Assembly: GCA_011048835.1 (NCBI GenBank)
Contig: DSDF01000023.1
Span: 1-45,609, forward strand
Length of the DNA stretch: 45,609 nt
Direction of reading: 5' to 3'
DNA from: Methanoculleus sp.
Lineage (GTDB): Archaea; Halobacteriota; Methanomicrobia; Methanomicrobiales; Methanomicrobiaceae
Shown one piece after another: positions 1 to 45,609 of the stretch. The position numbers were made by a program, and so were the translations under genes. The notes beneath the pieces are model-generated. The model was not told where the DNA came from, did not search any database, and worked only from the letters and a program-made list of their open reading frames with translations. How positions within the stretch are numbered: the first letter of the stretch is position 1; each line of letters begins with the position of its first letter.

Positions 1-253
1 CCGTGTGAACCCGCCCATTTGCCCCGATGAGCAGGCAGGCGTCGCTGTCCTCGATATTGCCGGCGTCCCGGAGGAAAAATGAGAATCCGCGTTCCTTCCC
101 GAATGCCCGCATCGCCCGGGCGAGCGTGCCGAGTTCGTCTCCGCTGATGACCCGCGTGACGAGGACGTCGGTTCCTTTTCCCTTGGGAGCGGTCCGTGCG
201 GCGAGTTCCATGAACCGGGCGACAACCGCCACGGCGCTCTCTTCTCCGCCCAT
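1..253 (-). CDS. DUF2148 ferredoxin-domain protein, N-terminal part (runs off left edge)
   Basis: About 84 residues are visible, starting with ATG at 253 and reading off the left edge. The text after the start (AARTAPKGKGTD, then FFLRDAGNIEDSDACLLIG) matches what I remember of COG4739/DUF2148, an archaeal and anaerobe family of about 180 residues carrying a ferredoxin-like cysteine cluster in the part missing here. The function of the family is unknown; a redox or small-molecule role is usually assumed. A weak GGAG lies about 13 bases upstream of the ATG. The neighbouring 254-904 stretch has no intact gene, so the promoter must lie there. Family assignment is from recall and fairly confident; the cysteine motifs cannot be checked in this window. 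Confidence 0.78.
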   Translation of the reverse strand, partial: MGGEESAVAVVARFMELAARTAPKGKGTDVLVTRVISGDELGTLARAMRAFGKERGFSFFLRDAGNIEDSDACLLIGANGRVHT

Positions 254-394
254 GGCGGAACGTGGTACTCCAAGGGGTAAATAGATGCTTGTTTGCGGGA
301 ATACGCCGCTTCGGGCGCATGCTGTCAATGTATTCAAGTCGGCAAAGGCGCCATACACTTCGCCACGTGATACCCGATGCCGCCGAAACCGTAA

Positions 395-715
395 ATGCCG
401 AGGGCTGCCGCCGTCCATGACCTGTCGGGTTTCGGGCGGATGAAAGCTACCGGAAGGTCGCCTGCGATTCCATCCCGGCACATTACCCGGGCACCGGCGA
501 TGCATTCGCCAGCGTCCTCGCGGGCAGCGTCATGCAGGGCGCCAGCCTCCCGATCGCCCTCGACAGGGCGGTGAAGTTTGTGTCCAGTGCGATCCGGGGA
601 CATTCGGGCACGCCCATCCTGCGAGGGAAGGGGTACTGCTCGAAGGGTGCCGGATACCCTGAAAGGGCCGCTGGTGGCGGACAGTTACGAACGGATGGTG
701 AACGGGCCGCCGCCA
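395..715 (+). pseudogene. Pyridoxal/pyridoxamine kinase (PdxY-like) relic, internally deleted and frameshifted
   Basis: From ATG 395 one frame reads MPRAAAVHDLSGFGR, which resembles the N-terminus of PdxK/PdxY-type kinases of the ribokinase superfamily. After about 15 codons, another frame (codons from about 457) reads KVACDSIPAHYPGTGDAF followed by ASVLAGSVMQG and LPIALDRAVKFVSSAIR, which is the C-terminal ATP/anion-hole region (GTGD) of the same family. The roughly 180 residues normally between them are absent, so the gene has suffered an internal deletion. Downstream the homology hops frame again (REGVLLE in one frame, then VPDTLKGPLVADSYERMV in another), indicating at least two more indels. 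It cannot make an active kinase. The family usually has 280-300 residues. Confidence 0.72.
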
Positions 716-865
716 CCCGATGCCTCCGCGCTACCCCGGCGGATCTCTCCGCCGGAGCGCATCTCCAGCGCCCCCCGCTCGAAACGCAAGGAAGGCAGGG
801 CAACCGTTTCCATGCGTTTCCCTCTCCGTAGTGGCATCGGATACGGGACAATTCTATGCAATACA

Positions 866-880
866 AAAGTATATTATGTA
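866..880 (+). promoter_or_regulatory. TATA-like promoter of the TPR gene
   Basis: The sequence AAAGTATATTATG lies 27-37 bases upstream of the ATG at 905, the spacing expected for an archaeal TATA box feeding a transcript with little or no leader. The flanks are very AT-rich compared with the surrounding DNA. Confidence 0.45.
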
Positions 881-904
881 AAAAATATTTAATGATAGCA
901 TCCC

Positions 905-1612
905 ATGCGGATTCTTGAAAAATTCAATCCCAGAAAGCGCCTCTTTTGTGCCCTCGATCTCTATCACCAGGGGAACAGCCACGCCAAAATGGGGCATTAC
1001 GACGAGGCATTGCAGTGCTATGATCTCTCGATACAGAACAATCCCCGGGATGCCAATGTATGGACCAGCAGGGGCATCGTGCTCGCCGGTTCCGAGGATT
1101 TCAAGGCTGCAGTACAATCGTTCGATCAGGCGCTCCGCATCGATCCGATGCATGCCCGGGCACTGAAACACAAGGCCAAAGCGATGCTCAGGACGGGTGA
1201 TTTCCAGCGGGCCCTCATATGCTGCAGGGAAGCCCTCGACCTCAACCCGAACTCCGTCTCCCTGTGGGTGATGAATGGCCTTGCGAACTACGGGATTGCA
1301 AACTACCGGGAATCGATCCGCTGCTACGACCGGGCGCTGAAACGCGACCCCCAGTCGCTCTCCGCAATGATCAACAAGGGAATTGCGCTCAACAAGGCAG
1401 GGAAGTACCAGGAGGCGCACGCATGCTTCGACCTCGCCCGGTTCATCGATCCCGGTCTTCCGGCCATCTACACCAACAAGGCCATCTCGTTCTACTACCA
1501 GAAGAACTATCCCCAGGCGCTTCGCTGCATCGAATGGACGCTTGAAATCGATCCCGAAAACGAGCGGGCGAAGTCCCTCCGACGGATACTCCAGTCAGGT
1601 CATGCACAGTGA
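905..1612 (+). CDS. Tetratricopeptide repeat (TPR) protein
   Basis: This 235-residue protein is made almost wholly of about six 34-residue TPR units. The repeat hallmarks are visible in register: KMGHYDEALQCYDLSIQNNP, EDFKAAVQSFDQALRIDP, GDFQRALICCREALDLNP, ANYRESIRCYDRALKRDP, GKYQEAHACFDLARFIDP and KNYPQALRCIEWTLEIDP. There is no signal peptide or membrane segment, so it is probably a cytoplasmic protein-protein scaffold; the partner is unknown. Such proteins are abundant in Methanomicrobiales. The gene stands alone, convergent with the small gene that ends at 1635. The start is supported by the upstream TATA box. Confidence 0.92.
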   Translation: MRILEKFNPRKRLFCALDLYHQGNSHAKMGHYDEALQCYDLSIQNNPRDANVWTSRGIVLAGSEDFKAAVQSFDQALRIDPMHARALKHKAKAMLRTGDFQRALICCREALDLNPNSVSLWVMNGLANYGIANYRESIRCYDRALKRDPQSLSAMINKGIALNKAGKYQEAHACFDLARFIDPGLPAIYTNKAISFYYQKNYPQALRCIEWTLEIDPENERAKSLRRILQSGHAQ

Positions 1613-1634
1613 GTGCGCACACCGGAAAAAGCAG

Positions 1635-1943
1635 TTAAAAATCGGATAATATCGATTCGAAATCGAGTATTTTCGGGCTTCCCGGCTCTTTTGCTTCTTC
1701 GATGCAGGTGATGATTTTCTCGATGACTTCGTTTTCACTGCGCGGCACTTTGCCCTGCAACACATTATCGAGCGCCCTGCTGTGGTAGATGACATGCTGG
1801 AGGCGCACGTCCTTGTAGCCGACCACGGCGACGATGGCATTGGATCGTTGATCAGAAGTGATGGAGATGATATTATTGACATTCACATAATCGTCCTTCA
1901 ATGATTTTACCCATACCATGCTGGATATATTAAAAATGAGCAT
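1635..1943 (-). CDS. Small hypothetical protein
   Basis: This 102-residue protein is not recognised. It has a mixed beta/alpha character (SIVAVV-like strands around residues 36-50, then a C-terminal helix rich in Glu and Lys), no signal peptide and no membrane span. An alternative start at ATG 1919 (MVWVKSLKDDYVNVNN) would shorten it by eight residues. A TTTAATATAT element lies between the two candidate starts, so the upper ATG may be outside the transcript. It is convergent with the TPR gene and precedes the glycosyltransferase cluster on the same strand. Base usage is less GC-rich than its neighbours. Whether it is conserved cannot be judged from the sequence alone. Confidence 0.6.
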   Translation of the reverse strand: MLIFNISSMVWVKSLKDDYVNVNNIISITSDQRSNAIVAVVGYKDVRLQHVIYHSRALDNVLQGKVPRSENEVIEKIITCIEEAKEPGSPKILDFESILSDF

Positions 1944-2003
1944 AAATTTTAGTTCCGATCTGCCACCGGAAAAGAGACCGGGCCCGAATGAACAAGAAAG
2001 GAG

Positions 2004-2708
2004 CTATTTTTTGTATTCACGCTGTGCATAGGAATATTTTTCCGATTCTCCACCGCTCGCAACGATATAGATCCATTCCCAGAGCGATTTCAAGGTGCCG
2101 AACTGTTCATACCGCCGCATGGAAAACCCCACCTTCATTGCCGGGTTGAGCACCACACGCCCAAGCTGCTTCATTCTCCGGGCGATCTCGAGATCGTCCC
2201 CTGCATCGATGCAGCGGTACATGCCTGCGGCAAAGAAGGCCTCACGGTCAAATGCGGTGTTGCACCCGAGCGTGTAGTACATGGTGCCGGTCAGGTACCC
2301 GACCCGTGAGAAGAGGTTGGCGAAATGCAGGGACAGCTGGTGGTTCAGGCCCGGCTCGATCGGGGAGACGTAGCCGTAGAGCTGGACGATGCCCTCATCG
2401 CGGGAAAAAGAGCGTTGAATCTCTTCCAGCCAGTTTTCGGGGATGATGCAGTCCGCATCGGTGGTGGCGATGATGGTGCCGCGGGCCAGTTTCGCACCGT
2501 CATTGCGCGCCCCACCCACCTTCTCGCTGGTCTGGATCACCACCCGGTCGGCATACGGTTCGGCGAGTTCCCGCGTCCGGTCCTGTGAATTACCGTCCAC
2601 GACGATGATCTCGTAGGTCTCCCGGGGCAGTGTCTGGGTGGAGAGGGAGGCAAGACACCGCTCAATGTTTTCCTCCTCATTGTAGGTTGGAACGATTACC
2701 GAAATCAT
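2004..2708 (-). CDS. Family 2 glycosyltransferase
   Basis: The 234-residue protein is a GT-A fold family 2 glycosyltransferase. It opens with the nucleotide-sugar site ISVIVPTYNEEENIERCL, has VVDGNSQDRT and GGARNDGAKLARG, then the metal-binding DxD in TTDADC near residue 90. GDDLEIARRMKQ near residue 170 is the acceptor-side ED-like motif. There is no long C-terminal membrane anchor, so it is probably cytosolic or peripheral. It overlaps the upstream GT4 gene by ATGA (2705-2708) and is last of a three-gene operon. It probably adds a sugar to a lipid-linked or surface glycan; the donor cannot be inferred. Confidence 0.9.
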   Translation of the reverse strand: MISVIVPTYNEEENIERCLASLSTQTLPRETYEIIVVDGNSQDRTRELAEPYADRVVIQTSEKVGGARNDGAKLARGTIIATTDADCIIPENWLEEIQRSFSRDEGIVQLYGYVSPIEPGLNHQLSLHFANLFSRVGYLTGTMYYTLGCNTAFDREAFFAAGMYRCIDAGDDLEIARRMKQLGRVVLNPAMKVGFSMRRYEQFGTLKSLWEWIYIVASGGESEKYSYAQREYKK

Positions 2709-3682
2709 GGCTCCACCAGTTCGCTGTAAAGTGCACGGTGCTGCTGTGCAATACGCCGGATGTCAAATTGCGCGGTGAATGCCCGCGCCGCTGCGGCAAG
2801 GGCGCGAAGCGCGCCATCATCAGTTATCTGACGGGCGGCTTCATCAACATTTCCAAAATATGCAAGATTTTCCCCGAAAATCTCCCGGAATTCAGGGATT
2901 TCCCGTGCCACGACCGGAAGCCCGCAGGAAAGCGCCTCGAGGTTCACGAGCCCGAAGGTCTCGGCGTACGACGGCATGAAAAAGATGTCGGCGGCGCTGT
3001 AAGCGGCTACGATATCGGGGACAAACCCGGTAAACAGCATATTTTCCCCGCACTTCTTCTTCATCTGCTGTATTTTGAAATAATCCTTCGAGCCCATCCC
3101 GTAGGGAAACCCGCCCACCCATACCCAGAGCAGGTCGGGAACCTGCAGGGAAAGCTCCATCACATCATAGATCCCTTTTCTCGGCGTCTGCTGGGCAACG
3201 GTGAGCACGACCCGCGCATCGTCGCCGATACCGTGGGCCTCCCTGAACTCCTGCGCTTTTTGCCGGTCGTGCGAAAATATCCCCCTGTCCACGCCGTTCG
3301 GGATCAGCGTCGTGGGCACGCCGGGGACCATGGCCTCGATCTCCTGCTGGCATATCTCCGAGATGGTGATGATATGGTCGAACGAGCGGTAGATTTTCGG
3401 GTAGAGCGAATTGACGACATTGTGGAAGGCGACATTGTCCTCGTTGATGCGGGGCGTCGAGTGCGCCGTGAGCACGGAACAGCCGCGGTTCATCTTTTCA
3501 TTGGAGAGGGCGAGCGGGCCGAAGGTGTGGTAATGCACCACATCGAAGGTGCTGCTCATCGCATTGTAGCTGACATCGACGGACCTGTCCTGCAGCAGTG
3601 CCTTATACAGCGTTTTTGCGGCAGTAGCGCAGCCGATGTACTTGAAAAAGAGCATATCCTCGACAAAAAAATTGACGTTCAT
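2705..3682 (-). CDS. Family 4 glycosyltransferase (GT-B)
   Basis: This is a 325-residue retaining glycosyltransferase of family 4. The C-terminal half carries the nucleotide-sugar signature YAETFGLVNLEALSCGLPVV (E-x7-E), with VLTVAQQTPRKGIYDVMEL in the linker and PNGVDRGIF before it. The N-terminal acceptor domain is short. ATG at 3682 is chosen because it overlaps the stop of the upstream FAD gene (ATGA); a 13-residue upstream extension is open but would overlap that gene more. It sits between the FAD oxidoreductase and the GT2 gene with ATGA overlaps at both ends, which argues for translational coupling and a shared glycan pathway. Confidence 0.9.
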   Translation of the reverse strand: MNVNFFVEDMLFFKYIGCATAAKTLYKALLQDRSVDVSYNAMSSTFDVVHYHTFGPLALSNEKMNRGCSVLTAHSTPRINEDNVAFHNVVNSLYPKIYRSFDHIITISEICQQEIEAMVPGVPTTLIPNGVDRGIFSHDRQKAQEFREAHGIGDDARVVLTVAQQTPRKGIYDVMELSLQVPDLLWVWVGGFPYGMGSKDYFKIQQMKKKCGENMLFTGFVPDIVAAYSAADIFFMPSYAETFGLVNLEALSCGLPVVAREIPEFREIFGENLAYFGNVDEAARQITDDGALRALAAAARAFTAQFDIRRIAQQHRALYSELVEP

Positions 3683-4992
3683 GGAACCGCCTTCACGAAC
3701 TCCAACGCGTTGCGGATGCATGCATCCATGTTCAGGTACTCGAACTCGGCAAATCGTCCCACCAGATCGATCCCCTGATCCCTGATATAGGTTCGGACGG
3801 TCTCGATGTTGTCCTGGTACTCGAGATCGTAGACGACATAGGCAAAGTCCTCGCGTTCCACCGCGCGGTAGACGACGCTCTCCGCGCTCTCGATGAGCCC
3901 CATGCGGACGAGCCCTTCCACCACATGGTCGACCACCTCGTCATCGGAGAGCGCCGATACGGCATCCCCTTCGTTGCAGGTGATCTCCGCGAGGATCGAC
4001 GAGCAGCCCTCCGGTGCGACGTCGGTGCTGTAGTTCGAGGGAAACGAGACGCGATTGAAAGACCCGAGGTCGTGCTGGGGGACATACAGCCAGGAATATT
4101 CGGCAACCTCGCCCGTAATCCCGAGACAGACGGAGATGAGGGAATTGTAGCGCAACCGTTCGCACGCCTTCCGGCATGCGTCGGGCACGCCGTCCATGCA
4201 GGCGAGAAGGTGCTGGACGGGTATGGTGGAGATGCACCGGTCGGCCTCGATCGACTCCGTGCCGTCGCTCACGATCACCCCGCCCCCCTCCTTCCGTACC
4301 GACGCGACCTCGAAGTCCGTGACGATACGATCCTGCACCGGGGCAGCCATCGCCCTGACCAGCGCCTCGATGCCCCCGCGGACCGGATAGGAGAAGACTG
4401 CCTGGTGGGTGTAGCCTTCGGTTTCGATGCCTATTGCGGATTTGACGATATCCTCCACGGGAGGGCGCGGAATGCGCCCGTCCACCCAGTGCAGCGACAT
4501 CTTCTCCGCAGGGTAATTCCAGATCTTTTCATTGTACGGCACCATGTAGAGGTCGGCAATCCCCCTGCCGAACGTAGCGTAGATCCACTCGCGAAAATTG
4601 CGGGGCGGCGGGGTCTCGCCTTTCTCGACCGCAATCAGGGTGCGGATATATTCATTGAGGCAGAAGAAGCAGTCCTCTTTCGGCAGGTCGGAAAGGCCGT
4701 TTTCAAAGGGGTATTTCACAAAATTTCCCTTATAGAATATTTTGGTGTTCCTGCGGCGCTCATCTCGGTTGTCCCCCAGGACATCGCGCATGAACGAGAG
4801 GATTTCCGTATCCCTGCTGAATATGATATGGGAGCCCCCGGTATCGAAGGTAAACCCCTCCGTTGTTCTCGAACGGCAGAGGCCCCCGATGGTGGCCTCA
4901 CGTTCGAGGACCACGACGTCTTCACCCTTTTTTGCGAGAAGCCTCGCGAGGGTGACGCCGGTCAGCCCGCCGCCTAAAATTGCCCATCTCAC
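3679..4992 (-). CDS. FAD-dependent oxidoreductase, protoporphyrinogen-oxidase/UDP-galactopyranose-mutase-like
   Basis: The 437-residue flavoprotein begins with a Rossmann FAD site (ILGGGLTGVTLA, then VVVLEREATIGGLCRS) and continues as the amine-oxidase/HemY fold (COG1232). FDTGGSHIIF, YMVPYNEKIWNYPAEKMS and YPVRGGIEALVRAM are typical of the sugar-cluster members of this family. The usual role in such clusters is oxidation or ring isomerisation of a nucleotide sugar, not haem synthesis, which fits its coupling to two glycosyltransferases. The start is GTG at 4992 (GTG AGA TGG GCA), because no in-frame ATG precedes the FAD motif. It leads the three-gene operon. Confidence 0.82.
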   Translation of the reverse strand: MRWAILGGGLTGVTLARLLAKKGEDVVVLEREATIGGLCRSRTTEGFTFDTGGSHIIFSRDTEILSFMRDVLGDNRDERRRNTKIFYKGNFVKYPFENGLSDLPKEDCFFCLNEYIRTLIAVEKGETPPPRNFREWIYATFGRGIADLYMVPYNEKIWNYPAEKMSLHWVDGRIPRPPVEDIVKSAIGIETEGYTHQAVFSYPVRGGIEALVRAMAAPVQDRIVTDFEVASVRKEGGGVIVSDGTESIEADRCISTIPVQHLLACMDGVPDACRKACERLRYNSLISVCLGITGEVAEYSWLYVPQHDLGSFNRVSFPSNYSTDVAPEGCSSILAEITCNEGDAVSALSDDEVVDHVVEGLVRMGLIESAESVVYRAVEREDFAYVVYDLEYQDNIETVRTYIRDQGIDLVGRFAEFEYLNMDACIRNALEFVKAVP

Positions 4993-5025
4993 GATACTAT
5001 TTTCGGCCCGTTCTCATAAAAAAGT

Positions 5026-5037
5026 GTTGAATTCAAC
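5026..5037. promoter_or_regulatory. Perfect 12-base palindrome upstream of glycan operon
   Basis: GTTGAATTCAAC is a perfect inverted repeat 34-45 bases upstream of the GTG start at 4992 and just downstream of the symporter gene's stop. A T-rich TATA-like stretch (TTTTTTTATGAG on the minus strand) lies between it and the start. It could bind a dimeric regulator or be chance; nothing else supports regulation. Confidence 0.3.
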
Positions 5038-5058
5038 GACAGACGCCGTGAAAAAACG

Positions 5059-6564
5059 TCATTTCGGCTGGATAAACCAGCCCGTACAGGTGCTATCGAG
5101 GATGCCTGAATCGTTTTTCGCCGTGAGAAGGCTGACTGCGACCATGGCCACGAACGAGAGGACGAGTGCGTAGAAGCTGAAATGCACCGGCAGAGCTGCG
5201 ACATACTGGTGCCAGTAGCCGAATATCCCGGCACTCACCAGCCCGATGCTCATGCTGGCGATGGCCCCCTGCCGGGTCGCTCCCCTCCAGTACAGCCCGG
5301 CGAGCAGCGGCACGGCAAAGGTGGCAAGCATCACGCCGATTCCCATCCATATCAGCCATGCCAGCATGGGCGGCGGGTTCACCGCAAGCAGGAGCGTCCC
5401 TCCTGCCGCAGCCACCACGGAGACTTTGCTGACCATGAGCACCTCCTTGTCCGAGGCAGAAGGCCGCAGGATGTTGCGGTAGACATCCCAGCCGAACATG
5501 GTGCCCACGGTGAGCATCAGCCGGTCCGTGGTGGACATCACCGCGGCAAGCACGATGACGGCGAATATCGCCCATACGAACACGCTGCTCGAGACCAGCT
5601 GGATGCTGTACACAAGGATGAAGTCCTGTGCGTTGATTGCCTCGGGCAGGACGAGGGCCCCGGACTCGACAAGTGACCGGCCCGCGAATCCGGTGAACTT
5701 GACCAGAAACATGACCACGGCATACACCGCGAATGCGATGACCGGCGACCAGCGGAAATACTTCTCGTCTTTTGCGGCGAGCACATTATTGATGACATGG
5801 GGTGCGCACGCCAGCCCGATCATCAGCAGCAGCCCGAAGGAGACCAGGAATTCGGGAGTGAAGGCCGGAGCGCCTGCAGGCATGTAGGGCTGGACGAAGT
5901 TCGGGTTGATTTCAGCAAGCGCCCCGTTGATGCTGGTGAGCCCTCCCGCTTGCAGGATAACGAGCGGCGCCATGATCAGAACGCCGAGGATGAGGATCCC
6001 TCCCTGAAAGAGCGTGGTCCAGGAGACGGCGTAGAGCCCGCCGATGGTGGTGTAGAGCGTGATCACGATGCCTGCAATGAGCAGTGCCTGCCAGTGCTGG
6101 ATGCCGAACAGCCAGACAAGGATGATGCTGATTGCCGTGTACTGCCCGATCAGGTAGATGAGCGAGACGATGATGCCTGCGACGGCACTGAGCCCCCGCA
6201 TCGCCCTCGGGCTCTCGAACCGGTGGGCGAAATAGTCCTGGATCGTCATGTACCCCTCCTGCGTACCGACGTGGTTGAGCTTCACGCCGAAAACGATGAT
6301 GGCGAACGCTGCCGAGAGGGGCACGAAGATCTGTTCCCAGATCGTCGGCCACCCGGCGGCATACCCGAGCCCGCTCACGCCGAGAAGGGTCATCCCGCTG
6401 CAGATGGAAGCGACGATGAGAATGGTGAACACCCAGAACCCGAGTGACCTACCTGCGAGGATGTAATCTTCCGAATTATGGATCTTCTTCGAGGCCCAGC
6501 TCCCGATGGCGATCAGCAGGACGCAGTAGAGCACGACGACCGTGAGGGTCACCATCTCGACCAT
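5059..6564 (-). CDS. Sodium:solute symporter (SSS family)
   Basis: This 501-residue, very hydrophobic protein has about 13 membrane spans and the SSS family layout: GRSLGFWVFTILIVASICSG in the first core helices, then YLIGQYTAISIILVWLFG, TTIGGLYAVSWTTLFQG, and the conserved STTDRLMLTVGTMFGWDVYR near residue 345. It would import an organic solute with Na+, in the style of PanF or PutP; the substrate is not evident from sequence. It is preceded by a 34-residue membrane protein with only one base between that stop and this ATG, so the two are co-transcribed. The short soluble C-tail ends after the last helix. Confidence 0.93.
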   Translation of the reverse strand: MVEMVTLTVVVLYCVLLIAIGSWASKKIHNSEDYILAGRSLGFWVFTILIVASICSGMTLLGVSGLGYAAGWPTIWEQIFVPLSAAFAIIVFGVKLNHVGTQEGYMTIQDYFAHRFESPRAMRGLSAVAGIIVSLIYLIGQYTAISIILVWLFGIQHWQALLIAGIVITLYTTIGGLYAVSWTTLFQGGILILGVLIMAPLVILQAGGLTSINGALAEINPNFVQPYMPAGAPAFTPEFLVSFGLLLMIGLACAPHVINNVLAAKDEKYFRWSPVIAFAVYAVVMFLVKFTGFAGRSLVESGALVLPEAINAQDFILVYSIQLVSSSVFVWAIFAVIVLAAVMSTTDRLMLTVGTMFGWDVYRNILRPSASDKEVLMVSKVSVVAAAGGTLLLAVNPPPMLAWLIWMGIGVMLATFAVPLLAGLYWRGATRQGAIASMSIGLVSAGIFGYWHQYVAALPVHFSFYALVLSFVAMVAVSLLTAKNDSGILDSTCTGWFIQPK

Positions 6565-6565
6565 A

Positions 6566-6670
6566 TCATGCAGCCTCCCTGAAGGTGAGAGCCCAGATGA
6601 GCAATACGAGGACGGCGAGCAGCACCGTCCCTCCCACGAGTATAGTGGTTATCGTTGGCAGACCGAACAT
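6566..6670 (-). CDS. Symporter small accessory protein (single-span miniprotein)
   Basis: This 34-residue open frame starts at ATG 6670 and stops one base before the symporter start. It consists of a short N-terminus, one strongly hydrophobic helix (TTILVGGTVLLAVLVLLIWA) and a short charged tail (TFREAA). Miniproteins of this size and shape sit just upstream of SSS transporters in archaea and are annotated as symporter small accessory proteins. It probably packs against the transporter in the membrane. It is too short for routine ORF calling, but its placement, spacing and composition make it convincing. Confidence 0.75.
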   Translation of the reverse strand: MFGLPTITTILVGGTVLLAVLVLLIWALTFREAA

Positions 6671-6683
6671 ACTATCATGTTAT

Positions 6684-6708
6684 ATGTTAGCATGCTACAT
6701 ATTAACAT
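6684..6708 (-). promoter_or_regulatory. Promoter with near-palindrome for symporter operon
   Basis: ATGTTAGCATGCTACAT (6684-6700) is a near-perfect inverted repeat around the 10-base core TAGCATGCTA. It overlaps a minus-strand TATA-like element (GTTAATATG, about 6698-6708) at the right distance from the ATG at 6670. A regulator bound here could block the TATA box. This is inference from position and symmetry. Confidence 0.4.
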
Positions 6709-6752
6709 AATCGATCCAGCCATCGCGGGGCCCGGAGACGAACAAAAAAGAG

Positions 6753-7262
6753 TTATTCGGGTTTCTGGCTTTTCACGGTTTTCAAACCCCTCAGAATCGC
6801 GATCTTGCCGGTCCTGACGAGTTCCTTTATCCCGTACTGGCGCAGGAGTTTTTCAAGGGCGTTGATCTTTTCGGAGTCGCCCGTGACCTCGAGTACCACG
6901 GTCCGGGTGCCGACGTCGATGATCTTCGCCCTGAATATACTCGCGATCTGCATGATTTCTGCCCGGCTGGCGCCGGTCTCGGCACCGACCTTGATGAGCG
7001 CGAGCTCGCGGTCGACATGATCGCGGTAGGTGATGTCGGATACCTTGACGATGTCGATTAACTTGTTCAGCTGTTTTTTCAACTGTTCGATCTGGGCGTC
7101 GTCGCCGTAGGCGACCACCGTGATCCTGCTCATATTGGGCTCCTCGCAGACCCCCACCGCGAGGCTCTCGATGTTGAATCCCCGCCGGGAGAACAGGCCT
7201 GCAACCCGGCTCAGGACACCTGCTTTGTTCTCAACGAGGATGCTCAGGGTGTGGGCTTTCAT
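6753..7262 (-). CDS. ilvN: Acetolactate synthase, small (regulatory) subunit
   Basis: The 169-residue protein is the regulatory subunit of acetohydroxyacid synthase. It begins with an ACT domain ([20 protein letters not shown], then [12 protein letters not shown]), followed by the second half typical of the family ([20 protein letters not shown] and [18 protein letters not shown]). Full-length members are about 160-170 residues, so it is complete. It normally activates the catalytic subunit and confers feedback inhibition by valine. It overlaps ilvB by ATGA (7259-7262) and is last in the cimA-ilvB-ilvN operon. Confidence 0.96.
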
Positions 7263-8935
7263 TGCTGGTGCCCCCCGATCATCTCGTTGATTGCCGCTCC
7301 AGCCGGCACCATGGGAAAGACGTTCTCCTCGCGCTCGATGTGGAAGTCCAGCACAAAGGGCCCCTCTGCATCGATTGCTGCCTGCAGGGCCGGGCGCACC
7401 TCATCGCGCGTCTCCACCCTTATTCCCTCGACGCCGTAGGCATTGGCAATTTTCACGAAATCCACGGCCGGGAGCTCGGTATACGAATAGCGGCGGTCGT
7501 AGAAGAGCTCCTGCCACTGGCGCACCATGCCGAGGTACCTGTTGTTCAGGATGGCGATGCGCACCGGGATATTGTAGTGCGCAACCGTCCCGAGTTCCTG
7601 GATGTTCATCTGGATACTGCCGTCCCCGGCGATATCAAAAACCTGTTCGCCGGGGCGGGCGAAATGCGCCCCGATCGCCGCGGGAAACCCGTACCCCATC
7701 GTCCCGAGCCCTCCCGACGAGATCCACTGGCGGGGATGCCGGAAGCAGTAGTACTGGGCGGCCCACATCTGGTTCTGCCCGACCTCGCTCACGATCACCC
7801 CCCCGCCGTTGAGCAGGTCGCTCAGCTGCTGGATGACGTACTGCGGGTGCAGGCCGTCGCCCTCGGCATATCGCAGCGGGTGGTTCTCCTTCCATACATC
7901 GATTTTGTGCAGCCACGGCGGCGGGCCGTCCCGTTTCCGGATCCGGGCGAGCATGTCCCCGAGCACCGCCTTCGCGTCTCCCACGATGGGTACGTCGACC
8001 GGCTTGTTTTTGCCGATTTCCGCAGGGTCGATGTCGATGTGCACGACCTTCGCATGGGGGGCGAAGGTCTCGATCTTGCCGGTCACCCGGTCGTCGAACC
8101 GCACCCCGATGGCGAGCAGGAGATCGCATTCGGTAACCGCGTAATTGGCATATTCGGTGCCGTGCATACCCAGCATGCCAAGGTTGAGAGGATGGTCGCA
8201 GGGGATGCACCCGAGCCCCATCAGCGTCGCGGTCACGGGAAGCATGAGCCGCTCGGCAAGCTCCACGAGTTCTCCGGATGCGCCCGAGGCGATCACCCCG
8301 CCCCCGGCGTAGATGATGGGCCGCTCCGCCTTCGTAAGGAGGTCGATGGCACGCTCGATCTGCCGGGTATGCCCGCGGTAGGTGGGCTGGTACCCGCGGA
8401 GCGTGATGGTCTCGGGTGCTGGTGTGGGGTCCGCTACAAGGTCGGTGTTGACGTCTTTTGGGATATCGATAAGCACAGGGCCGTTTCTTCCCGTCTGTGC
8501 AATGTAAAACGCCTCCCGGACCACGCCCGCGAGTTCGCCGGCGTGCTTGACCAGGTAGTTGTGCTTGGTGACCGGCAGCGTGATGCCGGTGATGTCGGAT
8601 TCCTGAAACGCGTCGTTGCCCAGCATGGACGTCGGCACCTGCCCGGTGATCGCCACGACGGGCACGGAGTCCATGTACGCGGTGGCGATGCCGGTGACCA
8701 GGTTGCAGGCCCCCGGCCCGGATGTCGCCAGGCAGACCCCCACGCGCCCGCTTGCCCGTGCATAGCCGTCGGCAGCATGGACGGCGGCCTGCTCGTGGCG
8801 CATCAGGATGTGCCGGATGGATGAGTCGTAGAGCTCATCGTAGATGGGCAGCACCGATCCCCCCGGGTACCCGAAGATAATGTCAACTCCTTCCTTTGCG
8901 AGGCTTTCAATGAGAATTTTTGCACCTGTTTTCAT
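7259..8935 (-). CDS. ilvB: Acetolactate synthase, large (catalytic) subunit
   Basis: This 558-residue thiamine-diphosphate enzyme condenses two pyruvates, or pyruvate with 2-oxobutyrate, to start valine/leucine and isoleucine synthesis. The N-terminal pyrimidine-binding domain has [16 protein letters not shown] and the catalytic Glu in [18 protein letters not shown] central FAD/transhydrogenase-like domain follows, then the C-terminal cofactor domain with the [18 protein letters not shown] ... NN motif that binds Mg-ThDP. Length is standard. Its ATG overlaps the upstream cimA stop as TAATG, and it overlaps ilvN by ATGA, so all three are translationally coupled. ilvC is not present next to it in this window. 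Confidence 0.97.
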
Positions 8936-10419
8936 TATCGACTCCTCAGCAGCCTGTTCATTCCGTTGATCACGGCCTCCACGCTTGCAGTGATAATATC
9001 AGTGCGTGCGCCCCGGGATGTAATAACATCTCCGTCCCGGCTCAATTTGACCATGACGTCGACCATCGCCTCGGTCCCGCCGGTGATGGCATCCACATGA
9101 TAGTCTTCGAGCCTGATGTCGGCCACCGCCGCAACCGAGTTCTGGAGCGCTTTGATTGCCGCATCGACGGGACCGGTCCCGGTGGACGCACCTGTCACCT
9201 CGTTGCCGTAGACCTGCATGGTCACCGACGCGGTGGGGATGGCGTTGCTGCCGCTCACCACCGTAAACTGGCGAAGATCGAGCACCGGTTCGGTCGCAAG
9301 CGAAAGCACCGTATCGGCGATGGCCATCACGTCGGCATCGGTGATCCGCTTGCCCTCGTCGCCGAGCTCCTTGATGCGGCTGACAATCTCCCGCAATTGC
9401 GCAGGATCGGGCTGGTAGCCCATCTCGTCGAGAGCCGCGAGCACCGATGCGGACCCCGAGTGCTTCCCGAGAACGATGCGCCGTTTCCTCCCCACGATCT
9501 CCGGCTTGATTGGCTCGTAGGTGCTCGCATCGCGCAGGACACCGTGAGCATGGATGCCGCTCTCGTGGGTGAACGCCATGGCCCCCACGATGGCCTTGTT
9601 GGTGGGCAGTTCCACCCGTGAGAGGCGCGAGACCAGCGAGGAGAGATGGTAGAGCTGGGTTGTCTCGATGCCGGTCGGCGTCCCGTAGAGCACCTCGCAT
9701 GCCATCACCACCTCCTCGAGAGGGGTGTTGCCCGCACGCTCCCCGAGCCCGTTCACGGTCACGTGGGCGCAGGTGGCCCCGTGTTTCAACGCGGCAAACG
9801 TATTGGCGAGGGCAAAGCCAAGGTCGTCGTGGCAGTGGATGGAAAGCGGCGCGACACACAGCGGCGGTAGTATTCCGGCGACCCGCTCGGGGGTCAGGAG
9901 CCCGACCGTGTCGCAGAAACAGAGCCTGTCAGCCCCGTGTTCGACCGCGGCGGCAAACAGCGATCCCAGAAACGCCTGGTCCGCCCTCGATGCATCCTCG
10001 CCGGAAAATTCCACCACGAGGCCGCGCTCCTTCGCATGCTCCACCGCCTCCAGCGCCATCTCCCAGACTTTCTCGCGCGTCTTACCCAGCTTTTTGGCGA
10101 TATGCAGGTCGCTCACTGGAATGACCATATGCACGGAATCGACGCCGCAGTCCGCGGCGAGGTCGATATCGTGCGCAAGCGCCCGGACATAGCAGCAGCA
10201 TTCGGCGTGCAGGCCCGCGTCCGCGATGAGACGGATCGCTTCACGCTCGCCTTCGGATGCCGCGGCTGATCCCGCTTCGATTACATCGACGCCGATCCGG
10301 TTGAGCGCGGTGGCGATTTCGAGTTTTTCTGCCGGGGTCAGCGAAACACCCGGTGTCTGTTCCCCGTCACGCAGGGTCGTGTCAAAAAAGCGAATCTTTT
10401 CAGAGAATAAAGCAATCAC
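8935..10419 (-). CDS. cimA: (R)-citramalate synthase / 2-isopropylmalate synthase family, CimA type
   Basis: The 494-residue protein has the catalytic start [18 protein letters not shown], the metal-binding [23 protein letters not shown], and a C-terminal regulatory domain (from about residue 385) with small-residue-rich repeats. Its length and text such as [19 protein letters not shown] resemble the Methanocaldococcus citramalate synthase more than its isopropylmalate synthase paralog, so it probably condenses acetyl-CoA with pyruvate for isoleucine. A 2-isopropylmalate role cannot be excluded by eye. The start is GTG at 10419, as the overlapping ATG is out of frame. It heads the ilvB-ilvN operon, consistent with 2-oxobutyrate supply. 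Confidence 0.85.
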
Positions 10420-10456
10420 TCATAGGATTTCTCACCCATTGTAAATTGAGAGTCGC

Positions 10457-10470
10457 TCTATTTATAATTT
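10457..10470 (-). promoter_or_regulatory. TATA box of cimA-ilvBN operon
   Basis: On the minus strand AAATTATAAATAGA is a strong archaeal TATA element, preceded by a C-rich patch. It lies about 40 bases upstream of the GTG start at 10419, leaving a leader of about 15 bases that includes GGTGAG as a possible ribosome binding site. Confidence 0.6.
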
Positions 10471-10561
10471 GGGGGGTATGGAATCGTCCTTTCGCAACCC
10501 GCAACGAAGGGCAGACTGCCCCCCCTGTCGTATCCCATGCTGGCTGCGCTATAAAAAGTGG

Positions 10562-11218
10562 TTATGCGGGAGTTCCGCTCTCGTAGAGAATGGTCATGTA
10601 CCGGGCAGAGAATATCGCAAGGGCCGGGCCGATGAAGAGGCCGATGATCCACCCGATGAGGGGAATCGACATGAAAAATCCCAGGATGAACTGCACGACC
10701 ACCATCACGATCCAGAGGACGACGAGCGCGACGATGTACTCGACCCAGCCAATCTTCCCGATGGCCTCCAGGATTGCGCTGAAATTGAACGCCTCCCCCA
10801 TGCTGTCCTTGCGGGCGAACCGCACCATGCCGAGAACGGCGATGAGCGAGATGAGGATGGCCAGGATGAATACGACCAGCATGCCGACCAGTAGCACACC
10901 AACACCGGCCACATTGGCCGCCGAATTACCCGTGGAAAACGCGAGAACAGATCCCCCGATGAGTACAGCCCCGACCAGGATTACCGGGAGTGCATACACA
11001 ACGCCGATGATCAGCAGTTTGATGCCGTCGATGAACATCCCCACCCAGTCGTCCACCTCCGGGGCAGGTCGGGCGCCCCTATAGATCCTGACCACGTATC
11101 CCCCCATGAGAGGGAAGATGATATAGCAGATGATGAGCAGGATCCATTTCTTCCACTCGCCCATCAACCCTTCTCTGGTATACTCGAACGAATCTCCAAG
11201 CATTTCTCCGATTTCCAT
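10562..11218 (-). CDS. DUF4013 multi-pass membrane protein (copy A)
   Basis: The 218-residue protein has a short amphipathic N-terminus (GDSFEYTREGLMGEWKKW), then about five membrane spans. The N-terminal pattern FxYTREGLxxxWxxW followed by LLIICYIIFPLMGGYVVRIY and RPAPEVDDWVGMFIDGIKL is typical of DUF4013, a family common in methanogens and of unknown function. A paralog lies just upstream (11425-12102) with the same order of motifs, so they arose by tandem duplication. Its own TATA box at 11251-11264 suggests independent transcription. The C-terminus is complete. Confidence 0.88.
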   Translation of the reverse strand: MEIGEMLGDSFEYTREGLMGEWKKWILLIICYIIFPLMGGYVVRIYRGARPAPEVDDWVGMFIDGIKLLIIGVVYALPVILVGAVLIGGSVLAFSTGNSAANVAGVGVLLVGMLVVFILAILISLIAVLGMVRFARKDSMGEAFNFSAILEAIGKIGWVEYIVALVVLWIVMVVVQFILGFFMSIPLIGWIIGLFIGPALAIFSARYMTILYESGTPA

Positions 11219-11250
11219 GGAATCACCTTTTTACTCATCCGTCTCGATTT

Positions 11251-11264
11251 TCTCTATATAAAAC
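11251..11264 (-). promoter_or_regulatory. TATA box of DUF4013 copy A
   Basis: The minus-strand element GTTTTATATAGAGA lies 33-46 bases upstream of the ATG at 11218, matching archaeal promoter spacing with a short leader that contains AAAGGTG before the start. Confidence 0.55.
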
Positions 11265-11424
11265 TTATCATTATTTTGAGATACTCCGGCCCTGTTGCCT
11301 GCATTGTGTGATAGCGGGAAGCATCGCATCCGAACCCCCGCTGCGATCCCATGCGGGGGACGGAACCATGGAACAGCGGGAGATGGACAGTGGGGTGCGC
11401 AGGACGAAAACGATTGGTAAGACT

Positions 11425-12102
11425 TCAGGAAGGAGAGCCGGCGACGCCCTGCTCGTAGATGAGGGCGGTGAAGCGTACCGAATACATTCTCCATGCCGGC
11501 ATAAGGAACAGGGCCACGACCCATCCGGCAAACGGAACGGAATAGAACAGCGCCACGCCTGCATGGAAAATCATGGAAATCAGCCAGAGGATCGTGAGCG
11601 CAAGCAGGTAATTCCCCCACCCGATAGCGCGGATATCCCCGAGGATCGCCCTCGCCCGGAACGCCTCCCGCATCCGGCCCGTGCGGGCAAACCTGATCAC
11701 GCCGATGGTGGAGAGCAGCATGAGCAGGAGCCACACGGTAAGAATGACCAGCAGTGCGGTGCCCCCAATCGAAACCAGTGCCAGCATGGACTGGACGGCA
11801 TACTCCGTGAACATGAGTGCGAAGAATGGGAGCGTTAAAAGGAATGCTGCGACGAGCAGGGCCAGCACCGGGACCAGATAGATTGCCTTGATGAGAAACA
11901 GCTTCACCCCGTCGATGAAAAGGCCGATCCAGCCTTCAGGGTCGGGGGCGGGGTCGTCGCCGCGGTAAATACGCAGCGAGTAGCCGAGAAACACGGGAAA
12001 GATAATGCAGGCGATGAGCAGCCGGAACCACCGCACCCATTGCTCCCAGAGCGCCTCTCGTGTGTAGGCAAACGCATCGTGCACGAGTGCGTCGATGTCC
12101 AT
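11425..12102 (-). CDS. DUF4013 multi-pass membrane protein (copy B)
   Basis: This 225-residue paralog of the 10562-11218 protein has the same plan: FAYTREALWEQWVRWFRLL, then LGYSLRIYRGDDPAPDPEGW and IGLFIDGVKLFLIKAIYL, then about five membrane spans and a C-terminal MYSVRFTALIYEQG that mirrors IFSARYMTILYESG in copy A. ATG 12102 is chosen because it aligns with the start of copy A and lies 25 bases after the purH stop; the longer open frame would overlap purH. It is probably co-transcribed with purH. Function is unknown. Confidence 0.87.
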   Translation of the reverse strand: MDIDALVHDAFAYTREALWEQWVRWFRLLIACIIFPVFLGYSLRIYRGDDPAPDPEGWIGLFIDGVKLFLIKAIYLVPVLALLVAAFLLTLPFFALMFTEYAVQSMLALVSIGGTALLVILTVWLLLMLLSTIGVIRFARTGRMREAFRARAILGDIRAIGWGNYLLALTILWLISMIFHAGVALFYSVPFAGWVVALFLMPAWRMYSVRFTALIYEQGVAGSPS

Positions 12103-12127
12103 CCTGGTCACCGGATCCTGGACGGGT

Positions 12128-13612
12128 TCAGTGCCGGAAGTGGCGCACCCCGGTGAATAGCATGGCCACATTCAGGCGGTTTGCCGCCTCGATGACCTCC
12201 GCATCGCGAATCGATCCGCCGGGCTGGATAAGTGCGGTCGCCCCGGCATCTGCTGCGACCTCGAGGGTGTCCGGGAACGGGAGGAATGCATCGGAGGCGA
12301 CCGACGATCCCTCGAGGGAGCGCCGGGCCTTCTCGATGGCGATCTTTGCGGCGTCGACGCGGCTCATCTGCCCGGCGCCGATGCCGATCACCGCGTGCTC
12401 GTCGGCGAAGATGATCGTGTTGCTCTTGGTGTGCTTGCAGACCTTCCATGCAAGCTGCAACGCCCGCAGTTCCTTTGCATCGGGATCGCGGTCGGAGACG
12501 ACCTCCCATGATTCCGTGTACTCCGGGGTCCGCTGCACGAGCGCCCCTCCGTCGATCGACCTGATGCGATCGGCGACAATGGGTTCCGGCAGGGTGAGCA
12601 CGCGCATATTCTCCTTTTTCTTCATGGCATCGAGGGCGTCGCCCGTATACGAGGGCGCGATGACGACCTCCACGAAGGTCGCGCAGATCTCTTCGGCGAG
12701 GGCGGCGTCGACGTCCCTGTTGAACGCAATCACCGAGCCGTATGCGGAGGCAGGATCCACCTCGCGCGCGGCGATGTACGCCTCGAAGGCCGAGGGGCCG
12801 ATCGCCACGCCGCAGGGATTGTTATGCTTGACGATCACCGCGCAGGGCTCGGCAAATTCCCGGACCAGCCCCGTGGCAGCGTCCGCATCAAGGTAGTTAT
12901 TGTAGGACATCTGCTTGCCCTGCAGGGGAACCTGCGCGGCGATGCCCTCCGTGCCGTAGACCGCAGCCTGCTGGTGAGGGTTTTCCCCGTACCGGAGAAT
13001 CCTTCCGTGTGCGAACTGGACGGTGTATACGGAGGGAAACACACCGCCGAGGCCGTGGAGGTAATTGCTGATGGCCGCATCGTAGGCAGCGGTGCGGGCA
13101 AACGCCTTTTTCGCAAGATCAAGGCGCAGCTCCGGGGAGAATTCGCCGTGAGCCACCGCGTCCGCAATGGCGGGGTAGTCGGCAGGGTCCACCACCACGG
13201 CGACATCCCGGTAGTTCTTCGCCGCCGCACGGATCATCGCCGGGCCCCCGATATCGATATACTCCACCAGCGCTGCAAGCGGCAGGCCCTTTCCCGCCAT
13301 CATCTCGAAGGGATAGAGGTTGATGGCGACAAGATCGATGCCCTCGATGCCGTGCTCCTCCATCACCGCATCATCGATGCCCCGTCGGCCCAGAAGCCCG
13401 CCATGGATCTTCGGGTGCAGCGTCTTGACCCGCCCGTCCATCATCTCCGGCGACCCGGTATATGCAGATACCTCGGTGTACCCGATGCCCGCCTCGCCAA
13501 GCGCCTTCCCCGTGCCCCCGGAACTGAGGATCTTCACCCCGTTATCCGCAAGCACCCTTGCAAGGTCGACTATCCCGGTTTTGTCCCAGACAGAGAGGAG
13601 TGCCCGTTCCAT
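12128..13612 (-). CDS. purH: Bifunctional AICAR transformylase / IMP cyclohydrolase
   Basis: The 494-residue enzyme performs the last two steps of purine synthesis: formyl transfer to AICAR and ring closure to IMP. The N-terminal IMP-cyclohydrolase (MGS-like) domain reads ALLSVWDKTGIVDLARVLAD, ILSSGGTGKAL and RVKTLHPKIHGGLLGRRG. The C-terminal transformylase domain has KQMSYNNYLDADAA, VIVKHNNPCGVAIG and the terminal GVRHFRH. Both halves are full length. ATG 13612 is the family start; the 54-residue upstream extension of the open frame is spurious. Many other methanogens use PurP/PurO instead, so a full PurH is informative of lineage. It is divergent from the gene starting at 13755. Confidence 0.96.
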   Translation of the reverse strand: MERALLSVWDKTGIVDLARVLADNGVKILSSGGTGKALGEAGIGYTEVSAYTGSPEMMDGRVKTLHPKIHGGLLGRRGIDDAVMEEHGIEGIDLVAINLYPFEMMAGKGLPLAALVEYIDIGGPAMIRAAAKNYRDVAVVVDPADYPAIADAVAHGEFSPELRLDLAKKAFARTAAYDAAISNYLHGLGGVFPSVYTVQFAHGRILRYGENPHQQAAVYGTEGIAAQVPLQGKQMSYNNYLDADAATGLVREFAEPCAVIVKHNNPCGVAIGPSAFEAYIAAREVDPASAYGSVIAFNRDVDAALAEEICATFVEVVIAPSYTGDALDAMKKKENMRVLTLPEPIVADRIRSIDGGALVQRTPEYTESWEVVSDRDPDAKELRALQLAWKVCKHTKSNTIIFADEHAVIGIGAGQMSRVDAAKIAIEKARRSLEGSSVASDAFLPFPDTLEVAADAGATALIQPGGSIRDAEVIEAANRLNVAMLFTGVRHFRH

Positions 13613-13754
13613 AGCCAGACATATGCATCCTGATCCACTAAAAAGGTTGGTTGTTGCCGGAGGTTTGGGGAAATGCACCCCAAGGGCCGGACGGCTCTGC
13701 CGCGAATATGCCCCCACGGCATCGCTTATTGCCTCTGCAGGCGACCGTGTACGT

Positions 13755-15179
13755 GTGAAACCTGCGTCCCTCAAGAGAGTTCTTTACTGGTGCCCCCGGT
13801 GCAATATCCCCCTGCTGGCGCGGCAATGCAGCTGCGGGGAGACCGGAAAGGAAATCCACCTTCTCCAGCCCTATGACGTCCGCCCGGCGCTGGATCATGA
13901 CCGGGATATCATCAGGGTGCTGCTCCTGGAACGCTTCGGGACGGACACCCTCCCCCGCATCGTCCTGTTCAACAAGACCGGGGGAACCGACCGGACCGAT
14001 CTCATCATCGCCAATGGGGAGCGGTTCGGCTGGCTCTCATTCGATCCCTGCACGCGATCGTATTCGCTCGATATCGCGTTTGAGGCGCTCGACTATCTCG
14101 CGCCCACACTACGCAAAGGCATCATTGATATTACCGAAACGGTGGATAACTCTCGGGGACGGCGCCTCGGCGGAAAGCGGATCGAGGTCGCCGCCGATAC
14201 TGCGGACGGGTGCGTGATCCTGCGTGCGGGGCATCTCTGGGGGACCGGACAGCGTTCCGGCGGCAGCGTGCGCGTGCGCAGGCTCGGCCCCCTTGCCAAA
14301 ACATCGTATCCCGATCCGGCATGGGAGGACGCAGTGCGGCAGAACCGGCGCCACCTGAAAAATCTCGAACGCCATGCCATACGGTTCATACGGCAGCAAA
14401 CCCGGCATCGCAACGAGGTGAATGTCTCGTTTTCGGGGGGAAAAGACAGCACGGTGGTGCTCGAACTCGCAAGAAGGGCCGGGATCGAAGAGGCATACTT
14501 CGTCAATACGGGCCTTGAATTCCCCGAAACACTGGAGTATGTGCGGTCGAGGGGAGTTGAGGAGGTTCGCTGCACCGCGGATTTCTGGAAGGCGCTCAGA
14601 GAAAAAGGCCTGCCCGCGAAAGACGACCGCTGGTGCTGTGAGATGCTGAAGCTCGAACCGGCGCGTCAATGGCTCGCATCGCGTGCGCCCTGCATCACCG
14701 TGCAGGGGAACCGGGCATACGAATCGTTTGCGCGGGCGAATCTGCCTGCGGTAGCGCCCAACCCCTATTTTCCCCTGCAGGTCAATATCTCTCCCATCCT
14801 GCACTGGCGGGCGCTGGAGGTATTCCTGTATATCTGGTGGCGCGACCTTCCCTGCAACCCGCTGTATGCAGAAGGGTTCGAGCGGGTGGGGTGCTGGGTC
14901 TGCCCGGCGATGCTCGAGAGCGAGCTGGAACGCGCCCGCGAAATCCACCCGGATCTCGTCGGCCGGTGGGAGGGGGTGGTGCGGGACTGGGCAGCGTCGC
15001 GGGGACTGGATGAAGGCGTCGTCACCTGCGGCATCTGGCGCTGGAGACATCCTCCCCCCAAGATCCGGGAGCTTGCCCGGGAGCATGGTATCGAATTGCC
15101 GGATAGCGGAAAGATGAAAATGCGAAAAAAGAGCCTACAGCCCCTATTAAAGAAATCAGAGTCCAGAAAAGACTTATAA
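13755..15179 (+). CDS. PAPS-reductase-family ATP pyrophosphatase with N-terminal zinc knuckle and PUA-like domain
   Basis: The 474-residue protein starts with a cysteine knuckle (WCPRCNIPLL ... CSCG), continues with a region around residues 90-180 that resembles a PUA-type RNA-binding domain, and then an adenosine-phosphosulfate-reductase-like PP-loop domain with VSFSGGKDSTVVLEL, followed by DDRWCCEMLKLEP and a terminal cysteine pair in GCWVCPAM. Archaeal relatives keep this architecture and are thought to act on RNA or in sulfur transfer instead of dissimilatory sulfate reduction. The start is placed at GTG 13755 (VKPASLKRVLYWC) from recalled homologs; ATG 13623 would add 44 unconserved-looking residues. 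It runs divergently from purH. Confidence 0.8.
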   Translation: MKPASLKRVLYWCPRCNIPLLARQCSCGETGKEIHLLQPYDVRPALDHDRDIIRVLLLERFGTDTLPRIVLFNKTGGTDRTDLIIANGERFGWLSFDPCTRSYSLDIAFEALDYLAPTLRKGIIDITETVDNSRGRRLGGKRIEVAADTADGCVILRAGHLWGTGQRSGGSVRVRRLGPLAKTSYPDPAWEDAVRQNRRHLKNLERHAIRFIRQQTRHRNEVNVSFSGGKDSTVVLELARRAGIEEAYFVNTGLEFPETLEYVRSRGVEEVRCTADFWKALREKGLPAKDDRWCCEMLKLEPARQWLASRAPCITVQGNRAYESFARANLPAVAPNPYFPLQVNISPILHWRALEVFLYIWWRDLPCNPLYAEGFERVGCWVCPAMLESELERAREIHPDLVGRWEGVVRDWAASRGLDEGVVTCGIWRWRHPPPKIRELAREHGIELPDSGKMKMRKKSLQPLLKKSESRKDL

Positions 15180-15198
15180 TGTCCGGAGTGGAGAAAAA

Positions 15199-15208
15199 AC
15201 ATATATAG
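15199..15208 (+). promoter_or_regulatory. TATA box of grpE-dnaK-dnaJ operon
   Basis: ACATATATAG preceded by an A-rich BRE-like run (GAGAAAAA) lies 58-67 bases before the grpE start. A second weaker TATA-like element (TTTATATCC, 15241-15249) is too near the ATG unless the transcript is leaderless. Which one is heat-inducible cannot be told. Confidence 0.5.
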
Positions 15209-15265
15209 AACCACATTCCTATAGTAATGGTGTACGCTGATTTATATCCAATGGCAGGTAGTTGA

Positions 15266-15817
15266 ATGGAGAAAAAAGACCTGGAGCAGGAAGGATTGAA
15301 CAATTCATCCGCAGAAAACGAGTCCGTCATGGGTGAGGACGCCTCTTCGGCCGCTGCAGCGCCGAATGCGGAGCTCGCCCGGGAGTTCGAGGAGCTCCAG
15401 CAGAAGTACAGCGAACTCAGCGACCGCTATCTGCGCCTTGCCGCAGATTTCGAGAACTATAAAAAGCGTGTTGCCAGGGATCAGGAGATGCGCATCGATG
15501 CCGCAGTGGCGGCATTCGCCGCGGACATACTCGAGGTTGCCGATAACCTCGAACGTGCCACCGCAGCGGAGGATGAAAATCTTCGCGAAGGCCTTGACCA
15601 GATCAGGAAACTTCTCATGGCCATTTTCGAACGCCATGCAATCACCCCCATCGAGTCCCTCTACGAGAGGTTCGACCCCGAGGTGCAGGAGGCGATCGCC
15701 TACGTCCCATCCGATCGCGATGAGGGATGTGTCATCGATGAGCTGATTCGCGGGTATCGCATGAAAGACAGGGTAATCAGATGCGCAAAGGTTACCGTAT
15801 CGAGAGGAAACGAGTAG
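15266..15817 (+). CDS. grpE: GrpE nucleotide-exchange factor
   Basis: This 183-residue co-chaperone releases ADP from DnaK. After an acidic, low-complexity N-terminus it shows the long coiled coil (LQQKYSELSDRYLRLAADFE, then NYKKRVARD) that dimerises GrpE, followed by the C-terminal beta domain (FDPEVQEAIAYVPSD, then VIDELIRGYRMKDRVIR). Length is normal. It is first in the grpE-dnaK-dnaJ operon; dnaK begins 13 bases after its stop with an AGGAGG ribosome binding site. Confidence 0.96.
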   Translation: MEKKDLEQEGLNNSSAENESVMGEDASSAAAAPNAELAREFEELQQKYSELSDRYLRLAADFENYKKRVARDQEMRIDAAVAAFAADILEVADNLERATAAEDENLREGLDQIRKLLMAIFERHAITPIESLYERFDPEVQEAIAYVPSDRDEGCVIDELIRGYRMKDRVIRCAKVTVSRGNE

Positions 15818-15830
15818 GAGGTTTTGAAAC

Positions 15831-17660
<1,830 letters not shown>

Positions 17661-17665
17661 GCCGG

Positions 17666-18814
17666 ATGGGTGCGAGCTACTACGATATCCTTAACATCCC
17701 GCGCAATGCAAGCGAAAAGGAGATAAAGCGAGCCTACCGCACCCTCTCCAAACAATACCATCCCGATGTCTGCAAAGAGGAGGGATGCGAGGATAAGTTC
17801 AAGGAGATCAACGAGGCCTACAGCGTCCTCTCCGATCCGCAGAAGCGGGCGCAGTACGACCAGCTGGGCCATGACGTCTACACGAGTGCGTCGAAGGGCC
17901 AGTATACGGGCGGCGGCGGGTTCGGCGGGTTCCAGGCAGATTTCGGCGGGTTTGGGGATATATTCGATGCCTTCTTCGGGGGCGGGGGGCGGTACGGGCA
18001 GGGGCGCGGCCCGCAGCAGGGCGCCTACCTCCTGATGCGGCTCCAGATCACCCTTGAGAATGCGGTCTTCGGGACCGACAGGGAGGTTGAAGTCTTCCAC
18101 AGCGAACCCTGCCCCGCCTGCGATGGAACGGGAAGCGCCACAAAAAAGACCAGAACCTGTCCGCGCTGCGGCGGTTCGGGACAGGAGCGCCGGGCAAGCC
18201 AGACGCCCTTCGGGCAGTTCGTCCGGATGAGCACCTGTTCGCAGTGCGCCGGGAGCGGAAAAATCCCGGAGGAGGTCTGCAAAGAGTGCAACGGGTCGGG
18301 CCATGTCAGGGTCAGGCGGACGGTCAACGTGCATATCCCTCCGGGCATCGATTCGGGGATGCGCCTGCGTATGGAAGGATACGGCGAGGCGGGCGATTAC
18401 GGCGCCCCGAGCGGGGACCTCTTCATCGAGATCGCAGTCGCCCCCCACAAGCGTTTCACGCGGAGCGGCGACAACCTCGAGACCACGGCCGATATCACCC
18501 CGGCACAGGCAGCCCTCGGGTCGGTGACGGAAATCGAGACTATCGACGGCCGGCATATCGAATTACACATCCCCCCCGGCGTGCAGCACAACACGGCCCT
18601 CAAAATCGCCGGCGAGGGAGTGCGCCGCCGCGGCCGCCCGGGCGACCTGCTCGTACGGGTGAAGGTGGTAATTCCAAGGCGCCTCTCCGAGGAGCAGCAG
18701 AAGCTCTATGCACGATTGATGGAGCTCGAGGGGACGAAGCCGGGCACCGCCGAAGCGCACCGGAAGGGTTTTTTTCAGGACGTTATGGACAAGGTCAAGG
18801 AATCCGTGAAATAA
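17666..18814 (+). CDS. dnaJ: Chaperone DnaJ (Hsp40, type I)
   Basis: The 382-residue co-chaperone stimulates DnaK ATPase. It has the J domain with YYDILNIPRNASEKEIKRAY and the essential HPD in QYHPDV, a Gly/Phe-rich linker (GGGGFGGFQADFGGFGDIF), four CxxCxGxG zinc motifs (CPACDGTG, CPRCGGSG, CSQCAGSG, CKECNGSG) and the C-terminal peptide-binding domains. ATG 17666 (MGASYYDIL) fits homologs; a GTG at 17657 overlapping the dnaK stop would add three residues and is possible. Third gene of the chaperone operon. Confidence 0.97.
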   Translation: MGASYYDILNIPRNASEKEIKRAYRTLSKQYHPDVCKEEGCEDKFKEINEAYSVLSDPQKRAQYDQLGHDVYTSASKGQYTGGGGFGGFQADFGGFGDIFDAFFGGGGRYGQGRGPQQGAYLLMRLQITLENAVFGTDREVEVFHSEPCPACDGTGSATKKTRTCPRCGGSGQERRASQTPFGQFVRMSTCSQCAGSGKIPEEVCKECNGSGHVRVRRTVNVHIPPGIDSGMRLRMEGYGEAGDYGAPSGDLFIEIAVAPHKRFTRSGDNLETTADITPAQAALGSVTEIETIDGRHIELHIPPGVQHNTALKIAGEGVRRRGRPGDLLVRVKVVIPRRLSEEQQKLYARLMELEGTKPGTAEAHRKGFFQDVMDKVKESVK

Positions 18815-18837
18815 CGGATCCTCCCTTTGCACCGTTT

Positions 18838-19437
18838 TTATCGCGTCCGGAGCAGTACCGAGCGCAATTCCCTGCAATATGCACTCATATTGAGGCTCCC
18901 CTCGCCGAACCGCAGTTCCGGGTGGCTGTTCGCCTCGATGGTCGCATCGGAGGGGCAAAGCACGACCTCGATTCCCGTCCGGTCTGACGCCTGCCGCATG
19001 GCTTCGCGGAACGCGCCGAGGCAGTAAGCGACGCGACGTTTGTAGGTCCCGGCGGTTTTCTCAAGGTACGCTTCGAGACGCCCGGTTTCAATCGCCAGAA
19101 AATCGCGCCGAACGCGTTCGCTCCCGCATCTTCCGAGCATGAACCGGTAATGGGAGTAGGGGTACATGCGCTCGAGCTCCCCGGGCACCACGCCGCATGT
19201 GCCGAAGACCACGACGTGGTAGCGATCGTCGGGGAGAACGGCACTGATAATCCCCCGGAACGTGATATGGCTCGGGCTCTGGCTATAAGGTTTTTTCATC
19301 GAACAGGGCAGGAAGATGCAGATGTCGCGTGCGGGCGGGACATACTGCCGGATGATGAACCGGTGTGCCGCTTCAAATGCCGGATGGTAGAAGGAGGGAC
19401 CGGAGATGATATCGCCGGATTCCGGGGGCTGGATCAT
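18838..19437 (-). CDS. DUF5591 protein related to archaeosine synthase ArcS
   Basis: This 199-residue protein resembles the DUF5591 domain found in ArcS, the archaeal tRNA archaeosine synthase: SFYHPAFEAAHRFIIRQYVP, then IFLPCSMKKPYSQSPSH, and a region ending VVFGTCGVVPGELERMYPYSH. In ArcS this domain is part of a larger TGT-like protein; here it stands alone. It may modify or bind a nucleobase, but the function of stand-alone versions is unknown to me. Convergent with dnaJ (23 bases apart) and divergent from the tRNA methyltransferase at 19587, which makes an RNA-related role plausible. Confidence 0.7.
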   Translation of the reverse strand: MIQPPESGDIISGPSFYHPAFEAAHRFIIRQYVPPARDICIFLPCSMKKPYSQSPSHITFRGIISAVLPDDRYHVVVFGTCGVVPGELERMYPYSHYRFMLGRCGSERVRRDFLAIETGRLEAYLEKTAGTYKRRVAYCLGAFREAMRQASDRTGIEVVLCPSDATIEANSHPELRFGEGSLNMSAYCRELRSVLLRTR

Positions 19438-19572
19438 TGGCGCAGTACCGTTGGTGCGCTGTAGGCATAAAGTGCGATGAATGAATGACCCGCCGGGATT
19501 TCGGGAGGTTATTTCTCCTCGAAGGAAAGATAATAATGGTTATTTGTCCTTTCCCACCATGCATCGACATCC

Positions 19573-19589
19573 GGAGGTCATGAACACTG
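19573..19589 (+). promoter_or_regulatory. Strong ribosome binding site in front of a CTG start
   Basis: GGAGGT (19573-19578) is followed after eight bases by CTG (19587-19589), the first possible codon of the methyltransferase frame because TGA occupies 19581-19583 in that frame. The ATG at 19580 is only one base from the ribosome binding site and out of frame (it stops after eight codons). Spacing therefore favours initiation at CTG. Confidence 0.6.
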
Positions 19590-20543
19590 GCAAAACTGCT
19601 CTTTGAACTGTCGGGGGAGCACCCCGATCTGCCGTTCGCGGAACTGGAATGTGTCGGCAGGGTCATCGACCGGAAGCCGCAGGTCGCCGTCGCCGAATGC
19701 CCCGAACCGGGCGCAACGGCGCGGCTGGCCCTCAGCCACGTGGTGATGGAGTACCTCGGGGAATGTTCGGCTGCGGCGTTTGCCCTTCGGGAACTGCTCA
19801 GGGATCTCGGGATTGCGACCGACCGGCCGTTTGCGGGGAGGGCGAAAAAGATTTACGGGACGGCGATGGACGCCTCCCAGCTCGATATCGAACGCCTGAT
19901 CGGCACCATGATCGACGGCCCGGTCAGCCTCTCCCGCCCCGAGGAGGAATACCGCGTGGTCTGTTCGGGCGACCGCTGCTATGTGGGAAAGGTCATACGC
20001 AGGATCGACAGGGGCGATTTTGCCTTCCGCAACCCCATGCGCCGCCCGTTTTTTCACCCCGGTGTGATGATGCCGGTCACTGCACGGGCGCTGGTGAACC
20101 TCTCGCTCGTCGAGCGGGGCGACCTCCTCTTCGATCCCTTCTGCGGGACAGGGGGCGTGCTGCTCGAGGCACGCCTTGTCGGAGCGCGGGTTCTGGGCAG
20201 CGATGCGGAGGAGGCGATGATCGCCGGGAGCACGACAAACCTTCCCGGGGCGGACCTTTTCCTCGCCGATGCCACTGCGATGCCGGTCCGGGACAATGCC
20301 ATCGATGCGGTGGTGACCGACCTGCCGTACGGTCAGTCGGTGCGGATACGCGCCGCGACGATGGAGCGGCTCTATGCACGGTCGCTTGCAGAGATACGAA
20401 GGGTGCTCAAGGAAGGGAGGCGGGCGGTGGTGGTCACCCACCAGGAAATCCCTGCGATTGCAGAAGAATACTTTGAAATTACCGGGATTTTCCGTCAGCG
20501 CGTGCACAAGAGCCTGACGCGCAGAATTATGGTGCTTCAGTGA
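19587..20543 (+). CDS. trmG10: tRNA (guanine(10)-N2)-dimethyltransferase, Trm-G10/Trm11 type, with CTG start
   Basis: The 318-residue enzyme methylates G10 of tRNA. The N-terminal THUMP-like region (KLLFELSGEHPDLPFAELE) precedes a Rossmann methyltransferase domain with DPFCGTGGVLLEARLVGARV (SAM site) and the catalytic DLPYGQS. The frame contains no ATG, GTG or TTG between an in-frame TGA at 19581 and the GTG-GTG-ATG at about 19740; starting there would delete the conserved FELSGEHP segment. I therefore place the start at CTG 19587, well spaced from GGAGGT. A frameshift near 19585 is the alternative. The C-terminus is complete. Confidence 0.85.
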   Translation: MAKLLFELSGEHPDLPFAELECVGRVIDRKPQVAVAECPEPGATARLALSHVVMEYLGECSAAAFALRELLRDLGIATDRPFAGRAKKIYGTAMDASQLDIERLIGTMIDGPVSLSRPEEEYRVVCSGDRCYVGKVIRRIDRGDFAFRNPMRRPFFHPGVMMPVTARALVNLSLVERGDLLFDPFCGTGGVLLEARLVGARVLGSDAEEAMIAGSTTNLPGADLFLADATAMPVRDNAIDAVVTDLPYGQSVRIRAATMERLYARSLAEIRRVLKEGRRAVVVTHQEIPAIAEEYFEITGIFRQRVHKSLTRRIMVLQ

Positions 20544-20619
20544 GAAAGGGTACCGCAAGCGAGGGTTGTGCGCACACGAACGGAGAGCGCACTACCGGAA
20601 GAGAGGAAACGGGCAGGAT

Positions 20620-21756
20620 ATGATAGACTGGCTGAGGATCAATTTCAACGAGGTCCAACCCGATAAAGCGCTCGCCATCCGGGCAATACGCCACTTAAAG
20701 AAGCGGGAAAAGATCAAGCTGTTTTCCCCCGACATCTCCCAGATGCGTGCCGCCGAAGGGAGGTGGTATGAGGCCCTCGTGTACGAGATGCTGCTTGATA
20801 TCGCCAAAAAAAGCGATCGGATCGGTGCAGTCGTGCGAAAAGGAGCGGATGCACCCTTCCCCCCCGACGACATACTGCTCGGGCAGAACGGGCTTTTTTA
20901 TTCGACACGGGGAGATATCAAACTGCGGGGGAACGGCCAGGATCTCGCCGAGTTCGATCTCCTGCTCCTTGACGATACCGGTGCCGTCGCCTTCGGCGAG
21001 ATCGTCACGTCGCCGTCGGATATCAAAAAAATGGAGGAGGAAATCCTCTACAAAAAGCGTATTCTCGGCTACCTGTTCGGGCAGGCAACCGTCCCGTTCA
21101 TGCTCTTTTCATCGGTCGACATCTCGCGCACCACCGCGGCAAAAAGGCTGATGCGCCAGCATGGCAGCACGATCATCGTCACGCGCTCCTGTGAAGACCT
21201 GAAATCGCTGCTCCGCATGCATGATACAAGGGGCATTCCCCGCAAACCCGTCCGCCATGCCAAGCTGATCGATCTCCATGCGGTGCAGCCGAAACGGCCC
21301 TTTAATTACAAAGAACTGCATGACCGCAGGAGGGACCGGGTGCTTGAGGCGCTGGTGAAAAAGGAGAGCATGGAAACGCTCAAGAAAGCGGACGACATCC
21401 CCCCCATCGTCAAAAAGATCATCTTCGGGGCGCTCTATCCCTCCGGGATCCGGGCGCTCTGCAGGGAGACAGAATTCTCCATCAGGGACCATATGTACTC
21501 CTGCAACGACGTGCTGGACCACTTCTCGAAGGTGATCATCGCCGCTGATCTGCCCGGGTATGAGCCGGTGATCTACCTCCGCCTCAAGCACAAAAAGGAG
21601 TACCTGAAGATGGTGCCGACCCGGGGAGGAGGGTTCAAGGTGGAGAGCAAACGGTCCGTGCGGATGAAGGGATTTTTCCTCTGGCTTGAATCGGTCGAGC
21701 CGACTCTCGGGGCGAATGTCACCACGCGCTTCGTCGACCAGTTTATCAAACAATAA
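20620..21756 (+). CDS. Uncharacterised protein with PD-(D/E)XK-nuclease-like core
   Basis: This 378-residue protein is not recognised as a named family. Residues 45-60 (AEGRWYEALVYEMLLD) form a helix with a conserved-looking Glu46, and residues 110-130 read AEFDLLLLDDTGAVAFGEIV, giving Asp113 and Glu127 on adjacent strands. This E...(E)FD...GEI pattern is reminiscent of PD-(D/E)XK nucleases and of Card1/DUF1887-type folds, though the usual final Lys is replaced. No signal peptide or membrane span is present. It starts 76 bases after the tRNA methyltransferase on the same strand (GGGCAGG upstream of ATG 20620) and ends tail to tail with the HerA-like ATPase. A nucleic-acid role is inferred from pattern and context only. 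Confidence 0.75.
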   Translation: MIDWLRINFNEVQPDKALAIRAIRHLKKREKIKLFSPDISQMRAAEGRWYEALVYEMLLDIAKKSDRIGAVVRKGADAPFPPDDILLGQNGLFYSTRGDIKLRGNGQDLAEFDLLLLDDTGAVAFGEIVTSPSDIKKMEEEILYKKRILGYLFGQATVPFMLFSSVDISRTTAAKRLMRQHGSTIIVTRSCEDLKSLLRMHDTRGIPRKPVRHAKLIDLHAVQPKRPFNYKELHDRRRDRVLEALVKKESMETLKKADDIPPIVKKIIFGALYPSGIRALCRETEFSIRDHMYSCNDVLDHFSKVIIAADLPGYEPVIYLRLKHKKEYLKMVPTRGGGFKVESKRSVRMKGFFLWLESVEPTLGANVTTRFVDQFIKQ

Positions 21757-21791
21757 CCAAATTTTTTTTGGTGTCCGGCCCGGCGCGTCTC

Positions 21792-23447
21792 TCAGGAGAT
21801 GTCGTCGAACGAGACCTCACGCCCCGTGAGGGCGTCAAGGTAGAAGCTGCGGTCGCCCGCATCGGATGCAAGGTCCACCCGGTACAGCGGGTAGTGGACG
21901 GTCTCGATGGAGGTGACTTCCGCCGTCGGCTCGATCCCCTTGAGAAGGGTCCGTACATCGTCGTCCTCAAGTTCGGGATCTCGCGCCTCCCCGCGCGCGG
22001 CCCCGGTCTTTGCCTCGACGGAACCCCCGATCTTCGAGAGCCGGGGGATTTTGTGCATCAGCAGGGGAACATACATTTTTGCTTTCCCCACGCTGCCCGA
22101 TTCGGTCACGAGCTTGTGGGCTTTGAGTTTTTTTATCGCCCGCTTCACACTCGCGAGAGGAAGCTTTGATTCCGCCTCGATTTCGGCCTCGGTATGGCCA
22201 CGGGGAGAGAGGTGGGACAGCACCCGGATCGCGTCCTCGTCAAGGCCGATCAGCTCGGCAAAGCACGGCGAGAGATACAGGCCGACCCGCACCTGTGCGC
22301 AGTGCCCGTACACGGCCTCGATGATCACCGTCTTCATCTTTGTGGTTTTCGTGATCACTCCTCCGAGGAATTTGCACTCTGCAACAATGAGAGGCCAGTA
22401 CACCATCTCGAGTGATGCTATGCGCTCTTCGGATCCGAACCCGAGCAATTTTTTTCGCCTTCGTTCTCCGGCGATTGCCAGCGCCTCATCACGCGAGAGG
22501 AACGGCAGGACGGCGCACGCAATAGGGGCCCCTTCCTCGTCCTCCCTCCGCAGCATTTCGGGTGGATGTACCGGCTGTTCCGCCTCCGCTTCAACGGGTT
22601 CCGGCTCACGGGGTTCGGCGGTGAGGGGGGGATTGTCGGGCAGCGGCGGCCTCATCTCCTCGACGGGAATGAACGATCGGGGCGCAAGCTTCGGGGTGAG
22701 GCCGCGGTGCTCGGTCTCCCGATCGGCGAACTTGATTTTCGTCTTCTCCCGGGCAAGCTTTCCCATCACGAAAAATTCCCCGGGGTTCAGGGAGGCAAGC
22801 TCCTCCACCTCTTTTCTCGAGCCGAAGAAGAGGTCCACGGCTTTGAGGTCGTTGTCGATGGACAGCTTGCCGATGATCTGGTTGTTGCACTGGCTCAGCA
22901 CATTCTTGGTGACCAGTGCGGGGCGCTGTGTCGCCACCAGCATCCCGAGCCCCCGTTTCCGCCCCCGCCTTGAGATCTCCTCGATCTTCTTGATGGATTC
23001 CCGCGACTGCGGGATGAACTTGTCCGCCTCCTCGATGATGAGGAGGTAGGGTTTGCGCAGTTCGGAGGAGACATCGTAGAGTACATTCGCCAGTTTCGAG
23101 ACGCGTTCCTGCATATCGGTCTCGGATACATCGTACACGACCGACATGTCGGCTTTTACCGCATGCAGCATGACCTCCCTGATGTTGACGGTTTCAATGT
23201 CGTGGTCGCACTGCTCGTCGGTGCCGATCCAGAGGATAGGAAACTTGTCCCGGAGGGAGAAGTATTCCCCTTCGGTATCGATGAGGCAAAACCCGATACG
23301 CGCCCGGCAGAGGCATTCGCACAGAACGGCAATACTCCAGCTCTTCCCGGCACCGGACTGGGCAATCACGCATGTCCGTCCGGTCACGAGCTCTTGGGCA
23401 TCGATTGAAAAATCCCTCTCTCCGGCTTTCCCTATCAAGAGCTCCAT
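21792..23447 (-). CDS. HerA-like / DUF87 P-loop ATPase
   Basis: The 551-residue ATPase opens directly with the HerA-FtsK core: Walker A AQSGAGKS (residues 29-36), Walker B LLIIEEAD (135-142) and VATQRPALVTKNVLSQCNNQ just after, which is the HerA/VirB4-type sensor and the NVxSQCN motif of DUF87 proteins. The N-terminal HAS barrel of classical HerA is very short. The C-terminal 250 residues are Pro/Glu-rich around residue 280 and then form a region with a winged-helix-like segment (LSPRGHTEAEIEAESKLPL). It could pump DNA or remodel nucleoprotein. NurA, Mre11 and Rad50, the usual partners of HerA, are not in the window. Confidence 0.88.
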   Translation of the reverse strand: MELLIGKAGERDFSIDAQELVTGRTCVIAQSGAGKSWSIAVLCECLCRARIGFCLIDTEGEYFSLRDKFPILWIGTDEQCDHDIETVNIREVMLHAVKADMSVVYDVSETDMQERVSKLANVLYDVSSELRKPYLLIIEEADKFIPQSRESIKKIEEISRRGRKRGLGMLVATQRPALVTKNVLSQCNNQIIGKLSIDNDLKAVDLFFGSRKEVEELASLNPGEFFVMGKLAREKTKIKFADRETEHRGLTPKLAPRSFIPVEEMRPPLPDNPPLTAEPREPEPVEAEAEQPVHPPEMLRREDEEGAPIACAVLPFLSRDEALAIAGERRRKKLLGFGSEERIASLEMVYWPLIVAECKFLGGVITKTTKMKTVIIEAVYGHCAQVRVGLYLSPCFAELIGLDEDAIRVLSHLSPRGHTEAEIEAESKLPLASVKRAIKKLKAHKLVTESGSVGKAKMYVPLLMHKIPRLSKIGGSVEAKTGAARGEARDPELEDDDVRTLLKGIEPTAEVTSIETVHYPLYRVDLASDAGDRSFYLDALTGREVSFDDIS

Positions 23448-23871
23448 TACAGAGAATTATTCGGCGGGGAAGGTTTTAATCATTGCTCATTTGCCCCAAA
23501 TCCATGTTACGCCAAATTTCAGGGAGTTTCGGGAACGGCTGCATGCAGGAGGGGAGGGTGTCGGCATGAGGGTGCGGGGCAGTTCTTCTTCCCCTCCCGC
23601 CCATCCCGTCCGTAATCACTGGTCGGTCCGGTGGAACGGATGCCGTGAGCCTGACAGCACGGACCTCGCCAGAGGTACTATCGGAGGTACGGGGGAGCGC
23701 GAATTCACCGGTTCCTGTCATCCGGTCCCCGCCGTCGGTGCGCCCCCGCAGGTGAAATCATGCGGGCCGGGCCATCCCGCCCGGCCCACCCCCGAGGCCG
23801 TCGCTGGGCGTGGTATCCATCGTTCCTGTCCGGGAGAGGGGGGAGACCGCTGCGGTTATGTAGGATCGCAT
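23448..23871. other. Non-coding stretch with strong GC hairpins
   Basis: No protein gene is recognised in these 424 bases. It should hold the promoter of the ATPase gene (minus strand, TAAAACC-like region near 23475) and the leader of the proline dehydrogenase gene. A perfect 9-pair hairpin GGGCCGGGC/GCCCGGCCC lies at about 23764-23787, with a second stem CCCGCA/TGCGGG just before it, and shorter inverted repeats in the left half. This could be a structured RNA or simple GC-rich spacer; I could not match it to SRP RNA, RNase P RNA or a riboswitch. Confidence 0.45.
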
Positions 23872-24696
23872 GTGGATAGATTCCCGATGGAGCATGATGA
23901 ATCGCGCTGGAAGCTTCCCGATCTTGACGCTGCCATTTCCCGGTGCCGGTCACGGAACAGGCAGAAGATTCGGTGCATCCTCCATGGCCTGGGGGAGCAT
24001 GCCGGGACGCGTGCGGAGGCACAACGATCCCTCGAGGAATCGAGGGAATGCCTGCAGGCGATCGCCGCCCACGATCTCGACGCCTCGGTCTCGTGCAAAC
24101 TCACCGCATTCGGGGCGGCTGCCGACCCGCAGATGAGCACTGACCTCGTGATGCGGATCTGCGCGGAGGCCCAATCGTCCGGCATACGGGTTGAACTGGA
24201 CATGGAGGGGCGAAATCTCGTCGATTTTACGCTCGCAAGCGCCCGCCGCTGTGGTGCACGAAATCCCGCCCCCGGTATCGCCCTGCAGGCGTACCTTGAC
24301 AGGACAGACGGTGATCTGGCAGATGCAATTGCCGCGGGGCTTCGCGTCCGGATCGTCAAGGGCGCCTATATCGGGGACATAGATGATTTTTCGGCAATTC
24401 AGCGCCGCTTCATGGCGCTGTGCACACAGTGCGCACACATGGAGGTGCCGTTTGCCGTCGGCACCCACGATCAAGACCTCGTTGCATGGATCACCCGGAC
24501 CATGCCCGATCGAAAGAGCGACGTCGAATTCGGCTTTCTCATGGGTTTTGCCGACGAGACAAAGCAGCGTCTCGCTCGGGACGGGTGGCGCGTCGCGGAG
24601 TATGTTCCCTATGGAGCGGAAGGCGGCACGTACGTAATCCGGCGGATGCACTACCTCGACGGGCTTTTTCGGCAGGGAAGGCAGCCCCTCCCCTGA
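23872..24696 (+). CDS. Proline dehydrogenase family protein
   Basis: The 274-residue protein resembles FAD-linked proline dehydrogenase: GIRVELDMEG (strand 3 region), GLRVRIVKGAYIGDIDD, VPFAVGTHDQDLVAWI, VEFGFLMGF and the terminal VAEYVPYGAEG ... VIRRMHYLDG, which correspond to the VKGAY, THD, EFQML and PYG/RR motifs of the PutA/PRODH barrel. It is short compared with 300 residues or more, but the core motifs are present in order. Start: GTG 23872 with AGGAT five bases upstream; ATG 23887 would remove five residues. It is a stand-alone gene with no pyrroline-5-carboxylate dehydrogenase nearby. Assignment rests on motif order, so substrate is uncertain. Confidence 0.72.
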   Translation: MDRFPMEHDESRWKLPDLDAAISRCRSRNRQKIRCILHGLGEHAGTRAEAQRSLEESRECLQAIAAHDLDASVSCKLTAFGAAADPQMSTDLVMRICAEAQSSGIRVELDMEGRNLVDFTLASARRCGARNPAPGIALQAYLDRTDGDLADAIAAGLRVRIVKGAYIGDIDDFSAIQRRFMALCTQCAHMEVPFAVGTHDQDLVAWITRTMPDRKSDVEFGFLMGFADETKQRLARDGWRVAEYVPYGAEGGTYVIRRMHYLDGLFRQGRQPLP

Positions 24697-24726
24697 CGAG
24701 GTGCCGTGGACCCGCCACACTCCCCA

Positions 24727-25515
24727 TCAGACGATGAGCCGCCGCTTCATCAGGTGGATCGAGAGCAGGAAAAACAGCGCCCCGAATGCGAAAATCCACG
24801 CCAGACTTACGAAGAAGAGCGGGGTGATGGCCGAGAGCGTGAGGGAACGGGTGACGTTCACCAGATGCGCGAGCGGCAATACGGCGAGAGCGACGGACGG
24901 GAGGGGCTCGGGGAGGATTGAGAGAGGAAAGAACGTGCCGCTGAACAAAAACATCGGGGTGATGAAGAGAAACGAGGGGTAGTTGAGCTCGTTGATCCCG
25001 GGCGTGACGGCGGTAAAGCACATCCCGATGCCGGCGAAGAGGAGGCCTGCGGCAAACGAGAAGGGGATGATGAGCAGGGAGAGGGGCAGGTCGATGATCC
25101 CGAACAGGGCAAATACGACGAGCATCATCGTGGCGTAGATCAAGCTCCTCGTGGCCCCCCAGAGGAGTTCTCCGGCGATAACGTCGTCGATGGAGAGCGG
25201 CGTCGCCACCATGGCGTCGAATGTCTTCATGTAGTACATGCGGACGAACGAACCGTAGGTGCACTCAAAAAAGGACGAGTTCATGATGGAAATGGCGACC
25301 AGTGCCGGGGCGATGAATTCGACGTAGGGCACCCCGTCGATCTCTCCCACGAAGAGGCCCAGCCCGAACCCGATCGCCAGGAGGTAGAGGACCGGTTCGA
25401 GGATGGGCGGGAGGAAATTGACCCGGTAGGTCTTGAAGAACACGTCCCAGTTCCTCCGCCAGACCCTCCACGCCGACCGCGTGACGCTGGGTGCGAAGAA
25501 CGATGATGCCGTCAT
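24727..25515 (-). CDS. ABC-2 type transporter permease
   Basis: The 262-residue membrane protein has six predicted spans in the ABC-2 export arrangement and the family motif INELNYPSFLFITPMFLFSG near the end of the second half, preceded by LLFAGIGMCFTAVTPG. MRKNSNS-like features of daunorubicin-type exporters are visible as APALVAISIMNSSFFECTYG. ATG 25515 lies two bases after the stop of the ATPase gene, so both are co-translated. It would form the membrane pore of an exporter; the cargo is unknown. Confidence 0.9.
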   Translation of the reverse strand: MTASSFFAPSVTRSAWRVWRRNWDVFFKTYRVNFLPPILEPVLYLLAIGFGLGLFVGEIDGVPYVEFIAPALVAISIMNSSFFECTYGSFVRMYYMKTFDAMVATPLSIDDVIAGELLWGATRSLIYATMMLVVFALFGIIDLPLSLLIIPFSFAAGLLFAGIGMCFTAVTPGINELNYPSFLFITPMFLFSGTFFPLSILPEPLPSVALAVLPLAHLVNVTRSLTLSAITPLFFVSLAWIFAFGALFFLLSIHLMKRRLIV

Positions 25516-25517
25516 GG

Positions 25518-26447
25518 TCACTCCCGCAGGTTCCTTCCGGTCAGTTGCAGGAATACATCCTCGAGGGTCGCCCGCCGGGCGAACACCCGGCCAGGGTCGC
25601 ACTCCTCGAAGAGGTGGGCTGCGACCGTCCGCGACTCGTCGGTGAAGACCTGCACCATGTCGCCGATTACCTCGTAGCGGGCATCGAGGTCGTCGAGGCA
25701 GGCGATCACGCCCGCGGTGTTCTCGGCCTCCACGATGTCGGTTCCCACGTAGTTCGCGATCAGGTCATCCGGCGATCCTTCCACGAGGATTTCCCCGTTG
25801 TCGATGATGACGAGGCGGTTGCAGAGCCGCTCCGCCTCTTCGAGATAGTGCGTGGTCAGCACGATGGTGTTGCCCTCCGCCTGCAATTGCTTGAGCTTTT
25901 CCCAGATGAGGTGCCGGGCCTGGGGGTCGAGGCCGATGGTGGGCTCGTCGAGGATCAGGAGGCTGGGATCGTTGACAAGGGCGCGGGCGAGCAGCAGCCT
26001 GCGTTTCATGCCGCCCGAGAGATGCTCGATCTTCACGTCCCGCTTCTCCTGCAATGCCACGAAATCGAGCAGGCGATCGATACGCTCCTTCGCAACCCTG
26101 CCGGGAATCCCGAAGTACCTCGAGTACACGAGCAGGTTTTCAAAACACGAAAATTCCGTATCCAGATTTGTCTCCTGCGGCACCACCCCGAGCTGCTGCT
26201 TGATCTGGCGCGGTTCCTTCTCCGGGTCCATCCCGAAGACGCTTACCTCCCCTTCTGACCGCGGCGAGATGCACTGGATGATCCGCATGATGGTGGTCTT
26301 GCCCGCCCCGTTCGGGCCGAGAAACCCGAACATGTCCCCCGCTTCTATCCTGAAATTGACCCCCTTCACCGCGGCGAACTCGCCATACCGCTTGACCAGC
26401 CCCTCCGCCTCGATAACCGGCTCAGGATCCGAATCCGGATCGCTCAT
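25518..26447 (-). CDS. ABC transporter ATP-binding protein (DrrA-like, ABC-2 exporter)
   Basis: The 309-residue ATPase has Walker A FLGPNGAGKTTIMRI, Q-loop GVVPQETNLDTEFSCFENL, signature LSGGMKRRLLLARAL, Walker B LLILDEPTIGLDPQARH and switch His in VLTTHYLEEAERL. The long C-terminal extension after residue 230 is typical of DrrA-type subunits. It drives the permease at 24727-25515. Start: ATG 26447; GTG 26465 is possible and would add six residues. Its 5' end overlaps the Fic-like relic on the opposite strand. Confidence 0.95.
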   Translation of the reverse strand: MSDPDSDPEPVIEAEGLVKRYGEFAAVKGVNFRIEAGDMFGFLGPNGAGKTTIMRIIQCISPRSEGEVSVFGMDPEKEPRQIKQQLGVVPQETNLDTEFSCFENLLVYSRYFGIPGRVAKERIDRLLDFVALQEKRDVKIEHLSGGMKRRLLLARALVNDPSLLILDEPTIGLDPQARHLIWEKLKQLQAEGNTIVLTTHYLEEAERLCNRLVIIDNGEILVEGSPDDLIANYVGTDIVEAENTAGVIACLDDLDARYEVIGDMVQVFTDESRTVAAHLFEECDPGRVFARRATLEDVFLQLTGRNLRE

Positions 26448-26452
26448 GAATA

Positions 26453-26715
26453 GTGATGGTTTCACGCGTGGGGTTGATGATGGTTTCGCCGATACAAAAC
26501 GCTCTCTCCGCCATCGACGCCATCTGCCAGACCCCCATCTTCAGCTCCTCGGAGTTCCAGGGCCACTCGGCGAACCCCGCAAGAGCGCCGACCGCATCCC
26601 CAAAAAGTTTGCAGACGCCGGGATCATCGAAGTCATCGCCGAAAAGGAAAGAAAGCGCCCTGCAATGTACATCTTCCCGCGACTGTTCGCCATCACCGAG
26701 GATGGGCTGGTGTGA
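26453..26715 (+). pseudogene. Winged-helix relic, possibly C-terminus of a Fic-family protein
   Basis: In one frame from 26453 the text reads NALSAIDAICQTPIFSSSEF, and after a frame change near 26560 it continues KSADRIPKKFADAGIIEVIA followed by RKRPAMYIFPRLFAITEDG, stopping at 26713-26715. Together this resembles the C-terminal winged helix of Fic/DOC proteins (two helices, 'ADAGII' recognition-helix turn, then R-x-R-x-x-Y-x-F wing). The catalytic Fic core (HPFxxGNGR) is absent. The 5' end overlaps the start of the ABC ATPase gene. A transcriptional regulator tail is the alternative. Confidence 0.4.
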
Positions 26716-26943
26716 GGGCCCGGGCGAGGGCGAATTGGAAGGACGCCTGCATGGACATTCGCAGGGGCGCTTCGGGGGATGAGCGCCAGTGCCAGCGAGG
26801 TCTGGTTGAGCGCGGTAGATCGAGGTTGTGCGACACCTCTGGACCACAAACACATTTGTTGGACGCCAATCCGGGAATGTGTCCTACAATTGATGGTGTG
26901 GGACATGGGCGGGGGTTACGGGGAGGGTAGGGATCACGTGAGG

Positions 26944-26995
26944 ATTGGTCTTCCCCGCCGCGTTCGGACTGAGGGAGCCGACCATGTCCCCCGGA
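26944..26995 (-). pseudogene. Relic of an ABC ATPase Walker A segment
   Basis: On the minus strand a frame reads GDMVGSLSPNAAGKTN, which lines up with GDMFGFLGPNGAGKTT of the intact ABC ATPase at 25518-26447, and the DNA around GACATGTCC... is clearly similar on both. Only about 17 codons survive, with the first Gly of the P-loop replaced by Ala, so it is a fragment of a duplicated or related ABC gene. Confidence 0.5.
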
Positions 26996-27017
26996 TACAT
27001 CCGGAGACAGATCCCTA

Positions 27018-28355
27018 TTACCCCTTGTTTGCCTCTCCGCCCGCTTCGCCGGGGGTACGAATATTCTGGAGATAGAACTTCTCAAACGCGGCGATCGCCA
27101 TGACTGCAACGATGCTGACGATGACGATGAGCGGGTCGGCAGCGGCTTTCACCACCAGAAAGGCCCCGAGTGCACCCGCGTCCAGCACGATCGCGGTGCC
27201 GAGGACCGGGCGGCTCGCACTTACGTCCTCATGGAGATGGTGCAGGACGCCCCAGTGGACGGTGATGTCCATGACCAGGTAAAAGATGGCCCCCATCGAG
27301 GCGATGCGGGAGAGGTCGAAGAGCGCTGCGAGCACTGCCGCGATGACGACCGTGTAGACCAGGGTGTGCTTCTGGATGTCGCCGGGCATCCCGAAGTGGC
27401 GGTGGGGGATCAGGTCCATCTCCGTGAGCATCGCAAGCGTCCGCGAGACGGCGAAGATGCTCGCCAGCAGCCCGGATGCGGTGGCGATGATGGCAAGGAT
27501 GACGGTGTACCAAATGCCGTATCCTCCGATGGCCGGCCGCGAGGCCTCGGCAAGGGAATAGTCCTTTGCCTCGATGATCTCAGTCAGCGTAAGGCTCGAG
27601 GCCACTGCGAAGCAGACGGCGAGATAGACGACGAGACAGATGGCAAGGGCGATGATGATGGCGCGGCCGACGTTCTTCTCCGGCTCAACGACCTCGTCGC
27701 CGCTGTTGGTGATGGTCGTGAAGCCCTTGTAGGCGAGGATTGCAAGAGCGACGCCACCGACGAAGCCACCGAATGTGGGATCGCCGCCCGGCGGGATGAT
27801 TGTGGTCTTCAGGGCGATACCCGAAACGGCCATGGCGATCGCCGCGAAGACCAGCAGGCCGCCGATCTTGAGAACCGCCGTGATATTCGAGATCGTGCCG
27901 ATGACCCGGTTGCCGGAGATATTGACGAGGAAGGCCACGACGATGAGTCCCACGGCGAGGACCGGCACCCAGACCGCTGCTGTGTCCGGGGGGAAGAGCT
28001 GCAGCGTGTAGATGCCGAATGTCCGGGCGACCAGACTCTCGTTGATTATCATCGAAAACGCCATGAGCAGCGCCGCTGCTCCCGTGACCCACGTCTCACC
28101 GTAGGCCCGCGTCAGGATCATGGCGATGCCGCCGGCAGACGGGTACGCGCTGGAGACCTTGATGTAGCTGTACGCGCTGAAACCGCTGACGACCGCCGCA
28201 GCGATGAAGGCGATGGGGAAGAGCCCTCCCGCAAGCTCGGCTACCTGACCGGTCAGTGCAAAAATGCCAGCGCCGATCATTACCCCCGTACCCATCGCCA
28301 CGGTGGCGGCGAGGCTCAAACTCCGCTGTTCATAGGTGGGTTCCCGGTCGGTCAT
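27018..28355 (-). CDS. APC-superfamily amino acid permease
   Basis: The 445-residue protein has about 12 membrane spans and the APC signature near the N-terminus (GTGVMIGAGIFALTGQVAE, the unwound substrate helix), then AFIAAAVVSGFSAYSYIKVS and AYKGFTTITNSGDEVVEPEK, which is typical of archaeal/bacterial amino acid or polyamine permeases. It would import or exchange a cationic or neutral amino acid; the substrate is not determinable. The gene has its own upstream region and no coupled partner. Confidence 0.93.
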   Translation of the reverse strand: MTDREPTYEQRSLSLAATVAMGTGVMIGAGIFALTGQVAELAGGLFPIAFIAAAVVSGFSAYSYIKVSSAYPSAGGIAMILTRAYGETWVTGAAALLMAFSMIINESLVARTFGIYTLQLFPPDTAAVWVPVLAVGLIVVAFLVNISGNRVIGTISNITAVLKIGGLLVFAAIAMAVSGIALKTTIIPPGGDPTFGGFVGGVALAILAYKGFTTITNSGDEVVEPEKNVGRAIIIALAICLVVYLAVCFAVASSLTLTEIIEAKDYSLAEASRPAIGGYGIWYTVILAIIATASGLLASIFAVSRTLAMLTEMDLIPHRHFGMPGDIQKHTLVYTVVIAAVLAALFDLSRIASMGAIFYLVMDITVHWGVLHHLHEDVSASRPVLGTAIVLDAGALGAFLVVKAAADPLIVIVSIVAVMAIAAFEKFYLQNIRTPGEAGGEANKG

Positions 28356-28684
28356 ATCCGGTTGCGGTAATTGCCATGGCGCAATAAAATACTGTTCGCG
28401 CCGTTCGGGCGCACGTTGTGCACTCCGTGCTTCATCTGCATTGTCGTAACTGATTGCGAAGAAAAACCGGGATGAAGGTATCCTGGTATCACGCTTGCGA
28501 GAAATCCAGATCAGTTGCGGTAATGCTTACGGTATTTCCATCCGCATCGCCATCGGGGCCGGGATGGGGGCGGCGGTGCGCATCGCGTGCGGGGAGGTGC
28601 ACAAACATGAAATCCCCTAGCGTATCGAGAGGGAAGAAAACAGATTTCATATGATTTATCTATTCATCGCACCCAGTTTGGCCT
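28356..28684. other. Intergenic region, no gene seen
   Basis: This 329-base gap between divergent genes carries the promoter of the permease (minus) and of the lipoprotein (plus). Short open frames such as 28454-28654 resemble nothing. At the right end GATTTATCTAT (28653-28663) lies 22-32 bases before the ATG at 28685 and is a likely TATA box for a leaderless transcript. Confidence 0.5.
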
Positions 28685-29548
28685 ATGATCGGCAGATATG
28701 CGCCAGCGATTGCCGCAATGCTTTTGATCGCTGCCGTTGCCGGTGCGGGCTGTACGGGCACTCCACCGTCCGGAGATGCATCATCGGATCCTCCGTCAAC
28801 CCCGAACACCGTGGTTACCATTCATGTCCCCCCGCAGTGCACGGCCGCCCCGACCGCAACGCCGACAGTTCCGCCAGCACCCCCATCGACCCCCGATATG
28901 ACCGCGGCGGCCACGGCAACGCCCTCTGCAGTCCCGGCCGCGGTTGATACATCGCCACGCTATGCTGCCGGTGACATACTTGAGGATCCCAAGAGCGGGA
29001 TGCCCCGCCTCGTCACCCGGGTTCTGGCCGATTCCGATACGTATATGATCCGCCTGGTGTTCGAAATCGACGGGGAGCGTTTCCTCAAAAAGGACGGGAG
29101 TTTTCAAGAAATGGGGGAAACGGTCGATTGCCTGAATTTTGAGAGAATGGGGCTGATCCCGTCCGGAAACGTTGCGAGGATACCGATCTACGTGACCGGT
29201 TACAATCTCTACGGCTATCTCGAATACGATACCCCGGAATCAATGGTGTTCGCGAAACCATCCCCTGATAAACTGACCGGCGATGTGCGTTTTGTGCTGG
29301 AACTGTTGCACACCGGCGATGTCAGCATCTACTCAACCATCGGCAACGAGACGGAGGAAAGGACCACCCATACGATCAGCCAGTATCGCTCTTTTGAACT
29401 GGGCACGGCCGATCGGGCGCGTGTGAGGGTGTACAAGGATGCGTATACCGGGTGGATGAAAGCCACGTTGAAGGCCGATGGCGTGGTCGTCAGCGAAAAG
29501 GAAATCGGTACAGGGATCCGGGTCGTGACGCTCTCATTCTCCACGTAA
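28685..29548 (+). CDS. Secreted lipoprotein with Thr/Pro-rich linker
   Basis: The 287-residue protein has a signal peptide (GRYAPAIAAMLLIAAVAGAG) ending in a lipobox-like AGAGC at Cys23, then a low-complexity linker of Pro, Thr and Ala (about residues 25-95). The folded domain from residue about 97 (YAAGDILEDPKSGMPRLVTR) is beta-rich and ends with VVSEKEIGTGIRVVTLSFST. This layout (lipobox, PT linker, short beta domain) is common in Methanomicrobiales surface proteins. Function is unknown. A TATA-like element at 28653-28663 supports the start. Confidence 0.85.
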   Translation: MIGRYAPAIAAMLLIAAVAGAGCTGTPPSGDASSDPPSTPNTVVTIHVPPQCTAAPTATPTVPPAPPSTPDMTAAATATPSAVPAAVDTSPRYAAGDILEDPKSGMPRLVTRVLADSDTYMIRLVFEIDGERFLKKDGSFQEMGETVDCLNFERMGLIPSGNVARIPIYVTGYNLYGYLEYDTPESMVFAKPSPDKLTGDVRFVLELLHTGDVSIYSTIGNETEERTTHTISQYRSFELGTADRARVRVYKDAYTGWMKATLKADGVVVSEKEIGTGIRVVTLSFST

Positions 29549-29596
29549 GTTTTCCAAATTGAATTGATCCTCATCCGGGCCAGCAGGAAAAAAGGA

Positions 29597-29611
29597 ATGT
29601 GTCCGACACAT
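29597..29611. promoter_or_regulatory. Inverted repeat upstream of methyltransferase
   Basis: ATGTGTCCGACACAT is a 6-3-6 perfect inverted repeat between the lipoprotein stop and the methyltransferase start (36-50 bases upstream of ATG 29647). A related word, GGAATGTGTCCTACA, occurs at 26874-26888. It may be an operator or a stem of a transcript; evidence is symmetry and position only. Confidence 0.3.
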
Positions 29612-29646
29612 CCCCTTTTATGGGACCAGACGACGCATGAACTGGA

Positions 29647-30393
29647 ATGGATATTTCATTCATCTTCACCATGCACGAGGGGCTGCCCCGCCAGGGGCCG
29701 GGCAGCAACGAATGCACAAAAAAAGCGTTTTTCATGCTGCAAAATCTCCCGGACCGGCCGGAGATCCTGGATATCGGGTGCGGGGCAGGGATGCAGACGA
29801 TCGAGCTGGCCGGTATCTGCCCGAACTGCCATATCACCGCCGTCGACATCCACCAGCCATACCTGGACGATCTCGACCGGAAGGCGAGCGCGGCCGGGGT
29901 GGGGGAGAGGATTACGACGGTGAGAGCGTCCATGGACGATCTGCCGTTTGCGGATGCAGCCTTCGATGTCCTCTGGGCGGAGAGCTCCATCTTTATCGTG
30001 GGGTTCGAGGAGGGGCTCCGGTTGTGGAAGCGGCTTCTCCGGCCGGGCGGCTACCTCTGCCTCAGCGAAGCGGTCTGGTTCACCGATCGGCCCTCGCCAG
30101 AGGCGGTGGCGTTCTGGAACGACTGCTACCCGGCGATTCGATCGGTCGAGGAGACCGGTGCGAAGGCCGGGCATGCCGGCTACGAGGTGGTCGCGACCTT
30201 CCCCCTCCCCGGATCCGTTTGGTGGGATCACTACTATACACCGCTCCTCGAACGGCTGCCTGCCCTGAAAGTGGCGGCTGCCGGCGATCCCGACGCCGAA
30301 GCGCTGGTCGCGTTCTCGGAGCGGGAGATCGCGATGCACCGGGAGCACGGAAGCGAATACGGGTACGAGTTCTTCATCCTGAGGAGCCGCTGA
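29647..30393 (+). CDS. Class I SAM-dependent methyltransferase
   Basis: The 248-residue protein has the seven-strand methyltransferase fold: motif I ILDIGCGAGMQTIELAG near residue 40, ITAVDIHQPYLDDL (motif post I), DLPFADAAFDVLWAES (motif II/III) and LLRPGGYLCLSEAVWF (motif IV region). Substrate cannot be inferred; related archaeal proteins act on quinones, small molecules or metals. It is a single gene between an orphan lipoprotein and a region lacking genes, so context gives no clue. Start ATG 29647 fits the fold and family length. Confidence 0.88.
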   Translation: MDISFIFTMHEGLPRQGPGSNECTKKAFFMLQNLPDRPEILDIGCGAGMQTIELAGICPNCHITAVDIHQPYLDDLDRKASAAGVGERITTVRASMDDLPFADAAFDVLWAESSIFIVGFEEGLRLWKRLLRPGGYLCLSEAVWFTDRPSPEAVAFWNDCYPAIRSVEETGAKAGHAGYEVVATFPLPGSVWWDHYYTPLLERLPALKVAAAGDPDAEALVAFSEREIAMHREHGSEYGYEFFILRSR

Positions 30394-30486
30394 TCTGTCC
30401 GGGAGAGGCCGGAAGGCAGATTTCAGTTCCTCTCCGTAAAAAGTATCCTGGCTGCCCATGCCCGCGGTCGACTTAGTCCCCAGAAC

Positions 30487-30508
30487 GTCGCCTCGCTCTC
30501 ACAGCGAG
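30487..30508. terminator. Hairpin downstream of methyltransferase
   Basis: CCTCGCT and AGCGAGG form a 7-pair stem with a five-base loop, between convergent genes ending at 30393 and 30564. It may help to end transcripts from either side, although archaeal termination mostly uses T-runs, which are weak here. Confidence 0.3.
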
Positions 30509-30563
30509 GACGCCTTCTTGAGCGCGGAACCTGCCAGTCCCACCTCACCCCGAAAAAAGGATG

Positions 30564-31067
30564 CTATCGCGTCTCGCATGGCACCCGGGTAAATGGAGCA
30601 TCAGGGAAAGTATGCCAGGTTAACCTGTCAGCGGTTTCGTCATAATCAAAATCCATGTAATTCATTTCCGATGCATTGCGGGGGTTCACGAAGGAAACGT
30701 TCACCACCTTTGTAGCCGGATCCTGATGCCAGTGGAGGCACCCCATGAGTGATCCTACACTATAGTGCCCGGTTCCTCCCGATTGGAATTCGAAGAGATA
30801 CGTATACGTACCCGTTCCCTTTTGTACATCCAGTTCCCAGCATCCAACGACAGTTTTCGGCGGGACTTTAGTAGGCGCCGGTGTGGGATTCGCGGTGGGC
30901 AAAGGTGTCGGTATTGTAGTGGGCACGGTTGTCGGGACCGTGCTGGGCAGGGGGGTTGGAATGGTGGTGGGCTGCACGGGTGGTTGAGGATCGGTGGTAG
31001 CCGTTGTACAGCCTGATGCGAGTACAAGAACGGCAAGGACGAACGGTACGAAGAACTGCTTATACAT
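30564..31067 (-). CDS. Secreted lipoprotein with PT-rich linker
   Basis: The 167-residue protein begins at ATG 31067 with signal peptide FFVPFVLAVLVLASG and lipobox Cys at residue 20 (ASGC), followed by a Pro/Thr linker (PTTIPTPLPSTVPTTVPTTI and similar) to about residue 75, then a small domain with VVGCWELDVQKGTGTYTYLF and MGCLHWHQDP. The domain has two Cys and an overall lipocalin-like beta look, but no family is recognised. It parallels the lipoprotein at 28685 in organisation. A CTATAAAGG element at about 31235-31245 (minus) is a distant TATA candidate. The longer open frame upstream would add 22 residues ahead of the signal peptide. Confidence 0.82.
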   Translation of the reverse strand: MYKQFFVPFVLAVLVLASGCTTATTDPQPPVQPTTIPTPLPSTVPTTVPTTIPTPLPTANPTPAPTKVPPKTVVGCWELDVQKGTGTYTYLFEFQSGGTGHYSVGSLMGCLHWHQDPATKVVNVSFVNPRNASEMNYMDFDYDETADRLTWHTFPDAPFTRVPCETR

Positions 31068-31834
31068 ATTCAACGAGGAACATTCCCTATGCAATATAGA
31101 TTCCGAAATGTAGCGTTCGTCGCATTGAAACAAGCAGTAAACCTGAAACCGCCCGGTCTGAATTGTACGCTGTATACGGGTCCTGATCTGCTGGTCGGAT
31201 CTCTACTCGCAATCTCCACGAACCCGCACGCCTGTCCATAACGTCGCTCCTTTATAGAGCAGAATCTGCAGATTTCAGCTCTCTTCAGTATTCCCCCGGA
31301 ATCTCACGGGGCAGCCTCTCTTCCCGTGTGAGACGGAAGGAGAATGCAGGTATGGAATGGTGAAAAAGGCAGACCCGAGAGCGCCTTTCCTTCACGAAAA
31401 GAAAGGGGTACTGTCCCCTTATCGACAGGAGCAGAGCCAGTGCGAGGAGGGATGACCAGTTCGGTATCAGTCATAGTTCCTGAACAATGCCGGGTCCTGG
31501 CGGCGGATCCACCAGCGGCAGACAAAAACAAGTGCCCCTCCACCGACCAGCACCGCCACTGCGCCCGCGATCTTGTTGTGGGGGCAGTGGTGATCTCCGG
31601 CAGTGTCTTCTTCTTAGCGAGATACGGCCGTGGGTCCGGTCGCCGATAGTGAGGAGAAGTATTCGGGCTTGTCAGTGCCGTAGTAGAAGTGGTTGCCAGA
31701 GACGCAGTCGAATGTGGTGTCGAGAGAGAGAGCTGCGATACGCGGCATACGACATCCTGCACAGGATCCGGCACGAGATCTCTCCAGGAGATCGATGAGA
31801 GCGTGTGGAAGCCGTCGATCTGCCAGTGATTGAA
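31068..31834. other. Non-coding stretch with hairpin and decayed surface-protein 3' end
   Basis: No intact gene is present. A stem-loop lies at 31302-31333 (TCTCACGGG pairing with CCCGTGTGAGA apart from a two-base bulge). The right half carries the decayed duplicate of a surface protein's C-terminus (31467-31740). Short open frames on the plus strand (31344-31649, 31487-31798) are mirror images of this relic. Confidence 0.5.
31467..31740 (-). pseudogene. Decayed copy of the C-terminus of the PKD surface protein
   Basis: The DNA closely matches 36551-36930. Both share TCATAGTTCCTGAACAATGC and GGCGGCGGATCCACCAGCGGC at the C-terminus (RWWIRRQ-PALFRNYD in the protein), and the segment LDTTFDCVSGNHFYYGTDKP at 31650-31720 corresponds to LDTTYDRVSGNHFYYVADNP of the intact-length copy. 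The interval between them is shortened (the Pro/Thr-rich and part of the linker are missing) and frames do not agree, so only a relic remains. Its orientation is the same as the parent gene. It ends near the stop of the LolD-like ABC gene. Confidence 0.75.
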
Positions 31835-32530
31835 TTACCGGCTGACCTTGCACTCCCGCATACAATTGATGAGTCCGTCTTTGAGGTCGATGATCCTGCA
31901 GAAGTAGCGTTCGTGCCACTTCTCGTGCGAGACCATCACGATCGTTTGGTTCAGGTCGTCGTTCAGCTGCTTGAAGAGATCGAGGATGCTCTTTGAGGTC
32001 TCCGAATCAAGATTGGCGCAGGGCTCATCGGCGAGCAGAATGCTGGGTTTGTTCACGATAGCCCGCGCGATCGCCACCCGCTGCTGCTCGCCGCCGGAGA
32101 GTTCGCTCTGGCGGTGATTGATCCGGTCGCCGAGACCGACCTCCCGGAGGACTTCCACACCCCGTTTGAGATACTCAGCCTCCGGGAGTCCCCGTGCGAG
32201 CGAAGTGACAATGACGTTCTCGATGGCGGTTAGCTCCGGGATCAGCGCGTAGTCCTGGAAGACGTAACCGAGCCTTTTGAGGCGGAAGAGCGTCTGCTGC
32301 CTGTCCGAAAGCCTCTGGACATCCCGGTCGCCGATGAGAACCTTCCCGGTCGTCGGCCGGTCCAGCAGCCCGAGGATATGCAGCAGCGTCGATTTCCCGC
32401 TCCCGCTCGGCCCGGTTATCCCGACAAACTCCCCCTCCGCAATGGTGAACGAGACGCCTTTCAGTGCCCGCACCTCGACCTTCCCCATCCGGTAGACACG
32501 GGTGATCTCTTCTGCTACGATCATATGCAT
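31835..32530 (-). CDS. ABC transporter ATP-binding protein, LolD/MacB type
   Basis: The 231-residue ATPase has Walker A GITGPSGSGKSTLLHILGLL, signature LSGGEQQRVAIARAI, Walker B ILLADEPCANLDSETSK and the switch His in MVSHEKWHERYF. The compact size and GLLDRPTTGKVLIGDRDVQR text are typical of LolD/MacB-like ATPases that work with FtsX-type permeases. The ATG directly follows the stop of the permease gene. Together with the permease and the COG1361 exoprotein it forms a three-gene mechanotransmission or export system. The C-terminal tail is a few residues longer than typical (CMRECKVSR). Confidence 0.94.
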   Translation of the reverse strand: MHMIVAEEITRVYRMGKVEVRALKGVSFTIAEGEFVGITGPSGSGKSTLLHILGLLDRPTTGKVLIGDRDVQRLSDRQQTLFRLKRLGYVFQDYALIPELTAIENVIVTSLARGLPEAEYLKRGVEVLREVGLGDRINHRQSELSGGEQQRVAIARAIVNKPSILLADEPCANLDSETSKSILDLFKQLNDDLNQTIVMVSHEKWHERYFCRIIDLKDGLINCMRECKVSR

Positions 32531-33733
32531 TCACCTCTGAATCGCGTCCAGTATCTCTTCACGGGCGGTCTTCCATGCAGGGATGTACCCGGCGATGACC
32601 GATACGGCGAAGAGGCTTGCGATGCTTCGTGCGACCGTGGCCGGTTCGACCACCGGGAAGACCGGACCGCCGGGGAAGACGAGCGGGTTGACCGTGAGAT
32701 AATATATCACGCCGGCATTGAGGACGAACCCGGCAAGCGCACCCAGCGTGGCAATGAAGAGCACCTGCAGAACGTAGGAGTTGATGATGATCTGCTTGTC
32801 GATCCCGATTGCCTTTAATATCCCTATCTGGCGACGTTTGTTCACGGTATTGATGAAGATAACGATGAAGATCACGACGACGGCGATGATCAGGCTGACC
32901 AGCGTTGATATGGCGTTGATGATCTCAAAGCTCTGGATGGCCTGGTCGACGAACCCTGCCGCCTTCTGCCGGAAGGTGAAGACCTGCTGCTGGATGGCGT
33001 ACGAGAGCAGTCGGGTCCGGTACATCTCCTCCTGTCCGTTTTCAGAGGTCTTCACCAGCATCTCCGAGGCCTGATCCGAGAGTCCCAGAACCTGCGCCAC
33101 CGCGTCCGTGGTCGTGAATGCGGAGGTATCGACGCCGATGGACTGGGTCTCGTAGATCCCCTTCACCTGAAACGTTCGCCGCTCCCCGTTCGGAAACGCG
33201 ACTTCGACCGAGTCGCCGACCTGCACGCCCTGCAGCGTCGGAAGGCCGCCCCCCTCCTCCCCTTCCGATCCGGCGAGGGTCGCCCCCATGAGTATCTTGT
33301 CCGTATCCCCCGCGCTCAGGAACGCTCCCCGGATCATATGTTCGTGGATCTTCGTCACCGATCGCTCGTCCTGCGGGTTGATCCCGTAGAGCGTGCTTCG
33401 GGCGTCCCGCCCTTTGTAAAAGTAGGTCACCCCCGTCGAGATGCGAGGCGATGTCCCGACGATCCCGGGAATCCGCTCGACCTTCTTCTGCAGCGTTTCG
33501 ATGTCGCTGATATACTGGTCGCCTTCCCGGGGTTCGATGATCAGGTTGCCGTAGTTGAAGTTGATAGACTGGGCGTTGAAGGTCTCGATGACACCTGAAA
33601 TGATCGAAGGGAGAAAGACCAGGTTGACGAAGACAAGGGCAATGATCATGATGGTGAGGAACAGGGTGCCCTTGCTCCCCCGCTGGATCTGTTTGAATGC
33701 CAGGAAGGATGCGACTTTGAGATTTTTTAGCAT
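32531..33733 (-). CDS. ABC transporter permease, FtsX/MacB type
   Basis: The 400-residue protein has the FtsX topology: one N-terminal span (LFLTIMIIALVFVNLVFLPS), a large extracytoplasmic domain of about 200 residues rich in Gly/Asp/Thr, then three C-terminal spans with the family marker NKRRQIGILKAIGIDKQIII. Such permeases do not form a pore but transmit ATPase motions to an outside partner. It is the middle gene of the exoprotein-permease-ATPase operon, and overlaps or abuts both. Confidence 0.93.
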   Translation of the reverse strand: MLKNLKVASFLAFKQIQRGSKGTLFLTIMIIALVFVNLVFLPSIISGVIETFNAQSINFNYGNLIIEPREGDQYISDIETLQKKVERIPGIVGTSPRISTGVTYFYKGRDARSTLYGINPQDERSVTKIHEHMIRGAFLSAGDTDKILMGATLAGSEGEEGGGLPTLQGVQVGDSVEVAFPNGERRTFQVKGIYETQSIGVDTSAFTTTDAVAQVLGLSDQASEMLVKTSENGQEEMYRTRLLSYAIQQQVFTFRQKAAGFVDQAIQSFEIINAISTLVSLIIAVVVIFIVIFINTVNKRRQIGILKAIGIDKQIIINSYVLQVLFIATLGALAGFVLNAGVIYYLTVNPLVFPGGPVFPVVEPATVARSIASLFAVSVIAGYIPAWKTAREEILDAIQR

Positions 33734-33742
33734 ATCAGGTTC

Positions 33743-34990
33743 CTATACGATCTCCTCTTCCTGCTGCCGTCTCCGCCACCACCAGACCGCGATCCCCGCC
33801 GCGATGAGCACAATCACCAGCACGGCGATCACGAGGACGGTGTTATTCGACTCGGCGACGGTCAGTTGCAGCGCCTCCTCCGCCGTATGCGTCCCGAAGT
33901 CGTCGGTGTAGGTGATCCTCAGGGTGTAGTCGAACGTGCCCGCCTCATCGGCCGTGAGGGTGAATACGGCAGGAGCATCATTCTGGGGCTCGATGGTGCC
34001 CATGAAGGCAACGGTGCCGCCCGGCAGGGGAAGGCCGTCGATCGTCGCCCGAACGGAGTCCGCATCCCCGGTGCCCGTGTTCTCGACCCTGATGATCAGG
34101 TCCACCCGGTCGCCTGCCGTGATCCGGGTCGGATCGGTGCTGACCGAGGCGATGCCGAGAGCCGCCCTGCCCCGGATGGGCACGCCCGCCGTTGAGGTTT
34201 CACGAAAAACGCTCCCGTCGGCATTCAGGTAGGTGACGGTGACCATTACGGGCTGCAAACCGGTGTCGGTCCCCTTATCTGTCAGGAACTGCATATCGAT
34301 CGCTTCCTGCCCCCCGGGCGGTATCGCCGGGAAATACAATGTCTGCGGTGTGGCTGCGGTGATGGAGCGGGTCGTTGCGTTCGCGTTGACAGTAATGTCG
34401 TTCGCCGTCGCCGCACCGTCGTTGACGAGCGTCAGCGTGAGATTGAACCGTTCGCCAGGGACGACGCTCTCCGGGACACGGCGTTCCACCCGGATGGCAG
34501 GCCTCTTGATGAGTGCGTACTTTGAGTTCACGTTCACCGGGACGGGATACTTCACATCCGTTGCTCCGCGGACCCGGATCCAGACCTCGGGAAAGTAGAT
34601 CCCTTCCACTGCGGGTGCCCGGAAGAGGAAGGTGAGGGGCATGGACTGCCCGGGCCCGATCTCCCCGACACGCCCGAAACTCCCGGTCATCACCTCGATA
34701 CCTTCGCCCTGCAGGGTGACGTCTTCGACGAACGCATTGATCTGGGTATTGGTCGTCGCGGATACCTGGGCTCCCCCGGACCCCGTCCTGACGATCGTCT
34801 CGGTACGGCTTGCCGCCGTTGCGGTGCTGGTCAGGGTGACCGTGATGGTTCCGATATCCCCGGGCTGCAGCACGGCCGGGGTTACCGTATAGGTGGAGAT
34901 GATCACCGTGGGTTCATTGGCAGCAGCAACGCCGATACCGCAGGCCGCCAGAAGAACCAGTGCCAGGAGAAATCTTTCGTGCCTCTTCAT
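33743..34990 (-). CDS. COG1361 S-layer-domain exoprotein, membrane anchored
   Basis: The 415-residue protein has a signal peptide at ATG 34990 (RFLLALVLLAACGIGVAAAN), several CARDB/COG1361-type beta domains (for example YTVTPAVLQPGDIGTITVTL, RFNLTLTLVNDGAATANDI, DRVDLIIRVENTGTGDADSV) and a C-terminal anchor (VLVIAVLVIVLIAAGIAVWW) with a basic tail WWRRRQQ. COG1361 proteins commonly sit next to FtsX-like permeases in methanogens. It is probably the extracellular effector of the ABC system, nine bases upstream of the permease gene. The longer open frame upstream is not supported. Confidence 0.88.
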   Translation of the reverse strand: MKRHERFLLALVLLAACGIGVAAANEPTVIISTYTVTPAVLQPGDIGTITVTLTSTATAASRTETIVRTGSGGAQVSATTNTQINAFVEDVTLQGEGIEVMTGSFGRVGEIGPGQSMPLTFLFRAPAVEGIYFPEVWIRVRGATDVKYPVPVNVNSKYALIKRPAIRVERRVPESVVPGERFNLTLTLVNDGAATANDITVNANATTRSITAATPQTLYFPAIPPGGQEAIDMQFLTDKGTDTGLQPVMVTVTYLNADGSVFRETSTAGVPIRGRAALGIASVSTDPTRITAGDRVDLIIRVENTGTGDADSVRATIDGLPLPGGTVAFMGTIEPQNDAPAVFTLTADEAGTFDYTLRITYTDDFGTHTAEEALQLTVAESNNTVLVIAVLVIVLIAAGIAVWWWRRRQQEEEIV

Positions 34991-35810
34991 GCTTCTTCCT
35001 CTGGAGGGTTCTGAGACCACACGTGCAGCCGACACCGGTTCTTCCGGCTGCTCCTTTTGATTGAGGGGGTAATACATTCCGCATGGTTATATAACCCTTG
35101 CGCCGGCGCCCGGCATCCAGGTGCAACCATGCAATACGGGAGTGGTGAGGCGCTATGGAGCGCTGGTGCAGTGATCCGTGAGGAGCAACATTACCATGGT
35201 GAGAGAGTGCGGCGGACGCGGCAGACCTTGACTGAAACAAAGAGCCGCAGCCGTTCGGGCCGCCGCTCATGAAAGGTTCGATCCCGCCGGGCTGCAGTCC
35301 CGCGTGAGGCTGCCGGATTTCGAGCGGTGTCGGTCACCGGGTCGGGGATCTCCTGATCGTGGCTCGGCCGATGGGGGCGGTTTTTGCGGGGTAGGTTAGG
35401 TTCTTTAACGACTCGGGTGAGATTTGAACACGCGACCTCATCCTCACCAGGGCCAGCAATGAGACTCAATAGAATCTGTGTGTGGACAATCACAGAATCG
35501 ATTGAATAACGTTTAAATCCAAAAATCCTTATTTTGATGTGTTTATACTGGCGATTTGAGGAGGCCTGAATCAATTAATGATAATTTACCAGCACCGCAT
35601 TGACATATGGCCTGATATGGAATCCTCAGAGGCACTTTTTTCTCAGGGCATACCACGGCGGGGCAGTCCATCCAGTCCGGCCACCCAATGACCCTTGCCT
35701 GAAAAGATAAGGCGGGACTCCGGGATCTCCGGAGAGGCCTCGACCACCATCCGCTCGACAGTCGGTACGATATTGTCCGTCCGGAACATTTCCGTAACTT
35801 CTCCCTTCTG
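34991..35810. other. Long intergenic stretch with tRNA relic
   Basis: No intact gene is recognised. It holds the exoprotein promoter side, a degenerate copy of a tRNA-Thr 3' half (35411-35452) and an imperfect inverted repeat (GAATCTGTG ... CACAGAATC, about 35472-35499). From 35700 on an open frame leads into the GTG at 35811. A TATA-like TTTATACTG lies at about 35541-35549. Confidence 0.45.
35410..35452 (-). pseudogene. Degenerate partial copy of tRNA-Thr (3' half)
   Basis: The minus-strand text GGTGAGGATGAGGTCGCG followed by TGTTCAAATCTCACCCGAGT aligns with the 3' half of the tRNA-Thr(GGT) at 38434-38506 (GGTAAGGTATAGATCGCG, then AGTTCAAATCTCGCCTGAG). The T-loop TTCAAAT is intact, but T-stem pairs and the acceptor strand are broken and no 5' half is visible. 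By eye about 30 of 40 positions agree. It is in the same orientation as the intact tRNA 3 kb away. Confidence 0.5.
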
Positions 35811-36068
35811 GTGCAAAACCGTATCCTCGAGTGGGGTATCGAACTATTCAGGTTTTTCTTCTATGAGCACTCTGATGCAAAGGGCCTGCTCCCGGTTGTA
35901 CTGCCATGTGAGAACACGATCATGGTGAGAGGGCCGTGCGGGATAGAGGAAAGAGGATACAATGGCCCCAACTATGACGAGTATAAGAATATCGATTCCC
36001 CTGCACTCCTTTTCTGCGATGCTCGCAATGTTAAAGTATCATACGCGATAGGTGCCGGATCGGAATGA
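35811..36068 (+). CDS. Possible small protein or relic upstream of membrane miniprotein
   Basis: The frame reads from GTG 35811 for 85 residues (for example ILEWGIELFRFFFYEHSD, then LPVVLPCENTIMVRGPCG), and it stays open upstream to a TGA at 35700 with protein-like text (SRYDIVRPEHFRNFSLLVQN) but no ATG, GTG or TTG in a good place other than this GTG. Its stop overlaps the next ATG as ATGA (36065), which suggests coupling. It may be the C-terminal remainder of a longer broken gene. No family is recognised, and there is no GC bias typical of neighbours. Confidence 0.4.
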   Translation: MQNRILEWGIELFRFFFYEHSDAKGLLPVVLPCENTIMVRGPCGIEERGYNGPNYDEYKNIDSPALLFCDARNVKVSYAIGAGSE

Positions 36069-36289
36069 AGCTCATACAGATAGTGGGCGCACTTATCGGC
36101 GCCTTAATTGCAGCTCTCGGTCTGCTCTGGTTTCTCCAGGGTGTAGCATTGATACAGATGCGCCCGATACTCTGTGTCGCGAATTGCGAACCCATCGTGG
36201 GCAGATCACCGTTCTGGGCAGCAGCCGGGGTGATCGCTTTTCTTATCGGGAGTGGTGTCGCGTATCTCAGTGCACGTCGCGGCCGATAG
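36065..36289 (+). CDS. Small two-span membrane protein
   Basis: The 74-residue protein has an N-terminal hydrophobic helix (IVGALIGALIAALGLLWFLQ), an extracytoplasmic loop with two Cys (CVANCEP) and a second helix (FWAAAGVIAFLIGSGVAYL) before a basic tail SARRGR. The two Cys four residues apart could bind metal or form a disulfide. Such small proteins are recurrent in Methanomicrobiales, with no known function. It overlaps the preceding frame by ATGA. There are no genes close by on its 3' side. Confidence 0.68.
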   Translation: MKLIQIVGALIGALIAALGLLWFLQGVALIQMRPILCVANCEPIVGRSPFWAAAGVIAFLIGSGVAYLSARRGR

Positions 36290-36550
36290 GCACGCACCCG
36301 CAGGCATAGTCACCGGTACTGCATGTGGCACGTATGCGGATCGAAGACACGACCTTTCTGCAACTGCAGATTCCCCAGATTTCAATCGAGATTCTGCCCT
36401 TCATTGTCCTGCAGGCGATTCCTTTAATTACCTTTTCCAGTACCAGTCTCGATTCCGGACACCTTCCCGGGAATACCCGGTGGGTATCTCGTTCCACCGG
36501 AAAAGAGGATTCGTGTCTCCGCACGAGAAAATCATCGGCCGGAACCGGGA

Positions 36551-37919
36551 TCAGTCATAGTTCCTGAACAATGCCGGGTTCTGGCGGCGGATCCACCAGC
36601 GGCGATTGACAACAAATGCCCCTCCACCGACCAGCACCGCCCCCACGCCCGCGATCACCGGGAACGGGATTCCTTCTCCGGGCTCCGGTGCCGAAATGTT
36701 CGCCGCTACCGTCGACGTCGGTGCCGGAGTGAGATCGGGTGCGGCCCGGGTGTCCGCGAGGGTGGGGCCTGGCGCCGGGGTACCAGGTGTCTCCGGCATA
36801 GCCTCCACGTCAGGGGGATAGGGTCCGTGGGTCCGGTCGCCGATGGCGAGCTGGAAGTACCCGGGGTTGTCAGCGACGTAGTAGAAGTGGTTGCCCGAGA
36901 CGCGGTCGTATGTGGTGTCGAGGGGACGCCATCCGTCGCCGTCGTGATAGTACATCACGATGTCCGCGGGCATGATATTCCATTCTTTGAACACCGAGAT
37001 ATCCACCGAGAACCAGTGTTCAGACTCGCCCATCAGCACGGGAGGGCGGTAGAATACGGTGGTATTCCCGTCATCACCGCCACCACCGCTATCCCGCGAC
37101 GGTTGTGGGGTGGGAGAAGGCGAGGGTGAGGGTGTCGGTTCGGGCCCGGCGGTTACGGTGATGAAATCCACCTGTGTACTGATGGCGGTCTCGGTTGCAT
37201 CGCTGACGGTGAGGAATACGGTGTAGGTGCCGGGCGTGATGTAGGTGTGGGATGGGTGCGCTTCGGTCGAGTAGCCGCCGTCCCCGAAATGCCACACCTG
37301 CCTGTGGTCCCAGCTGCTCGAGGTGTCGCTGAACTGCACGGTGAGCGGGGCGGTACCCGAGCGCGTGTCCACTGAGAACGATGCACAAAGAGGAGCGAGC
37401 CGGGCATACTTCAGGTCGCCGTTGGAACCATCATAATAGCTGATGTGGAAGTAGCCATCCTGGTCGAGGGCTATTGAGGTGGACCCGCCCGTCCCCCCCC
37501 GCTGTCCACTGTCTGGACCGCCCACGCAGTGCCGTTCCATACGGCGTACTTCAGGTCGCCGTTGGACCATCATGATAGCTGATGTGGAAGTAGCCATCCT
37601 GGTCGAGGGCGAGTGAGTTATACACGCCCACCTGCCCTTCGCTGTTGTCCACCGTCTGGACCGCCCACGCAGTGCCGTTCCATACGGCATACTTCAGGTC
37701 GCCATCGAACCAGTTAATGGAGCGATAATAGCTGATGTGGGGGTTGCCATCCGGGTCGAGGGCGAGTGAGGTCGACATGCCCACGTTCCCGGCGCTGTCC
37801 ACCGTCTGGACCACCACCGCGGATGCAGACGCCTGTACGACGAGCATCACCGTTGCGAGGAGCATCGCTGCTATCACCATCGCGGCCCTCCGTGATACGA
37901 ATACTCCCGCATATCGCAT
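36551..37919 (-). pseudogene. PKD-domain surface protein gene with two frameshifts (possibly phase-variable)
   Basis: ATG 37919, preceded by GGGAGA, starts a signal peptide (MVIAAMLLATVMLVVQASAS) and three repeats of about 47 residues (QTVD...SLALDQDGYFHISYYDG...GDLKYAVWNGTAW). One base is missing near 37566 relative to the neighbouring repeat copy at 37420-37430, and a second frame change falls at the run of eight C at 37493-37500. The frame then continues with a PKD domain (FSVDTRSGTAPLTVQFSDTS), a Pro/Ser linker, a domain with YVADNPGYFQLAIGDRTHGP resembling PGF-pre-PGF text, a membrane helix and RRWWIRRQNPALFRNYD at the C-terminus. Unless slippage or sequence error explains both shifts, it makes no full product. 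Confidence 0.8.
37404..37760. repeat. Tandem DNA repeats of the surface protein
   Basis: Three copies of a roughly 140-base unit are seen, starting near 37404, 37545 and 37685. They share stretches such as CTTCAGGTCGCCGTTGG and GATGTGGAAGTAGCCATCC, the first two almost identical and the third diverged. Recombination between such copies can change repeat number; the two frameshifts lie inside or beside this array. Confidence 0.75.
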
Positions 37920-38433
37920 GGGTGATCTCCCTTCTCCCATGAACTCCACGAATATACTAGAAGGCAGGGATTGGCTGGCAATGAAAGAATCGATCAGGTT
38001 CTATGACGTATCCAGTCGCTATGCTGGGGTTGCAGAGCAATTAGGGAGGGCAGAGCCGCACATACGCGGATTCAACCGATTCTCCCTGAGGCCTGAGTGT
38101 CCCTCGTTTTCTCACCCGAACACAATCATCCAACCCATCGCGTGGCAACCGCTGAACCCCATCATCGCGAGCAGTCGCATCTGTGCCCAGAGGATGGCGC
38201 CCCTCAACCCTCTGGTTCGGGAATAGTGGAGCGTTGATCCGTACCTTATGATATGATACGATGTTCTCGGATCAATAGGAACGCATCATTAAATTCCGGG
38301 ATACAAAATCGCTCTGAAGATGCTCTTGTTCTGAAAAAGAACAGGAAAACAGTTCATTCTACTGCTATGAAGCACGACCTCTATGTACTCCGTACTCAAT
38401 CACACGAATATACTCGAAAAAAAAGGATATCAA
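37920..38433. other. Intergenic region, nothing recognised
   Basis: The 514 bases between the surface-protein start and tRNA-Thr contain open frames of up to about 96 codons (37939-38226, plus) that resemble no family and have repeat-poor, arginine/serine-rich text. It carries the surface-protein promoter on the minus strand and AT-rich sequence (TTATGATATGATAC near 38246-38260). Confidence 0.5.
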
Positions 38434-38506
38434 GCCTCAGGCGAGATTTGAACTCGCGATCTATACCTTACCAAGGTATCGCTCTGCCAGGCTGAGCCAC
38501 TGAGGC
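38434..38506 (-). tRNA. tRNA-Thr (anticodon GGT)
   Basis: The minus strand folds into a full cloverleaf of 73 bases: acceptor GCCTCAG/CTGAGGC, D-arm from GCTCAGCC to GAGC, anticodon stem ATACC/GGTAT with loop TTGGTAA giving anticodon GGT (reads ACC and ACU codons), and T-stem GCGAG/CTCGC with TTCAAAT loop. The 3' CCA is not encoded. No intron is present. An oddly diverged partial copy lies at 35410-35452. Confidence 0.95.
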
Positions 38507-38681
38507 GAATGCATCATCAATGTCGGTGCGCACGCTATAAAACCTTACTGAATGGGCCCGCCGGGAAAGGGCATCGGGCGGTTTATTCCTGCGATCTGTC
38601 GCCGGGCCGGGGGGTTCCGCGCTTTTCCGGGCGTGCGGGTTTCGGCACCGGGGCAGGGAGCGGATGCCGGGGCCCCGGGGG

Positions 38682-39395
38682 CTACAGCCTGCGCAGGGCC
38701 TCAATGCTCCTGATCGCACCCTCGAACGTCGCCACCTCGATGACGGGGGTCGCAGGGCTGTTCCTGCGCACCGCTTCCATCACCGGCGCAAAATCGATGG
38801 TGCCGTCGCCCACGGCGGTATGGGCGTCTTCGTTGCCGTTGTTGTCGTGGAGGTGGTAGTGCGCGGCCGGGTACTCGATCCAGTGCTCCAGGCAGCCGTT
38901 GGTGTGCGCATGCCCGACGTCGAGGGCCAGACCGACGCCGTCGAGCATGGGGAGCTCGTCGGGGGTGCGAAGGAAAAAGTGCCCCCAGTTAGGCATGTTT
39001 TCCATGAAAAAGGTGACTGAGCGCTCGTCTGCAGCGATCTTCAGCTCCTCGAGGGAGATCCTGAACTGGCCGATCGCCGCTTCCCGCACCTCCTGCCAGG
39101 CGCAGTAGCCCGGATGCACCACCACCCCCGCGTCCGCCTCGGCGGCGATCTCGAAGCACCGGGTGATCACCTCCACGCTCGCGCGCCGGATGGGTGTGAG
39201 CAGGCTGGCGATATTGACGCTCCGTGCGGGGGCGTGGATGAAATAGCGGAAGCTGAACGTTTCAAGAATATCCGGACCGTCGAGAAAATGGAGCCCCCCG
39301 TCGACGACTTCCACGGTATCGGTTACCGTCTCGAGCTGTTCGAGCGCCGCAGACAGGGGTGTGTGCTGCAGGCAACAGGTGGACACCCCGAACAT
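38682..39395 (-). CDS. Sugar phosphate isomerase/epimerase-like TIM-barrel protein
   Basis: The 237-residue protein matches the xylose-isomerase-like/AP-endonuclease-2 barrel family (COG1082): MFGVSTCCLQHTPLSAALEQ at the start, DTVEVVDGGLHF on strand 2, VVVHPGYCAW, TFFMENMPNW and VGLALDVGHAH with candidate metal ligands His, Glu and Asp, and HYHLHDNNGNEDAHTAVGDG near the C-terminus. In archaea such genes are uncharacterised and could be isomerases or lyases. It ends close to tRNA-Thr and starts 32 bases downstream of the DUF134 gene's stop on the same strand, so it may be last in that operon. Confidence 0.88.
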   Translation of the reverse strand: MFGVSTCCLQHTPLSAALEQLETVTDTVEVVDGGLHFLDGPDILETFSFRYFIHAPARSVNIASLLTPIRRASVEVITRCFEIAAEADAGVVVHPGYCAWQEVREAAIGQFRISLEELKIAADERSVTFFMENMPNWGHFFLRTPDELPMLDGVGLALDVGHAHTNGCLEHWIEYPAAHYHLHDNNGNEDAHTAVGDGTIDFAPVMEAVRRNSPATPVIEVATFEGAIRSIEALRRL

Positions 39396-39426
39396 AGCTT
39401 ATCGTATCGCCCGCGAACAAAAGAGA

Positions 39427-39804
39427 TTATTCATCTTCATCGAGCTCGGTGGCGGGGATGCCGCAGGTGTCCCGCATGATATCCTCGCACCCGGCGATCT
39501 CGATGATCCTGCCATGCACGAGGGCATCGGCCACCTTCCGCCGCGCCTCGTGGAGGTCGCGCCAGACCGTCTTCCTCGACACCCCGAGGGCGAGGGCGGC
39601 CTCCTCCTGCGTGAGCCCCTGCAGGTCGACGAGCCGGAGCACTTCGACCTCGTCGGGGCGCAAACTGACCATGCCGGCGGGCGGGCCGCCGTTCCGGCAC
39701 ACCGGGGCAAAGCACCGGTACCGGAAGCCGGGCTCGCAGAAGCGCTCGACCCTGCACCTCCCCCGGCCTCGCCGGAACCCGTGCCCGAACGGCTGTCCGT
39801 TCAT
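39427..39804 (-). CDS. DUF134 protein, HTH regulator (UPF0251)
   Basis: The 125-residue protein belongs to the DUF134/COG1342 group: an Arg- and Cys-rich N-terminus (RRGRGRCRVERFCEPGFRYR, then CFAPVC) followed by a sigma-70 region-4-like helix-turn-helix (LRPDEVEVLRLVDLQGLTQE, then EAALALGVSRKTVWRDL). The Cys residues before the HTH may hold a metal or Fe-S site. ATG 39804 overlaps the upstream ATPase stop (ATGA). It is probably a DNA-binding regulator of its own operon, which handles Fe-S-like clusters. An open-frame extension of 11 residues upstream is discarded. Confidence 0.88.
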   Translation of the reverse strand: MNGQPFGHGFRRGRGRCRVERFCEPGFRYRCFAPVCRNGGPPAGMVSLRPDEVEVLRLVDLQGLTQEEAALALGVSRKTVWRDLHEARRKVADALVHGRIIEIAGCEDIMRDTCGIPATELDEDE

Positions 39805-40670
39805 TCTCTCCCCAGCGCCGCTGCAAGGGTATCCCACATCGCACGCAGCGCGTCCGCGGCAGGACAGTCGTATGCGGTCACCGGCGTTCGGTTCCTTATC
39901 GCCTCGATCACCGTCGGATCGAAGGGTATCCTGCCCACCACAGGGATCCCTTCGTCGTCGCAGTATTTCTCGATCCGTGCGGCGACCGACTCTTCGAGAT
40001 TGTATTTATTGATTGCAACATACATATCCACGCCGAAATTGCGCGCCACCTTCACCACCCGGCCGAGGTCGTGGAGGCCCGATGTGCTCGGTTCGGTGAC
40101 GATGAGCACAGCATCCATCCCGGTGACCGTTGCGATGAGCGGGCACCCGATGCCGGGCGGCCCGTCGGTGATCAGGAGATCTCGGTCGGCGGCACGCTCA
40201 TTGACACGCTTCTTCACCTCCGAGACCAGAAGGCCCGAAGTCCCCGAGCCGGGCTCAAGGCGCGCGTGAGCAAGGGGGCCTCGATCGGTGCGGGAATAAA
40301 AGATCTCGCCGCTCACCCGGTCCTTCATGGCAGTTGCGTCCGCCGGGCAGACGAGGGTGCAGACCGCACACCCCTCGCATTTGACCGGGTCGACGTAAAA
40401 CCGTTCATCCCTGTACTCGATAGCCCCGAACCGGCAGTATTCCTCGCAGTTGCCGCACTGGATGCAGAGGTCCTGGTCAATGTCGGCCACCTGCATCCCC
40501 CGGTACGCCTCGGTGGTCTCGATCTCGGGCTCGAACAGCAGCTCGAGGTTTGCCGCATCCACATCGCAGTCCGCAAAGACCAGATCGCCTTCTGCAAGAG
40601 TTGCGAGCGCACCCGTAATCATGGTCTTTCCCGTGCCGCCCTTGCCGCTGATGACCGCGATCCTCTTCAT
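39801..40670 (-). CDS. P-loop ATPase with inserted ferredoxin domain (COG1149), copy 2
   Basis: The 289-residue protein is a MinD/Mrp-superfamily ATPase whose deviant Walker A (ISGKGGTGKTMITG) opens the sequence and which carries two 4Fe-4S clusters inserted at residues 69-110 (CIQCGNCEEYC and CEGCAVCTLVCP). DLLITDGPPGIGCPLIATVT and VTEPSTSGLHDLGRVV are the Walker B and switch regions. The family is linked to Fe-S protein maturation or redox signalling. It overlaps the upstream paralog by ATGA and the DUF134 gene by ATGA. Its partner is presumably the adjacent paralog, with which it may form a heterodimer. Confidence 0.92.
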   Translation of the reverse strand: MKRIAVISGKGGTGKTMITGALATLAEGDLVFADCDVDAANLELLFEPEIETTEAYRGMQVADIDQDLCIQCGNCEEYCRFGAIEYRDERFYVDPVKCEGCAVCTLVCPADATAMKDRVSGEIFYSRTDRGPLAHARLEPGSGTSGLLVSEVKKRVNERAADRDLLITDGPPGIGCPLIATVTGMDAVLIVTEPSTSGLHDLGRVVKVARNFGVDMYVAINKYNLEESVAARIEKYCDDEGIPVVGRIPFDPTVIEAIRNRTPVTAYDCPAADALRAMWDTLAAALGRE

Positions 40671-41518
40671 TGTGCACCTCCCGTGCGTGTGCAGATATCG
40701 TCGAGGAGGTTGACGAACTCATCCTGCCATTCGGGCATGGCGACGGAGAACAGGTCTCCCCTGCTCTGGAGCCGTGCGATCTCGCGGTCGAAGGGAATCT
40801 TCATCTGAATGGGGAGACCCGCTTTTCGGCAGAAAGCCTCGGTCTCGTCATCCTCTCCGTCGCTGCGGTTGATCACCACGCCGGCGGGAATGCCGAGCTT
40901 CCGCACCACCTCTGCGGCCAGCCGCAGATCGTGCAGCCCGAACGGTGTCGACTCGGTGACCAGCACCACGTAATCCGATCCCTCGATCGTCTCGATCACC
41001 GGGCATGCCGTTCCCGGGGAGGAGTCGTAGATGACAAGATCATTGCCCTCCGCTGCCTCCTTCGCCGCCTTGATGACGGGTATCCCGTTGGGTTCGCCTT
41101 CATTGAGCACTCCCGAGATGAGGCGCAGGTGCTCGTCGACGGGTGCATCCCATACCTTCCCGATCACCCGTTCGGTCTCGGAAATCGCCTCGTTCGGGCA
41201 GATAATCCGGCAGCCGCCGCATGCGTGACAGAGATCTTTGAAGAACAGAATCTGTTTCGGGAGCACGGCGATTGCCCCGTATCGGCAGAAATCCCCGCAC
41301 TTTCCGCAGAGATCGCACCTCTCCATATCAAAGGCGGGATTGAGGACCGTCACCTCGGATTCGCTCGTATCGCCCGGGAAGAAGAGGTGGAGGTTGGGTT
41401 CCTCCACGTCGCAGTCGACCAGCACGACATCGCGGCTCCTGGAGATGCTCCATGCAAAGTTTGCGGAAAACGTGCTTTTTCCGGTCCCTCCCTTGCCGCT
41501 CGCCACCACGATTTTCAT
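40667..41518 (-). CDS. P-loop ATPase with inserted ferredoxin domain (COG1149), copy 1
   Basis: The 283-residue paralog of the following gene has VASGKGGTGKSTFSANFAWS, two inserted 4Fe-4S sites (CDLCGKCGDFC and CHACGGCRIICP) and VIYDSSPGTACPVIETIEGS plus VTESTPFGLHDLRLAAEVV. ATG 41518 aligns with the paralog; four extra codons are open upstream. Tandem paralogs of this type are a standing pair in methanogens. It follows the NifX-like gene by 15 bases and overlaps copy 2 by ATGA, so the operon is NifX-like, copy 1, copy 2, DUF134. Confidence 0.92.
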   Translation of the reverse strand: MKIVVASGKGGTGKSTFSANFAWSISRSRDVVLVDCDVEEPNLHLFFPGDTSESEVTVLNPAFDMERCDLCGKCGDFCRYGAIAVLPKQILFFKDLCHACGGCRIICPNEAISETERVIGKVWDAPVDEHLRLISGVLNEGEPNGIPVIKAAKEAAEGNDLVIYDSSPGTACPVIETIEGSDYVVLVTESTPFGLHDLRLAAEVVRKLGIPAGVVINRSDGEDDETEAFCRKAGLPIQMKIPFDREIARLQSRGDLFSVAMPEWQDEFVNLLDDICTRTGGAQ

Positions 41519-41533
41519 ATGCCGCACCACACC

Positions 41534-41869
41534 TCACAGGATGCGGTTGAGCTGGTTTTCCCGGTATGCTGCCACTGCCTCCCGCACCGTGCTCCCGGCG
41601 GTGGCCTGATACACCTCGATGCCGGCCCCTTCGATCGCCCGGCGGGCATTGCCTCCCAGCTGGCCGGTGACCAGGACGGTCGCGCCATGGTCGATGAGCA
41701 CCTGCGCCGACCGTGGCCCGACTCCCCCGGCAGCATCGGCAAACGCGTTCGTCTCCGCCGTATAGGTATCCTGTTCGCTATCATGAAAGAGAAAGAAAGG
41801 TGCGCGGCCGAACCGCTCCTCCACCTGTGCGTCAGGTGTATCTCCTTTGGCAGTGATGCACATTTTCAT
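41534..41869 (-). CDS. NifX/NafY-like dinitrogenase iron-molybdenum cofactor-binding-domain protein (COG1433)
   Basis: The 111-residue single-domain protein (MKMCITAKGDTPDAQVEERF, then GRAPFFLFHD, GPRSAQVLIDHGATVLVTGQ, LGGNARRAIEGAGIEVYQA) matches the NifX/NafY/VnfX fold found as stand-alone proteins in archaea. Such proteins bind metallocofactors or Fe-S clusters in transit. It leads the operon of two COG1149 ATPases and DUF134, which is the strongest clue to function. No nif genes are nearby, so it need not be about nitrogen fixation. Confidence 0.9.
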   Translation of the reverse strand: MKMCITAKGDTPDAQVEERFGRAPFFLFHDSEQDTYTAETNAFADAAGGVGPRSAQVLIDHGATVLVTGQLGGNARRAIEGAGIEVYQATAGSTVREAVAAYRENQLNRIL

Positions 41870-41918
41870 GCTATTTTACCTCAAAGTCAATTATTTCTGT
41901 AGTGGTAAGCATGCAGAA

Positions 41919-41932
41919 CTAAATAACTGGCG
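41919..41932. promoter_or_regulatory. Divergent promoter region between NifX-like and radical SAM genes
   Basis: ACTAAATAACTGG (about 41918-41930) offers a TATA-like core on both strands, about 35 bases before the radical SAM ATG (41957) and about 50 bases before the NifX-like ATG (41869). The two genes face away from each other over an 87-base gap, so a shared regulator is possible. Confidence 0.4.
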
Positions 41933-41956
41933 ATCGTACAACCTGTACCAAACACT

Positions 41957-42892
41957 ATGAATTACCATCACCTCTTCGGCCCGGTGCCCTCGAGACGACT
42001 GGGGGTGTCGCTGGGCATTGACCTCGTCCCCCACAAGACCTGTAACCTCAATTGCATCTACTGCGAGTGCGGTCCCACCACCGATCTCACCCTCGAGCGG
42101 CGCGAGTATGTGCCGACCGATCGCGTGCTCGCGGAACTGGACGATTTTCTTGAAGGGAAGCCAGCACTCGACTATATCACGTTCTCGGGCTCCGGCGAAC
42201 CGACGCTTCATGCCGGCATCGGCACCATCATCCGGCATATCAGGACCCACCACCCGGCATACCGCATCGCTGTGCTCACCAACGGCTGCCTCTTTTTCGA
42301 AAAAGATGTCAGGGATGACGTGCGGGATGCGGATGTGATCATCCCCTCGCTTGACGCCGCCACCGCGAGGACGTTCAGGCGGATCGACCGCCCCCACCGC
42401 GGCCTTGCCATAGACGATATCATATCCGGCCTCGTGTCGCTGAGAGAGGAATTTTCGGGAGCGATCTGGCTTGAAGTGTTCATCATCCCCGGTATCAACG
42501 ACACCGACGAAGAACTCGCCGCACTGAAGCGTGCAATCGAGCGCATCCGCCCCGATAAAATCCAGATCAACACCCTCGATCGGCCGGGCGTGGTGGACTG
42601 GATCCGCCCTGCAACCGCAGCGGAGATGGCGCACGTGGTTGCATCGCTTCATGTGCCCGGCGTGCACATTATCGGGCGGCCCGCCTCCCGCACCGGCATT
42701 GCCAGTTTTTCGGGCGATCTCAGGGCTGCCATCCTGCAGACCCTGCGCCGGCGCCCCTGCACGGTCGATGACCTTGCGAAGGTGTTCGGGCTGCACCCGA
42801 ACGAGATCAACAAGTACATCCAGGTCCTTGTCGAAGAAGGCGCAATCCAGGAAAAGCGGGAAGAACGAGGGATATTCTTCGTCGCAACCTGA
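41957..42892 (+). CDS. Radical SAM protein with C-terminal winged helix (COG0731-like)
   Basis: The 311-residue enzyme has the 4Fe-4S/SAM motif KTCNLNCIYCECG (C-x3-C-x2-C) at about residue 33, preceded by GPVPSRRLGVSLGIDLVP, then ITFSGSGEPTLHAGIGTI and a barrel ending around residue 245. The C-terminal 60 residues form a winged-helix domain (RRRPCTVDDLAKVFGLHP, then NEINKYIQVLVEEGAI). The N-terminal text resembles archaeal proteins near the wyosine/TYW1 group; substrate is unknown. It is divergent from the NifX-like/COG1149 operon and upstream of a MerR-like gene on the same strand. Confidence 0.88.
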   Translation: MNYHHLFGPVPSRRLGVSLGIDLVPHKTCNLNCIYCECGPTTDLTLERREYVPTDRVLAELDDFLEGKPALDYITFSGSGEPTLHAGIGTIIRHIRTHHPAYRIAVLTNGCLFFEKDVRDDVRDADVIIPSLDAATARTFRRIDRPHRGLAIDDIISGLVSLREEFSGAIWLEVFIIPGINDTDEELAALKRAIERIRPDKIQINTLDRPGVVDWIRPATAAEMAHVVASLHVPGVHIIGRPASRTGIASFSGDLRAAILQTLRRRPCTVDDLAKVFGLHPNEINKYIQVLVEEGAIQEKREERGIFFVAT

Positions 42893-42950
42893 AGCGATCG
42901 TTTCCGGGCGCATCGTTTTTATAGCAGCACCCCGATGATACGACACGACC

Positions 42951-43244
42951 ATGAGGATCGACTACTTCCGCATCCCCGACATCGCCAAACGGACGGGAAT
43001 CCCCGAGCAGACGGTGGCAGAATATGCGCAGACCTTCGATGAATTTCTCACCTATGCGACTGACGCGGATACCCGGTACTACACGCCCGATGCCATGCTG
43101 CTCATGAGGAAAATCGATTCGTACGTGCGGGAGGGGAAAACCACCGAGGAGATCAGGGAAGCCATCGACCGCGAGTATCCCCAGCTGCGCGAGCAGAAGG
43201 AAATTCCTTCGCAGGAGACCGCGTGCCCCGAGGATGTGGAATAG
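42951..43244 (+). CDS. MerR-like helix-turn-helix protein
   Basis: The 97-residue protein starts with a MerR-type winged helix (FRIPDIAKRTGIPEQTVAEY), followed by RYYTPDAMLLMRKIDSYVRE, EGKTTEEIREAID and a short acidic tail. It lacks the long coiled coil of classical MerR regulators, so it may dimerise differently or bind RNA. It starts 58 bases after the radical SAM gene on the same strand and is convergent with MscS. It could regulate the radical SAM gene or the divergent operon; that is inference. Confidence 0.85.
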   Translation: MRIDYFRIPDIAKRTGIPEQTVAEYAQTFDEFLTYATDADTRYYTPDAMLLMRKIDSYVREGKTTEEIREAIDREYPQLREQKEIPSQETACPEDVE

Positions 43245-43269
43245 AATAAAAAAGAGTGAGGAGATCGTT

Positions 43270-44301
43270 TCAGGGTTGGTCCCGGATGTGGACGTCCATC
43301 TGGGGGAAGGGAATCTCGATTCCCTCCGCGACAAACCGCTCGTTGATGCAGTAGTTGATGTGATCCTTGACATCCCATGCCATATTAAACTGCCTTGCCC
43401 AGAGCACCATCATGAAATCGAGGCTCGAAGCCCCGAATTCGAGGAAGTAGACGCTTGGTGCGGGGTCGAGGAGGACGTAGTCCGAAGCCCGCGCCGCTTC
43501 GTTGCCGATCTCGAGGAGGATTTCCTTCACCTTCCGCACATCGCTGCCGTAGGCCACCGAGACCGGGATCTTGATTTTCAGCTTGATATCGGGCATGGCG
43601 TAGTTGGTGATGATGCTGTTGGCAATCTTCGAGTTCGGGATGGTGAGCAGCTGGTGGTCGAGGGTCTGGATGCGGGTGCTGCGCGGCCCGATGCTGATCA
43701 CGTCACCGAGATACCCTTCGATCTTGACCCTGTCGTTCATTTTGAACGGCTTGTCGATAAGGATGAGCGCACCCCCGAAAAAGTTTGATATCAGGTCCTG
43801 TGCGGCGAGGGCGATGGCGAGCCCAAAGATCCCCGCCCCGGCGATAAGCGGGGTGATGTCAATTCCGAGATAGCTGAGCACGAGCAGGAAGGCGATGAAC
43901 CAGATGATGTAGCGTGCGGCATGCTCGAGAAATGCGATGATCCGGTCATCCAGGTCCCCTTCGATCCGTGCGGCCATCCACGATCCATAGAGGGCGAGTA
44001 CGCTTTGCGCAAACGTGGAGACAACCCATGCCCCGAGGAGGATGAAAAACGCCCCGAGATATTTGCTGTTCCGGATCCACTCGTAGCCGGCGGGGAGCTC
44101 GACCACGCCAACGGCCATATAGAGGGAAACAACGAAAATGGCGATGATCAGCGGTCTTCCCACGGCAAGGACGAGAATATCGTCGAACTTTGACTCGGTC
44201 AGGTCCGCCCGCGCCGAAAGCCAGCGGTAGATCTGGTAGGCAACAAGAGAACCGACCAATCCCACGATTAGAATGAGCACTCCAACCCAAAGGTCAGCCA
44301 T
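43270..44301 (-). CDS. Mechanosensitive ion channel, MscS family
   Basis: The 343-residue channel has about five N-terminal membrane spans, then the MscS pore and beta domain: LIAGAGIFGLAIALAAQDLI, NFFGGALILIDKPFKMNDRV and KIEGYLGDVISIGPRSTRIQ with IPNSKIANSIITNY. The C-terminal alpha/beta domain ends with EGIEIPFPQMDVHI. It releases solutes on hypo-osmotic shock. The gene is single and convergent with the MerR-like gene. Confidence 0.93.
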   Translation of the reverse strand: MADLWVGVLILIVGLVGSLVAYQIYRWLSARADLTESKFDDILVLAVGRPLIIAIFVVSLYMAVGVVELPAGYEWIRNSKYLGAFFILLGAWVVSTFAQSVLALYGSWMAARIEGDLDDRIIAFLEHAARYIIWFIAFLLVLSYLGIDITPLIAGAGIFGLAIALAAQDLISNFFGGALILIDKPFKMNDRVKIEGYLGDVISIGPRSTRIQTLDHQLLTIPNSKIANSIITNYAMPDIKLKIKIPVSVAYGSDVRKVKEILLEIGNEAARASDYVLLDPAPSVYFLEFGASSLDFMMVLWARQFNMAWDVKDHINYCINERFVAEGIEIPFPQMDVHIRDQP

Positions 44302-44302
44302 A

Positions 44303-44342
44303 GTGTATATTTTTGGTCTGGAATCCGTATATATGAGATGTT
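44303..44342 (+). promoter_or_regulatory. TATA box of hypD
   Basis: GTGTATATTTTT (about 44303-44314) lies 30-40 bases upstream of the hypD ATG at 44343, consistent with a leaderless or short-leader transcript; another TATA-like word (GTATATATG, 44327-44335) is too close to the start. The region is shared with the divergent MscS gene. Confidence 0.45.
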
Positions 44343-45368
44343 ATGTCGCGGGGAAAGGAAATTATCGAGAGCCTCAGGACACTGGCGGACAGGAACTATG
44401 CGTTCATGCACATCTGCGGCACCCATGAGGCGTCCATCGCCCGGTCGGGGCTGCGCAGCGTGCTGCCCGGCAATCTCACGATCGTCATGGGGCCGGGCTG
44501 TCCTGTCTGCATCACGCCGCAGGGGGAGATCGATGCCGCACTCGAACTGGCGGATAAAGACTGCATTCTTGCCACCTATGGCGATCTCCTTCGGGTTCCG
44601 GGGTCAGAGGGATCGCTCGAGTCCTGCCGGGGCGATGTGCGGGTGGTGCAGGGCGTGCACAAGGCCGTGGAGATCGCGGAGAAGACCGACCGCGAGGTGG
44701 TCTTTCTATCGGTGGGATTCGAGACCACGGCACCCACCGTCGCCGCCACCATCCTCCAATCGCCCCCGGAAAATTTCAGCATCCTGAGCCTCCATCGGCT
44801 CGTTCCCCCGGCGATGCAGTGGCTGCTGGAGCAGGGGGAAGCGAAGCTGGACGGGTTCATGCTGCCGGGCCATGTCTGCGCCGTGATGGGCTACGAGGAA
44901 TACGAGAAGTTCCCCGTTCCGCAGGTAGTGGCGGGCTTTGAGCCCGAAGACATCCTCCTCGGCCTGCTGATGCTCGTCAACCAGGTCCGCGAGGGGAGGG
45001 CAGAGGTGGAGAACGCCTACCCGCGGGTCGTCAGCAGGGAAGGCAACGTCAGGGCAAAGAAACTGATGTATGAAGTATTCGAGCCCTATGACGCGGAATG
45101 GCGGGGGTTTCCGGTCATCCCCCGGTCAGGCCTGCGGTTACAAGAGCAATTCGCGGCTTACGATGCGCAGACGAAATTCGATGTGGAAATCCGGCACGTG
45201 GACACGCACTCGGCCTGCATCTGCGACCGGGTGCTGCGCGGCGTGGCACGGCCCACCGACTGCAAACTCTTCGGCACGGCGTGCACGCCCCGGAAACCGG
45301 TGGGCGCGTGCATGGTGAGCCACGAGGGCGCATGCAAGATATGGTACCTCTACCAGAGGAACCCCTGA
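44343..45368 (+). CDS. hypD: Hydrogenase maturation factor HypD
   Basis: The 341-residue Fe-S protein assembles the Fe(CN)2CO unit of NiFe hydrogenases with HypC. It carries the family hallmarks CGTHE (residues 25-29), GPGCPVCI (residues 50-57), GFETTAP, LPGHVCAVMGYEEYE and the cysteines of the 4Fe-4S site near the C-terminus (HSACICDRVL, LFGTACTPRKPVGACMVSHE). The length is normal. It starts from its own promoter and is followed by a tRNA-Arg. Other hyp genes are not in the window. It is consistent with a hydrogenotrophic methanogen. Confidence 0.97.
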   Translation: MSRGKEIIESLRTLADRNYAFMHICGTHEASIARSGLRSVLPGNLTIVMGPGCPVCITPQGEIDAALELADKDCILATYGDLLRVPGSEGSLESCRGDVRVVQGVHKAVEIAEKTDREVVFLSVGFETTAPTVAATILQSPPENFSILSLHRLVPPAMQWLLEQGEAKLDGFMLPGHVCAVMGYEEYEKFPVPQVVAGFEPEDILLGLLMLVNQVREGRAEVENAYPRVVSREGNVRAKKLMYEVFEPYDAEWRGFPVIPRSGLRLQEQFAAYDAQTKFDVEIRHVDTHSACICDRVLRGVARPTDCKLFGTACTPRKPVGACMVSHEGACKIWYLYQRNP

Positions 45369-45426
45369 TTTTCCGAGCGAGCGGCGGCGTTTTCCTTTTA
45401 TACCTTCAAGGCCAATAGAACAGGGA

Positions 45427-45498
45427 GTCCCGGTAGGGTAGTGGATATCCTGAGAGCCTCCGGAGCTTTCGACCCGGGTTCAAATCCCGGCCGGGGCG
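45427..45498 (+). tRNA. tRNA-Arg (anticodon CCG)
   Basis: The sequence from GTCCCGG folds into a cloverleaf of 72 bases with acceptor GTCCCGG/CCGGGGC (one T:G pair), anticodon stem AGAGC/GCTTT, loop CTCCGGA giving anticodon CCG (codon CGG), and T-stem CCGGG/CCCGG with TTCAAAT. The discriminator is G; CCA is not encoded. The D-arm is small but present (GGGTAGTGGATATCC). Confidence 0.85.
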
Positions 45499-45518
45499 TC
45501 GAAACCAGCACACATTTT

Positions 45519-45609
45519 TTATCCCGGTTCCGGAACCCTGCGCATCGGCTGCACGTTCATGCCTTCCATCTCCCCCAGCGCGAACCGGAAGCGCTTGCGG
45601 ATGTTCGGC
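45519..45609 (-). CDS. Partial unknown protein, C-terminal end (runs off right edge)
   Basis: The last 29 codons of a minus-strand gene are visible, ending FALGEMEGMNVQPMRRVPEP-G and a TAA stop at 45521-45519. The tail is basic and Met-rich. Too little is seen to name a family. It converges on the tRNA-Arg, with the stop 21 bases past the tRNA 3' end. Confidence 0.6.
   Translation of the reverse strand, partial: PNIRKRFRFALGEMEGMNVQPMRRVPEPG

Follow-up and report, generated by a model that had tools for sequence, protein, structure and literature searches.

Which function unites the genes grouped around a NifX-like protein in the methanogenic archaeon Methanoculleus sp.? The window analyzed here is a 45,609-nucleotide stretch of DNA (contig DSDF01000023.1), in which genes for a NifX-like protein, two ATPases with iron-sulfur motifs (ATPA and ATPB) and a DUF134 protein stand together, and a radical SAM (rSAM) protein is encoded divergently. 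Orange proteins (ORPs) are known for a Mo-Cu-sulfide cluster and a physical complex. From sequence comparisons, we propose that the locus encodes an ORP-type module, probably regulated by DUF134, which would assemble or carry a metal-sulfur cluster, with the rSAM protein as an accessory enzyme. We assign this reading a probability of about 0.68. A preliminary description had proposed an uncharacterised metallocluster system. Assembly or delivery of a metal or Fe-S cluster still appears to be the best reading; the term uncharacterised, however, no longer applies, since the core is a known ORP type (PMC6345978, PMC3949148).

Organization of the locus

All six open reading frames of the preliminary description were recovered at their positions (Table 1). 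Domains were assigned by Pfam matches above the gathering score: DUF134 (1.4e-20), Nitro_FeMo-Co in the NifX-like protein (2.4e-21), Radical_SAM (PF04055; 2.5e-15), MerR_1 (3.4e-7), and CbiA and 4Fe-4S domains in ATPA and ATPB alike.

Table 1. Features of the locus and their positions in the window
Feature	Position	Strand	Remarks
NifX-like protein (PF02579)	41534..41869	-	orange-protein clade; RFGR motif; conserved Cys ligands absent
ATPA	40667..41518	-	MinD-type ATPase; inserted 2x[4Fe-4S] ferredoxin; clade A
ATPB	39801..40670	-	MinD-type P-loop ATPase; inserted 2x[4Fe-4S] ferredoxin; Orp3/Orp4 type; clade B
DUF134 (PF02001) protein, putative regulator	39427..39804	-	sigma-region-4-like HTH and cysteines
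Xylose-isomerase-like TIM barrel (PF01261), optional fifth gene	38682..39395	-	Pfam 2e-23
Divergent promoter region	41870..41956		87 bases; TATA-like CTAAATA at 41919-41925
rSAM protein	41957..42892	+	one CX3CX2C site; C-terminal winged-helix-like domain
MerR-like protein, neighbour outside the conserved system	42951..43244	+	MerR_1 (PF13411)

On the minus strand, the order of transcription is NifX-like, ATPA, ATPB and DUF134. The gap between the NifX and ATPA genes is 15 bases, and ATGA overlaps join ATPA to ATPB (40667-40670) and ATPB to DUF134 (39801-39804). The most likely start codons of ATPA and DUF134 are the ATGs at 41518 and 39804, respectively. Gene maps of the order Methanomicrobiales show the NifX-ATPA-ATPB-DUF134 order recurring across its families. 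Since the order NifX-ATPA-ATPB(-DUF134) recurs in this way, the operon is not a chance arrangement, and the earlier claim of a tight operon with a divergent rSAM gene holds.

The plus strand carries the rSAM gene and then the MerR-like gene. In the region between the two transcription units, the A/T core of the TATA-like element is kept across seven aligned intergenic regions. The xylose-isomerase-like TIM-barrel gene, which the preliminary description did not include, lies 31 bases downstream of DUF134 on the same strand. Its orthologues adjoin DUF134 or ATPB not only in three genera of the host's family but also in one other family.

The NifX-like protein belongs to the orange-protein clade

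The Desulfovibrio gigas ORP (PDB 2wfb) matches the NifX-like protein at 6.4e-14, and an RFGRA stretch is common to both. The NMR protein 1rdu scores slightly above 2wfb. In a tree of 90 rows and few columns, the NifX-like protein was placed with 2wfb and with NifX proteins that are linked to the core in Bacteroidota and other archaea, in a clade of 39 rows (support 96/97); this clade is well supported, but its inner forks are not. The clade excludes 1rdu and 1eo1, and the two other NifX domains of the same genome are also set apart from it. Thus, by its clade and by the 2wfb match, the NifX-like protein is of the Orp8 type, as is expected of an ORP core. It was not identified as IssA, another NifX-domain protein, because it has no counterpart of the cationic C-terminal tail that reportedly binds thioferrate in IssA (PMC6345978); its C-terminal sequence is ...YRENQLNRIL.

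The two ATPases form separate clades outside Mrp

In ATPB, SGKGG.GKT and eight ferredoxin-type cysteines are invariant. The ATPase tree resolves group A (90/93) and group B (94/98), both of which contain sequences from archaea and from Bacteroidota, and sets both apart from Mrp (100/100). Clades A and B were separated anciently, and neither ATPA nor ATPB could be assigned to Mrp/NBP35. Judged by the published description of Orp3/Orp4, two MinD-type ATPases with two [4Fe-4S] motifs each are present at the locus. Because the NifX-like protein shares a clade with 2wfb, the ATPases have the features of Orp3/Orp4, and the Archaeoglobus fulgidus genes are tied to those of Desulfovibrio vulgaris, we conclude that the core is of an archaeal ORP type (Orp8 with Orp3/Orp4). 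The locus does not encode the complete Desulfovibrio complex.

MinD-type ATPases could also place something at the septum or pole, with the NifX-like protein as a sensor or adaptor. The D. vulgaris orp operons were given a putative septum-positioning role (PMC3897727), MrpORP is polar in the cell (PMC6345978), and archaeal MinD is the nearest profile outside the ATPase family, with a score well short of its cut-off. However, both ATPases carry ferredoxin inserts, the conserved neighbourhood lacks division genes, and relatives have Mrp, NifU, DtxR and metal-transporter neighbours, as described below. A role in cell division or positioning is thus very unlikely.

Conservation and linkage within Methanomicrobiales

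Among 150 Methanomicrobiales genomes, the rSAM gene was found in 109 and the operon-type NifX gene in 101. Both were present in 95 genomes, where about 73 would be expected if they were independent (Fisher p = 7e-17, relatedness ignored). In 25 of these 95 genomes, from six families, the rSAM gene lies within 10 kb of the NifX gene (about 0.8 expected by chance); in the other 70 it is away from the core. Where the two are close, the rSAM gene is mostly divergent from NifX; in loci L075, L092 and L185 it is on the same strand, after or adjoining DUF134. In Methanoculleus-type genomes, the TIM-barrel, rSAM and HypD genes remain close to one another and the core is elsewhere. Since these three genes stay together without the core, and 70 of the 95 genomes lack the proximity, part of the proximity between rSAM and the core may be old synteny. 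The preliminary description had called for such a neighbourhood survey and named confinement to this genome as evidence against it; the conservation extends far beyond one genome.

DUF134 is absent beside the core in several genomes of the order. The RC..P.C region and the HTH of the protein are conserved in 26 homologues.

The two rightward genes had been described together, and only the rSAM gene is retained, as the divergent partner. Close homologues of the MerR-like gene are adjacent in only two genomes of the same genus, and the best other homologue is 46% identical and on a different contig from the rSAM gene of its genome. The MerR-like gene was thus rejected as a component, being nearly genus-restricted.

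The nearby hypD gene raises the alternative that the rSAM protein and the core serve HypD in [NiFe]-hydrogenase maturation. Ten loci of the order have HypD within 2 kb on the rSAM strand, and three have it 64-68 bases downstream. However, this proximity was not seen in the order's other families or in the other archaea and the bacteria surveyed, and in Methanoculleus-type genomes HypD accompanies rSAM, not the core. The hydrogenase link was rejected as synteny confined to part of the order, and we regard such a role as extremely unlikely.

The NifX domain and a nifB gene in this genome could likewise suggest FeMo-co trafficking for nitrogenase by a true NifX. Twenty-two of the 150 genomes were taken as nif-positive (an Oxidored_nitro protein of 445-481 bits and at least seven matches), whereas the best such protein of this genome reaches 293 bits. 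The operon occurs in 16 of the 22 nif-positive genomes and in 85 of the 128 others (p = 0.63), so no association with canonical nif was found among the 150 genomes; no nif gene is adjacent to the operon. Together with the grouping of the NifX-like protein with ORPs, these results led us to reject the nitrogenase NifX assignment, which has hardly any probability.

Linkage beyond the order

In 80 genomes of the phylum, ATPB was found in 48, rSAM in 47 and DUF134, above the cut-off, in 50. ATPB and rSAM occurred together in 41 genomes, ATPB alone in 7, rSAM alone in 6 and neither in 26 (p = 2e-9, relatedness ignored); for ATPB and DUF134, the corresponding numbers were 44, 4, 6 and 26 (p = 2e-11, relatedness ignored). 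Because all three genes are missing from some families, the co-occurrence may partly reflect a common anaerobic life style. Physical linkage is independent of this caveat.

Loci L193 and L194, from other families, contain the core with DUF134, Mrp, extra NifX genes, ArsP_2, a metallo-beta-lactamase-fold protein and rSAM. Subsets of this gene set, with rSAM, were found in L195, L197, L198, L206 and L224. Pfam matches in L193 include a DtxR-type iron-dependent repressor, DUF364 (heavy-metal chelation), ArsP_2 and Mrp; NifU_N was found in L196 and ZIP in L206. CDF genes also join related clusters. One family includes eight genomes in which the rSAM gene is separate from the core yet only 252-674 bases from a second DUF134 gene of the same strand.

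These neighbours bear on the alternative that the module does not make a cofactor but stores, buffers or detoxifies metal-sulfide species, while the transporters and metal-dependent regulators of related clusters do the rest. A putative heavy-metal exporter (ArsP_2), CDF, ZIP, DUF364 and the DtxR-type repressor would suit metal homeostasis, and IssA is a thioferrate store (PMC8351635). On the other hand, the locus has no transporter, and the IssA-type tail is missing from its NifX-like protein. We consider metal homeostasis unlikely, and continue to favour the ORP-type module that assembles or carries a cluster.

In bacteria, about 65 rSAM loci were surveyed. Three of them (L118, L122 and L126, all Bacteroidota) have ORP-type NifX and/or clade A/B ATPases near rSAM; this is a small number, and about 0.2 would be expected given one ORP locus per such genome (an estimate from 12 kb of 4 Mb). 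A CGGC protein (PF08821) adjoins rSAM in many of the bacterial loci. No copies were found on viral contigs. The rSAM and DUF134 genes are linked to the core both statistically and by position.

The radical SAM protein

The rSAM protein has a single CX3CX2C site (C29, C33 and C36), and no further cysteine is invariant among 15 homologues. The C-terminal winged helix of the preliminary description is consistent with an HTH match just short of the curated cut-off (PF12840, 1.1e-5) and with the AlphaFold model (pLDDT 87, pTM 0.79), in which the C terminus contains a beta hairpin and three helices, the arrangement expected of a winged helix. A sequence search gave no relative of known structure. 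Foldseek with the model gave similar scores for PFL activase, NifB, TYW1, RlmN and viperin; this identifies the superfamily, not the function. A NifB-like enzyme was rejected, since no conserved ligands for Fe-S clusters beyond the SAM cluster were found among the 15 homologues. The rSAM protein might serve the ORP core as its dedicated catalytic partner, modifying or helping to build the NifX-carried cluster. Anaerobes would then have a NifB-independent way of making a complex metallocluster by radical SAM chemistry; we consider this unlikely.

Proposed mechanism

As its family suggests, the NifX-like protein would hold a metal-sulfur cluster without fixed cysteine ligands. ATPA and ATPB both combine two [4Fe-4S] sites with a deviant Walker A nucleotide site. 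Powered by ATP and redox chemistry, the two may work as a pair to load, reduce or release this cluster, like Mrp/NBP35/NifH-type ATPases; the motifs, the conserved pairing and the co-purification in Desulfovibrio point to this role. From its HTH, cysteines and linkage, we infer that DUF134 may sense metal or cluster status and control the operon, possibly along with the divergent promoter of the rSAM gene. The rSAM protein would be an accessory enzyme.

The core itself was already known; its link to the rSAM family and DUF134 is new as far as could be checked. A literature search, with most subscription journals outside its scope, found no paper on a DUF134/rSAM partnership and nothing relevant on DUF134 with MinD/NifX, COG1149 with COG1433, or UPF0251/UPF0026/DUF134. 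That rSAM and DUF134 accompany the core in many archaea and some bacteria is the less expected finding and provides new handles on the ORP complex. It connects the biology of metal clusters with a DUF and a widespread rSAM family, and the recurrent partners (rSAM and DUF134; in relatives Mrp, NifU, the DtxR-type repressor and metal transporters) allow specific tests of the role of this anaerobe-specific complex.

Comparison with known systems

In D. vulgaris, Orp3, Orp4 and Orp8 co-purify, Orp3 and Orp4 each have two [4Fe-4S] motifs, and MrpORP passes clusters to both in vitro (PMC6345978). The Desulfovibrio complex (DVU2103-DVU2109; Orp3, Orp4, Orp5, Orp8 and MrpORP) and the locus share the Orp8-type NifX protein and two ATPases with two [4Fe-4S] motifs. 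Unlike the Desulfovibrio genes, the locus has DUF134, rSAM and an archaeal gene order. No Mrp or Mrp-NifX fusion (MrpORP, Orp9) was found at the locus (window proteins reach 26-45 bits against a 450-bit cut-off), nor a sigma54-dependent regulator between the divergent operons, the regulator-like genes being DUF134 and MerR-like. No Orp5-type small [2Fe-2S] gene was recognised in 38682-45368, as judged without an Orp5 query sequence.

NifX/NafY of nitrogenase assembly has the Nitro_FeMo-Co domain in common with the NifX-like protein, whereas the locus lacks the adjacent nif genes and the canonical nif association. IssA of Pyrococcus furiosus shares the NifX domain but differs in its cationic tail. 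NifB and other cofactor-building radical SAM enzymes share the radical SAM fold; the rSAM protein differs in having only one invariant CX3CX2C site and a C-terminal winged-helix-like domain. In A. fulgidus, AF2378-AF2380 are archaeal NifX and CbiA-type ATPase genes like those studied here; they are constitutively expressed at a high level and were earlier tied to the D. vulgaris genes, and the passage on them does not describe DUF134 or rSAM partners (PMC3949148).

Proximity of HypD to the radical SAM gene

In ten loci of Methanomicrobiales (L064, L072, L077, L079, L089, L103, L116, L123, L139 and L145), HypD lies less than 2 kb from the radical SAM gene on a common strand, and in three of the ten it is located 64-68 bases 3′ of that gene. 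The proximity is kept even in genomes where the NifX operon lies at another place. It was not found outside Methanomicrobiales in the other archaea and bacteria surveyed.

Features discussed in this section
Feature	Location	Remark
Radical SAM gene to HypD	window 41957-45368	same strand
Second NifX-like protein, HFGQC-type	L104:12043-12369	contig C19, window genome
ORP-cluster NifX protein	L180:5649-6227	Methanocellales genome

Other neighbors

The radical SAM gene is repeatedly adjoined by a CGGC-domain protein (PF08821) in Bacteroidota, Spirochaetes and Methanoregula-type archaea (L185, L166, L122, L121, L130, L140 and others). Both PF08821 genes of the window genome are on contigs other than that of the window. 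Glycine-rich DUF5320-like sequences (MPGGDGTGPMG...) recur in clusters L233-L237, L193-L197, L206 and L224; in L233, one is apparently fused to the C terminus of a DUF134 protein upstream of the radical SAM gene. CDF proteins adjoin ORP-type genes of other archaea (L203, L206).

Oxidored_nitro and other NifX-like proteins

The window genome encodes four Oxidored_nitro proteins (contigs C97, C5 and C78), none of which reached a canonical NifD/NifK-like score, alongside nifB on C43. Its HFGQC-type NifX-like protein belongs to a different clade and is encoded at a distance from the core. The Methanocellales NifX protein possesses an Arg/Gly-rich C-terminal tail, which recalls the cationic tail described for Pyrococcus furiosus IssA.
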